From NCBI GenBank assembly GCA_015058655.1, contig SVBX01000002.1:124001-188000 (forward strand): DNA of 64,000 nt, read 5' to 3'. The notes under the pieces are model-generated. The model was not told the origin of the DNA. It worked only from the letters and a program-made list of their open reading frames with translations, and searched no databases. Shown here in pieces: positions 1 through 64,000 of this stretch (its first letter is position 1; each line of letters starts with the position of its first letter). The translations under genes and the position numbers were made by a program. The stretch comes from Pseudoselenomonas ruminantium. GTDB lineage: Bacteria; Bacillota; Negativicutes; Selenomonadales; Selenomonadaceae.

Positions 1-1
1 C

Positions 2-1636
2 GAGGATATTTTCGCATTGGTGGAACGGAAGGCCAGGAGGTTAGGCCTGCTGGCAGAGGAAGCATCATTTGTCAGGCAGCGTCAGTCGGCAGAGAGGGAA
101 CTATATCTGCGTGGCCAGCCACGCATACAAGACATTTACAGTCTGCTGGTGAAGCGGGGAGCGCTGGACGAAATTCAGGCTGACAAGCTCATGGAAATGG
201 AACTGCAAGCCGAAATTGAGCATATCCTGCCCAGGCAGAGTATGTTGTCGATGCTGATGTACGCGAAAGAAGCCGGTAAGACAGTCTGCTGTACTTCGGA
301 TATGTATCTGCCAAGTGCAATTCTGGCAAGAATATTACGCCGGTGCCAGATAGAAGCAGATGAAATCCTGGTTTCGTGTGAGCATGGCTGTCACAAGGGA
401 AACGGCTTGTTTGACATTTTGAAGGGGCATTATCCTGGCCAGAGGATATTTCATATCGGGGACAATGAGGATGCAGATATCAGGAGCGCCCAGCGCTATG
501 GCATAGCAGAGACTTTTCCTGTGCACAGCGCCATGAAGATGCTGGAGGATTCACCGGCAGCAGAAATGCTGAAGTGTGTGAAAGGTTTGGAAGACCACTT
601 GGAAGCTGGCAGGTTCATGGCAAAGTATTTGCAAGATCCCTTCCTGTTTGAGCGCACAGAAGGAAAGCTGGAAATCAGCTCTTCTTATGATATGGGCTAT
701 GATTTTCTGGAGCCCATGATGGAGGCTTTTTTGCAGTGGCTGGTAGAGCGCTGCAAAGACCAAAAGATAGATATGCTGCTGCTGGGAGCCAGGGACGGCT
801 GGATGATGACCAGATTGCTGGACATATACAGCCAGAGACACGAACTGCTCTTTGAATACCGATATATACCTGCTTCACGCACGGCCTGTACCGTGGCAGG
901 AGTGAGAACGGCAGAAGATGTGGAGTTTGCCGCCTCACAGGCCTTTTCGGGGACAGCTGAGGAAATGCTGGAGAAGCGCTTCTTGCTGTCGGAGGAAGAA
1001 CTTTTGCCCAGAGGAGGCAAGGAGGATAAGGCATATATTCTCAGTCATCAGGACATTATTCTGGAGAAGGCAAAGAGACATAGAAGAAATTACCTTGAAT
1101 TACTGGAATCTATGGGGATCAATGCAGGGCAGAAAAAAGCCTATTTTGATTTTGTCTCTTCAGGAAGTTGCCAGCTCTGGCTGGAAAAGATCTTGGGAGA
1201 GAAGTTGCAAGGGTATTGCTATGCTCGTTTTGTTCTGCCGGGAAAAGAGCAGCTGGATATGGAAGCTTTCCTGACAGAAGTATTCCCCATGCAGGGAGAC
1301 ACAGGCTGCCATGTACTGGAAAACTATCTCTTTGTGGAGTCATTGATATCAGCAACAGAGCCGTTCTTGCTGAAGGTGGGAGAGAAGGGGAGTCTGGGAT
1401 ATGATAAGGAGAAAAGAAGTCAGAAAAGCTTGGAGTGGATAAAATTTGTTCAACAGGGACTCGAGAACAGATTTATGGAAGAGTTAGAGAAGGGGGGGAC
1501 CATTTTGTCTGGTCAATTGGCAGACTTCATTGCAGGGATGATGCAAAAAAAATATGTATTCCTAGCGGATGAAAATATGGAGGCAGATAAGCTTTTAGAT
1601 GAGTTCTGCAATAGGGAATTTTCTATGTGGATATGA
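2..1636 (+). CDS. HAD-superfamily hydrolase-like surface-glycan protein (5' partial)
   Basis: The frame is open from base 2, so the true start lies upstream of the window; the first in-frame start codon (TTG at 17) is probably internal. The first part resembles the large HAD-type proteins of polysaccharide clusters (COG5610-like): CCTSDMYLP fits HAD motif II and HIGDNEDADIRSA fits the motif IV acidic region. The motif I aspartates would lie upstream and cannot be seen. About 340 further residues include a second alpha/beta region (LLLGARDGWMM). Substrate is unknown. It precedes the GT9-like genes in the same direction, so a role in glycan assembly is inferred from context. A G7 run near 1492 is in frame. 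Confidence 0.7.
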   Translation, partial: EDIFALVERKARRLGLLAEEASFVRQRQSAERELYLRGQPRIQDIYSLLVKRGALDEIQADKLMEMELQAEIEHILPRQSMLSMLMYAKEAGKTVCCTSDMYLPSAILARILRRCQIEADEILVSCEHGCHKGNGLFDILKGHYPGQRIFHIGDNEDADIRSAQRYGIAETFPVHSAMKMLEDSPAAEMLKCVKGLEDHLEAGRFMAKYLQDPFLFERTEGKLEISSSYDMGYDFLEPMMEAFLQWLVERCKDQKIDMLLLGARDGWMMTRLLDIYSQRHELLFEYRYIPASRTACTVAGVRTAEDVEFAASQAFSGTAEEMLEKRFLLSEEELLPRGGKEDKAYILSHQDIILEKAKRHRRNYLELLESMGINAGQKKAYFDFVSSGSCQLWLEKILGEKLQGYCYARFVLPGKEQLDMEAFLTEVFPMQGDTGCHVLENYLFVESLISATEPFLLKVGEKGSLGYDKEKRSQKSLEWIKFVQQGLENRFMEELEKGGTILSGQLADFIAGMMQKKYVFLADENMEADKLLDEFCNREFSMWI

Positions 1637-1672
1637 TGTGAAGAGAAATGTATATATAAAGAGTTTTATAAA

Positions 1673-3142
1673 TTGGATGTGTGTGTATTGGAAAAAAGAA
1701 TAGGATTTTATCATGTTTTTCCTTTTCAAAAAATAACGAAAGGGGAAAGGATTATTATATGGGGAATGGGAGAAGTTGGACGCCATTACTTGAAGCAAAT
1801 AGAACTGACTAAGTATTGCAAAGTACTTTTTGCTGTTGATAAAAAGCCTACTATGGAACGCATTGGTGAGGTGAAGGTTTATTCTCCTGATAAGATAAAA
1901 CATTGCTACAACGATACAACCATTGTTATAGCTAATGGAAATTCAGGGATAGTCAGATCAATCAAAAAAGAGCTTAGAAAATGGAATATTCGAGAAGAAC
2001 GAATTGTATGGGATGATTTGATTTGTGAGTCAGATTTATTCACTGCTCCGCTTCGGCTGTCACATAAACTTGAGTTACCAGATGATAAAGTTAATGTTGG
2101 TTTTTTGGTAAGAGGTGGCTTAGGTGACTACTGTGTACATGCAAATTATATACACAAGTTGATAGAAAGATATCAGGATGGCATCATGCAGGTAGATGTC
2201 TATGTTAGGAATGGTTGGGCTTCAGCTAAGGCAGTATTTGGCAATAGTGAAGCTATACATGCCCTGAGATTGGAAGAGGGATATCAGGAAGGATTTAGGG
2301 AATATGATCTTTTTATAGATTTGAGCAGATATCCAGACATACAGTACAAAAACTGGCCCAAAATAGCAGAACTTGCACCTGAACTGTTGGAGTATGTTTC
2401 TTTGTGTGAACGTTTTAGGGATGAATATAATCGGTTTTATAAATATGCGGGAATTCTGGATGGACAATCTGCAAAATTTGAGATAGTACAAGGAAGAAAA
2501 AGAATTCAGCAACCTGATGTCTATGGATTTTTGGGAATTACGGAAGAATATGAGTATGAGGTAAGTATAGAACGAGATGAGGACAGTTATTTAGAAAAGT
2601 CAGGGATTCTAAAGAAGAAATATATACTATTTCATAGAGGTAATGATACCAGACACGACAAGGACTGTGTGAAATTGTGGCCTAAGGCATATTATGATAT
2701 ATTGGCAGGTATGATGAAAGAAAAATGGCCTGATGTTATGCTGATACAAATTGGTGTATCTCCTGAACGTTGTCCAGAAATGGAAAATATGGATCTAAAT
2801 TTAGTAGGGCGAACTTCCTTGGAAGATATAAAACTTTTATTAAAGAACGCTTTGCTTCATGTTGATGGTGAAGGTGGCTTTGCTCATTTGCGCCATGCGT
2901 TACATGGTGGTAAATCTGTAATCTTGTTTGGCCCTACATCTAGAGACTTTTATGGTTATAGCGAAAATATAAACATTTTGGGAGAAGGTTGTGCGACTTG
3001 GTGTGAATGGACTTGTCATGATTGGTTTGAGCATTGTTCCAGAGGTGCAGGGACACCGCCGTGTATGGCCTCTATTGCACCTGAAATGGTTTTTGAATGT
3101 ATAGATCGCTATTTAAGGGAGAGTGAAGCGGCCCATGAATAA
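1673..3142 (+). CDS. GT9-like glycosyltransferase with N-terminal Rossmann module
   Basis: Residues about 18-115 form a Rossmann-like module (IIIWGMGEVG at 27-36). From about 140 onward it resembles GT9 (ADP-heptose:LPS heptosyltransferase fold): RGGLGDY at 147-153, HRGND at 321, and HVDGEGGFAHLRHALHGG followed by ILFGPT near 396-422. The C-terminus has a cysteine-rich stretch (C440, C444, C448, C455, C464) shared with the paralogues in this cluster. Start is uncertain: TTG 1673 or GTG 1679, neither with a strong Shine-Dalgarno. DNA is visibly AT-rich compared with the cluster after 8.7 kb. Donor and acceptor sugars cannot be predicted; the protein could also be a non-catalytic GT9 relative. 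Confidence 0.75.
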   Translation: MDVCVLEKRIGFYHVFPFQKITKGERIIIWGMGEVGRHYLKQIELTKYCKVLFAVDKKPTMERIGEVKVYSPDKIKHCYNDTTIVIANGNSGIVRSIKKELRKWNIREERIVWDDLICESDLFTAPLRLSHKLELPDDKVNVGFLVRGGLGDYCVHANYIHKLIERYQDGIMQVDVYVRNGWASAKAVFGNSEAIHALRLEEGYQEGFREYDLFIDLSRYPDIQYKNWPKIAELAPELLEYVSLCERFRDEYNRFYKYAGILDGQSAKFEIVQGRKRIQQPDVYGFLGITEEYEYEVSIERDEDSYLEKSGILKKKYILFHRGNDTRHDKDCVKLWPKAYYDILAGMMKEKWPDVMLIQIGVSPERCPEMENMDLNLVGRTSLEDIKLLLKNALLHVDGEGGFAHLRHALHGGKSVILFGPTSRDFYGYSENINILGEGCATWCEWTCHDWFEHCSRGAGTPPCMASIAPEMVFECIDRYLRESEAAHE

Positions 3143-4199
3143 GAAATTGTCCGTGGGATTTCGTCTCAATGGTGGAATCGGTACATATATTGCAGAATTG
3201 AATTTTATCAAACACTTTTATGATAAATTTGCTGATAATGTACTTATAACTATTTATGGATCTACCATAGAGGAAGTAAATGACGGCTTGATGTATGGTC
3301 AAGATTTTATTCATTCCTATTATGAAAGACGTTATTACGAAAAAGATAAATATGATTTAGCTATAGATATTAATTGGTTTCCTAAAATAGAGAAAATTGA
3401 TTGGAAAAAAATAGAGCAGGTACCAGAGCTTTTTAATGTTGTAGAGGCGTGGCAGGCATTTGCAGATAATCACTATACATCTATCTATGCTTCAGGCAAC
3501 CCAATTTATGAGTCTAATATCTATACTTATGCTACGGTTAATGGAAAGAATCGATTGGATGTCATGGACATAGACGGACTTTTGGGTATAGGTCGCTATT
3601 TAAGATTCGCATTGAAGGTTTCTGATGATGCGGAAGATATTTTGCGAAACTTTGGTTTGCTTGGGAAGAAATATATAACTATTAATTCAGGGGTTAATGC
3701 GGCCAATAAAACACGACAGTCACCCAAACAATGGCCTATAGAAAATTATATAAAATTTTGCAGGATGATGAAGAAAAAGTATCCCGACATTGTATTGGTA
3801 CAACTGGGAGAAAGTGCTGGAAGTTTAGCATTGCCTGGAGTTGATAGCTGCCTTCTGGATAAGACTGATTTTGAAGAACTTAAAGTAATACTGAAAAATT
3901 CATGTATCCATGTTGATGGTGATTGTGGGATGGTACATATACGCAAGGCCTTACATACAAGACCATCAATCGTACTGTTCGGTCAAACTCCGGCAAGCAT
4001 ACATGGTTATGATGATGATATTGTTCTGACAGCTTCGGTTTGTAAGGAAAATTGTGCTAAGGTGTTTGCCGCCTGGAAAAGAAAGTGTTTGCGGGGAGAT
4101 GTACCTACCTGCATGGCTGCAATTACGCCTGAAATGGTGATGGAAAATATTGTTAAATATTTCACAAATTCTCAGGGGGGGGGCAACATTCTTCCGTAA
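3135..4199 (+). CDS. GT9-like glycosyltransferase, ends at a G9 tract
   Basis: ATG at 3135 overlaps the previous stop by 8 bases and has GGGAGAG upstream. The protein (354 residues) begins VGFRLNGGIGTY, the N-terminal GT9 glycine loop, and later has INSGVNAANKTRQSPKQWP, HVDGDCGMVHIRKALH and VLFGQTP. A cysteine pattern near the end (C-x4-C, CLRG, PTCM) matches its paralogues. The frame stops 16 bases after a run of nine G (4175-4183). With eight G it would read straight into the downstream ParB-like ORF, giving the same domain order as the intact paralogue at 10039-11853. The sequenced form is therefore either a truncated phase state or a frameshift. AT-rich like its upstream neighbour. Confidence 0.75.
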   Translation: MNKKLSVGFRLNGGIGTYIAELNFIKHFYDKFADNVLITIYGSTIEEVNDGLMYGQDFIHSYYERRYYEKDKYDLAIDINWFPKIEKIDWKKIEQVPELFNVVEAWQAFADNHYTSIYASGNPIYESNIYTYATVNGKNRLDVMDIDGLLGIGRYLRFALKVSDDAEDILRNFGLLGKKYITINSGVNAANKTRQSPKQWPIENYIKFCRMMKKKYPDIVLVQLGESAGSLALPGVDSCLLDKTDFEELKVILKNSCIHVDGDCGMVHIRKALHTRPSIVLFGQTPASIHGYDDDIVLTASVCKENCAKVFAAWKRKCLRGDVPTCMAAITPEMVMENIVKYFTNSQGGGNILP

Positions 4200-4668
4200 T
4201 TATATAAATTCAAAAAATACTGAAATCTTATCTATACCGGGTATTTCTCTAGATCCTTCATGGTATGAGAAATGGTTTAAGCAAACGAAAATATATGCAT
4301 ATACACTAGCGAGAGTGGCATTGAGGGATTTGCGCTGTGCAAAGTTATTCCCAAAAGGTTATGAACTGGTTTCGTTAGATGCAATGCCGGCCTATAACTA
4401 CATGATGGGGAATCGGGAGAGTTACTATGATTACATGAATTTGAATGACATCTATAATCCGGGACATGAACATTCTGTTGAGAGATTGAAAAAACTTATT
4501 ATGAATTTGAATGATGAGGGATACGATGCAACTCGGGTATTAGTGGTGAATGGGAAAAATTTAATATTTGATGGAGTACATAGGGCATGTTGGTTGCTGG
4601 CGAAATACGGAGCAGATTATGAAGTGCCTGTTCTGAGAATTTATGGTGATTTTGAAATTTGGGAATGA
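4150..4668 (+). CDS. ParB/sulfiredoxin-like module, probably the out-of-frame 3' half of the preceding GT9 gene
   Basis: The frame has only a TTG at 4150, inside the preceding gene, and no convincing ribosome-binding site. Residues from about 60 onward align by eye to the middle domain of the protein at 10039-11853: AMPAYNYMMGNRESYYDYMNL corresponds to ETPAYRFLTGDREAYVSYLSL, and LIFDGVHRACWLLAKYG corresponds to ILDGQHRAAWLMSKDS. The DGxHRxxW motif is typical of the ParB/sulfiredoxin fold. Loss of one G (or gain of two) in the tract at 4175-4183 would fuse it to the GT9 domain. As sequenced it is probably poorly translated. Function unknown. Confidence 0.55.
   Translation: MLNISQILRGGATFFRNYINSKNTEILSIPGISLDPSWYEKWFKQTKIYAYTLARVALRDLRCAKLFPKGYELVSLDAMPAYNYMMGNRESYYDYMNLNDIYNPGHEHSVERLKKLIMNLNDEGYDATRVLVVNGKNLIFDGVHRACWLLAKYGADYEVPVLRIYGDFEIWE
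4175..4183 (+). repeat. G9 homopolymer at a frame junction (candidate phase-variation tract)
   Basis: Nine consecutive G lie between the GT9 frame (codons at positions divisible by 3) and the ParB-like frame (offset +1). G8 or G11 would give one continuous gene of about 510 codons; G9 ends the product at 4199. Slipped-strand mispairing at such tracts is an established ON/OFF mechanism for surface-structure genes. A homopolymer base-calling error is the main alternative. Confidence 0.7.
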
Positions 4669-4710
4669 ATTTAGGAGGATGGAAGATGGATATTCACGAA
4701 ATGCGAGTTC

Positions 4711-5370
4711 ATGAAAATTCTGATCAGCTCTGGGGGGGGGTACACCTATGCGCAGACAGGAGATGATTTACTAATCTTAAATCTTTTCAAAAATCTCGGC
4801 ATGAATAAGTTTTCTTATATTGATGTTGGGGCTCATCATCCCTATAACATTAGCAATACCGCGTTGATGTATGAGCGAGGTTGTCGTGGGGTGAATGTAG
4901 AGGCCAACCCTAATTTGATAGAGAATTTCAAAACGGCAAGGCCTGAGGATATAAATCTTAATTTTGGTGTTGCTGCCAAGGAGGGCGAGATGCCCTTTTA
5001 TATGATAGATGATTGGAGTGGCAGGAATACTTTTGACCGTAGGTCTGCTGAAGATTTTGTTAAAAACAACCCACAGTTTACAATTAGAAAAATCATGTCT
5101 ATACCTGTGGTGAGATTGGAATGGATAATACAGGAATACTGCAAGGGAATTTGGCCTGATTTCATGAGTATCGATATCGAGAGTCTGGATTACGAAGTTT
5201 TGAAAAGCCTTGATTTGAAGGACAATGGTCCTAAGATTATTGATGTAGAAGAAAAAGGTGAACATGTCATTAAGATGATGCGTGAGCAGGGATATGAATT
5301 CTGTCTCAACACTGGCAATGCTATTTATATCCGCAAGGAATGTAAGGAGAAGGCTATGTTGGGGCATTAG
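4711..5370 (+). CDS. FkbM-family methyltransferase, frame broken near the start by a G9 tract
   Basis: The protein has the FkbM-type SAM-methyltransferase core: YIDVGAHHPYNISNTALMYE, GVNVEANPNLIENF and DFMSIDIESLDYEVLKSLD. The best start is ATG 4686, preceded by TTAGGAGG, but that frame runs into G9 at 4732-4740 and stops at a TAA near 4771. With G8 it would continue as DQLWGGYTYAQTGDD into this frame. ATG 4711 is in frame but lacks a ribosome-binding site, so expression as sequenced would be weak or absent. Likely O-methylates a glycan or a related acceptor; the substrate is unknown. AT-rich DNA. Confidence 0.75.
   Translation: MKILISSGGGYTYAQTGDDLLILNLFKNLGMNKFSYIDVGAHHPYNISNTALMYERGCRGVNVEANPNLIENFKTARPEDINLNFGVAAKEGEMPFYMIDDWSGRNTFDRRSAEDFVKNNPQFTIRKIMSIPVVRLEWIIQEYCKGIWPDFMSIDIESLDYEVLKSLDLKDNGPKIIDVEEKGEHVIKMMREQGYEFCLNTGNAIYIRKECKEKAMLGH
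4732..4740 (+). repeat. G9 homopolymer near the start of the FkbM gene (candidate phase-variation tract)
   Basis: Nine G follow codon 15 of the frame that begins at the well-preceded ATG 4686. The upstream frame requires 8 or 11 G to join the FkbM frame, so the sequenced state is predicted OFF. The placement resembles classical translational phase-variation tracts near the 5' end of methyltransferase and glycosyltransferase genes. Confidence 0.7.
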
Positions 5371-5392
5371 ATTAAAAGTGGAGGTATAACAC

Positions 5393-6370
5393 ATGGAAGA
5401 TGAAGTCAAAGTATTGAAAAGTCGCATCGAGAACCTTGAGAAAAGGCTATCATGGATGGAGAACCGTTACAACAATGAATTGGAATTCAGGCAGTTGGGG
5501 GGGAGGATCGATTTCCGATTGATCCGGTTGGAGATGCTGTCCTATTACCACAACAAGGGACGTTATTGGCAACTGGATGAGACACAGAGAAGATTGTTGG
5601 ATGATGTAGAAGATAATCTCTTGAAAAATCAGGGTAGGCATTTCTTTAAGGAGCGTTATTTTGAGGAGCCAGTCAGCATGTCTCCTCAGCACAATCCTAT
5701 TGTTATTGAAGAAAAAGATGGTTTATTCTATTGGTCTATTCGGGGGGGGCAGGTGTTCCTGTCAAAAGAACGGAAGCATGCTGAACAAATTGCCGGAGGT
5801 TTGTATAGAGAATTTTTCCAGCCTAGCCCGCATAATTACTTTGACTTGGAAACTGGCTTTACTGTTGACAGCATACCTGAGGGGGCTGTCGTGGCTGATG
5901 TTGGGTCTGCAGAGGGATTGTTTGGCATGCTTCTGGTGCAAAAGGCAAAGAAGGTTTACCTTTTTGAGAATTCCAGTTACTGGATGCCAATGTTGGAGAA
6001 GACCTATGCTCCTTACAAGGATAAGGTGGAGATTGTGCAGGGGACAGTAGGAGACGGGGCTGGAGACATCCGCCTGGATGATTTCTTCCGTGACAGGGAG
6101 AAGCCTACGCTGGTAAAAATGGATGTAGAGGGGTATGAAGCCTCGGTGCTGCGTGGCATGAGAGGACTTATTTCTTCCCCGGATATGATGACTATGCTGA
6201 TTTGCACATATCATCGCCAGGAGGATTGGCCCCATTTCTATGATTTGCTGAAGGATAATTTCGAGATAACTTCATCGCCGGGATATTACTGGCATATGCC
6301 GGACCCGATGCCGCCCTTTTTCCGTCACGGGGTTATGCGGGCGGTGAAGAAAGCAGGAGTGGAGGAATAA
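5393..6370 (+). CDS. FkbM-family methyltransferase with N-terminal coiled coil
   Basis: ATG 5393 follows GTGGAGG. Residues 1-30 (MEDEVKVLKSRIENLEKRLSWMENRYNNELE) look like a short coiled coil. The SAM-binding core is VVADVGSAEGLFGMLLVQKAKKVYLFE near 163-190, with LVKMDVEGYEASVLRGM near 238, the FkbM signature. It contains G7 at 5497-5503 and G8 at 5742-5749; both are compatible with the full 325-residue frame, so this copy is predicted ON. It sits 22 bases after the other FkbM gene and 4 bases before the next gene, consistent with one operon. Probably methylates a glycan; acceptor unknown. Confidence 0.8.
   Translation: MEDEVKVLKSRIENLEKRLSWMENRYNNELEFRQLGGRIDFRLIRLEMLSYYHNKGRYWQLDETQRRLLDDVEDNLLKNQGRHFFKERYFEEPVSMSPQHNPIVIEEKDGLFYWSIRGGQVFLSKERKHAEQIAGGLYREFFQPSPHNYFDLETGFTVDSIPEGAVVADVGSAEGLFGMLLVQKAKKVYLFENSSYWMPMLEKTYAPYKDKVEIVQGTVGDGAGDIRLDDFFRDREKPTLVKMDVEGYEASVLRGMRGLISSPDMMTMLICTYHRQEDWPHFYDLLKDNFEITSSPGYYWHMPDPMPPFFRHGVMRAVKKAGVEE
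5742..5749 (+). repeat. G8 homopolymer inside an intact FkbM gene
   Basis: Eight G lie in codons of SIRGGQVFL and the frame is kept. Any one-base change would truncate the methyltransferase before its SAM-binding core. A shorter G7 run lies at 5497-5503 in the same gene. Together they make this gene a further candidate contingency locus, here in the ON state. Confidence 0.55.
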
Positions 6371-6374
6371 GTAC

Positions 6375-7577
6375 ATGAGCATGGCATGCTTGGAAGGAAA
6401 TGAGTTTTATTTCCAGGACGATAATGGAAATAGGATAGCATTATTCTCTTTAGAGGAAGTATCTGAGGAAAACAAGGGATTGCCGCTGGATATCCTGATG
6501 GCTGCTGAGGGACATTTCCGAAGGAAAGCATTTCTGCAGGTGCTCCTTTCAGGCCTGCGAAGTTTGGGGGATAAAGGAGAGCAGGCCTTGGGGGAGTCTC
6601 TGGTCTTACTCTCTATGGCAAGATATCTTAACAGAACCGGAGGTGCGGGGGACTTCCTTTTGCTGGGAGAATGTGAATCTTCTCCTTTTGCTATGGCGTT
6701 GTCAAAGGTCATGGAATGTTTTTCTCTTGACAGCCGCCTGTACTGTCTTGGCGAGGGAAAGGGCAGGGAATCTGGTAGGAGCTCCCTGATTTCTCTGCCA
6801 CAGGAACTCAGTACGCTGAATTTGCCGGTGGGAAGATTCGGCGGAGTGATATTGTCTGATGGTACCAGTGGCTTACCCAACGATGTGCTGAGCAAGGCCT
6901 TCTTTGCGACAAATGCTGGTGGGATAGTCTGTTGCCTGTCTGCCAATAGGGAGTTACACGAAAGCTTTTTGGCTTGCTGCCCTGAGGCGAAGATTTATCG
7001 ATTAGGCGGGGATATTACCCTGTACTGGCAGACAGTTTCAGAGGATTTTGCAGCAGTAAGGTATAAAGCGGCGTATCCGGGCCTTGCCATGTGCCCGGAG
7101 AATGCAAAAACACAGCCGAGCAGGAAAAAGACGGTGCTTTTCATGCCATATGCTTTCAGTCAATGGGAGAAAATGAAGCCTCTGTATGAGCAACTAATGA
7201 GCGAGAAGGATAGTTGCACGGCTTTGGTTATGCCCGTGCCCTATGGGGAGAAGGACGAAAAAGGAACTGTGGTCAAGGTGCATTATGAGGGAGATTTTTT
7301 CTCCCAAGAGTGTGATGTACTGGACTACCGCGGAGTGGATATTGCTGCACTTCATCCAGATGTAATTGTGCTGGATCATGCCTATGACAGAAGTGATGCC
7401 AGGTTTGAGGTGGATGATTTCCATTTTGCTGAAAGGCTTTGCCATGTGGCAGACAAAATTGTATGTTTATCTGAAGTGGACGGCATAACAGAGTGTTTGC
7501 GGGGGGGGGGGCACTCTCGGAGGATTCCCAGAATGGAGGCCTATTGTCCTTTATGGAGGAGCAACCTGGCAGGCTGA
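6375..7577 (+). CDS. CDP-glycerol-glycerophosphotransferase-like protein, frame changes at a G11 tract
   Basis: ATG 6375 follows GGAGTGGAGG. The first ~240 residues have no family I recognise; VGRFGGVILSDGTSG looks like an alpha/beta core. Residues ~250-375 (VLFMPYAFSQWEKMKPLYEQL, VMPVPYGEKDEKGT, LDYRGVDIAALHPDVIVLDHAYD) match the N-terminal half of the CDP-glycerol-glycerophosphotransferase-like protein at 15149-16465. At codon ~376 the frame enters G11 (7501-7511), after which the last ~25 residues (HSRRIPRMEAYCPLWRSNLAG) look like out-of-frame translation. With G10 the frame would continue through a Rossmann module into the WcbI-like domain ending at 8691, giving a protein of about 770 residues. 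Confidence 0.65.
   Translation: MSMACLEGNEFYFQDDNGNRIALFSLEEVSEENKGLPLDILMAAEGHFRRKAFLQVLLSGLRSLGDKGEQALGESLVLLSMARYLNRTGGAGDFLLLGECESSPFAMALSKVMECFSLDSRLYCLGEGKGRESGRSSLISLPQELSTLNLPVGRFGGVILSDGTSGLPNDVLSKAFFATNAGGIVCCLSANRELHESFLACCPEAKIYRLGGDITLYWQTVSEDFAAVRYKAAYPGLAMCPENAKTQPSRKKTVLFMPYAFSQWEKMKPLYEQLMSEKDSCTALVMPVPYGEKDEKGTVVKVHYEGDFFSQECDVLDYRGVDIAALHPDVIVLDHAYDRSDARFEVDDFHFAERLCHVADKIVCLSEVDGITECLRGGGHSRRIPRMEAYCPLWRSNLAG
7501..7511 (+). repeat. G11 homopolymer joining two protein modules (candidate phase-variation tract)
   Basis: Eleven G, the longest homopolymer I saw. The upstream frame (LSEVDGITECL) and the downstream frame (TLGGFPEWRPIVLYGGATW) are joined by G10 or G13. The downstream frame has no start codon before GTG 7666 although it is open from 7489, which supports the view that it is normally translated as a continuation. 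By eye the DNA downstream is more AT-rich than upstream, so the tract also marks a compositional boundary. Confidence 0.75.
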
Positions 7578-7665
7578 GAAGTTCTGTTATCAATTTGGCG
7601 GTATTGATGCTATTTCTTATTTTGCTAACAAAGAATCTGGAGGAGAGTTTCATGGCAGAAAAATT

Positions 7666-8691
7666 GTGGCACTGAATGATATATCTGATATAAAGAAATG
7701 TCTTGTTCTAGCAGCCACGACCTGGGGAGAGTATATAAGACTAAAAGACGAATTGGCAAAGCAAGGGCTGAAAGAGTTCGATAATTTTTTCTACTGGGAA
7801 GCCTATATAAAGAAAATTGCAGTTGTTCATGCAAACTGTTATGGATCTGCCTATATGGAATTCCTTAAGAAAAGCCAAGACTTTGCAGGAGAATACTTCT
7901 TATACCCTTTGCCGGCTATACATATGAATATGGCAGGAAGACTGGATGAGGCACTACTGAAAAATTGTGACTTGTTTATCCATCAAGACATCCGTAAGGA
8001 TAACCGCTATGGTTATTACTTCTCGGATGAATATATATTGCCAAGGTTGAATAAAGATTGCAAGCGGTTAGTTGTGCCTAATCTAGTACCGTTCACGGAA
8101 GTAATTTTTCCGAAGAGTTTTGTCACAGGAGCACCGCGTATTAATTTGCATGGTGCTACTCAAGATGTTTTGTTTGCTGGAAATCGTATCTTGGACGAAG
8201 CTTTTCAAAGTGGTAAAGATTTAGAAGGAATCATGGCAGAGTTCTTGGATGTTAATATTGTGTCTGAGAAGGAAAAACAGCAGGTTAGGGACCATTTTGA
8301 TGAAAAAATGGAATCCTTGAGGAAAAGAGAGGAAAAATGGGATGTTAAGATACGAGATTATATCTTGGAGAATTATCAGGAATATAAATTATTCACGGAT
8401 TTATCCCATCCAAGCCTTAAACTCATGAGTGAAATCTGCCGTAGAATAGGGAAAACTTTAGGGTTGAGAGATGTATTAGAAATCCAGTTGGACAGTGACT
8501 ATGAAATGGTTGAAATGTATGTTATGCCCTGGGTGAAAGACGCACTGGGATTAAAATTTTCTGAGAAGTATGTGCGTAGCAATAATCGACTCAATTTGCC
8601 AAATCGTAACAAGTTGGGAGATGGACGGATGGGCTTGCGAGAGTATATTCGCGAATATGTATATTGGAAGTTTGGTAAATTTTTAGATTGA
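7666..8691 (+). CDS. WcbI-like polysaccharide biosynthesis protein, probably the 3' part of a fusion gene
   Basis: Residues 52-120 contain VVHANCYGSAYMEFL (55-60 HANCYG) and LFIHQDIRKDNRYG (QDIR at 107-110), which fit the WcbI family of capsule-type acetyltransferase-like proteins. The open frame extends back to 7489 and encodes a Rossmann-like module (PIVLYGGATWQAEKFCYQFGG, then YFANKESGGEFHGRKIVAL) before GTG 7666; this is only expressed if the G tract at 7501 allows read-through. GTG 7666 has no clear ribosome-binding site. The C-terminal ~150 residues are charged and unassigned. DNA is AT-rich relative to both flanks. Catalytic activity is unproven for this family. Confidence 0.65.
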   Translation: MALNDISDIKKCLVLAATTWGEYIRLKDELAKQGLKEFDNFFYWEAYIKKIAVVHANCYGSAYMEFLKKSQDFAGEYFLYPLPAIHMNMAGRLDEALLKNCDLFIHQDIRKDNRYGYYFSDEYILPRLNKDCKRLVVPNLVPFTEVIFPKSFVTGAPRINLHGATQDVLFAGNRILDEAFQSGKDLEGIMAEFLDVNIVSEKEKQQVRDHFDEKMESLRKREEKWDVKIRDYILENYQEYKLFTDLSHPSLKLMSEICRRIGKTLGLRDVLEIQLDSDYEMVEMYVMPWVKDALGLKFSEKYVRSNNRLNLPNRNKLGDGRMGLREYIREYVYWKFGKFLD

Positions 8692-8704
8692 TTTTGAGGC
8701 GGCT

Positions 8705-10042
8705 ATGAAGGAAAAAGTCATCATCTTCGGCGCGGGAGACAACTTCCTGCACCACTATACATTCCTGAAAGACAAATATGATATTTTGGCGGTGCTGGAT
8801 AACTCTCCTGCCAAGCAGGGCATGAAGTTCGGTGAGCTGCAAGTGGTACCCCTGCGGGATATGCCTTCTGTCTCTTATGACAAGGTGATAGTGACGCCGA
8901 ATGCCTTTTCTGCCATCATCCAGCAGCTGAGGGATGCGGGGGTGCCGGGGGAGAAGATATTCCGGCTGACGGATATTACTCAGGTATCTTTGGCCAGCCG
9001 TGGCTGCAGGCTGGCGTTCCTGCTGAATGGAGGGTTGGGGGATTACCTTATCTCTGCCAACTATCTCTATATTCTCCGGCAAAAGTACTTTGTGGGCAGG
9101 AAGATAGATTTGTACTGCGATACGGGAGCCACTTATGCAGAGCATGTTTTCAGCAGCTGGGAGGCTGTAGACAGGATAGAGTATTTGGAAAAGGGCGCCA
9201 AGCCTGACCTGGATGGTTATGCCATGGCTATGAAAATCTCCCGTTATCCTGAGATTCTCAGGGCTGACAAGGAGGTGCTGGCAAAATTCTGCCCTGATTT
9301 CATAGATTATCTGCTGGCCTGTGAGAAATTCAGGATTTTCAATAAGCGCTTCTTCCAGCCAGGGCTGATGGCAGATGGTCAGGGAGCCTGTCTTTCGGAA
9401 ATTGGTGGTATTAGCAGGATTCAGCAGCCTGATATTTACCATATTCTGGGCATTGGTTTGGAGTACAGATATCCTTTGGCTATGAGAGGGACAGAAGATG
9501 TGCTGGCTCGTTTTGGGCTGGAGGGTGATGGCTATATTACTCTGCACCGAGGAGCAGATGCTCGCTATGCGGAGAGATCGGTGAAGCTGTGGCCTGTGGA
9601 AAAGTATAATTCTCTGCTGAGGAAACTACGGGAACGTTTTCCGGCTTTGAAGATCGTACAGCTGGGCACAGAGGCAGAATGCTATCCGGGAATGGATCCG
9701 GCTTCTATTGACCTGCGGGGCAGGACTTCTTTTGAAGAGCTGAAAGTGTTGCTCGGCAGAAGCAGGCTTCATATAGACAATGAGGGGGGACTGGTGCATC
9801 TGCGTCATGCTTTGCATGGTGGCACCTCCATTGTGCTTTTTGGCCCCACTTCTGAAAAATTTTTCGGCTATCCAGAAAATCGCAACCTGCGGGGCAATGG
9901 CTGCGTGCATTGGTGCGAATGGGCAACGGATAATTGGCAGGAACATTGCCCCAGAGGAGAGGCGATTCCGCCCTGTATGGCTTCCATCTCTGCTTCTGTG
10001 GTGATGAAAGAAGTTATTTCCTGCCTGGAGGGGAAAGCATGA
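8705..10042 (+). CDS. GT9-like glycosyltransferase with N-terminal Rossmann module
   Basis: ATG 8705 lies 13 bases after the previous stop behind GAGGCGGC. Residues 1-95 form a Rossmann module (KVIIFGAGDNFLHHY, ILAVLDNSPAKQG). The GT9 part starts near 100 (LAFLLNGGLGDYLISANY) and has TLHRGADARYAERSVKLWP, IVQLGTEAECYP, LRGRTSFEELKVLLGRS and HIDNEGGLVHLRHALHGG with IVLFGPTSEKFFGY. The cysteine signature near the end is GCVHWCEW, HCPRG, PPCM. It closely resembles the protein at 1673-3142 in domain order and motifs but is encoded in GC-richer DNA, so the two look like diverged copies of one module. Confidence 0.8.
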   Translation: MKEKVIIFGAGDNFLHHYTFLKDKYDILAVLDNSPAKQGMKFGELQVVPLRDMPSVSYDKVIVTPNAFSAIIQQLRDAGVPGEKIFRLTDITQVSLASRGCRLAFLLNGGLGDYLISANYLYILRQKYFVGRKIDLYCDTGATYAEHVFSSWEAVDRIEYLEKGAKPDLDGYAMAMKISRYPEILRADKEVLAKFCPDFIDYLLACEKFRIFNKRFFQPGLMADGQGACLSEIGGISRIQQPDIYHILGIGLEYRYPLAMRGTEDVLARFGLEGDGYITLHRGADARYAERSVKLWPVEKYNSLLRKLRERFPALKIVQLGTEAECYPGMDPASIDLRGRTSFEELKVLLGRSRLHIDNEGGLVHLRHALHGGTSIVLFGPTSEKFFGYPENRNLRGNGCVHWCEWATDNWQEHCPRGEAIPPCMASISASVVMKEVISCLEGKA

Positions 10043-11853
10043 GCGATAAGATACGGTTAGCCATTATGACTAATGGTGGCATGGGCAATCTTTTCATACA
10101 GGCAAACTTTATCTTTTGCCTCCATGAATATCTGCAGGCTGAACCCTTGAGCTGGACAGTATTCGGACATGCTTCCGAGGAACTTAACCAGGCTGTGTTT
10201 CGTCATCTGGACTTCCTGACCGACTGGTATGGCTATGGGGAGCGGGGACAGGCTCTGTCCTATGATGTCTGCATCAATTTGAATTTCTATCCTGAAGTGA
10301 TGACAGCATCAGCTGCGGCTAAGGCAAAATGTCCCAGACTGGCTGGTCTTTTGGCTGGCTGGGAGGATTTCCTGCAGGATGAATCCCGTCGCTACTCTTG
10401 CAGTCACCCAGAGGCTGATTTCAATGTGTACCTCCTGGCCCTGCTGCAGGGGAAGAATTGCTTGAATGTGGCTGATGTGACAGGGGAATTAAAGATTCCA
10501 AAGGCTGAGTACAGGCTGCCTATGACAGCTGAGAGTGAGGATTTCCTGATAAAGTCAGAACTTGCTCCCGGAGAATATATCACAGTACACAGAGGGGCTT
10601 CGGCCTTGCTGGCAAGAGAAGCCAGTCTCAAACTTTGGCCTGAGGAATATTATGGGGAACTTGTCAGGCTCTTGAAACAGTGTTTTCCGGAGAAGCAGAT
10701 TGTACAATTGGGCGAGGGGGATTCTGCAGAATCCTTGCCGGGAGTAGATGTTTCCCTACTGGGCAAGACTGGCTGGGAGGACTTGAAGCAGCTCCTGCAG
10801 CACAGCTGGCTGCATATAGATACTGAGGGGGGGCTGGTGCATTTGCGCAAGGCGCTTCGTGGAGGTCCCTCAGTAGTGCTTTTCGGGCCTACGCCAAAAG
10901 ATTTTTATGGTTATGAAGGTAATATCAATATTTTTGCTGAGACATGTCCTCATTGGTGTGCAAGGCTTACAGATAACTGGACTGTCCGCTGCGCCAGGGA
11001 AGATGGCAAGCAGATTTGCATGACTGGCATTATTCCTGCTAAGGTTTTGAAGAAGATTATGGAATGGAATTGCTTGGAGATGGTTCGGCAGGACAGGCTG
11101 GAAAAGATGTGGGGAAGTTTTCAGGAAGAAAGGCTGCTTGATAATCTGGATGCACGGTACCGCAGGGATTTTCTATGGCAGCATGATATTTATTATGCGG
11201 AATTACGGCAGATGTCTGTCCAAAGCCTGAGGGCTATTGTCATGACTGAGCACGGCTTCGAGTGGTGGCCGATAGGGGAGACTCCGGCGTATCGTTTTCT
11301 TACAGGGGATAGGGAGGCGTATGTCAGTTACCTTTCGTTGTTAAGGGAAAAATATGATGACAAGATTCATACTGAAGAGAGGTTTGCACGGTTAGTTCGA
11401 AGTCTGGAAGAGCGGGGCTATGATAGTGAGAGCTGTCCTGTAGCGGTGGATTTTGAGGGGCGCATCTTAGATGGCCAGCACCGTGCTGCTTGGCTGATGA
11501 GTAAGGATTCAAAGGTGAAGCTTGAGGTGCTGGTGTTGCATTCCTTCTATGATACGGAGGGAATGTTTCCTTTTCGCAAGGTTCAGCGCGGCAGCAGGGT
11601 GGTTATCTACGGTATGGGGAAACTAGGGCAAGCGTATGTTAGCCAGCTTTTGAGCACTAATTTTGCTGAGATTGCTTTCAAGGTTGACAGGAGTTCAGAC
11701 GAAAGCCTTGGCATCTATCCGCCAGAATACATCAGGGAGCACATAGATGCTTTTGATGTGGTAGTCATTGCTACTGCCAATAAAAGACATTTGGCAGAGA
11801 TAACAGATTTTCTTCAGGGAATAGGAATCGCTTCAGAGCGTATTGTCAGTTAG
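10039..11853 (+). CDS. Three-module protein: GT9-like, ParB/sulfiredoxin-like and Rossmann domains
   Basis: ATG 10039 overlaps the preceding stop (ATGA) behind GGAGGGG. The protein has 604 residues. Residues 1-350 are GT9-like (IMTNGGMGNLFIQANF, ITVHRGASALLAREASLKLWP, HIDTEGGLVHLRKALRGG, VVLFGPTPKDFYGY). Residues ~370-505 are the ParB/sulfiredoxin-like module with ILDGQHRAAWL (DGQHR at 478-482). Residues ~510-604 are a Rossmann module (FPFRKVQRGSRVVIYGMGKLG). This intact gene shows that the GT9 and ParB-like ORFs at 3135-4668 are parts of one broken gene. A G7 run near 10827 is in frame. Function beyond glycan transfer is unknown. Confidence 0.75.
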   Translation: MSDKIRLAIMTNGGMGNLFIQANFIFCLHEYLQAEPLSWTVFGHASEELNQAVFRHLDFLTDWYGYGERGQALSYDVCINLNFYPEVMTASAAAKAKCPRLAGLLAGWEDFLQDESRRYSCSHPEADFNVYLLALLQGKNCLNVADVTGELKIPKAEYRLPMTAESEDFLIKSELAPGEYITVHRGASALLAREASLKLWPEEYYGELVRLLKQCFPEKQIVQLGEGDSAESLPGVDVSLLGKTGWEDLKQLLQHSWLHIDTEGGLVHLRKALRGGPSVVLFGPTPKDFYGYEGNINIFAETCPHWCARLTDNWTVRCAREDGKQICMTGIIPAKVLKKIMEWNCLEMVRQDRLEKMWGSFQEERLLDNLDARYRRDFLWQHDIYYAELRQMSVQSLRAIVMTEHGFEWWPIGETPAYRFLTGDREAYVSYLSLLREKYDDKIHTEERFARLVRSLEERGYDSESCPVAVDFEGRILDGQHRAAWLMSKDSKVKLEVLVLHSFYDTEGMFPFRKVQRGSRVVIYGMGKLGQAYVSQLLSTNFAEIAFKVDRSSDESLGIYPPEYIREHIDAFDVVVIATANKRHLAEITDFLQGIGIASERIVS

Positions 11854-11863
11854 GAGTGATTTG

Positions 11864-13270
11864 GTGGAAGATAATGCCCAATTATTTGTAATGGCACAAG
11901 AATGGAAAAATGAACATTGGTCTCCCAACGTGAAATGTATTATTTGGGGTACCGGGCAGGTGGCAGGAGAGGTAAGGGAAACTCTGCGTCTGCTTGAAGT
12001 GCCTGTCTATGCTTATGGTGACAATGATGTGGCGAAGCAGGGAACTGTGCATGAAGGGAAAACTGTGTTGTCAGCCGAAGACTTGCAGGATTTGGATTCC
12101 TTCTGTGTGCTCTTGGGCAGTTACGTGGTACGACCTGTTTACGAGCAGCTGAAAAGTTTGGGCGTGCGAAATATTTTTGTGCTGCTGGATGCTTTGAAGT
12201 ATCCTGCTGAAGAATTGTTACAGGATAGGAAGCTTTTATCCCCTTGCTTTTCTGAGGGAGTCCAGGTGCAGGCCTCTGACAAGACCTTGGTGGAGGTCTA
12301 TGGTGATATCGGTGATGTGCTGATAAAGATAGGGCTTTTGCATGGATTGAAACAATTGTTGGGAGAAGACAGGCTTTGGGTGTTAGTGGAGGAGTATGAC
12401 ATTGGTGAGGTCTTGCAGGAAATTTTCCCGCAGGTCATTGTGGCTCCCAGACAGAGACTGGTGAGGGACAGGGCGTTCAGGCTGGAGTTCCTCAAAAGTC
12501 TGAACGAACGGCATTTCTCCCGCAGTCTTGTGCTTTGCGATGCCAGACTGCATGCCAACCGTCGCGTGCTGAACAGGTACAATTTCAATGTTCCCAAAGT
12601 TGATTTTGCCAGGCGATTGCCTGATAGAGAATATCTGCCGGAATTAGATAAGGAATTTCTTTTGGATATTTTTCCTGAGCTTGAGAATGAGGCAAGTTCT
12701 CCTCTTCATTTACTGGATGATGCTTGTGGCAGGTTCTTTCCTCAGGTATTTCCCTATGATAAGAGGAACTATGCCGTAGTGAACCTGGGAGCCAAAAAGG
12801 AAGTCAGGCATTACGAGGCGGAAAAATTCCGGGATGTGGTAGCGTTCCTGTTGTCCAAGGAGATGCCGGTGGTTTTGTTGGGCAGGGGAGATTATGACTT
12901 ATCTTGGGCATCTGAACTAAAGCGTGATTTCCCTAAGGGATTTGTGCTTGATTGTGTGGGCAAGTATAGTTTGATGGAATCTGTCAGTGTTATATGTTAT
13001 GCCAGGCTTTTTGTTGGCACTGATTCTGGCATGTGGAATGCTTCCTATGTGACGGGGACGCCTTCTGTTGTCCTCTACGGGCTGGGAGAGTATGGATGTT
13101 TTATGCATAAGGAGGATTTTGTCCATTACGCTATGACAGATGACATAAGCTGCCTGGGATGTAGATGGTATTGCACACATCGTGCGGCAAGTGGCCGCGT
13201 TATGTGTCTTGATGATATTTCCCCGTCAAAGATTATAGGAAAAATTCGAGAGGTGCTTGATGAGAAGTAA
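11864..13270 (+). CDS. GT9-like glycosyltransferase with N-terminal Rossmann module
   Basis: GTG 11864 is chosen because TAGGAG ends 7 bases upstream; TTG 11861 is also possible. Residues ~15-110 form a Rossmann module (KCIIWGTGQVAGEVRETL, VYAYGDNDVAKQG). The GT9 part has VEVYGDIGDVLIKIGLLHGL, AVVNLGAKKEVRHYEAEKFRDV, RLFVGTDSGMWNASYVTGTPSVVLYG and a cysteine-rich end (ISCLGCRWYCTHR, VMCLDDISPSKI). It is more divergent than the other GT9 copies: the typical HxDxEGG motif is replaced by FVGTDSGMWN. It overlaps the start of the heptose kinase gene, suggesting coupled expression and possibly a heptose-derived donor. Confidence 0.75.
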   Translation: MEDNAQLFVMAQEWKNEHWSPNVKCIIWGTGQVAGEVRETLRLLEVPVYAYGDNDVAKQGTVHEGKTVLSAEDLQDLDSFCVLLGSYVVRPVYEQLKSLGVRNIFVLLDALKYPAEELLQDRKLLSPCFSEGVQVQASDKTLVEVYGDIGDVLIKIGLLHGLKQLLGEDRLWVLVEEYDIGEVLQEIFPQVIVAPRQRLVRDRAFRLEFLKSLNERHFSRSLVLCDARLHANRRVLNRYNFNVPKVDFARRLPDREYLPELDKEFLLDIFPELENEASSPLHLLDDACGRFFPQVFPYDKRNYAVVNLGAKKEVRHYEAEKFRDVVAFLLSKEMPVVLLGRGDYDLSWASELKRDFPKGFVLDCVGKYSLMESVSVICYARLFVGTDSGMWNASYVTGTPSVVLYGLGEYGCFMHKEDFVHYAMTDDISCLGCRWYCTHRAASGRVMCLDDISPSKIIGKIREVLDEK

Positions 13271-14246
13271 GGATGAGTTGGAAACGACTGGCAATTTTCT
13301 TAGGGAGGGAATAAAGCAGTGCCGATTGTTGGTGGTCGGCGATGTCATGCTGGATCAGTATATGTACGGTGAGGTGGAACGCATCTCACCCGAGGCACCT
13401 GTGCCAGTGAATCATTTGGAGAAACAGGTCAATGTACCTGGGGGAGCCGCTAATGTCGCCTTTAATTTGGCACGCTTAGGGTGTCAAACTCATATAGCTG
13501 GTGTAGTAGGTGATGATTATAGATGTGATATTTTGGAGGAATTGTTGCAGGGTGAAGGCATTGATTGTGATGGCCTTGTGAAGGAACGGAAAGATACCAT
13601 TGCCAAAATACGTATTATTGGCGGGCACCAGCAGATGCTAAGGCTGGATATCGAGGAAACCAAACCTATAAGTGAGAAGACAGTAGAGGCTATGGTTGGT
13701 TATGCTCAAAGGCTATTTTCATCCGGGCTGGATGGCATCATAATATCAGACTATAAGAAAGGGGTATGCACAAGTCATTTGTGTCAAACCTTGATAGCTT
13801 ATGCTCATTGCTATGGGCTGCCAATTTTTGTAGATCCCAAACAGCGTAACTGGGAGATTTACAGTGGGGCTGACTTTATAACCCCGAATCTTAAAGAACT
13901 TGGAGAAGCTATGGGGCAGAAGCTGCACAATGATGACGAGACTGTATGTCGTGCAGCTGAGTGGCTGATGAAGAAATATGATCTGGGTAGTGTTGTGGCC
14001 ACAAGGTCGGAAAAGGGTTTGAGCATATGTAGAAAGGGCGCTGCAGAGCATTTGCCTGCGGTAGCTAAGGACGTTTTTGATGTTTCAGGAGCAGGAGATA
14101 CAGTTCTGGCTGTTTTAGCTGCCGGGGTAGCAGGAAAACTTCCTGTGGGACTTGCGGCGCATCTTGCAAATATTGCTGCAGGAATCGGTGTTGGCAAGGT
14201 GGGAACTTATGCTGTAAGTGCAGAAGAATTGTTATCCGAGGTATAG
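13260..14246 (+). CDS. hldE: D-glycero-beta-D-manno-heptose-7-phosphate kinase (PfkB family)
   Basis: A PfkB/ribokinase-fold kinase of 328 residues corresponding to the N-terminal domain of HldE/RfaE. It has VVGDVMLDQYMYGEVERISPEAPVPV near 25-50, the GGAAN motif at 61-65 and the catalytic DVSGAGDT near 274-281. The cytidylyltransferase/adenylyltransferase half is absent, so this is the kinase-only form (hldA or rfaE1 type). ATG 13260 overlaps the previous gene. It would phosphorylate heptose-7-phosphate at C1 toward ADP- or GDP-heptose in the cytosol, consistent with the heptosyltransferase-fold proteins upstream. No other heptose pathway gene is in the window. Confidence 0.8.
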   Translation: MRSKDELETTGNFLREGIKQCRLLVVGDVMLDQYMYGEVERISPEAPVPVNHLEKQVNVPGGAANVAFNLARLGCQTHIAGVVGDDYRCDILEELLQGEGIDCDGLVKERKDTIAKIRIIGGHQQMLRLDIEETKPISEKTVEAMVGYAQRLFSSGLDGIIISDYKKGVCTSHLCQTLIAYAHCYGLPIFVDPKQRNWEIYSGADFITPNLKELGEAMGQKLHNDDETVCRAAEWLMKKYDLGSVVATRSEKGLSICRKGAAEHLPAVAKDVFDVSGAGDTVLAVLAAGVAGKLPVGLAAHLANIAAGIGVGKVGTYAVSAEELLSEV

Positions 14247-14249
14247 CTA

Positions 14250-14369
14250 ATGATATTAGGCACTTGGAGCATTTTGAGAAAACACGCTATGATTGGTAAA
14301 AATAAGTTCCACAAATACATGAATGGACTTTGTAGATGGGCCAAAAAACGAAACGGCAAGATGACATAG
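14250..14369 (+). CDS. Small strongly basic ORF (39 residues), uncertain
   Basis: ATG 14250 starts three bases after the kinase stop with CGAGG about 8 bases upstream. The 39-residue product (begins MILGTWSILRKH, ends KKRNGKMT) contains many Lys/Arg/His and no Asp or Glu. I recognise no family. It could be a short real gene at the operon end, the remnant of a longer gene, or chance. Nothing else is seen between 14247 and 14406 except the start site of the next gene. Confidence 0.25.
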   Translation: MILGTWSILRKHAMIGKNKFHKYMNGLCRWAKKRNGKMT

Positions 14370-14406
14370 GTTGAGTGCGCCAGAAGCATAGAAGGAAGGT
14401 TGTAAC

Positions 14407-15144
14407 TTGGTATATGCAGTAATTTTCGCTGGCGGGGTGGGGAGCCGCATGGAGATAGAGTCCATGCCCAAGCAGTTCATCCCCATCCACGGCAAGCCCC
14501 TGCTCATACACACCCTGGAAAAATTCCAGCATCATAAGGCTGTGGATGGCATCGTCATTGCCTGCATAGAGTCCTGGACGGAAAGGCTTTGGACCATGCT
14601 GCATGGCTACGGCATCAATAAAGTCATGGATATCGTGCCCGGAGGGGACACAGGCCATGACTCCATCTGGCAGGGGTTGAAGCGGCTTAGGCAGGATGCT
14701 TCGGATGAAGATATTGTGCTCATCCACGACGGCGTGAGGCCCTTGATCAATGGGGAACTTATCAACAGGAATATTCAGAGCGTCAGGGAGCATGGTTCCG
14801 CCATAACTTCGGAATCTGTCAGGGAATCTGTAGTGGTAAGCGCCGATGGCGATCAAATAGACCATGTGCCCCCGCGGGAGCACATGTATATCGCCAAGGC
14901 GCCCCAGTCCTTTTATTTTGGGGATATATATGGCATTTACCAAAAGGCCCAGGCGGAGGGGAAAAAATCCATCGACTCGGCCCATTTGTGCAATATGTAC
15001 GATTTTTCTCTGCATCTGGTGAAGAGTCCCCGGCACAACATGAAGATCACAGACCCCATGGACTACTATATGTGCTGCGCCATCTTTGATGCCAAGGAGA
15101 GGGAAGTCATCTTCGACAAAATGGAAAACAAGGGAGGGAAATAA
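14407..15144 (+). CDS. IspD/TarI-like cytidylyltransferase
   Basis: 245 residues beginning VYAVIFAGGVGSRM, the nucleotidyltransferase loop, followed by MPKQFIPIHGKPLLIHTLEKF, DIVLIHDGVRPLI and ITDPMDYYM near the end. These match the IspD/TarI family, which makes CDP-methylerythritol or CDP-ribitol. Start is TTG 14407 behind GAAGGAAGG. The neighbours (CDP-glycerol-glycerophosphotransferase-like and SDR proteins) favour a role in CDP-activated polyol or sugar for a teichoic-acid-like or capsule polymer rather than isoprenoid synthesis. Substrate not determined. Confidence 0.8.
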   Translation: MVYAVIFAGGVGSRMEIESMPKQFIPIHGKPLLIHTLEKFQHHKAVDGIVIACIESWTERLWTMLHGYGINKVMDIVPGGDTGHDSIWQGLKRLRQDASDEDIVLIHDGVRPLINGELINRNIQSVREHGSAITSESVRESVVVSADGDQIDHVPPREHMYIAKAPQSFYFGDIYGIYQKAQAEGKKSIDSAHLCNMYDFSLHLVKSPRHNMKITDPMDYYMCCAIFDAKEREVIFDKMENKGGK

Positions 15145-15148
15145 AGCC

Positions 15149-16465
15149 ATGCTGGACTTTCACATACACAGGCGCATTCTCTCCGTGCTGGAGGATATGC
15201 AGGAAAATCTTTCCTCCCACACTCATGCCAAGGAGCGGCGTTCCCCGGAAGAATATCTGCAGGCAATTAAAGAGATCGGCGCTGTGCTTGATACATTGAG
15301 CACGGCGCGGCAAAAATGCTATGCAGGGCTCCTGGCAGAACCGAAAGCCACGCTGGAAAAGGCCATTCGGAAAGGCCAGCCACTGGGCAAGAGTCCACGG
15401 GAAACCTGCCAAAGTTCTTTGGCAAAACTCCATAAAGAGCTGAAGGCAGAAAAAGAAGTGAAAAAGGGCATCGTATTCCTGCCCTACCAGGCTGCCATGT
15501 GGGACTCCATGGAAAGCGTGTGGCAGGCGGCAGAAAGGGATAAAGAGCACACCAATGCCTATGTGATCCCGATTCCCTACTGCCACAGGAATCCGGACGG
15601 CACAGCAGCTAGCTGGCATCTGGACGCAGATAAATTTCCCCCAAATGTTCCCCTTCTGCCTTGGGACAAAATAGACCTTTACAAATGGCATCCAGATATC
15701 ATTGTCATCCATAACGGCTACGAAAACTTTTCCCTGCCAAGCTGCGTGGAAGAACACTATTTCCCCAGCGTCTTGAAGGACTGCACAGAAAAACTCGTGT
15801 ACATTCCCTATTTCTTTTACCGTGATCGGGACGCAGCCAATCCCCGCTTCACCAGGATACGGGAAACAGCCCACTGTGCCGCTCTATATCATGGGGATGT
15901 GACCATCCTGAACTCCCGGGCAGAGAAAGAAGCTTATATCAGGGAATTGGCAGATTGGCACGAGGACGCTTACTGGCGGCAGCGCATCTTCGCTCTGGGG
16001 TCTCCGAAAGTGGACAAAATCAGGCACCTGGCCCGGGAGGAAGGGGATTTGCCAGAGGCTTGGCGGAAGATCATAGGAGATAAAAAGGTGGTTCTTTACA
16101 ATACCAGCGTGGCAGAGCCATACATTCATACTGACTCCTATCTGGAAAAGATAAGCGATACGCTGGCGTATTTCAAAAGCAGGGAAGATGCGGTGCTTTG
16201 GTGGCGCCCCCATCCTCTCCTGGCTGCTACCCTGCATTCGATTCATGAGGAGCTGGCCTTAGAGTATGAGCGGATAGTTTCGGCCTACCGAAAAGAGGGC
16301 TGGGGCATCTACGATGATACAGGGGATATGTACAGGGCTATAGCCTGGAGCGATGCTTTATACGGAGACAACAGCAGTGTAGCTGTCCTATATGGCTTGA
16401 CAGGCAAGCCCGTGCTGGTACAGAATTATAGTGTCAGCAACACTCAAAGGGGTGAAAACATATGA
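15149..16465 (+). CDS. CDP-glycerol glycerophosphotransferase-like protein
   Basis: 438 residues; ATG 15149 follows AGGGAGGG just after the cytidylyltransferase stop. The N-terminal ~105 residues are helical and charged. From ~105 (IVFLPYQAAMWDSMESVWQAA, YVIPIPYCHRNPDG, DLYKWHPDIIVIHNGYENF) to the end (VVLYNTSVAEPYIHTDSYLEKI, AVLWWRPHPLLAATLHSI, AWSDALYGDNSSVAVLYGLTGKPVLV) it follows the CDP-glycerol glycerophosphotransferase/TagB-F family, including the R-P-H-P and D-x-S-S-V sites. It shares its first half with the protein at 6375-7577. It likely transfers a polyol phosphate to a surface glycan. Confidence 0.75.
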   Translation: MLDFHIHRRILSVLEDMQENLSSHTHAKERRSPEEYLQAIKEIGAVLDTLSTARQKCYAGLLAEPKATLEKAIRKGQPLGKSPRETCQSSLAKLHKELKAEKEVKKGIVFLPYQAAMWDSMESVWQAAERDKEHTNAYVIPIPYCHRNPDGTAASWHLDADKFPPNVPLLPWDKIDLYKWHPDIIVIHNGYENFSLPSCVEEHYFPSVLKDCTEKLVYIPYFFYRDRDAANPRFTRIRETAHCAALYHGDVTILNSRAEKEAYIRELADWHEDAYWRQRIFALGSPKVDKIRHLAREEGDLPEAWRKIIGDKKVVLYNTSVAEPYIHTDSYLEKISDTLAYFKSREDAVLWWRPHPLLAATLHSIHEELALEYERIVSAYRKEGWGIYDDTGDMYRAIAWSDALYGDNSSVAVLYGLTGKPVLVQNYSVSNTQRGENI

Positions 16466-16626
16466 GGGATAACGGCGAGAGGATATATTGGGGCTTGGTG
16501 GAAAAGGAACCTATGGAAAAACTGGAAGAGGAAAATATGCAGCCAGAGGAGGCCGCGATTCGCTGGGAGCATAATGACAGACAGCTGTCAGAGCTATTGG
16601 CGGCCTTAGGACATGTTCATAAATAA
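16462..16626 (+). CDS. Small acidic ORF of 54 residues
   Basis: ATG 16462 overlaps the preceding stop in an ATGA arrangement with AAAGGGGTG upstream, a good sign of translational coupling. The product starts MRDNGERIYWGLVEKEP and is rich in Glu, with no membrane segment or motif I recognise. It may be a small partner of the transferase, or its displaced C-terminal part. No homologue can be named from sequence alone. Confidence 0.45.
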   Translation: MRDNGERIYWGLVEKEPMEKLEEENMQPEEAAIRWEHNDRQLSELLAALGHVHK

Positions 16627-16683
16627 TTTTAGAGATCACTGATGCCATGGTGAATGCGGCCTGAAAGGAGTGAAAGACGAGCG

Positions 16684-17724
16684 ATGGATTGTAGGGAAGA
16701 GATGGATGCCATTCTTCATGCAGATTGCATCCCCTGGGATAAGCTGTCAGGAAGAAGTGTTTTGGTTACGGGCAGCACGGGCCTGGTTGGCTTTCATCTC
16801 ACTTGTGCCATGCTTTATGCGAATGAGAAGCGGGGGCTTGGGATGCATATGATAGCGCTGGTTCGGGATAAGGAAAAAGCAGGGCGCTTGTACCGTGATT
16901 TTTTGCCAAATCCGAGTTTGAAATTTCTCTTCAAACCTGTAGAAGCTTTGTGGGATGTTGATGGTTCGGTGGACTACATTGTGCATGGCGCGGGCATCAC
17001 ATCGAGCAGGCTGATGGTGGAGCAACCCGTAGAAACCATTTGGACGACTGTGCAGGGGACGAGGAACCTTTTGGAGCTTGCAAGGAAAAAGAAAAGCCTG
17101 GGCGTGGCCTTCCTCTCCAGTATGGAGGTTTATGGCAGACAGAGGACGGAGAATCCCATCGGGGAGGACCGGGAGGTGATTCTGTCGCCGGGAAATATCA
17201 GAGATTGCTATCCCATAGGCAAGGCGCTGGCGGAAAGCCTCTGCCTGGCCTATGCAAAGGAATACGGCGTTCCCGCAAGCTGCCTTCGTCTGTCGCAGGT
17301 TTTGGGGTACATAGAAGGGAATGACTCTGAGAAGAAATTTTATCGGCAGCTCATCGAAGATATCCGGGATGGCAGGGATATACATCTCCTGACAGCCGGA
17401 GGGAGCAAGCGAACCTATCTTTTCATCAGAGATGCCGTGACAGCCATTCTGACTGCCCTTTTGCATGGTGAGTCCGGTATATACAATGTGGCAGATGAGG
17501 AAAGCTACTGCTCTATCCGAGCGCTATGTGAATTGGCTGTTCAAGAACTGGCATCTGGCAAGTTGCAGGTCGTTGCAGAGGGGAAAAATCCGCCTCAATA
17601 TCCCCAAGAGAATTTCCTCAACCTGTCCTCGAAAAAATTGCGGGATTTGGGATGGAAACCATCCGTTGGCCTGAAAGACGCCCTCCGGAAGGTGATGGAA
17701 GAGGCGGCATCCAGGGGGGAGTAA
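16684..17724 (+). CDS. NAD-dependent epimerase/dehydratase (extended SDR)
   Basis: 346 residues with the SDR nucleotide loop VLVTGSTGLVGFHL near 26-39, VDYIVHGAGITSSR, a serine-containing FLSSMEVYG and the YxxxK pair in CYPIGKALAESL. These are the hallmarks of NAD(P)-dependent sugar epimerases/dehydratases. ATG 16684 is preferred over the in-frame ATG 16654 because AAGGAG lies 13 bases upstream, though the spacing is long. As the last gene of the glycan cluster it probably modifies a nucleotide sugar or polyol precursor; the exact reaction is not predictable. Confidence 0.8.
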   Translation: MDCREEMDAILHADCIPWDKLSGRSVLVTGSTGLVGFHLTCAMLYANEKRGLGMHMIALVRDKEKAGRLYRDFLPNPSLKFLFKPVEALWDVDGSVDYIVHGAGITSSRLMVEQPVETIWTTVQGTRNLLELARKKKSLGVAFLSSMEVYGRQRTENPIGEDREVILSPGNIRDCYPIGKALAESLCLAYAKEYGVPASCLRLSQVLGYIEGNDSEKKFYRQLIEDIRDGRDIHLLTAGGSKRTYLFIRDAVTAILTALLHGESGIYNVADEESYCSIRALCELAVQELASGKLQVVAEGKNPPQYPQENFLNLSSKKLRDLGWKPSVGLKDALRKVMEEAASRGE

Positions 17725-17757
17725 ACTGCCTTCATGGACAATTTTTGTATTCCCTTC

Positions 17758-17786
17758 TTGCGTGGTGGAAGGCCCTGTGCTATAAT
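17758..17786 (+). promoter_or_regulatory. Predicted sigma-70-type promoter of rpmE
   Basis: TTGCGT at 17758-17763 and a perfect TATAAT at 17781-17786 are separated by 17 bases, with an extended TG two bases before the -10. Confidence 0.7.
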
Positions 17787-17792
17787 AGTCGG

Positions 17793-17923
17793 GTAATGGA
17801 CGCAGGGCGTCTGTTTCCAAGACAATCTTGTCTAGCTTTCCCATAGGGCAGCTAGGTATAACCAAGCCGGCACGAGCGGGCTTGTATCCATCCCAGTTCC
17901 TGGGGAAAGTGAGGTGTATAGAT
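17793..17923 (+). promoter_or_regulatory. Structured rpmE leader (possible L31 autoregulatory leader)
   Basis: About 130 transcribed bases precede rpmE and contain several short inverted repeats: AGACAATCTTGTCT, AAGCC/GGGCTT around 17870 and CCCAGTTCCTGGGG just before the ribosome-binding site. Structured L31 leaders that bind the ribosomal protein are known in several bacterial groups. Whether this belongs to one of them is inference. Confidence 0.35.
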
Positions 17924-18124
17924 ATGAAACAGGGTATTCATCCCGAGTTCTTCGAGGCTACTGTGACCTGCGGTTGCGGCAATACCTTCAAGACCGGTTC
18001 CACGAAGCAGGATCTGCGCGTCGACGTTTGCTCCAAGTGCCATCCTTTCTTCACTGGCCGTCAGCGTGATGTCCAGGCAGGTGGCCGTATCGAGAAGTTC
18101 AACAAGCGCTATCAGAAGAACTGA
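17924..18124 (+). CDS. rpmE: 50S ribosomal protein L31
   Basis: 66 residues, the usual size of bacterial L31. [22 protein letters not shown] and [15 protein letters not shown] give the CxC...CxxC zinc-binding form. ATG 17924 follows GAGGTG. It is a component of the large ribosomal subunit. It has its own promoter and terminator, so it is a single-gene unit. Confidence 0.97.
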
Positions 18125-18143
18125 TTCGATTCAGAACATCAGG

Positions 18144-18180
18144 AAGCAGAGTACGCCCCTTGGGTGTCTCTGCTTTTTTA
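18144..18180 (+). terminator. Rho-independent terminator after rpmE
   Basis: The stem AGCAGAG...CTCTGCT is followed by a run of six T and lies 20 bases after the rpmE stop. Confidence 0.8.
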
Positions 18181-18252
18181 TATGTTTTATTCAGATAGAT
18201 TTGCTAGAATAAGCCCTGTTGTGCAAGTTTTGATTATGAAGGGTGATTTTCT

Positions 18253-19209
18253 ATGAGTGATAGATTGACAGTAGGCGGTCAGGCGGTCATTGAGGGCGTC
18301 ATGATGCGCGGCCCCGGGGTGACGGCTACGGCAGTGCGTACCCCTGAGGGGAAGATTGAGGTGGAGAAGAAGGAAGTGAACTCCATCTCCGATAGATTTC
18401 CTATTCTGAAGAAGCCCATGCTGCGAGGCACTGTGGCTCTTGTCGAGTCTTTGGTAATCGGCATCCGTTCCCTGTCCTATTCTGCCAAGATGGCAGGGGA
18501 GGAGGACGAGCAACTGTCTGATAAGGAAATGGCGGGCACCATCATCTTTGCTTTGGTTCTGGCTTCCATTCTATTCATTGCCATTCCCACGGGGGCGGCC
18601 AAGCTGTTCCACTTCATCACCGAGGACCCGGTGTTTTTGAACCTGATGGAAGGCTTCCTGCGGCTGATTATCTTCCTGCTCTATATCTGGGGGATTTCCC
18701 GCATGAAGGATATACGCCGGGTGTTCCAGTACCATGGGGCAGAGCACAAGACCATCCACTGCTATGAGGCAGGATTGCCGCTCACGGTGGAAAATGTGCA
18801 GGGCTTTTCCCGTTTGCACCCCCGCTGTGGCACGAATTTCCTGTTGATTGTCATGCTGGTGTCTATATTCGTCTTTGCCTTCCTTGGCTGGCCGGATCTG
18901 GTGAGCCGTATCGCCAGCCGCATCCTGCTCTTGCCGGTGGTGGCAGGCATTTCCTATGAGATTATCCGCTTGGCGGGACGCAGCAAGAATGCCATCATCC
19001 AGACTGCCATCATGCCCGGCCTTTGGCTCCAGTATCTCACCACCCGCCCGCCTGAAGACGAGATGGTGGAAGTAGCCATCGAGTCTTTGAAGGCTGTGCT
19101 GCCGGAAGAAGAAATCTTGGAAGGCTCGGGGAATTATCTGGCTCAGGTCGCAGAGGAGCAGGCCAGCGAGGAGCAATCTGTAGCCGCAACAAATCCTCTT
19201 ATTGATTGA
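18253..19209 (+). CDS. DUF1385 family membrane protein (YqhQ-like)
   Basis: 318 residues. The start GGQAVIEGVMMRGP, the central FQYHGAEHKTIHCYEAG and HPRCGTNFLLIVML are the conserved blocks of DUF1385. Four or more hydrophobic segments are visible (about 95-115, 135-155, 195-220, 225-245). Biochemical role unknown; in Firmicutes it is commonly next to prfA/prmC, as here. ATG 18253 lies behind a weak GAAGGGTG; an extended -10 (TGCTAGAAT, 18202-18210) lies upstream. Confidence 0.85.
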   Translation: MSDRLTVGGQAVIEGVMMRGPGVTATAVRTPEGKIEVEKKEVNSISDRFPILKKPMLRGTVALVESLVIGIRSLSYSAKMAGEEDEQLSDKEMAGTIIFALVLASILFIAIPTGAAKLFHFITEDPVFLNLMEGFLRLIIFLLYIWGISRMKDIRRVFQYHGAEHKTIHCYEAGLPLTVENVQGFSRLHPRCGTNFLLIVMLVSIFVFAFLGWPDLVSRIASRILLLPVVAGISYEIIRLAGRSKNAIIQTAIMPGLWLQYLTTRPPEDEMVEVAIESLKAVLPEEEILEGSGNYLAQVAEEQASEEQSVAATNPLID

Positions 19210-19227
19210 GATTATGAGGTGAAATAA

Positions 19228-20295
19228 GTGCTTGCCAAATTACAAGCAGTAGAAGATAAATATTTGGAGCTGGAGTCTCTGATCAGCGACCCGGACACCA
19301 TGCAGGATATGGGGCGTTGGCAGGGGTACTCCAAAGAACACGCTCAGCTGGCGCCCATTGTGGAGGCGTTCCGGGAATACAAGAAGGTAAGCGAAGGGCT
19401 TTCTGAGGACAAGGAAATGCTGGGGGAGGAAAATGACCCCGAGATGAAGCATTTGTTGGAGGCAGAGATTGCCGAGTATAGCCAGCGGAAAGAGGATTTG
19501 GAGCAGGAACTGCCCATTCTCCTGCTGCCCAAGGACCCCAATGACGATAAGAATGTCATCGTGGAGATTCGCGGTGGCGTAGGGGGCGAGGAGGCGGCCC
19601 TCTTTGCCGGCGACCTTTTCCGCATGTACGGACGCTATGCGGAAAAGCAGGGCTGGCGTACGGAGATACTGGACAGCAATGCCACGGAAATCGGCGGCTT
19701 CAAGGAAATTTCCTTCATGGTGACAGGACAGGGAGCTTATAGCAAGCTGAAATACGAAAGCGGCACCCATCGTGTCCAGCGGGTGCCTGTGACGGAGTCC
19801 GGGGGGCGCATCCACACCTCTGCCGTGACGGTGGCTGTGCTGCCGGAGGCCGAGGAGGTGGAGGTGGATATCGACCAGAATGACCTGCGCATCGATACCT
19901 ACTGTGCCTCCGGGGCCGGCGGCCAGTATGTCAACAGGACGGAAACAGCCATTCGCATCACCCATCTGCCTACGGGCATCGTGGTGCAGTGCCAGGACGA
20001 AAAATCACAGCTGAAGAACAAGGAAAAGGCCATGAAGGTGCTGCGGGCCAGAATTTTGGATGTCGCCCGTCAGGAGCAGGCAGATGCCGTGGCGGCTGAC
20101 CGCAAGAGCCAGGTGGGCTCCGGGGATCGCAGCGAGCGCATCCGCACCTATAATTTTCCCCAGGGGCGTGTGACTGACCATCGCATCGGACTGACCCTGC
20201 ACCGCATTGACGCCATCTTGGACGGTGACCTGGACGAATTATTGAATGCCCTGATTACCGCAGACCAGGCAGAGAAATTGAAGCAGGTGAAGTGA
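19228..20295 (+). CDS. prfA: Peptide chain release factor 1
   Basis: 355 residues, full length for RF1. The PxT stop-recognition tripeptide is PVT at 187-189 and the peptidyl-hydrolysis GGQ motif is at 231-233 in [14 protein letters not shown]. Start is GTG 19228 behind GAGGTG. It releases peptides at UAA/UAG. The next gene encodes its methyltransferase PrmC, the usual pairing. Confidence 0.97.
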
Positions 20296-20299
20296 GCGC

Positions 20300-21166
20300 A
20301 TGAGTGAAAACGGCGATATCTGGACAATCGGACGCATCCTGAAGTGGACGGAGCAGTACTTCGGCGGCAAGGGCGTGGAATCTCCACGCCTCGATGCCGA
20401 AGTACTGCTTTCCCATGTGCTGAAGAAGGAGCGTATCTATCTTTATGTCCATTTTGACCAGCCTATGGAGGCAGAGGAACTGGCCGCCTATAAGGAGCTG
20501 ATCAAGCAGCGCGTAAACCATGTGCCTGTGGCCTATTTGCTAGGGCAGAGGGAGTTTATGGGGCTGACCTTCAAGGTGACCCCTGCCACCCTTATCCCCC
20601 GTCCCGATACGGAAATCCTGGTGCAGGCGGCAGTGGAAAGACTGCGGGGCAGGGAGCAGTGCTCCTTTGCAGATATCGGCACCGGCAGCGGTGCCATCTG
20701 CTTGTCGGTGCTGAGCTTTGTGCCAGGAAGCTCTGCCGTCACTGTGGATATCTCCCCGGAGGCGCGGGCTGTGGCGGAGGAAAATGCGGAAAGTCTGGGG
20801 CTCTCCGAGAGGATAGAATTCTTTACCGGGGACTTGCTGGAGCCCATTAGGGACAGGAAGTTTGCAGCTATCCTTTCCAATCCTCCCTATATTCCTGAGC
20901 AGGATATTGAGGGGCTGCAGGAGGAAGTGCGCTGCCAGGAGCCTTATGGGGCGCTGTCCGGGGGGCAGGATGGGCTGGATTTTTATCGCAGGCTTTGCCA
21001 GGAAGCACCGGCACTCCTTGAAGAAGGGGGATTTATGGCTTTTGAGGTTGGCATGGGGCAGGCAAGGGCAGTTGCTGAACTTGCTGAAGAAAATCCGCTG
21101 ATAACGAGGTCGGAGATTCTCAAGGATTTGGCGGGGATTGAAAGAGTAGTTATTGCGTATATTTAA
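20300..21166 (+). CDS. prmC: Release factor glutamine methyltransferase
   Basis: 288 residues with the SAM-binding ADIGTGSGAICLSV (127-131 core) and the catalytic NPPY at 194-197. It methylates the glutamine of the GGQ motif in RF1/RF2. ATG 20300 starts 4 bases after prfA, so the two are co-transcribed. Confidence 0.95.
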   Translation: MSENGDIWTIGRILKWTEQYFGGKGVESPRLDAEVLLSHVLKKERIYLYVHFDQPMEAEELAAYKELIKQRVNHVPVAYLLGQREFMGLTFKVTPATLIPRPDTEILVQAAVERLRGREQCSFADIGTGSGAICLSVLSFVPGSSAVTVDISPEARAVAEENAESLGLSERIEFFTGDLLEPIRDRKFAAILSNPPYIPEQDIEGLQEEVRCQEPYGALSGGQDGLDFYRRLCQEAPALLEEGGFMAFEVGMGQARAVAELAEENPLITRSEILKDLAGIERVVIAYI

Positions 21167-21180
21167 GTTTCGGCTGTTCA

Positions 21181-21272
21181 TTTTCTTTGGCGCAAAGAAA
21201 ACGAACCAAAAGAAACAGCAGCCGCGATTTCATCCGTGAAATCGGACGGCTGCGGGACGCCCATCCATGGGC
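21181..21272. repeat. Cluster of three extragenic palindromes
   Basis: Three inverted repeats in 92 bases: TTTTCTTTG/CAAAGAAAA (21181-21201), a stem GCAGCCG + CGATTTCA/TGAAATCG + CGGCTGC (21218-21253) and GCCCATCCATGGGC (21259-21272). They fill the gap between prmC and the Sua5 gene. No T-run follows, so it does not look like a simple terminator; it resembles a dispersed extragenic palindromic element. Confidence 0.55.
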
Positions 21273-21294
21273 TGAAGTTTGAGGGGTTTTGATT

Positions 21295-22350
21295 GTGCAG
21301 ACTGAAGTTGTTCGGATTGATGATGTTAGAGCACAGGGGAAAGTATTGAAACGGGCGGGGGAGATTCTGCGCTCTGGGGGGCTGGTGGCTTTTCCTACGG
21401 AGACGGTTTACGGGCTGGGAGCCAATGGTTTTGACGGGGAGGCTTGCAAGGGGATTTATCTGGCCAAGGGGCGGCCTTCGGATAATCCTTTGATTCTTCA
21501 TGTGGCCAATAGGGCTATGATTGGGGAGATTGCAGCTGAGATCACGCCCTTGGCGGAGAAGTTGCTGGCGGCTTTTTGCCCTGGGCCGATTACCCTGATT
21601 TTGAAGCGCAAGGATATCGTGCCTGATGAGATTACCGGTGGCCTTGATACTGTGGGCATCCGCATGCCGGAAAACGATGTGGCCAGGGCCATGATCAAGG
21701 CGGCAGGCGTGCCTGTGGCGGCACCCTCTGCCAATATTTCGGGGCGTCCCAGCCCCACCACTGCTGAAGCGGTGCTGCATGATCTGGAGGGACGGGTGCC
21801 TCTGATACTGGACGGCGGCCCCTGCGAGTTCGGGGTGGAGTCCACCATTGTGGACTGCACGGGGGAAACGGCAGTCATCCTGCGCCCCGGTGCCATCACG
21901 GAGGAAATGCTGGAGGAAGTGGCGGGGCAGGTGAAGATTGACCCTGCCCTGGTGGGGAAGAACGCCATTCCCAAAGCCCCTGGCATGAAGTATAAGCACT
22001 ATGCTCCTAAGGCTCCCCTGACTTTGGTGGAAGGGCCAGCTGAGAAAATCGCAGCAGCCATGGAAAAAGAAATCCTCTCCCGTCGCAAGCAGGGGGAGAT
22101 TGTGGGGGTAATGGCCAGCGAGGAAGTGCTGGAGGAACTGGGCAGTCTCTTGCCTGATGATCTGGGCTATTGCTACGGCAGTCAAGGCGACCTCTCCTCC
22201 ATCGCTGCCAGCCTTTATGAGGGCTTGCGCTATTTTGACGATACCGAGGCGGAGAGCCTGCTGGCAGAAGGCACGACTTCCGAAGGATTGGGACTGGCCA
22301 TTATGAATAGACTTCGCAAGGCAAGTGGATTCAATAGTTTGAGGGTATGA
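21295..22350 (+). CDS. L-threonylcarbamoyladenylate synthase (Sua5 type)
   Basis: 351 residues with the YrdC/Sua5 core: GGLVAFPTETVYGLGANGFD, KGRPSDNPLILHV, VAAPSANISGRPSPTTAEAV and GVESTIVDCTG. The extra C-terminal ~130 residues are the Sua5 domain, connected by PGMKYKHYAPKAPLTLV. It makes threonylcarbamoyl-AMP for the tRNA t6A modification at position 37. GTG 21295 is chosen because GAGGGG ends 8 bases upstream; TTG 21289 is too close. Confidence 0.93.
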   Translation: MQTEVVRIDDVRAQGKVLKRAGEILRSGGLVAFPTETVYGLGANGFDGEACKGIYLAKGRPSDNPLILHVANRAMIGEIAAEITPLAEKLLAAFCPGPITLILKRKDIVPDEITGGLDTVGIRMPENDVARAMIKAAGVPVAAPSANISGRPSPTTAEAVLHDLEGRVPLILDGGPCEFGVESTIVDCTGETAVILRPGAITEEMLEEVAGQVKIDPALVGKNAIPKAPGMKYKHYAPKAPLTLVEGPAEKIAAAMEKEILSRRKQGEIVGVMASEEVLEELGSLLPDDLGYCYGSQGDLSSIAASLYEGLRYFDDTEAESLLAEGTTSEGLGLAIMNRLRKASGFNSLRV

Positions 22351-22353
22351 TAA

Positions 22354-22490
22354 AGCCTTCCCCTATGGGGAAGGGGAACCGCCGAAGGCGGTGGATGAGG
22401 TGGCGGATTAAATTTGATATGTTATCTGAAAAATTTAGGGGGCAACCTCATCCGCCCCTGTCGGGGGACATTTTCAAGAGGGGAAGACTA
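22354..22490. repeat. MITE-like inverted-repeat element
   Basis: A 130-base non-coding block bounded by CTTCCCC (22358) and AGGGGAAG (22479-22486). It has a nested inner pair GGATGAGGT (22393-22401) / ACCTCATCC (near 22445-22453) and small hairpins (CCGCCGAAGGCGG). It lies between two genes, contains no ORF and looks like a non-autonomous palindromic element. Other copies would be needed to prove mobility. Confidence 0.5.
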
Positions 22491-22513
22491 AGAACGCTTA
22501 TGGGGGCAAGGAT

Positions 22514-23020
22514 ATGCAGGGAACTTTTCGCTTAGTCTACCTTTCCCTCCTGCTCTCGCTTTCTCTGGCATTATTTATGTTTGAGGGGCTTATTCCTCTG
22601 CCCTTCCTGGCCCCTGGTGCCAAGCTGGGCCTGTCAAACATCATCACGGTGCTGGCCATCTACACCTTGCCAAATCTGCGTGATGCCTTCCTGATTCTGG
22701 TTTTGCGTATCGTCATCGGCTCACTGCTGGGGGGGGGCCCCACGGTTTTGGCCTACAGTCTGGCCGGAGGTATCGTGAGTTTCGGAGGTATGGCTGCCTT
22801 GAAGCATAGTGGCAAATTCTCCGTCATCGGTGTCAGTTTGGCAGGAGGCTTCCTGCATAACCTGGGCCAGCTTTTTATAGCCGCCTTGGCAGTGGAGAGC
22901 ATGGGGATTTTTTCCTACCTGCCTATTTTGGGGCTGTGTGGACTTGTCACGGGAGCCATGATAGGCTTTTTGGTCTCTATGACTTTGCCGCGCCTGCCAT
23001 TTTTGCCTGCACTGAGATAG
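22514..23020 (+). CDS. Gx transporter family membrane protein (heptaprenyl diphosphate synthase component I-like)
   Basis: 168 residues, almost entirely hydrophobic, with 5 to 6 membrane segments. GAKLGLSNIITVLAIY, LRIVIGSLLGGGP and YSLAGGIVSFGGMA match the Gx transporter family, often named heptaprenyl diphosphate synthase component I and related to ECF-type substrate-binding proteins. ATG 22514 follows GGGGGCAAGG. A run of nine G (22729-22737) encodes LLGGGP and keeps the frame. Transported substrate unknown. Confidence 0.8.
   Translation: MQGTFRLVYLSLLLSLSLALFMFEGLIPLPFLAPGAKLGLSNIITVLAIYTLPNLRDAFLILVLRIVIGSLLGGGPTVLAYSLAGGIVSFGGMAALKHSGKFSVIGVSLAGGFLHNLGQLFIAALAVESMGIFSYLPILGLCGLVTGAMIGFLVSMTLPRLPFLPALR
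22729..22737 (+). repeat. G9 homopolymer inside the Gx transporter gene
   Basis: Nine G within an intact frame. It is as long as the two broken tracts in the glycan cluster, so it is a useful internal control: if read errors caused those frameshifts, this tract should be affected too. Confidence 0.5.
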
Positions 23021-23145
23021 CGAGGAGGACGCTGTCCTCTTTGAAACACCAAGAGAAAGGGCAGATATTCCTCTGGAAAATCTGCCCTGTTTGCGGTATG
23101 CTTAAAGGCAGTTGTTTATTGAAGTGGGATAAAGGAGCGTTTTTT

Positions 23146-24261
23146 ATGCGTAATCGTGCCGCTTGGGCTGAAATAGATTTGAGGGCTTTGGAGCATAATT
23201 ACAGGGCCATCAAGTCCTGCATCAAAGGAAATGCGAAACTTTGTGCCGTGGTGAAGGCTGATGCTTACGGCCATGGGGCCATCGAGACGGCCAAGGTGGC
23301 TCTGGCGGAGGGGGCCGATTATCTGGCGGTGGCCACCATTTCCGAGGGCATTGAACTGCGGGAGGCGGGCTTTAAGGCGCCGATTCTCCTGTTGGGACTT
23401 ATCCTGCCTGAGGAAGCGGCGCTGGTGGTGGAGCATGATATCACCCAGGCGGTCTGCGAGTTGCCCCTGGCCAAGGCGCTTTCCGAAGCCGCTGCGAAAC
23501 TTGATAAGACAGCCAAGATTCACCTTAAGGTGGAAACTGGCATGGGGCGCATCGGTGCCCGCCCGGAGGAAATGGCAGAGCTGGCAGAAGCTGTGAGCAA
23601 GCTGCCCCATGTGGAAATCGAGGGGATGTTCTCCCACTTTGCCACGGCAGATTGCAAGGACAAGACCTTTGCCAGGGAGCAGCTGAGACGCTTCCTGGAG
23701 GCTTGCGAGGCGGTGCAAAAGAAGGGCATTGAGTTGAAAATCCGTCATATTGCCGAGTCTGCTGCTATTCTGGAAATGCCGGAAGCACATCTGGACATGG
23801 TGCGGGCAGGGGTTATCCAGTATGGCATGTGGCCCTCGGAGGAGGTCACCCACCCTGTAGAGTTGAAGCCCGTCATGAAACTCTGCGCCCAGGTTGTTTT
23901 CCTGAAGAAGATGCACCCGGGAGAGACTATAGGCTACGGCAGGACTTGGGAGGCAAAACGCGAAAGCCTCATTGCCACTCTGCCCTTGGGCTACGCAGAC
24001 GGCTACATTCGCGCCTACGGCAAGGGCGGAGCCAAAGTGCTGCTTGACGGTCAGCTGGTGCCTGTGGCCGGCCGGGTCTGCATGGACCAGGTCATGGTGG
24101 ATGTGACGGATCTGCCGGAGGTGCATGAGGGAGACACGGCTGTTCTTTTTGGCGCGCCGGAACTCACTGTGGACGATGCCGCCCGTGTTCTGGACACAAT
24201 AAATTACGAGGTAACCTGCCTTGTGTCGTCCAGGATACCTCGTGTGTATGTGCATTCTTAA
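23146..24261 (+). CDS. alr: Alanine racemase
   Basis: 371 residues, standard length. The PLP lysine is K37 in AVVKADAYGHGA; the second catalytic residue, Tyr, is in ETIGYGRTWEA, and the C-terminal VAGRVCMDQVMVDVT block is typical. ATG 23146 follows AAAGGAG. It interconverts L- and D-alanine for peptidoglycan synthesis in the cytosol. The 125 bases before it hold two GC-rich inverted repeats (around 23023-23037 and GGGCAGAT...ATCTGCCC at 23058-23089) without a clear T-run. Confidence 0.96.
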   Translation: MRNRAAWAEIDLRALEHNYRAIKSCIKGNAKLCAVVKADAYGHGAIETAKVALAEGADYLAVATISEGIELREAGFKAPILLLGLILPEEAALVVEHDITQAVCELPLAKALSEAAAKLDKTAKIHLKVETGMGRIGARPEEMAELAEAVSKLPHVEIEGMFSHFATADCKDKTFAREQLRRFLEACEAVQKKGIELKIRHIAESAAILEMPEAHLDMVRAGVIQYGMWPSEEVTHPVELKPVMKLCAQVVFLKKMHPGETIGYGRTWEAKRESLIATLPLGYADGYIRAYGKGGAKVLLDGQLVPVAGRVCMDQVMVDVTDLPEVHEGDTAVLFGAPELTVDDAARVLDTINYEVTCLVSSRIPRVYVHS

Positions 24262-24782
24262 TTTTTATGGTCGATGAGCTGGGCTTTCCAGTATTCAAGG
24301 TCTGGCTCGTTGAGCGGCAGGTCGATGGTCTGCCCGTTGTCATAGTAGAAGCGGAAACGGACGGTTTCCGCTTTTTTGATGGCCGGCAGGCTGGAGCGTG
24401 GCATTTCCACGAACAGCTTGTTTTCGTACTGATAGGGGTGTTCGTCGTTGATGGCGGAGGTGTCCGGGTCCTGGGCTTCCTCCCGCTCTTTGGGGGAGAG
24501 CTGCTTTACAGAGGCATTCATTTCCCAGGCATCCCCGTCGGTGTAGAGCACGGCTTTGGGCAGGATCTTTGCCCCGTCATAGCGGAAATCCCAGATGGAA
24601 AGCACGGCCCCTTCCAGCTTGCCATTTTCTGTAAAGGAACTTTGGAAGTCAATGCGGCAGTAAGCAGACAGGCTTTCTGCCGTGCGGTGGTCGATGTGGT
24701 AAGTATATGAGAGACCGAAGATGCCGGCCATGATGCAGATGATGCCAAGTATGAAGACGAAGTTCTTGCAAAAATTGTGCAT
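24258..24782 (-). CDS. Hypothetical membrane-anchored protein
   Basis: 174 residues on the minus strand; the start codon at 24782 follows AAGGAG. Residues ~7-28 form one hydrophobic segment (FVFILGIICIMAGIFGLSY) that could be a signal anchor. The rest is hydrophilic and probably extracytoplasmic (KLEGAVLSIWDFRYDGAKIL, RFRFYYDNGQTIDLPL). I recognise no family. It converges on alr and overlaps its 3' end by 4 bases. Confidence 0.65.
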   Translation of the reverse strand: MHNFCKNFVFILGIICIMAGIFGLSYTYHIDHRTAESLSAYCRIDFQSSFTENGKLEGAVLSIWDFRYDGAKILPKAVLYTDGDAWEMNASVKQLSPKEREEAQDPDTSAINDEHPYQYENKLFVEMPRSSLPAIKKAETVRFRFYYDNGQTIDLPLNEPDLEYWKAQLIDHKN

Positions 24783-24823
24783 ATTGCTGCTCCTTAGAAG
24801 ATAGTTTTTAGTAAAGCTTCTTT

Positions 24824-24853
24824 ATTATAACATATTTTACCACATTACTGTAA
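24824..24853 (-). promoter_or_regulatory. Predicted promoter of the membrane-anchored hypothetical gene
   Basis: On the minus strand, TTACAG (24853-24848) and a perfect TATAAT (24829-24824) are separated by 18 bases, 42 bases upstream of the start codon. Confidence 0.55.
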
Positions 24854-25002
24854 ACCTGTGACAAAACAAGGGGATATAAGTTGTCATTATGGATAATATG
24901 CGACAAATATGTAAATTCTTTCCTCAGATTGTAAACTTTTTGTAAACTTTTTCCTGAAAGACATTGCAGTTGGTGTTTGGTATTGGTACAATAGGGTTTA
25001 CA
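24849..25002. promoter_or_regulatory. Cluster of TGTAAAC boxes around a regulator promoter
   Basis: TGTAAAC occurs at 24849-24855, 24930-24936 and 24941-24947, and inverted as GTTTACA at 24996-25002. The middle two belong to a perfect 11-base tandem repeat (24929-24950). TTGTC...GACAA at 24881-24906 is a further inverted repeat. This is a candidate multi-site operator for the divergent promoters here; the bound protein is unknown and autoregulation by the downstream regulator is an inference. Confidence 0.4.
24964..24992 (+). promoter_or_regulatory. Predicted promoter of the AcoR/DhaR-type regulator gene
   Basis: TTGCAG (24964-24969) and TACAAT (24987-24992) are separated by 17 bases. The transcript would carry a leader of about 105 bases before ATG 25104. 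Confidence 0.6.
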
Positions 25003-25103
25003 ATATTATTCCTGTGCTTGGAAATTTTGTAACAGGAAGGGAATCTCAGGTACAGGAAAGAAAGCCTTGGTGGGGTAGGCTCGAAAGATTTAGGAGGAAG
25101 AAA

Positions 25104-27029
25104 ATGATCAGAGAGCATCGCAGTAGGTCAAAACTCGAGGCTTATTATCAGAACTACACGGAAAATGGAAAGCTGGATCCTAATGTTCACCCCTGGGTAG
25201 CGGCCTCCTGGCAGCGCAGCCAGGCATATGGCGTAAAGCAAGACAAGATGGATATTTCGCATCGGCTGGCTCCGGAGAAGTTCCGCGAGCTGCAGCAAGG
25301 CCACCGCACTGCTATTGACTATCTGGGGCACCTCAGCGAGGGCATCAAGGAGTTCTTCCAGGAGTATAATCTCAGTCTGTTGCTGGTGGACGCGGACTGC
25401 GTGGTGCTGAAGAGCTATTCCCTGCCTTTCTATCAGATGACCCCCGGTGAAATCGAAGGTGTCCGCGTGGGGGAGGCTGAAGTGGGCACTTCTTCCATCA
25501 GCGTGGCCTATGAAATGAAAGCTCCCTTCTGGATGTTCGGCCCGGAGATGTGGGTGAAGGAGTGCCAGTTGGGTGATGCCTGCTCTGCTCCCGTCTTCGT
25601 GAATGGAGAGTTCCGCTATATCGTGACCCTGGTGTCCATGGAGCCGGTGCCCATGCCACAGGATGCGGTGATCTCCTTGCTCTTTACCATGCGTACGGCC
25701 CTTGAGCAGCATCTGGAGGCGGAGATACGCATAACGGCAGAGGAAGCTATCCTGGATGCTGCTCCCTTCGCGGTGTACCATGTGCTGCCCGGCGGGGAGG
25801 TGGCCTATGCCAACGAGCTCGGCAACAAGCGGCTCAAGGGCATCGGCGCCAAGCATGAAAGCCTCCATGGCAGCCTGCATACTTCCAATCTTAACGATGT
25901 GATATTGAACTATCAGCATACGCCCGTGTCCAAGGGCTTCCGGGGGGTTCCTTCCTACAACAAGGAAGTCACCTGGATAACTCCTTCCAAAACCTATGAG
26001 GACATTACCACTGTTGTTCCCTTGGAGCGGGATGAAGACCAGATGGTGCAGAGCGTGGTAGTCATATCCATGCCCATCGAGGATTTGCGCGTGCTGGTGG
26101 CTCATGCAGCAGGGTATACAGCCAAGTACAGCATCAATTCCATGGTGGGTGAGGGGACGACCTTCGCTGCCGTGCGTACCAAGGCAGAGCGGGTGGCCCG
26201 CAACAAGAACCATGTGCTCATACAGGGCGAATCTGGCACAGGCAAGCAGCGCATGGCTCACGGCATCCATCAGGCCAGCAGCCGCGCAGCAGGCCCGCTG
26301 ATTACCCTGCGTTGCGGGGACACCACTCCTGAGCTTTTGGAACAGGAACTCTTCGGCGTGAGCCGCAACAGCGAGGTAAGCCATCAGGGAAGGCTGGAAC
26401 TGGCCTCCGGGGGCACCCTGTTCCTGGATGAAATCGAGAAAATGCCCAAGAACATTGCCCGCAAGCTGGCGGAGACCCTCACCAAAGGGCAGGCTACGCG
26501 GGTGGGGGATACGGTGATGCGAAGCATTGATGTGCGCATCATCGCCGCTTGCGACAGTGACCTCAAGCGCCTGTCAGAGCGCGGGCTCTTTGATGAAAAG
26601 CTGTACGAGATCGTCTCCAAGAGCGTTATCCGGGTGCCGGCCCTCAGGAACCGTCGGGAGGATATCCCTAAATTGGCGGCGCACATCGTGGCAGAGCTGG
26701 CTGAGCAGCACCAGTTGCCTGTGAAGAAGATCCTGCCGGAAACAGAGGCCAAGCTCTGCCAGTATGAATGGCCCGGCAATATCAAGCAGCTCCAGAGCGT
26801 GCTGGAGTATGCTTTCTTCAACACCCCCGGGGACACCATCCGTGAGCAGGACATTTCCCTGATGGGGGATGTGAAGCCGGACAATAAATGGAAAGAGGAC
26901 AAGGAAGTCTTCGTCAAGGCCTGGAAGGCCGCAGGTGGCAATGTGAGCCGCCTGGCAAACCTCTTGGATGTGAGCCGGGTGACCCTTTACCGCTACCTGA
27001 AGAAATACGGTCTGGAAACCAAGAGATGA
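25104..27029 (+). CDS. AcoR/DhaR-type AAA+ transcriptional regulator lacking GAFTGA
   Basis: 641 residues; ATG 25104 follows TTAGGAGGAAG. The N-terminus (VHPWVAASWQRSQAYGV) and GAF-like region (~70-230) are followed by a PAS-like segment (~235-340), an AAA+ domain with Walker A GESGTGK (375-381) and Walker B TLFLDEIEK (~438-446), an arginine-rich LRNRREDIP and a Fis-type helix-turn-helix (ASRVTLYRYLKKYG-like end). Between ELFG and GRLELASGG, where sigma-54 activators carry GAFTGA, only about ten unrelated residues are present. Such proteins, e.g. E. coli DhaR, can act with sigma-70. Similar domain order and length make DhaR-like control of the dha genes at 61.5 kb possible, but distance leaves this open. 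Confidence 0.8.
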   Translation: MIREHRSRSKLEAYYQNYTENGKLDPNVHPWVAASWQRSQAYGVKQDKMDISHRLAPEKFRELQQGHRTAIDYLGHLSEGIKEFFQEYNLSLLLVDADCVVLKSYSLPFYQMTPGEIEGVRVGEAEVGTSSISVAYEMKAPFWMFGPEMWVKECQLGDACSAPVFVNGEFRYIVTLVSMEPVPMPQDAVISLLFTMRTALEQHLEAEIRITAEEAILDAAPFAVYHVLPGGEVAYANELGNKRLKGIGAKHESLHGSLHTSNLNDVILNYQHTPVSKGFRGVPSYNKEVTWITPSKTYEDITTVVPLERDEDQMVQSVVVISMPIEDLRVLVAHAAGYTAKYSINSMVGEGTTFAAVRTKAERVARNKNHVLIQGESGTGKQRMAHGIHQASSRAAGPLITLRCGDTTPELLEQELFGVSRNSEVSHQGRLELASGGTLFLDEIEKMPKNIARKLAETLTKGQATRVGDTVMRSIDVRIIAACDSDLKRLSERGLFDEKLYEIVSKSVIRVPALRNRREDIPKLAAHIVAELAEQHQLPVKKILPETEAKLCQYEWPGNIKQLQSVLEYAFFNTPGDTIREQDISLMGDVKPDNKWKEDKEVFVKAWKAAGGNVSRLANLLDVSRVTLYRYLKKYGLETKR

Positions 27030-27052
27030 AATAAGAACTGAGGAGCGAGAAA

Positions 27053-27703
27053 GTGCGTTTAAGAAGAAAGCCTTGGGTAGACGAGGCCATACATGATTTT
27101 GACAGCTTTGTGATCAGCAAGGACATGGAGATCGGAGAGGAAAAGAAAGGCTGCTGGGCGGAAATCTTTGGCCGTCAGGCACCTCTCCATGTGGAACTGG
27201 GCACAGGCAAGGGAGATTTCATCAGCCAGCTGGCGGAGAGAAATCCTGATATCAACTACATCGGCATCGAGATGCAGCAGGATGTGCTCTACTCCGCTGC
27301 CAAGAAGATCGCTGTCATGGAGCTGAAAAATGTTCGTCTGTTGGTGTTTGACATCAATAAGATACAGGATATCTTCGCTCCCGGCGAGGTTGACCGCTTC
27401 TACATCAATTTCTGCGATCCCTGGCCCAAGAAGCGGCATGCCAAGCGCCGCCTGACCCATGTGGGCTTCTTGGAAAAGTATAGGGGACTGCTCAAGGAAG
27501 GCGGGGAAATCCACTTCAAGACTGACAACAGGCCGCTCTTTGACTTCTCCCTGGAGCAGTTTGAGGAAGCGAAGCTCACGGTGCGCGATGTGTCCTTTGA
27601 CCTCCATGCAGAGAACAGGCCGGACAATATCATGACTGAGTATGAGCGCAAGTTCAGTGGTTTCGGGGAAAAGATCAACCGCTGCGAGGTTATTTTCCCT
27701 TGA
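27053..27703 (+). CDS. trmB: tRNA (guanine-N7-)-methyltransferase
   Basis: 216 residues with VELGTGKGDFISQLAERNPDINYIGIEMQ as SAM-binding core and FCDPWPKKRHAKRRLTH, the diagnostic TrmB block. It makes m7G46 in tRNA. GTG 27053 follows AGGAGCGAG. The gene ends before ftsW with a short gap, probably one unit. Confidence 0.95.
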   Translation: MRLRRKPWVDEAIHDFDSFVISKDMEIGEEKKGCWAEIFGRQAPLHVELGTGKGDFISQLAERNPDINYIGIEMQQDVLYSAAKKIAVMELKNVRLLVFDINKIQDIFAPGEVDRFYINFCDPWPKKRHAKRRLTHVGFLEKYRGLLKEGGEIHFKTDNRPLFDFSLEQFEEAKLTVRDVSFDLHAENRPDNIMTEYERKFSGFGEKINRCEVIFP

Positions 27704-27738
27704 CGCCCATGGGGCGCCTTGATTGAGGAGGCATAAAG

Positions 27739-28917
27739 ATGCGTATCCGCAAGACCCTGTGGACTAATGATGCAGAGCCTGTGATTGTCATCATGGTCTT
27801 GTTGCTGGTGCTGGGCACTCTGAATGTGTTCAGTTCCAGCTTTGTCATGGCCACCATAGATTATGACAATCCATATTACTTTTTGCAGAAGCATGCCATC
27901 ATGCTGGTGGCGGGGCTGATTTCCTTTGTCTTTTGCCGCAAATTCAACTACAAGCGCTGGCGTTACCTGATGCCGGGCATGGTGTTTGTCATCTTGCTGG
28001 CCTTGGCGGCAGTGCTGGTAGTAGGTACGGAGGTAAACGGCGCCAGGCGCTGGCTTTATGCCGGAGGTGTGGGTTTCCAGCCGGCTGAGTTTGCCAAGCT
28101 GATTTCGCTGCTCTTGATGGCGGCTTACTTGTCTTCCAGGCTCAGGGCCGGTAGGCGCCCGAGCGTGCTGACTCTGCAGGCTTTCCTGATTCTGGTGATG
28201 GCAGCTCTTACGGAGCTGGAGCCGGATATGGGGACGGCCCTTATTATCATAGGGGTGCCTTTCTTGATGCTGGTGACAGCAGGCGTGTCCATGAGCCAGC
28301 TGATGCCCCTGCTCTCTTTGGGAGCGGTAGGGCTGGTGGGCCTGGTCTTCCTGCAGCCGTACCGCCTTGAGCGCATCAAGGTCATGTTCGACCCTTGGGC
28401 AGATGCCCAGGGCAAAGGCTATCAGACTGTGCAGTCCCTGTCTACGATCGGCTCGGGGGGCTTCTGGGGCATGGGCCTTGGCTCCGGGGTCAGCAAGTAC
28501 GACTATCTGCCTGAGGCCCATACGGACTTTGCCTTTGCTATTTTCTGCCAGGAGCATGGCTTCCTGGGGGCTATGCTGGTCTTTTTCCTGTTGGCGGCGT
28601 TGCTGCTGTACTGCTTGAGGATTGCCAACAAGGCCCCTGACGAATTCGGGCAGATGCTTTCCCTGGGCATAATGTTGCTGATCCTGGGCCAGGGCATCGC
28701 CAATGTGGCCATGGTAGGCGGCCTCCTGCCTGTGGTGGGGGTGCCACTGCCCTTCATAAGCTATGGTGGCTCATCGCTGATTGTTTCCATGTGCGCCATG
28801 GGAATACTTCTCAATGTCTGTGACCATGCCAGAAACAATGGAAAAAGAGAGCGGCAAGAGCCAGAGCCGGAAAGGACAAAAACAGAAAGCAAGGCTGAGC
28901 TTCACTTGGTGAAGTGA
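27739..28917 (+). CDS. ftsW: FtsW/RodA/SpoVE-family peptidoglycan polymerase
   Basis: 392 residues with about ten membrane segments. GARRWLYAGGVGFQPAEFAKL, PYRLERIKVMFDPWADAQGKGYQ and SYGGSSLIVSMCAMGILLNV are the SEDS signatures and are closer to FtsW/SpoVE than to RodA. It polymerises lipid II glycan strands at the division septum. ATG 27739 follows GAGGAGGC. The C-terminal ~30 residues are a charged cytosolic tail (RERQEPEPERTKTESK). Confidence 0.88.
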   Translation: MRIRKTLWTNDAEPVIVIMVLLLVLGTLNVFSSSFVMATIDYDNPYYFLQKHAIMLVAGLISFVFCRKFNYKRWRYLMPGMVFVILLALAAVLVVGTEVNGARRWLYAGGVGFQPAEFAKLISLLLMAAYLSSRLRAGRRPSVLTLQAFLILVMAALTELEPDMGTALIIIGVPFLMLVTAGVSMSQLMPLLSLGAVGLVGLVFLQPYRLERIKVMFDPWADAQGKGYQTVQSLSTIGSGGFWGMGLGSGVSKYDYLPEAHTDFAFAIFCQEHGFLGAMLVFFLLAALLLYCLRIANKAPDEFGQMLSLGIMLLILGQGIANVAMVGGLLPVVGVPLPFISYGGSSLIVSMCAMGILLNVCDHARNNGKRERQEPEPERTKTESKAELHLVK

Positions 28918-28927
28918 GGAACGCAAG

Positions 28928-28957
28928 AAAGGGGACTGCCTGAGGGCAGTCCCCTTT
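28928..28957 (+). terminator. Rho-independent terminator after ftsW
   Basis: Stem AAAGGGGACTGCC / GGCAGTCCCCTTT with a four-base loop; the short T-run is part of the stem, so it may serve both strands between converging genes. Confidence 0.65.
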
Positions 28958-29008
28958 GTGCTTCTATAGGCTGGCGCGCAGCTCCATACATGCCTGGGAA
29001 AATCCTTC

Positions 29009-29524
29009 TCACCGATAGGAGACGAGTTCTTCCATGCTCTTCGTCTTTTCGTGGGTGGGGGTGGGCCGCACCCCTTCGGCAGCGTAACCCAGGTCCAGCA
29101 GCAGCACTACCTTTTCATTCTCCGGCAGCTTCATAGCCTCGGCGGCCTTGTCGGGGTCAAAGAAGTTCAGCCAGCAGCTGTCCACGCCTTCGGCTTTGGC
29201 TTCAAGCATCATGTGGGTGGCTACGATGCTGGCGTCTTCTACGCCGGAGGTGTATTTGTCGCCTGGGTAGGTGAAGTGCTGGTTCTCGTCATAGGTCACG
29301 GCCAGCACTACCGGGGCGCCGTAGCGGCAGGGGGTCAGGCTGTCTACTATCTGCAGAGCTTCCTCGGACTGCATGACATAGATGTGCTGGGGCTGGCTGT
29401 TCTTGGCCGTGGGGGCCAGCTGGCCGGCTTTGAGGATTTTCTCCAATACCTCCTTGGGCACGGCTTTGGCGGGGTCGTACTTTTTGCAAGAGTAGCGCTC
29501 TTGGGCAAGTTTCAGAAAGTCCAT
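29009..29524 (-). CDS. Nitroreductase family protein
   Basis: 171 residues on the minus strand. MDFLKLAQERYSCKKYDPAKAVP and APTAKNSQPQHIYV are the FMN-binding start of the nitroreductase fold, with GVDSCWLNFFDPDKAAEAMKLPENE near the end. The start at 29524 is chosen because AAGGAGG lies just upstream; a longer in-frame start at 29572 has none. Probably an NAD(P)H-dependent FMN oxidoreductase; the substrate cannot be predicted. Confidence 0.85.
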   Translation of the reverse strand: MDFLKLAQERYSCKKYDPAKAVPKEVLEKILKAGQLAPTAKNSQPQHIYVMQSEEALQIVDSLTPCRYGAPVVLAVTYDENQHFTYPGDKYTSGVEDASIVATHMMLEAKAEGVDSCWLNFFDPDKAAEAMKLPENEKVVLLLDLGYAAEGVRPTPTHEKTKSMEELVSYR

Positions 29525-29622
29525 GATGTTCCTCCTTAGGAAAATTGATGAGTTACAAACTAAGGACTTCATTCTTGCTGCAGGCTGATTTTCCTGCCTA
29601 AGAAGGAAAATTTGTGGTGACT

Positions 29623-29641
29623 AGTTACAAATGCTGTAACT
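29623..29641. promoter_or_regulatory. Perfect palindrome between nitroreductase and ABC-F genes
   Basis: AGTTACA and TGTAACT flank five bases. A further AGTTACAA half-site lies near 29551, close to the nitroreductase start. Candidate operator for the divergent pair, possibly a redox-responsive repressor; the protein is not in the window. Confidence 0.4.
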
Positions 29642-29665
29642 TGGTGCGTAAGGTGACGGTTTGGC

Positions 29666-29694
29666 TTGCGCCCTAACTTGCAAACAGTTAAAAT
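29666..29694 (+). promoter_or_regulatory. Predicted promoter of the ABC-F gene
   Basis: TTGCGC (29666-29671) and TAAAAT (29689-29694) are separated by 17 bases, about 33 bases before the start codon. Confidence 0.5.
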
Positions 29695-29726
29695 AATAGG
29701 GAATGTTAAATGTGCATTAGAGGTCT

Positions 29727-31640
29727 ATGATGGTCATTACAGTAGAAAATTTCACCAAAGCTTATGGAGAGAAGGAACTTTTCACAGGCATCGATTTCAG
29801 CCTTGATGAGGGGGACAAGGTGGGCATTGTGGGGGTAAACGGCACCGGCAAGTCCACCTTCCTGAAAGCAGTGGCAGGGTTGGTAGCCGTAGATGATGGC
29901 GTCCTCACTGCCATGAAGGGGCTGAGGGTAGAATACCTGGCTCAGGACAAGGAACTGACAGCGGAAAATACAGTGCTCACTGAGGTGTTCCGTGGCTATA
30001 CGCCTCTCATGGAAGCCCTGCGGGGTTATGAACTGGCCTTGAAGGAAATAGAGGAGCAGCCGGAGAATAAGGAAATACAGGAGCGTTTGGCCAGGTGTTC
30101 GGCTGTCATTGATGCCGAGGATGGCTGGGGGCTGGAGGGGGCGGCCAAGACGGTGCTCTCCCAGCTGGGGATTTCTGACTATACGGAAAAAGCAGGTAAT
30201 CTTTCCGGGGGACAGCAGAAGCGCCTGGCCCTGGCCTCAGCTCTTATCCAGCCTTGCGACCTGCTGCTGCTGGACGAGCCTACCAACCATCTGGACAGTG
30301 AGACCATTGCCTGGCTGGAAGAATATCTGAAGGCCCGCAAGGGAGCGCTTCTCATGGTGACCCATGACAGGTACTTTCTGGATCATACGGCCAATAAGAT
30401 ACTGGAACTGGACAAGGGCAAGGCCTATACCTATACGGGAAACTATTCGGAGTACCTGGAGCAGAAGGCGGCCCGCATCGAGCGGGAGGAGGCCAGCGAG
30501 CAGAAGCGGCAGAATTTCCTCAGAAATGAGCTGAAATGGCTGCGCCGTGGTGCTCAGGCCCGCTCCACCAAGCAGAAGGCCCGCATTGAGCGCTATGAGG
30601 AGGTCAAGGCCCAGCAGGTTGACCTTGACCGGGGGCAGGTGCAGATAGGCTTGGCGGGCAGCCGCCTGGGGCGCACGGTGATCGAGCTGGAGCACATCCA
30701 CTATGAGGTAGGCGGCGTCACCTATATCAAGGATTTTTCCTATACGGTGCTGAAACATGACAGGGTGGGCATCCTGGGGCGCAACGGCCAGGGCAAGACT
30801 ACCCTGCTGGACATTATTGCAGGGCGCCTTGCCCCTACTTCCGGCACTGTGACCATTGGGCAGACGGTGAAAATCGGCTATTTTACCCAGCTGGCCAGGG
30901 ATATGGATGAGCGCCTGCGGGCTATTGAGTACATCAAGGAAGGGGCTCATTACCTTACTCTGGCAGACGGCAGCAGGATTTCCGCCGGCCAGCTGATGGA
31001 GCGGTTCCTCTTTCCGGGGGATTTGCAGTGGACGCCCATTGCTCGGCTCTCCGGCGGGGAGCGGCGCAGGCTTTACCTCTTGCGCATGCTGATGGAGGCT
31101 CCCAATGTGCTCTTGCTGGATGAGCCTACCAATGACCTGGATCTGGAGACCATGGCAGTGCTGGAAGCCTTCATAGACGACTTCAACGGCGCCATCATCT
31201 TCGTGTCCCATGACCGCTTCTTTGTGGACAGGCTGGCGGACAAGGTCTTTGCCTATGGGGAGGATGGTGAGCTCACCATGTACCCGGGAGGCTACAGCTA
31301 CTGGAAGGAAAAGCAGCTGGAAATGGAGGCCAAACGGGAGCCGGCACCTCACCAGCCCAAGGAAAAGCAGGCAAATGAGCCTCGGGAAAAGCAGCCGGAG
31401 AAGCCCCAAGGGCCGCGCAGGCTCACCTTTAAAGAACAGAAGGAATACGCTGAAATAGAGGGCCTCATTGCCAGCAAGGAAGGGGAGCTGAAGGTTACCC
31501 AGCTGCAGATGGCCCAGAATGCCGCAGACTATGGAAAATTGAATGAGCTGAGCAAGGAAGAAGCCCGCCTGCAGCAGGAGCTGGAGCAGCTGATGGAGCG
31601 CTGGGCGTATTTGGAAGAAATTGTCGAAGAACAGGGCTAG
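29727..31640 (+). CDS. ABC-F family ATPase (Uup-like)
   Basis: 637 residues with two ABC domains and no membrane segments. Walker A motifs are GVNGTGKST (~35-43) and GRNGQGKTT (second domain); signatures are LSGGQQKRLALA and LSGGERRRLYLL. The linker region between the domains contains the arginine-rich LKWLRRGAQARSTKQKARIERY typical of Uup. The C-terminal ~85 residues form a charged coiled coil (FKEQKEYAEIEGLIASKEGEL). ABC-F proteins act on the ribosome or on DNA; Uup relatives bind branched DNA and ribosomes. Start may be ATG 29727 or 29730. Confidence 0.88.
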   Translation: MMVITVENFTKAYGEKELFTGIDFSLDEGDKVGIVGVNGTGKSTFLKAVAGLVAVDDGVLTAMKGLRVEYLAQDKELTAENTVLTEVFRGYTPLMEALRGYELALKEIEEQPENKEIQERLARCSAVIDAEDGWGLEGAAKTVLSQLGISDYTEKAGNLSGGQQKRLALASALIQPCDLLLLDEPTNHLDSETIAWLEEYLKARKGALLMVTHDRYFLDHTANKILELDKGKAYTYTGNYSEYLEQKAARIEREEASEQKRQNFLRNELKWLRRGAQARSTKQKARIERYEEVKAQQVDLDRGQVQIGLAGSRLGRTVIELEHIHYEVGGVTYIKDFSYTVLKHDRVGILGRNGQGKTTLLDIIAGRLAPTSGTVTIGQTVKIGYFTQLARDMDERLRAIEYIKEGAHYLTLADGSRISAGQLMERFLFPGDLQWTPIARLSGGERRRLYLLRMLMEAPNVLLLDEPTNDLDLETMAVLEAFIDDFNGAIIFVSHDRFFVDRLADKVFAYGEDGELTMYPGGYSYWKEKQLEMEAKREPAPHQPKEKQANEPREKQPEKPQGPRRLTFKEQKEYAEIEGLIASKEGELKVTQLQMAQNAADYGKLNELSKEEARLQQELEQLMERWAYLEEIVEEQG

Positions 31641-31691
31641 GGACATGTCGCCTGAGTCCGGTTTTCATAAATGTAAAAAGGGGATAGAATC

Positions 31692-32981
31692 ATGGCATTT
31701 GACAAGAATTTGTATGACAGCATCATCAAGGAATTCACCGTGGACAAGGAGGAGCTGCAGATGATTGCAGCTGATTTCCGCTATGACCTGAAAAAGGGAC
31801 TGGTTGACCCCGATGAATCCTCCCTGCGCATGCTGAAATCCTATCTGGGCCTGCCCTCCGGCAAGGAGAAGGGCGAGTACCTGGCTCTGGACTTTGGCGG
31901 CACCAATGTGCGGGTGCTGCTGATCCGTCTGGAGGGTGAGGGCAAGTATGAGATCTTGAAGAAGGTGGCCAAGCCACTGAAGGTAGAGGGCGAGTACGAC
32001 TATATCGGCGCTGATTCCACTGCCGAGCAGATGTTTGACCTCCTGGCAGAGCTTATCGACGAGGCCATCGAGGGCAACCATGAGCAGAAGTATCTCTTGG
32101 GGCACACCTTCTCCTTCCCCTCCGAGCAGACGGATCTCAACAATGCCAAGCTCATCATCTGGACCAAGGAATTTGCCACCCCGGGCGTGGAGGGCAAGGT
32201 GGTTAATGACCTGCTGCTGGAGGCATTGCACCGCCGCGGCATTGAGAATGTGCAGCCGGCAGCCGTCATCAACGACACGGTGGCTGTGCTTCTCTCCGCT
32301 GCCTACAAGCAGGACTCTACCTATATTGGCTCCATCTATGCTACGGGTCACAACACCTGCTATCTGGAGCCTTATGCAAACAGCGCCGACAAGGCCATGA
32401 TTCTCAACCTGGAATCCGGCGGCTTCATGAAACTGGCTCCTAACCGCTTTGATACGGCCTTTGATGAGGCTTCTGAGAAGCCCGGCGAGCAGCGCTTGGA
32501 GAAGATGGTGTCAGGCCGTTACATGGGTGAGCTTTTCGGCATGGCTCTTTCCGAGCTGCTGAATGAGAAGGGCAAGGCCTATGGCTTCACCAGCATCGAT
32601 ATGAGTGGCATGCTGGAGGATGAGAGCGAAGGCCGCGCCAAGGTGCAGGAAATCGTGAAGGATAAGACCGGCCACGAAATCTCTGCCGAGGAAGCCGAGC
32701 AGGTGCGTGACCTGGCTGTGACGGTGGTGGTGCGCTCTGCCCGCCTGGTGACGGCTTCCTTCGTTGGCATCATCTGGCAGCTTTCCGGCGAGGGCGGCGT
32801 GCAGAAGCAGCACATTGCCGTAGATGGTTCTGTCTATGAGAAGATGCCCTTTGTGAGGGAAAACATCATGCGCGCCCTGTCTGAGCTGCTGGGTGAGGAT
32901 GCGGCTAAGGTGGATACGGTGCTGGATAACGGCGGCAGCGGACTTGGTGCCGCTTTGGCTGCGGCTATGTCTCAGGAGTGA
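31692..32981 (+). CDS. Eukaryote-type hexokinase
   Basis: 429 residues. LALDFGGTNVRVLLIRL (phosphate-binding), HTFSFPSEQTDLNNAKLIIWTKEF (sugar-binding, with the Ser-Phe-Pro-type block), VINDTVAVLLSAAY and the C-terminal DNGGSGLGAALAAA match the eukaryotic hexokinase family rather than the shorter bacterial ROK or Glk enzymes. It would phosphorylate glucose or fructose with ATP in the cytosol. Such bacterial members occur in some anaerobic Firmicutes. ATG 31692 follows AAAAAGGGG; it stands between an ABC-F gene and rpoN. Confidence 0.88.
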   Translation: MAFDKNLYDSIIKEFTVDKEELQMIAADFRYDLKKGLVDPDESSLRMLKSYLGLPSGKEKGEYLALDFGGTNVRVLLIRLEGEGKYEILKKVAKPLKVEGEYDYIGADSTAEQMFDLLAELIDEAIEGNHEQKYLLGHTFSFPSEQTDLNNAKLIIWTKEFATPGVEGKVVNDLLLEALHRRGIENVQPAAVINDTVAVLLSAAYKQDSTYIGSIYATGHNTCYLEPYANSADKAMILNLESGGFMKLAPNRFDTAFDEASEKPGEQRLEKMVSGRYMGELFGMALSELLNEKGKAYGFTSIDMSGMLEDESEGRAKVQEIVKDKTGHEISAEEAEQVRDLAVTVVVRSARLVTASFVGIIWQLSGEGGVQKQHIAVDGSVYEKMPFVRENIMRALSELLGEDAAKVDTVLDNGGSGLGAALAAAMSQE

Positions 32982-33032
32982 TGTTTCGATTTTGGTTCTG
33001 AGTTTTGCAATTTTGGAGAGTAGGAAATCTTT

Positions 33033-34394
33033 ATGGAACAGTCTTTACAGATGAATTTATCTCAGCATCTCGCCATGACCTTTGAGATGCAGCAGGCTAT
33101 CAAGATACTCCAGCTCTCCGCTCAGGACCTGCGGAACTTAGTTGAGCAGGAGTATCTGGATAATCCCACTCTGGAAATGGAGTATGGGGCCGGGGCTGAG
33201 AGCAAGGAAGATATCTTCAGCGTGGAGGATATCTCTGCCTTGGCAGACTACCTCTATGAAGGGGGCGGGGAGCCCAGGTATTTCACCGATGATGTGGATC
33301 ACGGCCTGGAGGCAGCGGCTCCCCTGGGGCTGACTCTGGAGCAGGAGCTCTTGCAGCAAGTGGAGTTCGCCTTTGCGGCAGGAGCCGAGAAGGGGAGGGC
33401 CATTGCCACCTTTATCATCGGCTCCATCGACAGCCGGGGGTATCTGACCCTGCCGGAGACTGAGATTGCCAGGGCCACGGACAGCAGCGTGGAAATGGTG
33501 CAGGAAGTCCTGCGGAAGGTGCAGACTTTCGAGCCAGTAGGGGTAGGGGCCAGGAATCTGGCCGAGTGCCTGCGGCTGCAGGCCAGTGCCCAGGGTATCT
33601 ACGAGGGGCTGGTGGCTTCCCTGATTGACAAGTACCTGCCCCAGGTGGCAGAGTCCCAGATCAAGGAAATCGCCTCTGCAGAAAATGTCAGCCCCGAGGA
33701 TGTGCAGCTGGCGGTGGATATCCTGAAGACATTGAACCCCAAGCCGGGCAGTGTCTACGGCACGGAGAATGCCAGCTACATCACTCCGGATGTGACTGTT
33801 GAAAAGGTGGACGACAGCTATGTGGTGCGGCTCAACGACAGCTATGTGCCCCAGCTGCATATCACCAATCTCTATCGCCAGGCAGCGGATTTTGATGCCG
33901 ACACCCAGAAATATATCAAGAAGCGTCTGACGGCGGCAACTTGGCTGATCAATAGCATTGAGCAGCGCCGCGAGACCATCCGCAAGGTGGTGGAAGAAAT
34001 AGTCCGGGTGCAGAAGGACTTCCTGGACAAGGGAACGGCCTTTTTGAAGCCCCTCTCCATGAAGGAGGTGGCTGAGGCCATTGAGGTGCACGAAAGCACC
34101 GTCAGCCGGGCCGTGGCGAATAAGTACGCCGAAATCCCCGGCGGCATAGTGTCCTTGAAAAGTTTCTTCCAGACGGGGCTGGGCAAGGGCGGCAGCAGTG
34201 AGGATTTTTTGGCCAGCCAGGCCAAGGCGGAACTGGAGCTTCTCATCAAGTCTGAGAATCCTAAAAAGCCACTCAGCGACCAGAAACTCTGTGAATTGCT
34301 GAAAGAAAAAGGCATGGATCTTTCCCGTCGCACTGTGATGAAATATCGGGAGCAACTAGGCTATCCTTCCTCTGTAAAGAGGAAACGCTATTAA
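33033..34394 (+). CDS. rpoN: RNA polymerase sigma-54 factor
   Basis: 453 residues. Region I is glutamine-rich (LQMNLSQHLAMTFEMQQAIKILQLS), the core-binding region follows (PVGVGARNLAECLRLQ), then the helix-turn-helix (MKEVAEAIEVHESTVSRAVANKY) and the RpoN box SRRTVMKYREQL near 431-442 that recognises the -24 element. ATG 33033 follows GGAGAGTAGG. No obvious -24/-12 promoter was found in this window, and the nearest AAA+ regulator lacks the GAFTGA loop. Confidence 0.96.
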   Translation: MEQSLQMNLSQHLAMTFEMQQAIKILQLSAQDLRNLVEQEYLDNPTLEMEYGAGAESKEDIFSVEDISALADYLYEGGGEPRYFTDDVDHGLEAAAPLGLTLEQELLQQVEFAFAAGAEKGRAIATFIIGSIDSRGYLTLPETEIARATDSSVEMVQEVLRKVQTFEPVGVGARNLAECLRLQASAQGIYEGLVASLIDKYLPQVAESQIKEIASAENVSPEDVQLAVDILKTLNPKPGSVYGTENASYITPDVTVEKVDDSYVVRLNDSYVPQLHITNLYRQAADFDADTQKYIKKRLTAATWLINSIEQRRETIRKVVEEIVRVQKDFLDKGTAFLKPLSMKEVAEAIEVHESTVSRAVANKYAEIPGGIVSLKSFFQTGLGKGGSSEDFLASQAKAELELLIKSENPKKPLSDQKLCELLKEKGMDLSRRTVMKYREQLGYPSSVKRKRY

Positions 34395-34421
34395 ATTGCG
34401 TACTGTTTTACTGCAATTTAA
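34391..34421 (+). terminator. Hairpin directly after rpoN
   Basis: Stem TTAAATTGC / GCAATTTAA immediately after the rpoN stop; no T-run, so it is probably a 3'-end protecting hairpin ahead of the terminator at 34439. Confidence 0.4.
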
Positions 34422-34438
34422 TACAACAATAGCTATTA

Positions 34439-34474
34439 AAGTCGTAGCAGAGTAAATTCTGCTACGACTTTTTG
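34439..34474 (+). terminator. Rho-independent terminator of the rpoN unit
   Basis: A perfect 13-base stem AAGTCGTAGCAGA / TCTGCTACGACTT with a six-base loop is followed by T. Confidence 0.85.
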
Positions 34475-34571
34475 ATTTGTGTGCTCAAATAAACCAATAA
34501 TACCAATCTGTAGGAATGTTACAGTTTTGTAGGAAAAAGTAATAAATTTGCGAAAATATGCTAATTACCTC

Positions 34572-34599
34572 TTGCAATAAGTCATAAATATGCTATCAT
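34572..34599 (+). promoter_or_regulatory. Predicted promoter of the NADH dehydrogenase gene
   Basis: TTGCAA (34572-34577) and TATCAT (34594-34599) with a 16-base spacer and an extended TG motif. The AT-rich 237-base gap from the terminator to ATG 34712 contains no ORF. Confidence 0.6.
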
Positions 34600-34711
34600 G
34601 TATAGCGTGTTAAGTAAGTAATATTTTTCACATATTAAAGTTATTTTTTTCACTTAACTGAAAAGAGAACATGGTTGTGAATGTGTGTATGGTATCTGGG
34701 AGGTTTTTACC

Positions 34712-35977
34712 ATGGCAGAGAGAAAGAAGATTGTCATAGTAGGCGGCGGTTTTGGCGGCATCAAACTGGCTAAGGATCTGGCCAAGGAGGATGTGGATGT
34801 GCTCCTGGTGGATCGACACAACTACCATCTGTTCCAGCCGCTCCTTTATCAGCTTTCCACGGCTATGCTGGGCACAGAGGAAATTGCCTATCCCATTCGC
34901 AACTTCTTCCGTGAAAACAAGAATGTGGAGTTTTTCATGGCCAAGGCTCAGGGCGTGGATCAGGAGCGGAAGGTGCTGCTCACCAACCATGGGGAAATAG
35001 CTTATGACTACCTGGTGCTGGCTGCCGGCGCCACCAACAACTTCTTCGGCATGAAGGAAGTGGCAGAGCACGCCTACGGCATGAAAACCCTGCAGGAGGC
35101 CCTGCACATCAGGAATCATGTGCTGCATATGTTCGAGCGTGCCAACAAGCATGAGGACGATGCCGAGACCCGCCGCAAGATGCTCACCTTCGTGGTGGTA
35201 GGTGGTGGCCCCACCGGGGTAGAAGAAGCAGGAGCTCTTATCGAGCTCATCAACATCCAGAAGAAGGAATTCCACAATCTGGATTTCAACGAGGTGAAGG
35301 TCATCCTGCTGGAAGGCACCAACAAGCTGCTGGCCATGATGCCTGAGGACATGCAGCAGGAAACCCTGCGGGTGCTGAAGAAGAAGGGCGTGGATGTGCG
35401 CTTGGGCGCCCAGGTCAGCGGCTATGACGGGAATGTGCTGACCTTGAAGGACGGTACGGAGATTCCTTCCTCCACGGTTATCTGGGGTGCCGGAGTGAAG
35501 GCTGTGCCCTTCATTGCCAAATGCGGCGGTGAGGTGGATCGTGCAGGCCGCATTATCGTAGATGAGTACATGCGGGTGAATGGCAGCGACAGCGTCTTTG
35601 CTATCGGCGACTGCGCCAATTACTGCCACGGCACCGAGCGTCCTCTGCCTACCATCGCTCCTGTGGCTACCCAGCAGGCTGCCGCCTGCGCGGTTAACAT
35701 CATGAAGCTCATCCGCGGGGAGAGCAAGCTGGAGCCTCTCCACTACAAGGACCTGGGCACCATGGCTACCATAGGCAAAGGGGATGCGGTGATGTCCTGG
35801 AATGGTCACACCATGAGCGGTTTCTTCGCTTGGTGCGCTTGGCTGTTCGTCCACCTTATCCGCCTGGCAGGTCCTTATACCAACTTCACGGTGGCTGTCA
35901 AGTGGATTTGGAACTGGATTGCCGGCATTCGTCTGGGACGGATCATCACCAATATCAAGCTGGATCCGGAGAACTGA
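34712..35977 (+). CDS. Type II NADH dehydrogenase (NDH-2)-like FAD oxidoreductase
   Basis: 421 residues; ATG 34712 follows GGGAGG. The FAD site is IVIVGGGFGGIKLAKDL near the start, the NAD site is FVVVGGGPTGVEEAGAL, and VFAIGDCANY is the second FAD contact. The C-terminal ~50 residues (GFFAWCAWLFVHLIRLAGP, VKWIWNWIAGIRLGR) are amphipathic and aromatic, as in NDH-2 enzymes bound to the membrane surface. It likely oxidises NADH and reduces menaquinone without proton pumping, feeding for example nitrite reduction. Confidence 0.85.
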   Translation: MAERKKIVIVGGGFGGIKLAKDLAKEDVDVLLVDRHNYHLFQPLLYQLSTAMLGTEEIAYPIRNFFRENKNVEFFMAKAQGVDQERKVLLTNHGEIAYDYLVLAAGATNNFFGMKEVAEHAYGMKTLQEALHIRNHVLHMFERANKHEDDAETRRKMLTFVVVGGGPTGVEEAGALIELINIQKKEFHNLDFNEVKVILLEGTNKLLAMMPEDMQQETLRVLKKKGVDVRLGAQVSGYDGNVLTLKDGTEIPSSTVIWGAGVKAVPFIAKCGGEVDRAGRIIVDEYMRVNGSDSVFAIGDCANYCHGTERPLPTIAPVATQQAAACAVNIMKLIRGESKLEPLHYKDLGTMATIGKGDAVMSWNGHTMSGFFAWCAWLFVHLIRLAGPYTNFTVAVKWIWNWIAGIRLGRIITNIKLDPEN

Positions 35978-35999
35978 GCATAAAAGAATAGCATGTTGG

Positions 36000-36037
36000 A
36001 TAGTGCAATCGGCCTTGGGCAGGTTGCACTATTTTTA
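36000..36037 (+). terminator. Rho-independent terminator after NDH-2
   Basis: ATAGTGCAA / TTGCACTAT stem around a 15-base loop, followed by five T; it separates NDH-2 from the hydrogenase genes. Confidence 0.8.
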
Positions 36038-36114
36038 TCGACAAAAGCATCTTAACAGTGTTACAATTATCATACATATACATTCAATTTATGTCTGATG
36101 CAAGGAGGGTACCT

Positions 36115-36621
36115 ATGCTCACTGCTTTGACGAAAGACTATCCCCTCTCACCGGAGCTGCAGGGGAGAATTGATTTGGTGCTGGAAGCCCATGACTATGA
36201 CCCCACTCAGATCGTGGGCATCCTGCTGGAAGTGCAGGATCTGGACGAGCGGCACTATGTGCCGGAGCCTACGGCCTACTATCTGGCGGAAAAGCTCTCT
36301 ATGCCCATTACCAACATCTTCGACTGCCTGAACTTCTACGCCCAGCTTTCTGATAAACCTCGGGCCAAGTACCCTATCCAGGTGTGCAACTCTCCTGCCT
36401 GCCGGGTGAATGTCATCGACACCAAGCGCCTCTTGGGAACCCTGGAAGAACTGCTGGATATCAAGATAGGGGAAACTACCTACGATGGCAGGTTCACCCT
36501 GGAGACCATCAGCTGTTTCGGCGCCTGTGACAGGGCCCCTGCCGTGCGCATCAACGGCAAGGTCTACGACCATCTGGACAGCCGGGAGAAAATCGAAGCG
36601 CTGCTGCGCTCCCTGCCCTGA
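36115..36621 (+). CDS. NuoE-like subunit of the NAD(P)-linked [FeFe] hydrogenase
   Basis: 168 residues with a thioredoxin-like [2Fe-2S] domain: CNSPAC (CxxxxC) and SCFGAC (CxxxC) supply the four ligands. ATG 36115 follows AAGGAGGG. It corresponds to HydC/HndA of multimeric [FeFe] hydrogenases. It is the first of three genes in the order NuoE-like, NuoF-like, hydrogenase. Confidence 0.88.
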   Translation: MLTALTKDYPLSPELQGRIDLVLEAHDYDPTQIVGILLEVQDLDERHYVPEPTAYYLAEKLSMPITNIFDCLNFYAQLSDKPRAKYPIQVCNSPACRVNVIDTKRLLGTLEELLDIKIGETTYDGRFTLETISCFGACDRAPAVRINGKVYDHLDSREKIEALLRSLP

Positions 36622-36633
36622 GGAGGTGAAAGC

Positions 36634-37884
36634 ATGGAAAAAGTCAGTTTCCTTACCCGGAATTTTGGTAAGTACGATACGAATTCCATCGGCTCCTATA
36701 TGAAGATAGGTGGCTTTTCTGCCCTGCGGAAGGCAGTAGCCATGGAACCGCTATCCATCAGCGACCTGATCGCCAGCGTCAAGGTGAAAGGCCGCGGGGG
36801 AGCCGAGTACGACATGGGTCGCAAGCTGTCACAGGCCAGAGCGGTGCAGGGAGAGCGGAAGGTGGTCATCTGCAACGCGGACGAAGGAGAGACTACCACC
36901 TTCAAGGATAGGGAGCTCATCAAGAACGACCCCTTCAACCTTATCGAAGCCATCATCGTTGCAGGCTTCGTGGTGGGGGCTACAGATGGTTATATCTATA
37001 TGAGGGCAGAGTATTCCTGCTTCCGCCCCCTGCTTTTGAATGCCATCCGTCAGGCCAAGAGCTATGGTTTCCTGGGAGAAAACATCCTGGGGAAAGGCTT
37101 TGATTTCAATATCCACCTTTATTCCGGAGCCGGGGCCTATGTCTGCGGCGAGGGTACGGCTCTCATTCGCTCCCTCGAAGGCAAGGCGGGGCGCCCCCGC
37201 ATGAAGCCGCCCTTCATCAAGCAAAGCGGCGTCTTTGCCCGTCCCACCTGCCTTTGCAATGTGGAGAGCCTTTCCATCGTGCCCCATCTGCTGCTTGACG
37301 AGGAGCAGGTCTATGCCCATTGCGGCAGGGGCGACTCCATCGGCACCAAGATGATCAGCGTGGCGGGAAATGTGAACAACCCAGGTGTCTTCGAGATACC
37401 CTTCGGCATCACGGTGCGGGAAATCATCTATGAGCTGGCAGGCGGCGTGCAGAAAGACCGCCACATCCGCCTTATCCAGTTCGGCGGCGCTTCCGGCAAG
37501 GTGGCAGACGAGAGCATTCTGGATACCCCTTATACCTATGAGGATTTGCGGGGGGCGGGGGTCATGGTAGGCTCTGGCGGACTGCTGGTCATTGATGAGC
37601 GCACCAGCGTGCTGGATTTCTTGCGCATGAATCAGGAATTTTTCTCCGAGGAAAGTTGCGGCCAGTGCACCCCCTGCCGGGAGGGGAATCTCCATATCAA
37701 GATTATCCTGGAAAAGATGGCAGAGGGGCGGGCCACGGCAGAAGATATCCGCCAGATGCACAAGATTGCCCGGGTCATGTCCATGTCATCCCTATGCGGC
37801 CTGGGGGAAACAGCCCAGAACACCCTGCTGTCGGCAATGAAGGTATTCCCGGAGACTTTTGAGGTGGGAGGCAAGAGAGCATGA
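36634..37884 (+). CDS. NuoF-like flavoprotein subunit of the [FeFe] hydrogenase
   Basis: 416 residues. VKGRGGAEYDMGRKLSQA and ICNADEGETTTFKDRELI bind FMN and NAD(H); SYSGAGAYVCGEGTAL-like text and the cluster motif SCGQCTPCREGN with a later SLCGLG bind [4Fe-4S]. Compared with the larger HydB/HndC subunits it lacks the N-terminal thioredoxin-like domain and the C-terminal ferredoxin domain, so it is a minimal form. ATG 36634 follows GAGGAGGTG and the gene overlaps the next by 4 bases. Confidence 0.9.
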   Translation: MEKVSFLTRNFGKYDTNSIGSYMKIGGFSALRKAVAMEPLSISDLIASVKVKGRGGAEYDMGRKLSQARAVQGERKVVICNADEGETTTFKDRELIKNDPFNLIEAIIVAGFVVGATDGYIYMRAEYSCFRPLLLNAIRQAKSYGFLGENILGKGFDFNIHLYSGAGAYVCGEGTALIRSLEGKAGRPRMKPPFIKQSGVFARPTCLCNVESLSIVPHLLLDEEQVYAHCGRGDSIGTKMISVAGNVNNPGVFEIPFGITVREIIYELAGGVQKDRHIRLIQFGGASGKVADESILDTPYTYEDLRGAGVMVGSGGLLVIDERTSVLDFLRMNQEFFSEESCGQCTPCREGNLHIKIILEKMAEGRATAEDIRQMHKIARVMSMSSLCGLGETAQNTLLSAMKVFPETFEVGGKRA

Positions 37885-39641
37885 GCGAAATGAATAAAGA
37901 GGCCGAGGTGCCCACGGTAAACCTCACCATCAACAATATTCCCCTCAAGGTGCCCAAGGGCACGAAAATCATGCAGGCAGCGAAGGAAATCGGCATCGAC
38001 ATCCCTCATCTCTGCTACCATGAAGACCAGCGCATCAAGGCCCATTGCCGCCTGTGCTCCGTGGAGGTCACAGGCAGGCGCAGGCTCCTGGCAGCCTGCT
38101 CCACCGAGGTCTGGGAGGGTATGGAGGTTCACACGGACACCCCTATAGTCAGGGATACCCAGGTGGCCATCCTGCAGCTCATGCTGGCCAACCACCATAA
38201 GGACTGCCTCAGCTGCCCCCGCAACCAGAACTGCGATTTGCAGCAGCTTTGCAGCCGCTTCAACATCATGGAATCCCATCTGCCCAGCGTGGTGAAGGAT
38301 GAACCGCGCATTGTCACCAATCCCGCTATCGTGCGTGACCCCTCCAAGTGCATCCGTTGCGGCAGGTGCATACGGGCCTGCAAGGATGTGCAGGGCATCG
38401 CCGCCCTGACCTATGCCCATAGGAGCAGCGACATTACCGTCACTACCGCTTATGACAAGCCCATGGAACGCACGGACTGCGTGCTTTGCGGCCAGTGCAG
38501 CCTGGTATGCCCTACGGGAGCTATCGTGGAGAAGGACGATACGGATGCAGTGCTTGATGCCCTGCAGGATCCCAGGAAGCATGTCATCGTGCAGGTGGCG
38601 CCTTCTGTGCGGGTGGCTTTGGGGGATGCTTTCGGCATGGAGCCGGGGGAAATAGTCACGGGGCAGATGGTCACGGCCTTGAAGCTCTTGGGCTTTGACA
38701 AGGTCTTTGACACCAATTTCGGCGCCGACCTCACCATCATGGAGGAAGGCAGCGAGTTCCTGCATCGTCTCGAGCATGGGGGCACTTTCCCCATGATTAC
38801 CTCCTGCAGTCCCGGCTGGGTGAATTTCCTGGAAAAGAACTTCGGTGACTTCACTGCCCACCTCTCCACAGCCAAATCCCCTATGAGCATGTTCGGCGCC
38901 ATCGCCAAGACATATTACCCGGAGAAGGCAGGCATCCCCGTGGAGGATATCGTCACCGTGTCCATCATGCCCTGCACCGCCAAGAAGTACGAAGCCGCTC
39001 GCCCGGAAATGGGCCGGGACGGCAGGCGTGATGTGGATATTGTCCTCACTACCCGCGAGCTGATAAAGCTCATCAAATATGTGGGACTCACCTTCCAAAA
39101 GCTGCCGGAAAGCGACTTCGACAGTCCCTTGGGAGTGGGCACCGGAGCAGGAGCTATTTTCGGCGCCACCGGCGGCGTCATGGAGGCAGCCCTGCGCACG
39201 GTTTACGAAAAGTATACGGGCAAGACTTTGGAGCGTTTGGACTTCCATGCTGTCCGGGGCTTTGAAGGCATCAAGGAGGCTGAGGTGGACTTGGGGGACC
39301 GCAAGGTAAGGGTGGCCATTGCCCACACCTTGAAAAACGCCCGCCTGCTCATGGAACAGGTGCAGAAACACGAGTCACCCTATGACTTCATCGAAATCAT
39401 GGCCTGCCCCGGCGGCTGCATCGGCGGCGGCGGCCAGCCCATTGGCACCACCAATGCCATCAGGAAAAAGCGCATGGCGGCCCTCTATGAGATAGACAAG
39501 AACCTGCCCCTTCGCAAATCCCACGAAAACCCGGAGATCATCACCCTCTACAAGGAGTTCTTGGGAGAGCCTTTGGGGGAGAAAGCTCACGAGCTTTTGC
39601 ATACCCATTATCACAAGGTAGAGAAGGAATACACCTTCTGA
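37881..39641 (+). CDS. [FeFe] hydrogenase catalytic subunit (HndD/HydA type)
   Basis: 586 residues. Order: N-terminal [2Fe-2S] domain (CYHEDQRIKAHCRLC), the HxxxCxxCxxxxxC cluster (HHKDCLSCPRNQNC), two [4Fe-4S] motifs (CIRCGRCIRACKD, CVLCGQCSLVCPTGA), the H-cluster domain (TSCSPGW, MPCTAKKYEAARPEM, EIMACPGGCIGGGGQP) and the small-subunit tail. The first H-cluster motif has Ser where TSCCPxW enzymes have the second Cys. Together with the two upstream subunits it forms an NAD(P)H-linked, possibly electron-bifurcating, cytosolic hydrogenase. ATG overlaps the preceding stop. Confidence 0.95.
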   Translation: MSEMNKEAEVPTVNLTINNIPLKVPKGTKIMQAAKEIGIDIPHLCYHEDQRIKAHCRLCSVEVTGRRRLLAACSTEVWEGMEVHTDTPIVRDTQVAILQLMLANHHKDCLSCPRNQNCDLQQLCSRFNIMESHLPSVVKDEPRIVTNPAIVRDPSKCIRCGRCIRACKDVQGIAALTYAHRSSDITVTTAYDKPMERTDCVLCGQCSLVCPTGAIVEKDDTDAVLDALQDPRKHVIVQVAPSVRVALGDAFGMEPGEIVTGQMVTALKLLGFDKVFDTNFGADLTIMEEGSEFLHRLEHGGTFPMITSCSPGWVNFLEKNFGDFTAHLSTAKSPMSMFGAIAKTYYPEKAGIPVEDIVTVSIMPCTAKKYEAARPEMGRDGRRDVDIVLTTRELIKLIKYVGLTFQKLPESDFDSPLGVGTGAGAIFGATGGVMEAALRTVYEKYTGKTLERLDFHAVRGFEGIKEAEVDLGDRKVRVAIAHTLKNARLLMEQVQKHESPYDFIEIMACPGGCIGGGGQPIGTTNAIRKKRMAALYEIDKNLPLRKSHENPEIITLYKEFLGEPLGEKAHELLHTHYHKVEKEYTF

Positions 39642-39644
39642 GAG

Positions 39645-39675
39645 AATCCCGCCCGGTTTTCCGGGGCGGGATTTG
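39645..39675 (+). terminator. Rho-independent terminator of the hydrogenase operon
   Basis: Stem AATCCCGCCCGG / CCGGGGCGGGATT with a T4 loop, three bases after the stop codon. Confidence 0.75.
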
Positions 39676-39731
39676 TGCCTTGAAAACTGCCTGTATATCT
39701 TTGGTGGTACAATAAAAGCGATGGCTAGTGC

Positions 39732-39925
39732 ATTGGCGGTCGCATAAGCGTTGGCGGTATAACTCGGAAGAAGATGTCCCCCACCTCTATAGGTGGGGGG
39801 CTAATATCATAATACCCTAAAGGGCACACTGCAGGCGGGAGCGCATATCTCCCGCCTCGTGCGACGCGAAGCTAGTCCCCGTGGGAAAACGCTGATTGGA
39901 AGATTTTGCCTACGGCAAAATTTGA
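39732..39925. other. Structured non-coding region with three hairpins
   Basis: The 459 bases between the hydrogenase operon and ppx hold no ORF. They contain a direct repeat TTGGCGGT (39733 and 39751), the hairpins CCCCCACCT/AGGTGGGGG (39778-39799), GGCGGGAG/CTCCCGCC (39834-39856) and ATTTTGCC/GGCAAAAT (39903-39921). The first hairpin resembles subterminal palindromes of IS200/IS605-type elements, so a degenerate non-autonomous element is one reading; a small structured RNA is another. After 39925 I see only AT-rich DNA and the ppx ribosome-binding site. Confidence 0.4.
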
Positions 39926-40100
39926 ACAATTGCGTTATAAGATAAAATATTTTTTGGGGAGCAGGTGCTTTAGAGGGCAGGACGAAGAAAAATCAACTGA
40001 AAATAAAAATTAGCCCAGGGCAGGTTTTTTTCTCTTTATGCAGAAGAATAGCAGAAGTAGGTGTGCAACCGGATCAGTTTTCTGAAAGGAGAATGGCAGT

Positions 40101-41027
40101 ATGTATGGCATTATCGATATAGGTTCCAACACCATCCGTCTCAATATCTACCGCATGGATGGGGACAAGCCGGAGCTTTTGATGAGCAAGAAGGACTCCA
40201 CGGGGCTGGCTTCTTATATCAAGCATGGCCGCATGAACGAGGAAGGCATTGAGAGGGCCAGCATTGTGCTCAGCGAGTTCAACGGGCTTCTGAAGGCCTT
40301 TAATGTAGAGGGTCATGCTTTTGCCACGGCGGCTCTTCGCAACATCGACAACAGTGAGGAAGCCGTGGACCAGATCATGCGGGCCAGCGGCCTGAAAATC
40401 GAGGTCATCCCCGGGGAGAAGGAAGCAGAGCTGGACTTTGTAGGGGCTACCCGGGCCATGCATCTGTCCACAGGCCTCCTGGTGGATATAGGCGGCGCCA
40501 GCACGGAGCTGGTGGTATACAAGAACCAGAAAATGGAGAAGGCCTTCTCCATGCCTGTGGGCTCCCTTTCCATGTATAACGACTATGTGAGCCATCTGCT
40601 GCCTACCAAGAAGGAGCGCAAGGCCATCCAGGAAGCTGTGCTGGCGGCCATGATGGCAGATTCGGACTTCTTTGAGGGCAAGTTCAAGAAGATTGATGGC
40701 ATCTGCGGCGTGGGCGGCACTGTCCGGGCAGCCTGCAAGTTGAACAATGCCCTCTTCAACCTGCCCCCAAACAACAGCGTCATCAATGCGGTGAATGTGA
40801 AGAAAATCCTCAAGAAGCTGGAGAATCCGGAGGGCGATGAAGAAATCGCCACCAGCAAGCTTGACCTCATGCTGAAGGTGGTGCCTGACCGCATCCGCAC
40901 CATCCTGCCCGGCATGATTATCCTGCAGACGGTGATCAAGCATTTCAAGGCCAAGATGATCCATGTGAGCTATATGGGTGTCCGGGAAGGCTATCTCTAT
41001 CAGCAGGTGCTGAAGAGGGAGAGCTGA
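40101..41027 (+). CDS. Ppx/GppA family phosphatase
   Basis: 308 residues with the ASKHA-fold motifs: MYGIIDIGSNTIRLNIY (P1), FATAALRNIDN, GEKEAELDF and LLVDIGGASTELV (P2), then GICGVGGTVRA. This is the N-terminal two-domain form without the C-terminal HD extension of long Ppx. It acts on exopolyphosphate and/or pppGpp. ATG 40101 follows AAAGGAG. Confidence 0.9.
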   Translation: MYGIIDIGSNTIRLNIYRMDGDKPELLMSKKDSTGLASYIKHGRMNEEGIERASIVLSEFNGLLKAFNVEGHAFATAALRNIDNSEEAVDQIMRASGLKIEVIPGEKEAELDFVGATRAMHLSTGLLVDIGGASTELVVYKNQKMEKAFSMPVGSLSMYNDYVSHLLPTKKERKAIQEAVLAAMMADSDFFEGKFKKIDGICGVGGTVRAACKLNNALFNLPPNNSVINAVNVKKILKKLENPEGDEEIATSKLDLMLKVVPDRIRTILPGMIILQTVIKHFKAKMIHVSYMGVREGYLYQQVLKRES

Positions 41028-41041
41028 AGATAAGAAACAGG

Positions 41042-41073
41042 GGGCGGTTCACCTCGCGTGAACTGCCCTCTTT
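41042..41073 (+). terminator. Rho-independent terminator after the Ppx/GppA gene
   Basis: Stem GGGCGGTTCAC / GTGAACTGCCC (one G-T pair) around five bases, followed by a short T-run. Confidence 0.65.
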
Positions 41074-41111
41074 GTGCATGGGAAAAGATTATTTATGGGA
41101 GGGGCATGGAT

Positions 41112-41789
41112 ATGACTGATTGCCATCCGGAGGAGCTGCCGATTTTTGCCGGTCTGAAACCAGAGGAGGTGCAGTCCTTTATCAGACACACGGCGGCGGT
41201 TGTGAAGCAGTACGAGAGAAAGGATAGGCTGCTGGCAGCTTATGAGGAGAATGACCAGCTGGGCATCATTTTGCAGGGGACGGCGCAGATCCTCACAGAA
41301 GACTGGCTGGGCAATGAGAATGTGGGGCACAGGCTGGAGCGTGGAGCTTTGGTGGGGGTGAATTCTGCCATTTTGTCCGCCGAGTGCAGCGGCAGTGCGG
41401 TGGAAGCCATCACTCCCATGCAGGTGATGTGGATTCCCTATCGGGCACTGCTGGTTTCCGGGCCACGGCTGGGGCGCATCCACGGCATTGTCATGAAGCA
41501 TATTCTGGAAGCCCTGGCCAGGAAGAATCTGCTCATGGTGGAGAAGATGGAATTGCTGTCCCAAAAGACCTTGCGGGAGAGGCTGATCATTTATCTGGTG
41601 CAAAGGGAAAAGTGGCAGAAAAGTGAGCGGGTGCAGGTACCTGGCAGGGTGCAGCTGGCCAGGGAGCTTGACTGCAACCGCAGTGCCCTGACCCGGGAAA
41701 TCGGCCTGATGCAGGAAGAAGGGCTGCTGGAAGCCGGTCCGGACTGGCTGCAGCTGATGAAAGAACGCATTCTGAGCCGGGAGCAGTGA
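41112..41789 (+). CDS. Crp/Fnr family transcriptional regulator
   Basis: 225 residues. The N-terminal cyclic-nucleotide-type beta barrel (LGIILQGTAQILTEDWLGNENVGHRLERGALVG) is followed by a helical linker and a winged helix (VPGRVQLARELDCNRSALTREIGLMQEEGLLE). The FNR cysteine cluster is not present. ATG 41112 is chosen for its 7-base spacing from GGGAGGGG; ATG 41106 is too close. It lies directly before ccmF-nrfHA-ccmABCE, so it probably controls cytochrome c maturation and nitrite respiration; the ligand is unknown. Confidence 0.82.
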   Translation: MTDCHPEELPIFAGLKPEEVQSFIRHTAAVVKQYERKDRLLAAYEENDQLGIILQGTAQILTEDWLGNENVGHRLERGALVGVNSAILSAECSGSAVEAITPMQVMWIPYRALLVSGPRLGRIHGIVMKHILEALARKNLLMVEKMELLSQKTLRERLIIYLVQREKWQKSERVQVPGRVQLARELDCNRSALTREIGLMQEEGLLEAGPDWLQLMKERILSREQ

Positions 41790-41845
41790 GGCCGCAGCTT
41801 TGAAATTATCGGTTGTGTATTTGTTTGAGGTGGGAGGAATTACTT

Positions 41846-43951
41846 ATGGCAGGGGCTATATGCCTGGGCATGACGCTGGCCTGTTCGCTGCTGGCCATGT
41901 TTGCTTATATATGGGGCAGGGAGCTTTGGGGACGCAGGCTGGCTCTTTTGTCAGGTTTGGGCGCAGCAGGCGCAAGCGTGCTTTTGCTCAGGGCCATTCT
42001 GGGAGATGATTTTGGTCTGGAGTATGTGGCCAGCTATTCTTCCAAGGATTTGCATCCAATCTATAAATTATCCGTCTTCTGGGCCGGGCAGCAGGGGTCA
42101 TTTCTACTTTGGCTCTTCGTTCATGCGTTGACAGGGTGCTGGCTGGCTTGTAAGGGCCGCATGGAGTCCGGGGGGCTGGCGGCCTATTTGCTGCTGCAGG
42201 CCTTGCTGACGGTGCTGGTGCTAGGGAAAAGCCCCTTTTTGCCGGCGGCGGAATTCATGGAAGATGGGGTGGGGCTGAATCCCTTGCTGCAAGACCCTTG
42301 GATGGCAGTGCATCCCCCCATTATCTTTATCGGCTATGCCCTGCTGGCGGTGCCTTTGGCCTACAGCGCCGGTGCTTTGCACAGAAATGCGGGGGATGCT
42401 TCCTGGCTGGAGCCTGCCCGCAAGTGGACCCTTTGGGCCTGGGCTTTCCTGGGGGCAGGGATTTTCATCGGCGGTTACTGGGCTTATAAGGTGCTGGGTT
42501 GGGGAGGCTACTGGGGCTGGGACCCGGTGGAAAATTCCTCTCTGGTGCCCTGGCTCCTGGCGGCGGTGCTGCTGCATATGCTGAAGCTGGCCAAAGCCCG
42601 TCCCAATGTGCGCCTGATGGCACATCTGGCGGCGATTTTCGCCTATTCGTTTGTGCTTTATGGCACATTTTTGACCCGCAGCGGCATTCTGGGGGATTTT
42701 TCTGTCCACTCTTTCAGCGGCACCAGTATCGGGCTTTTGATTGCAGTGGTGAATGCCTTTGTGCTGCTGGCTGCTCTGTGCCAGCTTATCTGGCGGATGA
42801 AGCAGCTGCCCCAGGGGGAGATTTACGAAAGCTACGGCTCCCGCGAGTTCCTGCTCTCTTTGGGCATGCTGCTGCTGGTCTTCATGGCAGTGATTGTCTT
42901 CCTGGGCATGTCCATGCCGCTTTTGACCCAGCTGGCAGGCAAGCCGGCGGCGGTTGATACGGGCTTTTATGTGCGGACCATGCTGCCACTTGGCGTGGCG
43001 GCCATGTTGGCGCTTTCCCTGTGCTCCCTGAGAGCTTATGGGGGAGCTTCCCTGCTGGAGGGCAGGGCAGGCCTGAAGTGGCTCTTGGCGCTGTGCTTTG
43101 TTTTGGGTGCGGCCATTTCCTATGGGTGCGGCGTCAGGAGCTTGCTGCCTTTGCTGCTAGGAGGAGCAGCCCTGCTGGGGGCAGGAGCCTCTGTCCTGGC
43201 CTGTTGGCGTCATGGACTGCGGAGGGGGGCGGCGATAGCTCATCTGGGCTTTGCTCTGGGGCTTCTGGCTATCGTGTTCTCCGGCAGCGGCAGCCAGTCA
43301 GTTTCGGAGGAGTTCCAGCCCGGCGAGACAAAGTCCCTGTTGGGCCATGAAATCATTTACAAGGGTCAGTCCTATGCAGAGGACGGCAGCAGCAAGTCCT
43401 ATGTGTACGAGGTTGATGGGGAGGAAGTGCGGGCCCTCACTAAACTGCATAGCAATGGCAGCGATGCGGCCAGGGAGCCTGCCATTGCCAAGAAAATCAC
43501 GGGAGATATTTACATCGCCCCCAATCCGCCCCAGGAAACGGGCGTGGAGGAGCTGACTCTGAAGAAAAAGCAGATTGCCCTGGCAGGAGAGCTGGCCTAT
43601 CTCTTTGAAGAGGTGGAAATAGAGGAGCGGGCAGACGGCAGCCTGAAGGTCACGGCAGAGATTTCCGTGACTGACGGGGACAAGGTAGAGACTGTCCAGC
43701 CTGTGATTGAAATCTCCCCCAACCATACGGGCAGATCAGAGCCTGTCTCCGTACTGGAGGGGGCAAAGCGGGCAAGGCTTACAGGCATTACCGAGGATTA
43801 TCGCAAGCTCCGCCTGGAGGTGCTGCCGTCCCTGGCTGAAGCAGGGGCGGTGCCGGTCACGGCCTCAGTCAGCACCAAGCCCTATATCTGGCTACTGTGG
43901 CTGTCCTGCCTGATGGTCACATTGGGCAGCCTGCTGGCGGCAAGAAAATGA
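41846..43951 (+). CDS. ccmF: Cytochrome c maturation protein CcmF (heme lyase)
   Basis: 701 residues with about 14 membrane segments. The tryptophan-rich WWD motif is WGGYWGWDPVENSSLVPWL near residues 213-231, flanked by HPPIIFIGYALLAVPLAY. The C-terminal ~200 residues contain an extracytoplasmic beta-rich domain and a last membrane segment. CcmF joins heme from CcmE to apocytochrome c. ATG 41846 follows GGGAGGAAT. It is separated from ccmABCE by the nrf genes and is followed by its own terminator. Confidence 0.93.
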   Translation: MAGAICLGMTLACSLLAMFAYIWGRELWGRRLALLSGLGAAGASVLLLRAILGDDFGLEYVASYSSKDLHPIYKLSVFWAGQQGSFLLWLFVHALTGCWLACKGRMESGGLAAYLLLQALLTVLVLGKSPFLPAAEFMEDGVGLNPLLQDPWMAVHPPIIFIGYALLAVPLAYSAGALHRNAGDASWLEPARKWTLWAWAFLGAGIFIGGYWAYKVLGWGGYWGWDPVENSSLVPWLLAAVLLHMLKLAKARPNVRLMAHLAAIFAYSFVLYGTFLTRSGILGDFSVHSFSGTSIGLLIAVVNAFVLLAALCQLIWRMKQLPQGEIYESYGSREFLLSLGMLLLVFMAVIVFLGMSMPLLTQLAGKPAAVDTGFYVRTMLPLGVAAMLALSLCSLRAYGGASLLEGRAGLKWLLALCFVLGAAISYGCGVRSLLPLLLGGAALLGAGASVLACWRHGLRRGAAIAHLGFALGLLAIVFSGSGSQSVSEEFQPGETKSLLGHEIIYKGQSYAEDGSSKSYVYEVDGEEVRALTKLHSNGSDAAREPAIAKKITGDIYIAPNPPQETGVEELTLKKKQIALAGELAYLFEEVEIEERADGSLKVTAEISVTDGDKVETVQPVIEISPNHTGRSEPVSVLEGAKRARLTGITEDYRKLRLEVLPSLAEAGAVPVTASVSTKPYIWLLWLSCLMVTLGSLLAARK

Positions 43952-43964
43952 AATATCTGTATGC

Positions 43965-43994
43965 AAACCAGCCTTTTTTCGGCTGGTTTTTTCT
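43965..43994 (+). terminator. Rho-independent terminator after ccmF
   Basis: AAACCAGCC / GGCTGGTTT stem with a loop of seven bases followed by a T-rich run. Confidence 0.85.
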
Positions 43995-44033
43995 TTTGGT
44001 GTTGCTCCGGCAACATATATCCGTCCTTGATGG

Positions 44034-44042
44034 TGCTATAAT
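44034..44042 (+). promoter_or_regulatory. Extended -10 promoter of nrfHA
   Basis: TGCTATAAT carries a perfect -10 with the extended TG; no good -35 is present at 16 to 18 bases, which would fit activator dependence. Confidence 0.5.
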
Positions 44043-44113
44043 CAAAAGAAATAGACTGATAAAAATATTCTATCAAAAATGTACGGCTCAAATCAGGAGA
44101 GGAGGGAAGCGGT

Positions 44114-44599
44114 TTGGAAGCAAGAGACCTGTTCAAGAAGCACACCCTGGCTTGCCTGGCAGCAGGCTTTGCCGTTGGTGTCATGGCCCTGGGGATAGGG
44201 GCGGCCTTCAACTCTGTCTCCGGTTCCCCTGAGTTCTGCGGCACCTGCCATGCCATGAAGGGGGAGGCGGCCAGCTTCAGGGAGTCTTCGCACAAGAACC
44301 AGCAGTGCGTGGAGTGCCATCTGCCCCACGACAATGTGGTGGTGTACTATGTGGAGAAGGGGCGCACCGGCATGGTGGATACTTACCATGAACTCCTGCG
44401 GGATTATCCGGCGCATATCAAGCTGTCGGAGGATGCCCGCAAGACGGTGAATGACAATTGCCTGCGCTGCCACGATGCCACCATGGGCGGGGTGCATGCC
44501 AAGGCAGAGGCCATGGACAGCGGCGGCGACTGCCTGAAGTGCCACAGCCGTATCGCACACGGCTCCAATCATCTTGAGGGAGGGATAAAAGTTGAGTAA
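44114..44599 (+). CDS. nrfH: Cytochrome c nitrite reductase small subunit (quinol dehydrogenase)
   Basis: 161 residues of the NapC/NirT family. One N-terminal membrane anchor (LACLAAGFAVGVMALGIGAAF, ~11-31) precedes four heme-binding motifs: CGTCH, CVECH, CLRCH and CLKCH. It takes electrons from menaquinol and passes them to NrfA. Start is TTG 44114 behind GAGGAGGG. Its stop overlaps the nrfA start. Confidence 0.95.
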   Translation: MEARDLFKKHTLACLAAGFAVGVMALGIGAAFNSVSGSPEFCGTCHAMKGEAASFRESSHKNQQCVECHLPHDNVVVYYVEKGRTGMVDTYHELLRDYPAHIKLSEDARKTVNDNCLRCHDATMGGVHAKAEAMDSGGDCLKCHSRIAHGSNHLEGGIKVE

Positions 44600-45914
44600 G
44601 ATGCAGAAATATTTGATTGGGCTCGCGGCCGTATGCGTGGTTTTCTTCGGCTTCGTCATCGTGCGCATCGGCATAGCCCAGCCCAATGACGACAGCGTGA
44701 AACTGGCTAAGATCTCCCATGAGGACCACGCTCATCTGGGCAAAGCGGCCTACAAGGATGCCTATCCTCTGGAATACAACTCCTACATGAAGAACAATCT
44801 GGGGGGAGCTTCTCCCACGGGCTACGGCGGCAGCGACCCCGGCAAGTCCTATATCGAGATGCAGCCGGAGCTTCTGACCAATTTCAAGGGCTACAAGTTC
44901 TCCGTCCAGTACGATGTGGCCAGGGGCCATACCTGGGCAGGGGTGGATCAGCTGAATTCCCAGCGCATCCCGCCTCAGAAGGGCAACTGCATAGTCTGCA
45001 AGGGCTCCTGGATGTATGACAAGTGGTACAAGGAAAGCGGCTGGGATTTCGCCTCCAAGCCCTTCATGGATGCCACCCCTCCCTTCACCAACAAGGACAC
45101 GGTGGAGGGCACCGACCTGTACTTCGGCTGCTCCTCCTGCCATGACCCGGACACCATGGAGCTGAGGATCTACCAGCAGGGCTTCGTGGAATCCATGGCC
45201 ATGCGGGGCATCGATGTGAATGAGGCTTCCCACAATGACAAGCGGGCCTATGTCTGCGGCCAGTGCCACAATGAATACTATTTCATGGCAGAGGACGGCA
45301 GGGTGCGCCATCCCTTCATAGAGGGCTGGGAGCCTGAGGAGCAGTTCCGGTTCTATCAGAGCGGCAAGGCCGGGGCGTTCACCCAGGATTGGGTGCATCC
45401 CGACTCCAAGACCCCCATGCTGAAGGCCCAGCATCCTGATTTTGAAATCTGGAAGACCAGCGTCCATGCCGACGCAGGCGTCACCTGCGTGGACTGCCAT
45501 ATGCCCTATATGAGGGAAAACGGCAAGAAGTACACTTCCCACTGGATGACCAGCCCTCTGAAGACTATAGAGGAATCCTGCCTCAAGTGCCATGACGAGA
45601 GCAAGGATACCCTCATCGCCAGGGTCAAGACCATCCATGACAACAACTACAAGCTCCAGCGCATCGCAGGCCAGACCGTGGCCAGGGCCCATCTGGCAGT
45701 GAAGGCCGCCATGGATGCAGGGGCTACGGACGAGCAGCTGGCCGGCATCCGCCTGAAGCTGCGTGAAGCCCAGTGGTATTGGGACTGGGTAGCTGCCGAG
45801 AACGGCAACGGCTTCCACAATCCCGACAAGTGCATGCGCATCAGCGGCGAGGCCATCGACCTGGGACATCAGGTCATTGAGGAGGCCAACGCAGTGGTAA
45901 AGGGCGCACTCTGA
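44592..45914 (+). CDS. nrfA: Ammonia-forming cytochrome c nitrite reductase
   Basis: 440 residues. An N-terminal uncleaved or signal-type segment (YLIGLAAVCVVFFGFVIVRI) precedes five hemes: the catalytic CxxCK (C133, C136, K137 in GNCIVCKGSW) and four CxxCH (CSSCH, CGQCH, CVDCH, CLKCH). It reduces nitrite to ammonium with six electrons outside the cytoplasmic membrane. Start is TTG 44592, overlapping nrfH by 8 bases, behind GAGGGAGGG. The Lys-ligated heme site is intact. Confidence 0.96.
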   Translation: MSKMQKYLIGLAAVCVVFFGFVIVRIGIAQPNDDSVKLAKISHEDHAHLGKAAYKDAYPLEYNSYMKNNLGGASPTGYGGSDPGKSYIEMQPELLTNFKGYKFSVQYDVARGHTWAGVDQLNSQRIPPQKGNCIVCKGSWMYDKWYKESGWDFASKPFMDATPPFTNKDTVEGTDLYFGCSSCHDPDTMELRIYQQGFVESMAMRGIDVNEASHNDKRAYVCGQCHNEYYFMAEDGRVRHPFIEGWEPEEQFRFYQSGKAGAFTQDWVHPDSKTPMLKAQHPDFEIWKTSVHADAGVTCVDCHMPYMRENGKKYTSHWMTSPLKTIEESCLKCHDESKDTLIARVKTIHDNNYKLQRIAGQTVARAHLAVKAAMDAGATDEQLAGIRLKLREAQWYWDWVAAENGNGFHNPDKCMRISGEAIDLGHQVIEEANAVVKGAL

Positions 45915-45933
45915 CAGCGTAGATAGATGAAAT

Positions 45934-45963
45934 AGGGGCACTGCTTGCAAGAGTGGTGCCCTT
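45934..45963 (+). terminator. Rho-independent terminator after nrfA
   Basis: AGGGGCACT pairs with AGTGGTGCCCT around an 11-base loop (with a bulge), followed by TT. Confidence 0.6.
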
Positions 45964-45990
45964 GTCGTTTACATAAGAATGTTTTCTTCT

Positions 45991-46020
45991 TTGGCAAAAG
46001 TGGAACAAAGATGTTATCAT
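45991..46020 (+). promoter_or_regulatory. Predicted promoter of ccmABCE
   Basis: TTGGCA (45991-45996) and TATCAT (46015-46020) with an 18-base spacer, just upstream of ccmA. Confidence 0.5.
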
Positions 46021-46045
46021 AGATGGAAGGTAGATATTTTCATGC

Positions 46046-46696
46046 ATGGATGTGACAGGAATGGTGGAAATAGAATTTGACGGCGTGGGCAAGGCCTTTG
46101 GGGGGAATGTGGTCTTCCAGGACTTTTCTGCGCAGCTGCAGCCGGGGAAGATCACGGCGGTGAGGGGCGACAACGGCAGCGGCAAATCCACGCTTCTGCG
46201 GCTGGCGGCCAGGCTCATCTCCCCCGACAGAGGCAAGGTGACGGCAAGGGACAAGGCGGCAGGGCTGGCCTTGGAGAAAGCCGATTTTAGGAACCGGCTG
46301 GCCATGGTAACCCCGGAAATGCGGTTTTATCCAAGGTTGACGGCCCGGGAGAATCTGGACTTCTTGCTGGGGCTCAGAGGTGAGAGCCTTGATGATGATA
46401 AATACAGCCAGCTCTTGGAGCGGGTGGGGCTTTCAAGCAAGCGTGTGGAGGGAATCCTGGCAGGGGGACTTTCCACGGGCATGCGGCAGCGGCTGAAGCT
46501 GGCGGTGCTGCTATCCTCCCGGGCTCAGGTGTGGCTGCTGGATGAGCCGGGGGCGAATCTGGATGCCGAAGGGCGTGCTCTGGTTTTGTATGAGGCGCGG
46601 CAGGCGGCTGAACTGGGTACGCTGGTGCTCATGGCTACCAATGACGAAAGGGAGGAGGCAGCGGCAGATGAATGCATCAGTCTGGGCAGGGACTAA
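46046..46696 (+). CDS. ccmA: Heme exporter ATP-binding subunit CcmA
   Basis: 216 residues, single ABC domain. Walker A is GDNGSGKST, the signature is LSTGMRQRLKLAVLL and Walker B is VWLLDEP. The order with CcmB, CcmC and CcmE identifies it as CcmA, which releases holo-CcmE from the CcmC complex by ATP hydrolysis. Start ATG 46046 has a distant GGAAGG; ATG 46061 (in frame) is an alternative. It overlaps ccmB by 29 bases. Confidence 0.88.
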   Translation: MDVTGMVEIEFDGVGKAFGGNVVFQDFSAQLQPGKITAVRGDNGSGKSTLLRLAARLISPDRGKVTARDKAAGLALEKADFRNRLAMVTPEMRFYPRLTARENLDFLLGLRGESLDDDKYSQLLERVGLSSKRVEGILAGGLSTGMRQRLKLAVLLSSRAQVWLLDEPGANLDAEGRALVLYEARQAAELGTLVLMATNDEREEAAADECISLGRD

Positions 46697-47339
46697 GCTG
46701 GTTTTCGCGAAAGAATTCAGGCAGGGCATAAGGTTCAAGGCTGCCTGGGCTGCCATGCTCATGTTTGCCCTTACCACCCTTTCCTGCGTGAGCCTGGCCC
46801 TGCAGGGGGCGGCTCTGTCACCAAAATTGGCGGCGGCTCTCCTCTGGGTGATACTCTTCTTTGCCTCCATGGTGGGGGCGGACAGGGTGTTTCTGGACGA
46901 GGAAGCGGCAGGGACTTTGCTGGCTTTGCGTGTTTACGGCGACTCCCAGCCGGTGCTCTTTGGCAAGATGCTCTATACTTATCTGGTCTTGCTGGCCATG
47001 GGGCTCTTTATCCTGCCGCTCTTTCTGATGCTGCTGGCGGAAAATGTGGCGGAGCTGTTGCTGCTTCTTCTGACCACAGCCCTAGGACTGCTGGGGGTAG
47101 CTGCTGCCGGTACGCTGGTGGCTGCCCTGACTATTGGCTCGGCGGTGCATGGGGGGCTTTTCTCCATTCTCATGCTGCCGGTGATACTACCCGTGTTCTT
47201 GCCCGCCATCAGTCTGACGGCGGGGGCTTTGGGAGGAGAGGCCGGTTCCCTGTCCTATCTGGGGGGGCTGGCCCTCTATGACATGATCCTGATGGTGGGA
47301 GCCTCCCTGCTCTTTGATTATCTTTGGTATGAGGAGTGA
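46668..47339 (+). CDS. ccmB: Heme exporter membrane subunit CcmB
   Basis: 223 residues with six hydrophobic segments. KLVFAKEFRQGIRFKAAW at the start and RVFLDEEAAGTLLALRVYGD fit CcmB, as does the position between ccmA and ccmC. ATG 46668 follows GGGAGGAGG inside the end of ccmA. It is the membrane partner of CcmA. Confidence 0.87.
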   Translation: MNASVWAGTKLVFAKEFRQGIRFKAAWAAMLMFALTTLSCVSLALQGAALSPKLAAALLWVILFFASMVGADRVFLDEEAAGTLLALRVYGDSQPVLFGKMLYTYLVLLAMGLFILPLFLMLLAENVAELLLLLLTTALGLLGVAAAGTLVAALTIGSAVHGGLFSILMLPVILPVFLPAISLTAGALGGEAGSLSYLGGLALYDMILMVGASLLFDYLWYEE

Positions 47340-47343
47340 AGCC

Positions 47344-47991
47344 ATGCTGGCTGTGTTAGTTGTTCTGACTTTGGCGGTTATCGGTGCCGTTTTCTTTGCT
47401 GTTCCTCCTGCAGAGGGGCTGGGCTATTATGTGCGGCTTGCCTTCTTCCACATCCCCGTGGCCTGGGTAGCGGTGCTGGCCTTTTTGGTGAGCGCCTTCT
47501 ATGGGGCGAAGTATCTGAAAGAGCCGAAGGACTTGTACGACAGATATTCGGCTAATTCTGCCGGCCTGGGGCTGGTATTTGTCATTCTCGCCACCCTCAG
47601 CGGGGCGGTGTTCTCCAAGCTCACCTGGGGAGCCTACTGGAACTGGGACCCCAGGCAGACCACGATTTTCGTGCTGCTGCTTATCTACGGGGCCTATCTC
47701 ACCCTGCGGGCCGCCATGCCGGACAAGCAGCGGCGGGCCAGGGTCAGTGCCGTCTATGCCCTGCTGTCCTTCCTGACGGTGCCCTTTCTGGTATTCATCA
47801 TCCCCAGGCTCTACTTTTCCCTGCATCCTTCCCCGGTCATCAACGGCAGCGGCCATATCGACATGGACCCGGTGATGCTCTGGACGCTCGTAGCGGCTTT
47901 GGCGGATATGACGGGCATATATTATTATTGGTTGCGACGCTTGGTGAAAAAGGCAGGAAGCGGCCAAGAAAGTGAGGCTCTCCATGAATAG
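47344..47991 (+). CDS. ccmC: Heme handling protein CcmC
   Basis: 215 residues with six membrane segments and the WWD motif WGAYWNWDPRQTTIFVLLL (~98-116). CcmC delivers heme to CcmE outside the membrane. ATG 47344 follows GAGGAG, 4 bases after ccmB. It overlaps ccmE by 8 bases. Confidence 0.93.
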   Translation: MLAVLVVLTLAVIGAVFFAVPPAEGLGYYVRLAFFHIPVAWVAVLAFLVSAFYGAKYLKEPKDLYDRYSANSAGLGLVFVILATLSGAVFSKLTWGAYWNWDPRQTTIFVLLLIYGAYLTLRAAMPDKQRRARVSAVYALLSFLTVPFLVFIIPRLYFSLHPSPVINGSGHIDMDPVMLWTLVAALADMTGIYYYWLRRLVKKAGSGQESEALHE

Positions 47992-48349
47992 AAAGATTTT
48001 GCTTATCGTATTGCTGCTGGCCTTCGCGGGCTACGCAGCCTGGAACTTCATGGACTCCGTGACCCCCTATGTCAGCGTGGCGGAGGCCAAGACAGCCAAA
48101 AGCTCTGTGCAGGTAAAGGGCCTGCTGGACAAGAGTGCTCCTGCCCCCCATCAGGAGGGTGAGAATTTTGTCTTTACCCTGCAGGATGAGGAAACAGGGG
48201 AGACACTGCCTGTGCGCTATCACGGCCTTAAGCCCGACCAGTTTGACGAGGCCTACCATATCGTAGCCATCGGCAAGTGCGAGGGAGAGAGCTTTGAGGC
48301 GGATAAGCTGCTGATAAAGTGCCCCTCGAAGTATGAGAAACAAAAGTAA
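47984..48349 (+). CDS. ccmE: Heme chaperone CcmE, CxxxY (System I*) type
   Basis: 121 residues: one N-terminal membrane anchor (ILLIVLLLAFAGYAAW) and an OB-fold domain (SVQVKGLLDK, LPVRYHGLKPDQFDEAYHIVAIG). Where classical CcmE has HxxxY (His binds heme covalently), this protein has CPSKY, with C113 and Y117. That is the variant known from archaea and some sulfate reducers. ATG 47984 follows GTGAGG. CcmD, CcmG, CcmH and CcmI are absent from the window, consistent with System I*. Confidence 0.88.
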   Translation: MNRKILLIVLLLAFAGYAAWNFMDSVTPYVSVAEAKTAKSSVQVKGLLDKSAPAPHQEGENFVFTLQDEETGETLPVRYHGLKPDQFDEAYHIVAIGKCEGESFEADKLLIKCPSKYEKQK

Positions 48350-48355
48350 GCTAAG

Positions 48356-48394
48356 ACGCCTGTCCCCATTTTGTCTGGAAACAGGCGTTTTTTA
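48356..48394 (+). terminator. Rho-independent terminator of ccmABCE
   Basis: ACGCCTGT / ACAGGCGT stem with a 17-base loop followed by six T. Confidence 0.8.
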
Positions 48395-48401
48395 TTTTGC
48401 C

Positions 48402-48430
48402 TTGAGTACTGCCTGTATTTTCGGTATGAT
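48402..48430 (+). promoter_or_regulatory. Predicted promoter of the AAA-ATPase gene
   Basis: TTGAGT (48402-48407) and TATGAT (48425-48430) with a 17-base spacer, 33 bases before the start codon. Confidence 0.5.
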
Positions 48431-48462
48431 GTGATAGAAGATAAGATACGCGGAGGTGAAGA

Positions 48463-50046
48463 ATGATGGAGAAGAATTTCAGGAGGCTCCCTGTGGGAGT
48501 GCAGAGTTTTGAGAGCATCAGGAATGAGGGATTCCTTTATGTAGATAAGACCAGGTATATCCATGCTTTGGTTCATGGCAGCAAACAGTATTTTCTAAGC
48601 CGTCCCAGGCGTTTTGGCAAGAGTTTGTTTCTTTCCATGTTGAAGGCGTACTGGGAAGGACGCAAGGAACTTTTCGAGGGATTGGATATTGCGGAGTTGG
48701 AACAGGGGAATGAGGAAGCATGGAAAATTTATCCCGTGTTCTATTTTGATTTCAATGGGCAGAACTACCAAGCGGAGGGGGCTCTGGAGAATGTGCTGGA
48801 TGAGCATCTCAGCTCGTGGGAGGATTTATATGGCATAGGTAATGCCAAGGTGACTACCCTTGAGGCACGTTTCCGTTCCTTATTGAGGAAGGCATCGGAG
48901 CAGGCCGGCAGGAATTGTGTTGTGCTGGTAGATGAATATGACAAGTCTCTGCTGGAGACTGCAGACGATGCTGCTTTGGCGGAGCATAACAAGAAAGTTT
49001 TCAAAGGTTTTTTTGGTACGCTGAAAAGTTATGACAGCTATCTGCAGTTTGTCTTTATTACCGGAGTCACTAAGTTCAGCAAGGTCAGTATCTTCAGTGA
49101 CCTGAACCAGCTTGATGATATCTCCTTGAATGCCCGGTATGCGTGTATGTGCGGTATTACTGAGGAAGAACTGGAAGAAAACTTTGCCCCTGAAATAGAG
49201 GAACTGGCTCAAGTGGTAAAGCTGGGACGGGAGGAGTGCCTGGCAGAGCTGAGAAAGATGTACGATGGCTATCACTTCACGCCCGGAAGCATCGGTGTCT
49301 ATAATCCTTTCAGCTTGCTGAAGGCTTTCTCTGAGAACAGGCTGGGGGCATTTTGGTTTGCCACCGGCACGCCTGCCTTCCTTGCTGGCAAGGTTAAGAA
49401 GATGAGGCTAGAGGCTGCCAGGTTCACAGAAGGCAAGATCTATAGCAGTGAAGCCACCTTGACGGATTATCGCTTTGACAATCCGGACCCGGTACCTCTG
49501 CTTTACCAGACTGGCTATCTCACCATTTACGGCTACGACGAACGCAGGCATCGCTATGCTTTGGGGTTTCCAAATGAAGAAGTGAAGTACGGTTTTCTTT
49601 CCGGTCTTCTGCCAGCTTACGTGCCGGCCACCAGGAGCAGCAGCGGCATGGATATCTTCACTTTGGACGACTATATCGAAAATGGCGACACGGAGGGCGT
49701 CCGTGAGGTTTTCACGGCACTTTTCGCCAGCATTCCCTATGCCAGTGATGATGCCCCCTTCGAGCATTACTTCCAGACGGTTATATATCTTGTCTTCACC
49801 CTGCTGGGGCAGTATGTACATTGTGAGGTACACAGTGCCAGAGGCAGGGCTGACTGCATTGTAGAAACGGAGGAGTTTGTCTACATCTTTGAGTTCAAGC
49901 TGGACAAGAGCGCTGACGAGGCCTTGGCGCAGATAGAGGAAAAGGGCTATGCCCTGCCCTATGCCGCTGATAAGCGCAAGGTATACAAGATAGGTGCAAG
50001 TTTTGAATCGGAAACGCGTGTGCTGAAAGATTGGAAGGAAGCGTAA
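48463..50046 (+). CDS. AAA-ATPase-like protein with PD-(D/E)XK nuclease-type C-terminus
   Basis: 527 residues. The N-terminal half is of the AAA-ATPase_like type: LPVGVQSFESIRNEGFLYVDKTRYIHAL, the P-loop variant LSRPRRFGKSLFLSML and Walker B NCVVLVDEYDKSLL. The C-terminus (HCEVHSARGRADCIVETEEFVYIFEFKL) has the D...E-x-K pattern of a PD-(D/E)XK fold. Such genes are often multicopy in anaerobes; their function is unknown. ATG 48463 follows CGGAGGTGAAG. It has its own promoter and lies beside a recombinase remnant. Confidence 0.82.
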   Translation: MMEKNFRRLPVGVQSFESIRNEGFLYVDKTRYIHALVHGSKQYFLSRPRRFGKSLFLSMLKAYWEGRKELFEGLDIAELEQGNEEAWKIYPVFYFDFNGQNYQAEGALENVLDEHLSSWEDLYGIGNAKVTTLEARFRSLLRKASEQAGRNCVVLVDEYDKSLLETADDAALAEHNKKVFKGFFGTLKSYDSYLQFVFITGVTKFSKVSIFSDLNQLDDISLNARYACMCGITEEELEENFAPEIEELAQVVKLGREECLAELRKMYDGYHFTPGSIGVYNPFSLLKAFSENRLGAFWFATGTPAFLAGKVKKMRLEAARFTEGKIYSSEATLTDYRFDNPDPVPLLYQTGYLTIYGYDERRHRYALGFPNEEVKYGFLSGLLPAYVPATRSSSGMDIFTLDDYIENGDTEGVREVFTALFASIPYASDDAPFEHYFQTVIYLVFTLLGQYVHCEVHSARGRADCIVETEEFVYIFEFKLDKSADEALAQIEEKGYALPYAADKRKVYKIGASFESETRVLKDWKEA

Positions 50047-50086
50047 AAAAAGACAACCCTCCTCATGGGGAAGGTCGTCCTTATGT

Positions 50087-50179
50087 TTACACTTCTGGAT
50101 ATAGTATGTCCGGTCCGTCAGCCAGTTCCCTGCTCCTGTCCAGACTGTAGTGGGTGTAGGTGTCCAGGGTGATGCTGAT
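50087..50179 (-). pseudogene. C-terminal remnant of a tyrosine recombinase/integrase
   Basis: On the minus strand 30 codons plus a stop read ITLDTYTHYS followed by LDRSRELADG and end PDILYPEV. The LDxYTHY block matches the C-terminal end of the catalytic domain of tyrosine recombinases, including the active-site tyrosine. The codon immediately upstream is TAA, so nothing of the rest of the protein is present. This is a relic of a former mobile element. Confidence 0.6.
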
Positions 50180-50218
50180 TTATGTACTTATGTTTACTCG
50201 TTACAAGTAATCAAAAAG

Positions 50219-50266
50219 CAAAGGCGCTGGGATAAAATGCTTTCGCATTTCTTCCCGGCGCCTTTG
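50219..50266. terminator. Bidirectional terminator-like hairpin
   Basis: CAAAGGCGC / GCGCCTTTG with an inner GGGA/TCCC pair. It lies between the AAA-ATPase gene with the recombinase remnant and the DUF2442 gene. Confidence 0.6.
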
Positions 50267-50275
50267 TAATATGTG

Positions 50276-50578
50276 TCATTCTGCTAAAGGATCTTGTACT
50301 TTTGGTGAATCATGCAGGGTAAAAGGGTCAAGGTCGATACATTTCTCAGGGTTCCTGTCCCCGGATAAATCCCATGCTGCAGTTCCGTTTATAACAGTAA
50401 GGGCATTGGTGAAGACAGTTACATCGGCAAGGGGGGAAAATACACTGTCGGTGTGTTTTTCTATAAGAGGACGCATATCGAAGTGATGTACCGTACCATC
50501 ATTGAAATAGGCATAAATGGTGTAATCTGGTCCTGGCACAGCCTGAATGACTTCTGGCATAAGTTCGTCCATTTCCAT
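50276..50578 (-). CDS. DUF2442 domain protein
   Basis: 100 residues on the minus strand. ATG at 50578 overlaps the stop of the upstream DUF4160 gene (TGATG) behind GAAAGGAAG. MPEVIQAVPGPDYTIYAYFNDGTVHHFDM and TAAWDLSGDRNPEKCIDLDPFTLH match DUF2442. DUF4160/DUF2442 pairs have a toxin-antitoxin-like layout; activity is not established. Confidence 0.8.
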   Translation of the reverse strand: MEMDELMPEVIQAVPGPDYTIYAYFNDGTVHHFDMRPLIEKHTDSVFSPLADVTVFTNALTVINGTAAWDLSGDRNPEKCIDLDPFTLHDSPKVQDPLAE

Positions 50579-50844
50579 CACTTCCTTTCGAGGGGAGGGA
50601 TTTTGTTGGGTTCCTTACCATCGCGGGCAAGTTCCCAGTTTTGCATCAACTCATCCTGATAGAGAAGAACCCAAGCCATAACGAGCTTCAGTTGACGAGA
50701 GGGAAGGTAGCCTGTTATCACAGAAGCCTCTTGTATGTCTATTAATGCTTCTGAATTATTGTATTTGGCATGTATATGTGGTGGATTATGGTCACTGTAG
50801 TAGATAGATATCCTTATGCCGAAGAATAAACTTATTTCTGGCAT
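50578..50844 (-). CDS. DUF4160 domain protein
   Basis: 88 residues. MPEISLFFGIRISIYYSDHNPPHIHAKYNNSEALIDI is the DUF4160 core, with a conserved H-N-P-P-H-I-H-A block. ATG 50844 has AGGAAGGGAG upstream; a TTG two codons earlier is less likely. First gene of the DUF4160-DUF2442 pair. Confidence 0.82.
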   Translation of the reverse strand: MPEISLFFGIRISIYYSDHNPPHIHAKYNNSEALIDIQEASVITGYLPSRQLKLVMAWVLLYQDELMQNWELARDGKEPNKIPPLERK

Positions 50845-50874
50845 GAGCAAAACTCCCTTCCTGTGTTTGGAAGT

Positions 50875-50903
50875 ATTTTACCATGAAATGAAGTTTCAGA
50901 CAA
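50875..50903 (-). promoter_or_regulatory. Predicted promoter of the DUF4160-DUF2442 pair
   Basis: TTGTCT (50903-50898) and TAAAAT (50880-50875) on the minus strand with a 17-base spacer. Confidence 0.55.
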
Positions 50904-50952
50904 TAATGTTGAGCTCTCAAACACTTGAGAAATGAGGGGGCATGGCAGATGC

Positions 50953-50994
50953 AAAACGGGTTGTGAAGAGGTGCTTCTTCACAACCCGTTTTTT
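50953..50994. terminator. Bidirectional terminator downstream of the DMT transporter gene
   Basis: A perfect stem ACGGGTTGTGAAGA / TCTTCACAACCCGT is flanked by A4 on one side and T6 on the other, serving the DMT gene on the minus strand. Confidence 0.8.
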
Positions 50995-51892
50995 ACTGTG
51001 CCTGTGGTGTAGGATGTTTTTTCAATATGGTCCGCAGCTGACTGACGATGACTCCGGCGAACATCAGGGCGCAGCCGGTGAGCTGGGCGGAGGTCAGGGA
51101 TTCGTTCAGGATGAGGTAGCCTCCCAGGGCGCCGAAGACGGCTTCGAAGCTCATGATGACGGCGGCTTCACTGGGGGCGGCGTATTTTTGGCCCACTATC
51201 TGCAGGGTGAAGGCCACGCCGGTGGAGAGGATGCCTGCATAGGCAATGGCTATCCAGGCATTCAGGATGGGGGCGAGGGCGATTTCTTCTGTGGCCAGGG
51301 CGGCTATGAGGCTGCCTGCGAAGCAGAAGACGGTCTGGGAGAGAGAGAGCTCCAGCGCATCCACATGGGGAGCGAAGCGGTCGATGAAGAGGATTTGGGC
51401 TGTCCAGCCCAGGGCGCTGAGCGCCACCAGCATGTCCCCGAAGTTCAGGACCAGGCTGTCCTGGATGGTCAGGAAGTACAGGCCGCAGACGGCCAGCAGG
51501 GCCCCCAGCCAGTTTACGGCATATACCTTGCCCAGTTTGAAGAGGGCGGCCCCCAAGGGAACCAACACGATATATAGGGCGGTGATGAAGGAGGTCTTGC
51601 CTACGCTGGTGAATTGCAGGGCTACCTGCTGAAAGGAACTGGCAGCAAAGAGAAATATCCCCGGCCCCAGCCCCGCCAGCCAGCCGGAGTGGTGCAGTCC
51701 GCGCTCTTTTTTGGAGCGGCGCTTTGGGCTGTCCATGCGCCAAAGCCCAAAGAGAAAGAGGATGCCCAGCAGGAATCTGGCGGCGGCGTAGGTAAAAGGC
51801 CCCAGTTCCTCCATGCCCACCTGTTGGGCTACGAAGGTGGTGCCCCAGATAAAAGCAGCGGTGAGAAGCAGCAGGTTGCCACGCATTTGCAT
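50993..51892 (-). CDS. EamA/DMT superfamily transporter
   Basis: 299 residues with ten hydrophobic segments in two EamA repeats: LLLTAAFIWGTTFVAQQVG at the start and AYAGILSTGVAFTLQIVGQKYAAPSEAAVIMSFEAVFGALGGYLIL in the second half, the classical DMT signature. Start at 51892 follows GGAG with 8-base spacing. An inner-membrane metabolite exporter or importer; substrate unknown. Confidence 0.85.
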   Translation of the reverse strand: MQMRGNLLLLTAAFIWGTTFVAQQVGMEELGPFTYAAARFLLGILFLFGLWRMDSPKRRSKKERGLHHSGWLAGLGPGIFLFAASSFQQVALQFTSVGKTSFITALYIVLVPLGAALFKLGKVYAVNWLGALLAVCGLYFLTIQDSLVLNFGDMLVALSALGWTAQILFIDRFAPHVDALELSLSQTVFCFAGSLIAALATEEIALAPILNAWIAIAYAGILSTGVAFTLQIVGQKYAAPSEAAVIMSFEAVFGALGGYLILNESLTSAQLTGCALMFAGVIVSQLRTILKKHPTPQAQ

Positions 51893-51905
51893 AGTGAAGT
51901 CTCCT

Positions 51906-51933
51906 TTGGTAAAAGATAAACTTATGCTATACT
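51906..51933 (+). promoter_or_regulatory. Predicted promoter of the PHP-domain gene
   Basis: TTGGTA (51906-51911) and TATACT (51928-51933), 16-base spacer, extended TG motif before the -10. Confidence 0.55.
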
Positions 51934-52015
51934 ATAAGGGAAACTATGTCAAATATCTGTGAATTCGTGAGGTAGTTGGAACATTTTCTGCTGAAAAGAA
52001 TGTGAGGTAATCATC

Positions 52016-52783
52016 ATGCTGTTTGACAGTCATACTCACACTGAGTTTTCCGCCGATTCGGAGATGCTTGCCTCGGAGGCTTTGGAGATGGCAGAGCGGC
52101 TGGGTCTGGGGCTGGTGTTCACGGAGCACGAGGATCTGGAGGTGGCTCAGGAAGAGTTCACTTTTGACCCGGAGGCCTATTGGAAGAAGTACTATCCCCT
52201 GCGGGGCGAGAATCTGCGGCTGGGGGTAGAGATTGGCATGCTGGAGAAATCCCTGGAAGGCAGCCGTCAGTTTGTAGGAAGGGTACCTTTTGACCAGGTG
52301 ACCGGCTCCTTGCATTTTATTGACGACCTGGATCTTTACTATCCCGATTTTTATAAGGATAAGAGCAAAGATGAGGCCTACCGCCGTTATTTCCGGGAAA
52401 TGGCGGAAAATGTCCGCCGCCATGACTTCATAGATGTGCTGGCTCACATAGACTATATCTGCCGGGCGGCTACCTATGATGATCCGGAGATTGACTACGG
52501 CAGCTTCAAGCCGGAGATTGATGAGGTGCTGAAGGCTGTCATAGAGACGGAAACGGTGCTGGAGCTGAATACCCGCCGCTTCGCTGATAAACTGGCCATC
52601 AAGGAACTGGTGCCTGTCTATCGCCGTTACCGCGAGCTGGGAGGGAAGTATGTGACCCTGGGCAGCGATGCTCACAAGCCTGAGGTCATTGGTGCTCATT
52701 TCTATCGGGCTCGGCAGCTGGTCTCTGACTTGGGGCTGCAGGTGGTGACTTTCTGCAAGAGGCAGATGGAAATCTGTGATTAG
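52016..52783 (+). CDS. PHP-domain phosphatase (histidinol-phosphatase family)
   Basis: 255 residues. Metal-binding motifs of the PHP fold are visible: DSHTHTEFSADSE at the start, FTEHEDLE, LHFIDD in the middle, LAHIDYIC and LGSDAHKPEVIGAHF near the end. This is the HisK/histidinol-phosphatase group, but no other his gene is nearby, so the substrate could be another phosphomonoester. Confidence 0.82.
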   Translation: MLFDSHTHTEFSADSEMLASEALEMAERLGLGLVFTEHEDLEVAQEEFTFDPEAYWKKYYPLRGENLRLGVEIGMLEKSLEGSRQFVGRVPFDQVTGSLHFIDDLDLYYPDFYKDKSKDEAYRRYFREMAENVRRHDFIDVLAHIDYICRAATYDDPEIDYGSFKPEIDEVLKAVIETETVLELNTRRFADKLAIKELVPVYRRYRELGGKYVTLGSDAHKPEVIGAHFYRARQLVSDLGLQVVTFCKRQMEICD

Positions 52784-52793
52784 TGGAAAATTC

Positions 52794-52822
52794 TTGCAAC
52801 AAGGGGATAAATAAGGTAGAAT
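52794..52822 (+). promoter_or_regulatory. Predicted promoter of the SCIFF operon
   Basis: TTGCAA (52794-52799) and TAGAAT (52817-52822) with a 17-base spacer, 43 bases before the SCIFF start codon. Confidence 0.6.
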
Positions 52823-52865
52823 ATTACTATATGCAGATTTTCTGCGATGTGAGGAGGGTTCACGA

Positions 52866-53003
52866 ATGAAGCACATCAAGACGGTCAACAAGCCGACCAT
52901 GCAGAAGTCCCTGAAGACGGGCGGCTGCGGCGAGTGCCAGGCATCCTGCCAGTCTGCTTGCAAGACTTCCTGCACAGTAGGCAACCAGGTCTGCGAAAAG
53001 TAA
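52866..53003 (+). CDS. SCIFF ranthipeptide precursor
   Basis: 45 residues: a charged leader (MKHIKTVNKPTMQKSLKTGG) and a core with six cysteines at 21, 24, 28, 32, 36 and 43 (GGCGECQASCQSACKTSC). This is exactly the six-cysteines-in-forty-five-residues family. ATG 52866 follows GAGGAGGG. The next gene encodes the radical-SAM maturase that forms thioether crosslinks from these cysteines. The mature product's role is not well established; a signalling role has been proposed for ranthipeptides. Confidence 0.93.
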   Translation: MKHIKTVNKPTMQKSLKTGGCGECQASCQSACKTSCTVGNQVCEK

Positions 53004-53019
53004 TTGCCCTTCGGCAGTT

Positions 53020-53047
53020 CCCTCCCCCATGTGGGGGAGGCTTTTTT
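53020..53047 (+). terminator. Terminator/attenuator between SCIFF and maturase
   Basis: CCTCCCCC / GGGGGAGG stem followed by six T, located inside the operon. It probably sets a high precursor-to-maturase ratio. Confidence 0.8.
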
Positions 53048-53073
53048 CATTTAGTTGAGTAAGGAGAATGTAA

Positions 53074-54483
53074 GTGAAAGCCAAGATACACAAGTTTGAG
53101 CAGAACGGAGAGTATATCCTTTTGGACATCAACAGCGGGGCTGTCCATGTCATTGACAAGATGATTTATGATATGATGGATGTCTTTGACGGCGGCAATG
53201 ATGCCAAGGTGGTGGAGAAGCTTTCCGCAAGCTATCCCCAGGCAGATTTGGCAGAAGCCCTTGCCGAGCTCCATGAGTTGATGGAGGCCGGGGAGCTTTT
53301 CGCCCCGGATATCGATGTGCCGCCAACCTTCAAGGAAAAGGGCCTGGTGAAGTCCCTCTGCCTGATGGTGGCCCAGGATTGCAATCTGCGCTGCAAATAC
53401 TGCTTTGGCGATGGCGGCAGCTACGGCCAGGAGCGGGCAATCATGAGCCCGGAGGTAGGCTGCCGCGCCATTGACTATATGCTGGAGAACTGCGGGCCAT
53501 TCCGCAAGCACTTCGAGGTGGACTTCTTCGGCGGCGAGCCTCTGATGAACATGAAGACCGTGAAGGCGGTGGCAGAGCATGTCCATAAGATGGAAAAAGA
53601 AAAGGGCGTGCAGATCAAGCTCACCATGACCACCAATGGCATGCTGCTGAACGATGAGAATATCAAGTGGCTGAACGACAATAATGTGTCCGTGGTCATC
53701 TCCACTGATGGCCGCCGGGAGGTGCATGACCGCATGCGCCCGGATGCCGGCGGCCACGGCACTTATGACAAGGTCATGAAGAACTTCAAGAAGTTCGTGG
53801 ACAGCCGCAAGGGCGAGCACTACTATATGCGCGGCACTTACACCAATGAGAACCTGGACTTCACGGAAGATGTGCTGGCCATGCACGATGCGGGCTTCGA
53901 TGTGCTCTCTATGGAGCCGGTGGTGCTGAAGGACAGCCCCCTGGCTCTCCGGGAGGAGCATCTGCCCCGCATCTATGAGGAGTATGACAGGCTCACCGAG
54001 GCGTACCTCAAGCGCCATAGGGAGGGGAAGGGCTTTTTCTTCTTCCACTTCAACATAGATCTTTCCAATGGCCCCTGCGTGGCCAAGCGCCTGTCTGGCT
54101 GCGGTGCCGGCCATGAGTATTTCGCCGTGGCGGAAAATGGCGACCTGTACCCCTGCCATCAGTTCGTGGGCAGGGAGGGCTACAAGCTTGGTTCCATCTA
54201 CGATGGCGTTACCAATAAGGAATTGCCCCAGTATTTCCGTGAGAGCCATGTGCTGAACAAGGAAAAGTGCCGGGAGTGCTGGGCCAGGTTCTTCTGCAGC
54301 GGTGGCTGCCATGCCAATGATGATTTGTTCCACGGGGATATCCGCAAGAGCTATGAGCTGGGCTGCGAGCTTCAGAAGAAGCGCCTGGAATGTGCTATAT
54401 ATGTCCAGGCCATGCTGGCATTGGAGAAGATGGAGCAGGGGGAGAAAGTGGGGGAATTCACCACCGCCGAGGGCATCCGCTGA
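53074..54483 (+). CDS. SCIFF radical SAM maturase (CteB/Tte1186 type)
   Basis: 469 residues. The N-terminal ~90 residues form a RiPP precursor recognition region (YILLDINSGAVHVIDKMIYDMMDVF). The radical-SAM cluster is C103-x3-C107-x2-C110 in QDCNLRCKYC. The C-terminal SPASM domain has LSGCGAGHEYFAVAENGDLYPCHQFVG, CRECWARFFCSGGCH and GCELQKKRLEC for the auxiliary clusters. It makes sulfur-to-carbon thioether bonds in the SCIFF peptide. GTG 53074 follows AAGGAG. Confidence 0.94.
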   Translation: MKAKIHKFEQNGEYILLDINSGAVHVIDKMIYDMMDVFDGGNDAKVVEKLSASYPQADLAEALAELHELMEAGELFAPDIDVPPTFKEKGLVKSLCLMVAQDCNLRCKYCFGDGGSYGQERAIMSPEVGCRAIDYMLENCGPFRKHFEVDFFGGEPLMNMKTVKAVAEHVHKMEKEKGVQIKLTMTTNGMLLNDENIKWLNDNNVSVVISTDGRREVHDRMRPDAGGHGTYDKVMKNFKKFVDSRKGEHYYMRGTYTNENLDFTEDVLAMHDAGFDVLSMEPVVLKDSPLALREEHLPRIYEEYDRLTEAYLKRHREGKGFFFFHFNIDLSNGPCVAKRLSGCGAGHEYFAVAENGDLYPCHQFVGREGYKLGSIYDGVTNKELPQYFRESHVLNKEKCRECWARFFCSGGCHANDDLFHGDIRKSYELGCELQKKRLECAIYVQAMLALEKMEQGEKVGEFTTAEGIR

Positions 54484-54532
54484 GCAGGTTGATGCTTTCT
54501 TTCCAATAAATAGGGTTTATGAAGGAAAATTC

Positions 54533-54567
54533 AGGAGAAGCAGGCAACTCTGCTTCTCCTTTTTTTA
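54533..54567 (+). terminator. Rho-independent terminator of the SCIFF operon
   Basis: AGGAGAAGCAG / CTGCTTCTCCT stem with a six-base loop and seven T. Confidence 0.9.
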
Positions 54568-54704
54568 TGCTGGGGCAAGTGTCTTGTTTTTCCTTGTTTT
54601 TTCATGATTTATTCAGAATTGTCGCCCTCTGTATACCGGAAAAGAACATTCTGACTTTACGAGCAGAATCTATCAGATAATTGCTCTGATTTATGATAAA
54701 ATGA

Positions 54705-54733
54705 TTGACTTTGGCCCGTGCTTATTGTATATT
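54705..54733 (+). promoter_or_regulatory. Predicted strong promoter of gap
   Basis: TTGACT (54705-54710) and TATATT (54728-54733) with a 17-base spacer, followed by a ~45-base leader. Strong consensus fits the codon bias of a highly expressed gene. Confidence 0.7.
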
Positions 54734-54784
54734 ATGAGGGTAAGAGTTTGAACTTCTTAAAAATGTTTAGGGGGTAATTTTCAA

Positions 54785-55798
54785 ATGGCAGTAAAAGTTG
54801 CTATCAATGGTTTTGGTCGTATTGGCCGTCTCGCTTTCCGTCAGATGTTCGACGCTGAGGGTTATGAAGTTGTTGCAATCAACGACCTCACCAGCCCGAA
54901 GATGCTCGCTCATCTCCTCAAGTACGACTCCACCCAGGGTACCTACAAGTACGCTGACAAGGTTGAGGCTGGCGAGGACAGCATCACTGTGAACGGCAAG
55001 ACGATCAAGATCTATGCTGAGAAGGACGCTAAGGACATTCCTTGGGGCAAGCATGATGTAGATGTTGTGCTCGAGTGCACCGGCTTCTACACCTCCAAGG
55101 AGAAGGCTTCCGCTCATCTCGCAGCTGGCGCTAAGAAAGTCGTTATCTCTGCTCCCGCAGGCAACGACCTCCCGACCATCGTATACAACGTTAACCACAA
55201 GACCCTGACCAAGGACGACAAGGTTATTTCTGCAGCTTCCTGCACCACTAACTGCCTTGCTCCCATGGCTAAGGCTCTGAATGACCTGGCTCCCATCGAG
55301 TCCGGTATCATGTGCACCATCCACGCTTACACTGGCGACCAGATGACTCTGGATGGCCCGCAGCGTAAGGGTGACCTCCGCCGCAGCCGTGCTGCCGCTT
55401 GCAACATCGTTCCGAACAGCACTGGCGCTGCCAAGGCTATCGGCCTCGTTATCCCCGAGCTGAACGGCAAGCTCATCGGTGCTGCACAGCGCGTTCCGAC
55501 TCCGACTGGTTCCACCACTATCCTCACCGCTGTTGTCAAGGGCGAGGTTACCAAGGAGCAGATCAACGATGCTATGAAGGCACAGGCTACTGAGTCCTTC
55601 GGCTACAACACTGATGAAATCGTATCCAGCGATATCGTTGGCATGCGTTTCGGCTCCCTGTTCGATGCTACCCAGACTATGGCTCTGCCCACTGCTGGCG
55701 GCAACACTCAGGTTCAGGTTGTTTCCTGGTACGACAACGAGAACAGCTACACCAGCCAGATGGTTCGTACCATCAAGTACTTCGCTGAGCTCGGCTAA
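54785..55798 (+). CDS. gap: Glyceraldehyde-3-phosphate dehydrogenase
   Basis: 337 residues, full length. [14 protein letters not shown] binds NAD; the catalytic cysteine is in [15 protein letters not shown]; the C-terminal half has [14 protein letters not shown] and [16 protein letters not shown] 54785 follows GGGGGTAAT. Codon use is strongly biased, typical of a highly expressed glycolytic gene. It starts the gap-pgk-tpiA-gpmI cluster. Confidence 0.97.
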
Positions 55799-55829
55799 TC
55801 TCGCAGCATAGCTGAATACTAAAAGATCT

Positions 55830-55873
55830 CTTGAGGTCCGGCCTAGAAAACTTGGGCCGGGCCTCAAGTTTTT
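55830..55873 (+). terminator. Hairpin with T-run between gap and pgk (partial terminator)
   Basis: CTTGAGG / CCTCAAG plus an inner CCGGCC / GGGCCGG stem followed by five T. It could let gap be expressed above the downstream genes. Confidence 0.75.
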
Positions 55874-55903
55874 ATGCAACGTTTTGATTTGGAGGCGCAT
55901 TGT

Positions 55904-57097
55904 ATGGATAAGAAAACCATCAAAGACATTGACGTCAAAGGCAAAAAAGTGTTTGTCCGCGTGGACTACAACGTTCCTTTCGATGAGAACCAGAACATCA
56001 CCAACGATACTCGCATGGTGCGCACTCTGCCAACCATCAACTACCTGCTGGATAACGGCGCTGCTGTAATCCTGGCTTGCCATATCGGCCGTCCTTCCGA
56101 GGCTCGCGAGCCCCAGTTCTCCACCAAGCATCTGGTGGCACATCTCTCCGAGCTCCTCGGCAAAGATGTGAAGTGGGCTGCTGACTGCGTAGGTCCCGAG
56201 GCTGAGAAGGCTGCTGCTGACCTGAAGCCCGGCGAAGTCCTGCTGCTGGAGAACCTCCGCTATCACAAGGCTGAGAAGAAAAATGATCCCGAGTTCGCCA
56301 AGCAGCTGGCATCCCTGGCTGATGTAGCTGTGGATGACGCTTTCGGCGTTTCCCATCGCGGCCATGCTTCCAATGCCGGCATTGCCCAGTATGTGGAAGT
56401 AGTTGCCGGTTTCCTCATGGAAAAAGAGATCAACTACATCGGCAAGACCCTTGAGGCTCCCCAACATCCCTTCGTGGCTATCATCGGTGGTGCCAAGGTT
56501 TCCGATAAGATCGGCGTCATCAGCAACATGATCGAGAAGGTCGACAAGATCATCATCGGCGGCGGCATGGCTCATACCTTCGATGCAGCTAAGGGCCTGC
56601 CCATCGGCAAGTCCATCTGCGAGCCGGATAAGTACGATCTCGCTCGTGACCTGCTGAAGAAGGCTGAGGAGAAAGGCGTAGAGGTTATCCTCCCCGTTGA
56701 CCTCGTCATTGCTGACAAGTTCGCTGCTGATGCCAACACCCAGACCGTGGATGTGGACAAGGTTCCCGATGGCTGGCAGGCTCTTGATTCCGGTGTGAAG
56801 ACTTCCGAGAAGTATGTCGAGGCTCTGAAGGGCGCCAAGACCGTTATCTGGAACGGCCCCATGGGTGTGTTCGAGTTTGACGCTTTCGCCAAGGGCACCC
56901 TGGCTGTGGCTCAGGCTGTGGCCAAGGCTACTGAGGAAGGCGCTATCTCCATCGTGGGCGGCGGCGACTCCGTGGCAGCTCTGGAGAAGACCGGCCTTAC
57001 CGAGAAGATTTCCCATGTTTCCACCGGCGGCGGCGCAACTCTCGAGTACCTCGAGGGCAAAGAGATGCCGGGCGTGGCAGCTATCGCTGATAAGTAA
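55904..57097 (+). CDS. pgk: Phosphoglycerate kinase
   Basis: 397 residues. FVRVDYNVPFDENQNITND, LACHIGRPS, LLLENLRYHKAEKKND, VDDAFGVSHRGHAS, AIIGGAKVSDKIGVI and the C-terminal GGGDSVAAL are the PGK signatures. ATG 55904 has GGAGG at the right distance; an in-frame ATG at 55874 overlaps the hairpin and is rejected. It makes ATP from 1,3-bisphosphoglycerate. Confidence 0.97.
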   Translation: MDKKTIKDIDVKGKKVFVRVDYNVPFDENQNITNDTRMVRTLPTINYLLDNGAAVILACHIGRPSEAREPQFSTKHLVAHLSELLGKDVKWAADCVGPEAEKAAADLKPGEVLLLENLRYHKAEKKNDPEFAKQLASLADVAVDDAFGVSHRGHASNAGIAQYVEVVAGFLMEKEINYIGKTLEAPQHPFVAIIGGAKVSDKIGVISNMIEKVDKIIIGGGMAHTFDAAKGLPIGKSICEPDKYDLARDLLKKAEEKGVEVILPVDLVIADKFAADANTQTVDVDKVPDGWQALDSGVKTSEKYVEALKGAKTVIWNGPMGVFEFDAFAKGTLAVAQAVAKATEEGAISIVGGGDSVAALEKTGLTEKISHVSTGGGATLEYLEGKEMPGVAAIADK

Positions 57098-57121
57098 TTA
57101 GATATAGGGAGGATTTTACAA

Positions 57122-57871
57122 ATGGCTAGAACTCCGATCATTGCAGGCAACTGGAAGATGAACAACACCATCGCTGAGGGCGTGAAGCTCGTCAAAGAGC
57201 TGGCTCCCCTGGTGAAGGATGCCAAGGCTACCGTGGTGGTTTGCCCCACGGCTACGGCTCTCTCCTCTGTAGCAGAGGCTGTCAAGGGTACCAACATCCA
57301 TGTGGGTGCTCAGAATGTGCATTGGGAGGCCAAGGGCGCTTTCACTGGTGAAATCTCTACCGGTATGCTGAATGAAATCGGCGTTGACTACTGCGTGCTG
57401 GGCCACAGCGAGCGCCGCGACTACTTCGGCGAGACCGATGAGGGTGTCAACAAGCGCGCTCTGGCTGCTTTCAAGGCTGGCATCACTCCCATCATCTGCT
57501 GCGGCGAGTCCCTGGAGATCCGCGAGGCTGGCACCTACATCGACCATGTGGTAGCTCAGATCAACGCTGCTCTTGAAGGCTTCACTGCTGAAGAGGCTGC
57601 AAAGCTGGTTATCGCCTATGAGCCGATTTGGGCTATTGGCACCGGCAAGACTGCAACCTTCGAGCAGGCTGAGGAAGTCTGCAAGGCTATCCGTGAGGCC
57701 GTAGCTAAGAAGTTCGACCAGACGGCAGCTGATGCTATCCGCATCCAGTATGGCGGCAGCGTGAAGCCTGCCACCATCAAGGATCTCATGCAGCAGCCCA
57801 ACGTGGACGGCGCTCTCGTAGGCGGCGCTTCCCTGAAGGCTCAGGACTTCTCACAGATCGTAAACTTCTGA
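57122..57871 (+). CDS. tpiA: Triosephosphate isomerase
   Basis: 249 residues. [20 protein letters not shown] (electrophilic His), [14 protein letters not shown] (catalytic Glu and flexible loop) and YGGSVKPA are complete. ATG 57122 follows GGGAGG. Confidence 0.97.
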
Positions 57872-57892
57872 GTATAGAAAGCAAGGCAGAAA

Positions 57893-59422
57893 ATGGCAAA
57901 ACTTAAAAACGCACCTGTGGCCCTCATCATCATGGATGGCTGCGGCTTGGGTGACAAGAGCGATAGCAACAATGCTGTGCAGGTAGCTAAGACTCCTGTG
58001 CTGGACGGCCTGTTCGAAAAGTACAAGACCAGCCAGCTGCAGGCTTCCGGCGAGTATGTGGGCCTGCCTGACGGGCAGATGGGCAACTCCGAGGTTGGCC
58101 ACACCAACATCGGCGCCGGCCGCATCATCTACCAGCAGCTGACCCGCATCACCCGCGACATCAGGAACGGTGACTTCTTCAAGAACGAAGCTCTCCTTTC
58201 CATCGTCAACGGCGTGAAGGAGAAGAACGGTGCCCTGCATCTCATGGGCTTGGTTTCTCCCGGTGGCGTCCACAGCCATCAGGATCATCTCTACGCTCTC
58301 TTGGAGCTGGCTAAGAAGAATGGCATTGAGGAAGTTTATGTGCATGCCTTCCTTGATGGCCGCGATGTGCCGCCCCAGAGCGCACAGCCCTTCCTGGAAG
58401 AGCTGGAAGCCAAGTGCAAGGAAATCGGCGCAGGCAAGATTGCTACCGTCAGCGGCCGCTACTACGCTATGGACCGCGACAACCGCTGGGAGCGCGTGGT
58501 GAAGGCCTATGAGGCTCTGACCCATGCCGAAGGCGTCAGCGCTGGCAGTGCCGTAGAGGGCCTGAAGGCCAGCTACGCAAACGATGTGAACGACGAATTC
58601 GTGGTTCCCTTCGTGGTCAAGGGCTATGCAGGCATGAAGAACGGCGATGGAGCCATCTTCTTCAACTTCCGCCCCGACCGTGCCCGCCAGCTCACCCACT
58701 CTTTCGTGGATGAGACTTTCGATGGCTTCGAGCGTGACGAGAGCTTGAAGATTCCCTTCGCCACCTTCTCCCAGTACGAGGATGGCATGAACGCTCTGGT
58801 GGCTTTCCCGCCGGAGTCCATCGACAATACTCTGGGCCAGATCATCCAGGACAAGGGCATGACCCAGCTGCGCATTGCCGAGACGGAGAAGTACGCTCAT
58901 GTGACTTTCTTCTTCAACGGCGGCGTGGAGGAGCCCTATCAGGGCGAGGACCGCATCCTGGTTCCTTCCCCGAAGGTGGCTACCTATGACCTGAAGCCTG
59001 AAATGAGCGCCGTGGAGGTCACGGACAAGGTGGTAGAGGCCATCAAGTCCGGCAAGTACGACTTCATCATCCTGAACTATGCCAACTGCGACATGGTGGG
59101 CCACACCGGCGTTTTCCCGGCTGTCATCAAGGCCGTGGAAACCGTGGACACCTGCGTGGGCCGCTTCGTGGATGCTATCCGCGAGGTGGGCGGCGAGGTC
59201 TGCATCACTGCCGACCACGGCAACGCAGACCAGATGATGGACTACGAGAACGACCAGCCCTTCACCAAGCACACCACCAATCCGGTGCCCTTCATTGTGG
59301 TTTCTGACCGGGTGAAGTCCGTGCAGGATGGCGCTCTTTGCGACATTGCTCCCACTCTCCTTACCCTGGCAGGGGTGGAGATTCCCGCCGAAATGACGGG
59401 CAAGAACCTGGTGGAGCTTTAA
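57893..59422 (+). CDS. gpmI: 2,3-bisphosphoglycerate-independent phosphoglycerate mutase
   Basis: 509 residues of the alkaline-phosphatase fold. ALIIMDGCGLGD and PDGQMGNSEVGHTNIGAGR (nucleophilic Ser) bind the two metal ions; VSPGGVHSHQDHLYAL, FLDGRDVPPQSA, FFNFRPDRARQLT and ITADHGNADQM complete the site. ATG 57893 follows AAGCAAGG-type sequence. Manganese-type enzyme of glycolysis. Confidence 0.96.
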   Translation: MAKLKNAPVALIIMDGCGLGDKSDSNNAVQVAKTPVLDGLFEKYKTSQLQASGEYVGLPDGQMGNSEVGHTNIGAGRIIYQQLTRITRDIRNGDFFKNEALLSIVNGVKEKNGALHLMGLVSPGGVHSHQDHLYALLELAKKNGIEEVYVHAFLDGRDVPPQSAQPFLEELEAKCKEIGAGKIATVSGRYYAMDRDNRWERVVKAYEALTHAEGVSAGSAVEGLKASYANDVNDEFVVPFVVKGYAGMKNGDGAIFFNFRPDRARQLTHSFVDETFDGFERDESLKIPFATFSQYEDGMNALVAFPPESIDNTLGQIIQDKGMTQLRIAETEKYAHVTFFFNGGVEEPYQGEDRILVPSPKVATYDLKPEMSAVEVTDKVVEAIKSGKYDFIILNYANCDMVGHTGVFPAVIKAVETVDTCVGRFVDAIREVGGEVCITADHGNADQMMDYENDQPFTKHTTNPVPFIVVSDRVKSVQDGALCDIAPTLLTLAGVEIPAEMTGKNLVEL

Positions 59423-59522
59423 TTCCCTTAGTTCAATGTGCTTTGTCCCTGCCGCCCCAGGCGGTGGGGATGGGCATTTGAATAGCAGCAAACGTGTATT
59501 TTAGAGAGAGAGGAAACGAACA

Positions 59523-60218
59523 ATGATTGCTTATTCACAAAAAGTGGAAAACATGGCATGTGTGGCACAGGAAGTGCACCACGGCGCCGCTCCGATTCCT
59601 GAGGAGGGCAAGTGGGTCAAGTCCAAGAACGTGCAGGACATCAGCGGTCTCACCCATGGTGTAGGCTGGTGCGCACCTCAGCAGGGTGCCTGCAAGCTGA
59701 CCCTGAATGTCAAGGACGGCATCATCCAGGAAGCTCTCGTTGAGACCATCGGCTGCTCCGGCATGACCCACTCCGCTGCTATGGCAGCAGAGATCCTGCC
59801 CGGCCTCACCGTCCTCGAGGCTCTGAACACTGACCTGGTGTGCGATGCCATCAACACCGCTATGCGTGAGCTGTTCCTCCAGATTGCCTATGGTCGTACC
59901 CAGACCGCATTCTCCGATGATGGTCTGCCAGTGGGCGCAGGTCTCGATGACCTGGGCAAGGGTCTCCGCAGCCAGGTCGGTACTCTCTACAGCACCCTCA
60001 AGAAGGGCCCCCGTTACCTGGAGCTGGCTGAGGGCTATGTCACGAAGCTCGGTCTCGATAATGAAGGCCGCATCATCGGCTACGAGATCGTCCAGGTCGG
60101 CAAGGTCATGGAAGCTGTCCGCAAGGGCCAGGATGCTAACGAGGCCATCAAGGCCAACACCAGCACCAAGGGCCGTTTCGCAGACGCTGTGAAGACCATC
60201 GACCCCCGCGAGGACTAA
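59523..60218 (+). CDS. NifU-like iron-sulfur cluster scaffold-type protein
   Basis: 231 residues. The NifU N-terminal-like core has WCAPQQGACKLTLNVKDGIIQEALVETIGCSGMTHSAAMAAEILPGLTVLEAL, with conserved-position cysteines. It is followed by a ~100-residue extension unlike IscU (GRTQTAFSDDGLPVGAGLDDLGK). Codon use is high-expression. ATG 59523 follows AGAGAGAGG. It is directly upstream of the GGGtGRT gene, a conserved pair in anaerobes whose function is not established. Confidence 0.8.
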   Translation: MIAYSQKVENMACVAQEVHHGAAPIPEEGKWVKSKNVQDISGLTHGVGWCAPQQGACKLTLNVKDGIIQEALVETIGCSGMTHSAAMAAEILPGLTVLEALNTDLVCDAINTAMRELFLQIAYGRTQTAFSDDGLPVGAGLDDLGKGLRSQVGTLYSTLKKGPRYLELAEGYVTKLGLDNEGRIIGYEIVQVGKVMEAVRKGQDANEAIKANTSTKGRFADAVKTIDPRED

Positions 60219-60278
60219 TTCGCGCCGCGTGACATACGCACCTGTAAGAGTTTGAAGCAATCAGGAGGAATGAATACA

Positions 60279-61280
60279 ATGGCAACATTTGAAGGCTATG
60301 AGCGCCGCATTGACACCATCAATGAGGTTTGCAAGAAATATGAGATCAAGGATCTGGACGAAGCCAAGAAGATCTGCGACGAGAAGGGCGTTGACCCCTA
60401 CAAGATCGTAGAGAGCCTCCAGCCCATCGCTTTCGAGAACGCAAAGTGGGCTTACACCCTCGGCGCTGCTATCGCTATCAAGAAGGGCTGCAAGGCTGCT
60501 GCTGACGCTGCCAAGGCTATCGGCGAAGGCCTCCAGGCTTTCTGCGTGCCGGGCTCCGTTGCTGACCACCGCAAGGTCGGTCTCGGCCACGGCAACCTGG
60601 GCGCTATGCTCCTCTCCGAGGATGCTGGCTGCTTCGCTTTCCTGGCTGGCCATGAGTCCTTCGCAGCTGCAGAGGGCGCTATCGGTATCGCTCAGACCGC
60701 TAACAAGGTTCGCAAGAACCCCCTGCGCGTCATCCTGAACGGCCTGGGCAAGGATGCTGCCCAGATCATCAGCCGCATCAACGGCTTCACTTTCGTGGAG
60801 ACCGAGTATGACTTCAAGGCTGACAAGGTCAACATCGTGAAGGAAATCGCTTACAGCGACGGCCTCCGTGCCAAGGTTCGCTGCTACGGCGCTGAGTCCG
60901 TGCAGGAAGGCGTTGCCATCATGAAGCTGGAGAATGTCGATATCTCCATCACCGGCAACTCCACCAACCCGACCCGCTTCCAGCATCCTGTGGCAGGCTG
61001 CTACAAGAAGGACTGCATCGAGAACGGCAAGAAGTACTTCTCCGTTGCCTCCGGCGGCGGCACCGGCCGTACCCTCCATCCGGACAACATGGCAGCAGGC
61101 CCTGCTTCTTACGGCATGACCGACACCATGGGCCGTATGCATGGCGATGCTCAGTTCGCAGGTTCCTCCTCCGTGCCGGCTCATGTTGACATGATGGGCC
61201 TCATCGGCGCAGGCAACAACCCCATGGTCGGCATGACCGTGGCCGTGGCTGTGGCTGTGCAGGAAGCTATGAGCAAGTAA
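60279..61280 (+). CDS. GGGtGRT-motif protein
   Basis: 333 residues. The defining motif is SVASGGGTGRTLHPDNMAAGP near 262-282. Other blocks are GLGHGNLGAMLLSEDAGCFAFLAGHESFAAAEGAIGIAQ and NPMVGMTVAVAVAVQEAM. No transmembrane segments. ATG 60279 is preferred over ATG 60270 because AGGAGG sits 8 bases upstream. Partner of the NifU-like protein; metabolic role unknown, and strong codon bias suggests an abundant protein. Confidence 0.85.
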   Translation: MATFEGYERRIDTINEVCKKYEIKDLDEAKKICDEKGVDPYKIVESLQPIAFENAKWAYTLGAAIAIKKGCKAAADAAKAIGEGLQAFCVPGSVADHRKVGLGHGNLGAMLLSEDAGCFAFLAGHESFAAAEGAIGIAQTANKVRKNPLRVILNGLGKDAAQIISRINGFTFVETEYDFKADKVNIVKEIAYSDGLRAKVRCYGAESVQEGVAIMKLENVDISITGNSTNPTRFQHPVAGCYKKDCIENGKKYFSVASGGGTGRTLHPDNMAAGPASYGMTDTMGRMHGDAQFAGSSSVPAHVDMMGLIGAGNNPMVGMTVAVAVAVQEAMSK

Positions 61281-61302
61281 GAATAGCTTTTAGGCAAAAT
61301 AG

Positions 61303-61337
61303 AAGGCGCAAGCTCCTTTTTGGGGCTTGCGCCTTTT
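61303..61337 (+). terminator. Rho-independent terminator after the GGGtGRT gene
   Basis: AAGGCGCAAGC / GCTTGCGCCTT stem, 11-base loop, then T3. Confidence 0.85.
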
Positions 61338-61438
61338 TGATAGGCCAGGGCGTCTCAATTAATGCAAGTTGCAAGAAAATTTCCATGTCAGTCGATTCTT
61401 ATCATGGTGTATGCCAATGCGATTTATCATGATGATTC

Positions 61439-61467
61439 TTGTGTTTTCCAGGGCTTGCTGATATACT
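61439..61467 (+). promoter_or_regulatory. Predicted promoter of the dha operon
   Basis: TTGTGT (61439-61444) and TATACT (61462-61467) with a 17-base spacer, 51 bases before dhaK. The rest of the 61338-61518 gap shows no ORF and no clear operator. Confidence 0.5.
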
Positions 61468-61518
61468 AAATATAGGTGTAGCAACAATTCTGACAGTTTT
61501 AGCATTGGAGGTCGCATC

Positions 61519-62508
61519 ATGAAAAAAATCATCAACGCAGTGGAAAAAGTTGAGGAGCAGATGGTGCTGGGGTTGGTGAAATCAAGGCCCGCGAAGCTCA
61601 AGAAACTGGATTGTGGCAATGTGTTGGTGAGAAGTCCAAAGAAAGAGGGCAAGGTAGCGTTGGTTTCCGGCGGCGGCAGCGGGCATGAGCCTGCTCATGG
61701 CGGCTTTGTCGGTACCGGCATGCTGGACGCGGCTGTGGCTGGGGCAGTCTTCACTTCTCCTACCCCTGACCAGATTCTTGAGGGTATCAAGGCTGTGGCT
61801 ACTGATGAGGGCGTGCTCTGCGTGGTGAAGAATTACACCGGTGATGTGATGAATTTTGAGATGGCTATCGATATGGCCAAGGATGAGGACATCAGGGCCG
61901 ATTATGTGGTAGTCAATGATGATGTGGCAGTGAAGGATAGCCTTTATACTACGGGCCGCAGAGGCGTGGCGGGCACCATCCTGGTGCATAAGATTGCCGG
62001 AGCCAAGGCCGAAGAAGGGGCTAGCCTTGAGGAAGTCAAGGCTGTGGCTGAGAAGGTCATAGCCAATGTCCGCACCATGGGCATGGCCATCGCTCCCTGC
62101 ACCGTGCCTGCAGCAGGCAAGCCGGGTTTCATCCTTACGGATGAAGAAATGGAAATCGGCATTGGCATCCACGGGGAGCCGGGTACCCATCGGGAAAAGC
62201 TGCAGCAGGCCGATGAAATCGCCAGGCAGCTTCTGGACAGAATCCTTGAGGATATTGATTACAAGGGCAGCGAAGTGGTGCTCATGGTGAATGGCCTGGG
62301 AGCTACTCCCTTGATGGAGCTCTACATTGTCAACAACTTCGTTCAAGATTACTTGAAGGAAAAGGGCGTAAAGGTTTATGATACTATGGTAGGGAATTAC
62401 ATGACCTCCATAGAAATGGCGGGGTTCTCTCTGACCTTGCTGAAGCTTGACGATGAAATGAAGAGCCTCTATGAGGCGCCGGCTGATACGGCAGCCCTTC
62501 ACAAATAA
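61519..62508 (+). CDS. dhaK: Dihydroxyacetone kinase subunit DhaK
   Basis: 329 residues. VALVSGGGSGHEPAHGGFVGTGM near 50-70 binds the substrate phosphate side, NYTGDVMNFE and VNDDVAVKDSLYTTGRRG follow, and the covalently substrate-bound histidine is in GIGIHGEPGTHR near 218. ATG 61519 follows TTGGAGG. With DhaL and DhaM it forms the PTS-dependent dihydroxyacetone kinase. Confidence 0.96.
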   Translation: MKKIINAVEKVEEQMVLGLVKSRPAKLKKLDCGNVLVRSPKKEGKVALVSGGGSGHEPAHGGFVGTGMLDAAVAGAVFTSPTPDQILEGIKAVATDEGVLCVVKNYTGDVMNFEMAIDMAKDEDIRADYVVVNDDVAVKDSLYTTGRRGVAGTILVHKIAGAKAEEGASLEEVKAVAEKVIANVRTMGMAIAPCTVPAAGKPGFILTDEEMEIGIGIHGEPGTHREKLQQADEIARQLLDRILEDIDYKGSEVVLMVNGLGATPLMELYIVNNFVQDYLKEKGVKVYDTMVGNYMTSIEMAGFSLTLLKLDDEMKSLYEAPADTAALHK

Positions 62509-62578
62509 GCCATCATTAAGGGGCTTTGAGAGGTCTTTGATATTTCCTGCATTAATTACGCACTAGGGGTTGAGGTTG

Positions 62579-63202
62579 ATGATCGATAGTAAGAAATTGT
62601 GTGAAATCCTTGCGAATATGGCAGAGAAAATCCAGGAGCAGAAGGATTTCCTGACTGAGCTGGACAATGAGATCGGTGATGGGGACCATGGCATCAATAT
62701 GGCCCGTGGCTTTGCGGCAGTGAAGGAGAAGCTGCCAGCCATGGCTGATAAAGATGTAGGGGCCATACTCAAAGAGGTGGGCATGACCCTGGTTTCCACC
62801 GTGGGGGGCGCATCCGGCCCTCTTTATGGCACTGCTTTCATGAAGGCGGGGATGGCCTGCAAGGGCATGGCCGAAATCAGCGGGGAGGATATGCTCAAGG
62901 CTCTGTCAGCTGCTATAGCCGGCATCAAGCAGCGGGGCAAGTCTGAAGAAGGCGAGAAAACCATGCTGGATGCCCTGTGCCCCGCTGAGCGCGCTTTGTC
63001 GGAAGCCCTTGAGGGAGGAGCAGCGCTGAAGGATGCTCTGGGCAAGGCTGTGGATGCAGCTGAAGCCGGCTTGTTGCATACCAGGGATATCATCGCTACC
63101 AAGGGGCGGGCCAGCTATCTGGGTGAGCGGAGCTTGGGACACCAGGATCCGGGAGCTGCTTCCTCCCTGCTGATGCTGCAGGTCCTGGAGGCTGCTCTTT
63201 AA
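62579..63202 (+). CDS. dhaL: Dihydroxyacetone kinase ADP-binding subunit DhaL
   Basis: 207 residues. ELDNEIGDGDHGINMARGF provides the Mg-ADP aspartates; GGASGPLYGTAFMKAG and GRASYLGERSLGHQDPGAASS are DhaL signatures. ATG 62579 with GAGG upstream is preferred to the in-frame TTG at 62570. It hands phosphate from DhaM to dihydroxyacetone on DhaK. Confidence 0.95.
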   Translation: MIDSKKLCEILANMAEKIQEQKDFLTELDNEIGDGDHGINMARGFAAVKEKLPAMADKDVGAILKEVGMTLVSTVGGASGPLYGTAFMKAGMACKGMAEISGEDMLKALSAAIAGIKQRGKSEEGEKTMLDALCPAERALSEALEGGAALKDALGKAVDAAEAGLLHTRDIIATKGRASYLGERSLGHQDPGAASSLLMLQVLEAAL

Positions 63203-63244
63203 GACGATTTCTGCTATGGCGGCAAATGCACAGGAGGTATCACT

Positions 63245-63634
63245 ATGGTTGGGATTGTGATCGTGTCCCACAGCCAGAAACTGGCTGAAGGCGTGGTAGA
63301 GATTGCCAAGATGATGGCGGACAAGGACGCGCCTATCGTAGCGGCGGGCGGCATGGAGGATGGCGGCCCTGGTACCAGCTTTGAGAAGATAAGCAGGGCT
63401 GTGGAGGAGGTCTACTCCGATGAGGGTGTGGCTATCCTCATGGATATGGGGAGCGCCGTCATGACGGCAGAAATGGTCATAGAGACCATGGAGGACCGTC
63501 GTATCAGGCTGATAGACGGCCCTGTGGCCGAAGGTGCAGTGCTGGCTGCCGTAGAAGCCAAGATGGGGTCTTCTCTGGATATGATCGCCCAGAGGGTAGA
63601 GGAAGCCAGGGGGATGAAGAAGCTCAGCGAGTGA
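63245..63634 (+). CDS. dhaM: PTS-type phosphotransfer subunit DhaM
   Basis: 129 residues, a single mannose-type EIIA domain. GIVIVSHSQKLAEGVVEIAKMM carries the phosphorylated histidine (SHS), and AILMDMGSAVMTAEMVIE is conserved. It lacks the HPr and EI-like domains of E. coli DhaM, as in Firmicute forms. ATG 63245 follows CAGGAGG. Confidence 0.94.
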   Translation: MVGIVIVSHSQKLAEGVVEIAKMMADKDAPIVAAGGMEDGGPGTSFEKISRAVEEVYSDEGVAILMDMGSAVMTAEMVIETMEDRRIRLIDGPVAEGAVLAAVEAKMGSSLDMIAQRVEEARGMKKLSE

Positions 63635-63649
63635 AATATAAAATAAACT

Positions 63650-63728
63650 TCTGCAGGCAGGAATTAGCGTACCTTAGCACGAATATGTGCAGGCGAAGGG
63701 AGTCGTTGTTTCCTGTCTCTTTTTTTGA
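63650..63728 (+). terminator. Possible terminator between dhaM and the second dhaK
   Basis: AGGCAGGAA (near 63656) can pair with TTTCCTGTCT (near 63709) over a long loop, followed by seven T. The long loop leaves room for a regulated antiterminator fold. Confidence 0.45.
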
Positions 63729-63788
63729 TTATTTATGCGAATTGTTTGTCATCGGAGTTCTGTTGAGGGCAGACAAAGAGGTGAGACC

Positions 63789-64000
63789 GTGAAAAAATTC
63801 ATCAATGGGCCAGAGAATCTTGAGGCGGAAATTATCAAGGGGCTGGCTTTGTCAAAACCGGGCATCCTCCGCCAGTTGCCTGGCAGCAATGTCCTTGTAC
63901 GGCAGAATCTCAAGAAGGATAAGGTGGCATTGGTTTTTGGCTGTGGCAGCGGGCATGAGCCTGCACCAGGTGGATATGTGGGTTATGGCATGCTGGATGC
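63789..64000 (+). CDS. Second, divergent DhaK homologue (3' partial)
   Basis: GTG 63789 follows AGAGGTGAG. The 70 visible codons start KKFINGPENLEAEIIKGLAL and include VALVFGCGSGHEPAPGGYVGYGM. Compared with the first DhaK this replaces GGG by GCG and AHGG by APGG, so the phosphate-contact region has changed. It may be a second kinase subunit with another substrate or a DhaQ-like regulatory paralogue. The histidine that binds substrate would lie outside the window. Confidence 0.85.
   Translation, partial: MKKFINGPENLEAEIIKGLALSKPGILRQLPGSNVLVRQNLKKDKVALVFGCGSGHEPAPGGYVGYGMLD

Follow-up and report, generated by a model that had tools for sequence, protein, structure and literature searches.

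A poly-G tract at the joint of an apparently chimeric WcbI-domain gene as a candidate phase-variation switch in Pseudoselenomonas ruminantium

Surface-glycan genes are typical carriers of the poly-G tracts of Campylobacter. Phase variation through such tracts is well known, and those of the Campylobacter contingency genes mostly measure 8–11 G, lie within ORFs, and are found in a mixture of ON and OFF states (PMC6321876). In Helicobacter canadensis, a tract-driven merging of ORFs has been proposed for HCAN_0660/0661, in which one ORF merges with the next or not according to the length of a poly-G tract in its late part, an arrangement that its authors regarded as perhaps unprecedented (PMC2823697). 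As to the enzyme module concerned here, WcbI of Burkholderia pseudomallei (PDB 4bqn/4bqo), a single chain of 312 residues with neither a Rossmann nor a transferase module, is a CoA-binding protein. It has been put forward as a capsule acetyltransferase, apparently dependent on a partner module, an activity never demonstrated for WcbI, the type protein included (PMC4104973).

In the 64,000-nucleotide stretch of Pseudoselenomonas ruminantium DNA analyzed here (the window), we describe a poly-G run that is probably a switch of this familiar kind in an unusual place. The locus resembles the Campylobacter contingency genes in the above respects and differs from them in that it belongs to another phylum and in that its tract, at position 7501, joins gene halves of differing GC and family. 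With HCAN_0660/0661 it shares a tract whose length governs merger with the following frame; however, the downstream ORF of H. canadensis, an annotated CDS of 82 aa, is believed to be produced separately too, and both ORFs there are hypothetical, whereas the downstream frame is here startless, encodes a recognizable WcbI enzyme module, and is set off by a compositional joint, and read-level length variation was reported in H. canadensis (PMC2823697), when the 7501 tract is known from one assembled genome. On balance, we think it likely that the locus is a chimeric phase-variable glycan-modifying gene, the poly-G joint of which would act as a slipped-strand switch that is OFF as assembled. The mechanism is known, yet its placement between modules and the lineage appear new: in the literature searched, the coverage of which was incomplete, we found no paper on poly-G glycan switching in gut or rumen Negativicutes. 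The features on which the argument turns are as follows.

6361–6365, + strand: Shine–Dalgarno sequence GGAGG of the gene starting at 6375, from the sequence
6375–7577, + strand: upstream ORF of 400 aa in the assembled state, comprising the N-module and a truncated CDP-glycerol-transferase-like half, the putative OFF product
6375–7004, + strand: N-module, about residues 1–210, methyltransferase-like Rossmann by predicted secondary structure (low-confidence model)
7101–7469, + strand: N-terminal part of a CDP-glycerol glycerophosphotransferase-like GT-B domain, residues 243–365, by sequence comparison
7489–8691, + strand: startless open stretch in frame 1, Rossmann-like module plus WcbI, by ORF reading
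7501–7511, + strand: G11 tract at the module joint, proposed slipped-strand switch
7513–7812, + strand: Rossmann-like module, by alignment to a Clostridium chromiireducens gene (L082), phmmer, and AlphaFold2
7540–7620, no strand: support interval of a GC change point, GC 0.486 before and 0.377 after
7666–7668, + strand: GTG, earliest start candidate of frame 1, inside the Rossmann module, without Shine–Dalgarno sequence
7819–8469, + strand: WcbI domain PF18588, by profile and by sequence and fold comparison with PDB 4bqn
7837–7839, + strand: Cys codon aligned to the CoA-contacting Cys14 of WcbI (PMC4104973)
8407–8409, + strand: His codon aligned to His201 of WcbI (PMC4104973)
8705–10042, + strand: next gene 3' (Rossmann plus GT9), from sequence and domains, with its own Shine–Dalgarno sequence at 8696–8699

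The upstream gene is covered by no Pfam or NCBIfam family in profile searches. Its residues 243–365 share 26–36% identity with many full-length relatives, nearly all alignments stopping near residue 365, and the C-terminal transferase half, with the conserved GSPK, WWRPHPLL, and GIYDD segments, is missing; compared with the complete two-half GT-B architecture of PF04464, only the first ~120 residues are present, with no Pfam match. The N-module stands alone at L088–L090 and, in another Selenomonadaceae genome (G172), precedes a complete CDP-glycerol-type transferase: there, an ORF on the reverse strand (L038:778-2514) encodes 579 aa made of the N-module and the complete transferase, with no WcbI. 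The C-terminus of this 579-aa ORF resembles that of an IspD-like cytidylyltransferase, another chimera in the gene family. Truncated ORFs of 233–282 aa that hold no more than the first part of the CDP-glycerol-type transferase were also encountered in several species (L012:1114-1911, L016:1399-2127 on the reverse strand, L004, L005, L013, and L052); several have a common tail like CPKPLxxRGFGDS, some sit beside full-length copies, and these short first-part ORFs may represent a mobile element or a donor cassette.

Immediately after a TAA codon (7486–7488), frame 1 stays open for 400 codons and a stop. The first ATG, GTG, or TTG in this frame is the GTG at 7666 and the first ATG lies at 7855, so that the preliminary description was right that the frame is open from 7489 with no start before 7666. 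An open frame of this length with two recognizable modules is more than chance. The WcbI module is intact: it matches PF18588 with 90.4 bits against a curated cut-off of 29.2 (E 1.6e-25), PDB 4bqn is recovered by sequence (E 8e-5) and by profile (3e-20), the predicted structure matches 4bqn in Foldseek (E 7e-12, prob 1.00), and the equivalents of Cys14 and His201 are C117 and H307 of frame 1, all of which liken it to the B. pseudomallei protein (PMC4104973). The Rossmann module that had been proposed before WcbI is weak by sequence (phmmer E 0.001, the search being very small) and gains support from the C. chromiireducens alignment and from AlphaFold2, which predicts its strands and helices at a pLDDT of about 55–66; its first strand, PIVLYGG, starts 9 residues past the last in-tract glycine.

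The two halves are nevertheless out of frame as assembled, because the 6375 gene, with exactly 11 G in its run, stops at 7577. By computation, tracts of 8, 9, 10, 11, 12, 13, and 14 G give from the 6375 start products of 399, 432, 771, 400, 433, 772, and 401 aa, so that G10 or G13 yields a single chain of 771–772 aa and a change of tract length is all that joins the frames. The locus thereby shows what is expected of a phase-variable poly-G gene, a run of at least 8 G in an ORF, changes in the length of which bring an otherwise intact product in or out of frame. Since no earlier start codon exists, coding before GTG 7666 in frame 1 makes sense only as a continuation of the upstream gene, as had been argued for 7501–7665, but the continuation is out of frame at G11; over 7512–7665, the codon-usage likelihood is 0.194 for frame 1, with frame 2 close at 0.149. 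Likewise, the startless WcbI part agrees with the claim of a fused gene, when the word “proved” was too strong for a product that requires G10 or G13. AlphaFold2 modeling of the joined chain, one of the checks proposed at that stage, gave a pLDDT of 49, too low to judge the packing of the halves, and the stability of a 771-aa protein is questionable because its transferase half is truncated.

As anticipated, the three-module combination proved unfamiliar: no single chain with all three modules was found among 189 Selenomonadaceae genomes, nor in genus, plasmid, and phage searches, and the phylum samples and viral contigs, for which the WcbI half or profile alone served as query, gave no convincing relative. 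WcbI is itself rare, being found in 5 of the 189 family genomes, source genome included, and in 1 of 398 genomes of the phylum sample, which is the source genome; a contig scan with a single protein returned no match, and one with an alignment returned seven loci. The closest counterpart, in C. chromiireducens (L082:3617-4858), carries both modules in an identical order, and its N-terminus aligns directly 3' of the tract position, but it stands as a gene apart, begins at an ATG of its own, has no tract, and is not joined to a transferase gene. Together with relatives in which WcbI is a stand-alone gene and with the transferase of G172, this largely bears out elsewhere the two-gene organization that had been named as contrary to fusion, though inside the window no such organization is found.

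Composition points the same way as these relatives. The GC change point has a log-likelihood ratio of 13.9, against a maximum of 7.6 in 300 codon shuffles, and GC climbs back close to where the WcbI ORF ends (8685–8811); given this fall and later rise, the Rossmann–WcbI part looks like an imported low-GC piece on a truncated native gene. A GC step exactly at the tract was considered and dropped, the best change point, 7579, lying 68 bases downstream. Given the truncation of the transferase half and the GC shift at the joint, the best reading of the three-module gene is a recent-looking, lineage-specific chimera rather than an established fused family.

According to pattern searches, the 3.1-Mb genome contains 12 runs of at least 9 G, two of at least 10 G, and the G11 at 7501 is the longest. 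In order-2 Markov copies of the 64 kb, the probability of any run of at least 11 G was 0.013 and four runs of at least 9 G occurred in 0 of 150 copies, the more lenient order-1 model giving 0.15 and 0.06; synonymous resampling of the 771-aa chain produced a run of at least 10 G in 2.7% of cases. A single G11 in a G-rich genome of this size is not rare in itself, and since the tract alone is only moderately unusual, its setting matters more. In this regard, 3 of the genome's 12 runs of at least 9 G fall within 3.4 kb at the locus, where three further G8–G9 runs accompany the G11.

4175–4183, + strand: G9 at the end of a GT9 gene (3123–4199), before an out-of-frame DGxHRA-motif ORF (4150–4668)
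4732–4740, + strand: G9, in frame, early in an FkbM methyltransferase ORF (4711–5370)
5742–5749, + strand: G8, in frame, in an FkbM-domain ORF (5393–6370)

Elsewhere in the same cluster, at 9934–11853, GT9, DGxHRA, and Rossmann modules form one 639-aa ORF, to which the split GT9/DGxHRA pair aligns at 33% (9e-65) and 32% (2e-18).

Tracts also occur in homologous surface-glycan genes of relatives, lengths being read from one genome per species. Five of the seven WcbI genes in other Selenomonadaceae genomes carry G10–G12: in three genes of G073 (RGIG4823) and in one of G092 the tract lies at a common site before DLFISQ, some in frame and some out of frame, and the gene of G085 has an in-frame tract at a different site. 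As to the remaining two genes, one in G073 is tractless, and in that of G087 a run of N occupies the position of the G085 tract. Given each genome's density of runs of at least 10 G, and with the window excluded, the joint chance of these tracts is ~6e-9, a figure for an association noticed in the course of the analysis, and one that overstates independence because three of the five tracts belong to paralogues in one MAG at one site. In a congener, a LicD gene is also split.

L128 (congener G002), tract at 1502, − strand: LicD gene split by a G15 run

G073, a ruminant Selenomonadaceae MAG, has 86 runs of at least 10 G and four WcbI genes (L084, L086), three of them with G11 or G12 at an identical site, a large candidate phase-variable repertoire. 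Tracts of other kinds were seen as well. In one genome (L024 and L025, tract at 1501), a common promoter-like element, AAAAAATGTCTTGTGGGGGGGGGCTTCTGT[AG]TTATA, has a G9 in its spacer, and one of these elements lies just 5' of an outer-membrane ShlB/TpsB-like gene, where transcriptional phase variation is possible; at L023 (tract at 1501), a G9 lies where the signal peptide of a long, repetitive autotransporter-like protein is encoded.

The locus could alternatively be a dead remnant, in which recombination or deletion fused two fragments out of frame, WcbI being a recent pseudogene and the G run incidental. The truncated transferase half, the GC step near the joint, the lack of a conserved three-module relative, and the frequency of truncated transferase ORFs in the family would all suit such an origin; we hold it to be improbable, however, as there is exactly one frame error, sited where the genome has its longest G run, in two halves that are otherwise open, with the WcbI Cys and His intact and tracts recurring in WcbI and glycan genes of relatives. 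Long G runs are also error-prone in sequencing and assembly, and the true tract might be in frame and the gene simply fused. This seems quite unlikely, in that further G8–G9 runs close by read in frame, and a G10 gene would in any case carry the same unstable tract, which would hardly alter the biology.

Homopolymers of at least 9 nucleotides can cause slippage, and programmed or stochastic slippage of the ribosome or RNA polymerase on the G11 would give a fixed fraction of joined product with the DNA unchanged. We find this very unlikely: the common −1 ribosomal shift would not yield WcbI, because it enters the third frame and ends in a product of 433 aa, a +1 or −2 shift being required, and relatives keep no tract at the site equivalent to 7501. 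Finally, the separate Rossmann–WcbI gene of C. chromiireducens might suggest two genes here too, with Rossmann–WcbI translation beginning at an internal start, GTG 7666 or some other, and coupled to the termination of the upstream ORF at 7577, but this is hardly credible, as GTG 7666 would halve the Rossmann module and has no Shine–Dalgarno sequence, when strong ones precede both 6375 and 8705 (GAGG), and as the first ATG falls past the conserved Cys.

We thus retain the slipped-strand switch, under which recombination in the polysaccharide locus would have joined a native N-module and first transferase part to a lower-GC Rossmann–WcbI gene that lost its own start. Slipped-strand mispairing would then alter the length of the poly-G run at the joint. 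In the OFF state, as assembled, ribosomes from 6375 would end at 7577 without making WcbI; in the ON state, they would read on into the Rossmann–WcbI part. Since the 11-G run sits at an out-of-frame joint before a startless WcbI part, gain or loss of G probably toggles this part, and because WcbI probably acylates surface polysaccharide, cells may alternate between two glycan forms, presumably to their benefit. Considering the CoA binding and proposed capsule acetyltransferase role of WcbI, a switching of acyl modification would be the most likely effect. More tentatively, and with less conviction than for the switch itself, the tracts at 4175 and 7501 might both be joints that attach and detach catalytic modules, and WcbI might be phase-variable independently at no fewer than three tract positions in the family; as both tracts lie between modules, slippage would then rewire multi-module glycan enzymes, beyond merely truncating them.

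If the switch is genuine, peptides spanning CLRGGGTLGGFPEW and peptides of the WcbI part are expected in in-frame length variants only, and the locus would offer a natural test of WcbI action on polysaccharide, as a single culture should contain both ON and OFF cells. Contingency loci could then alter the module composition of enzymes through between-module tracts, which would also account for the breaking up of such genes by gene callers. In this family of Negativicutes from gut and rumen, surface glycans would thereby vary through simple poly-G switches, as in Campylobacter and Helicobacter.
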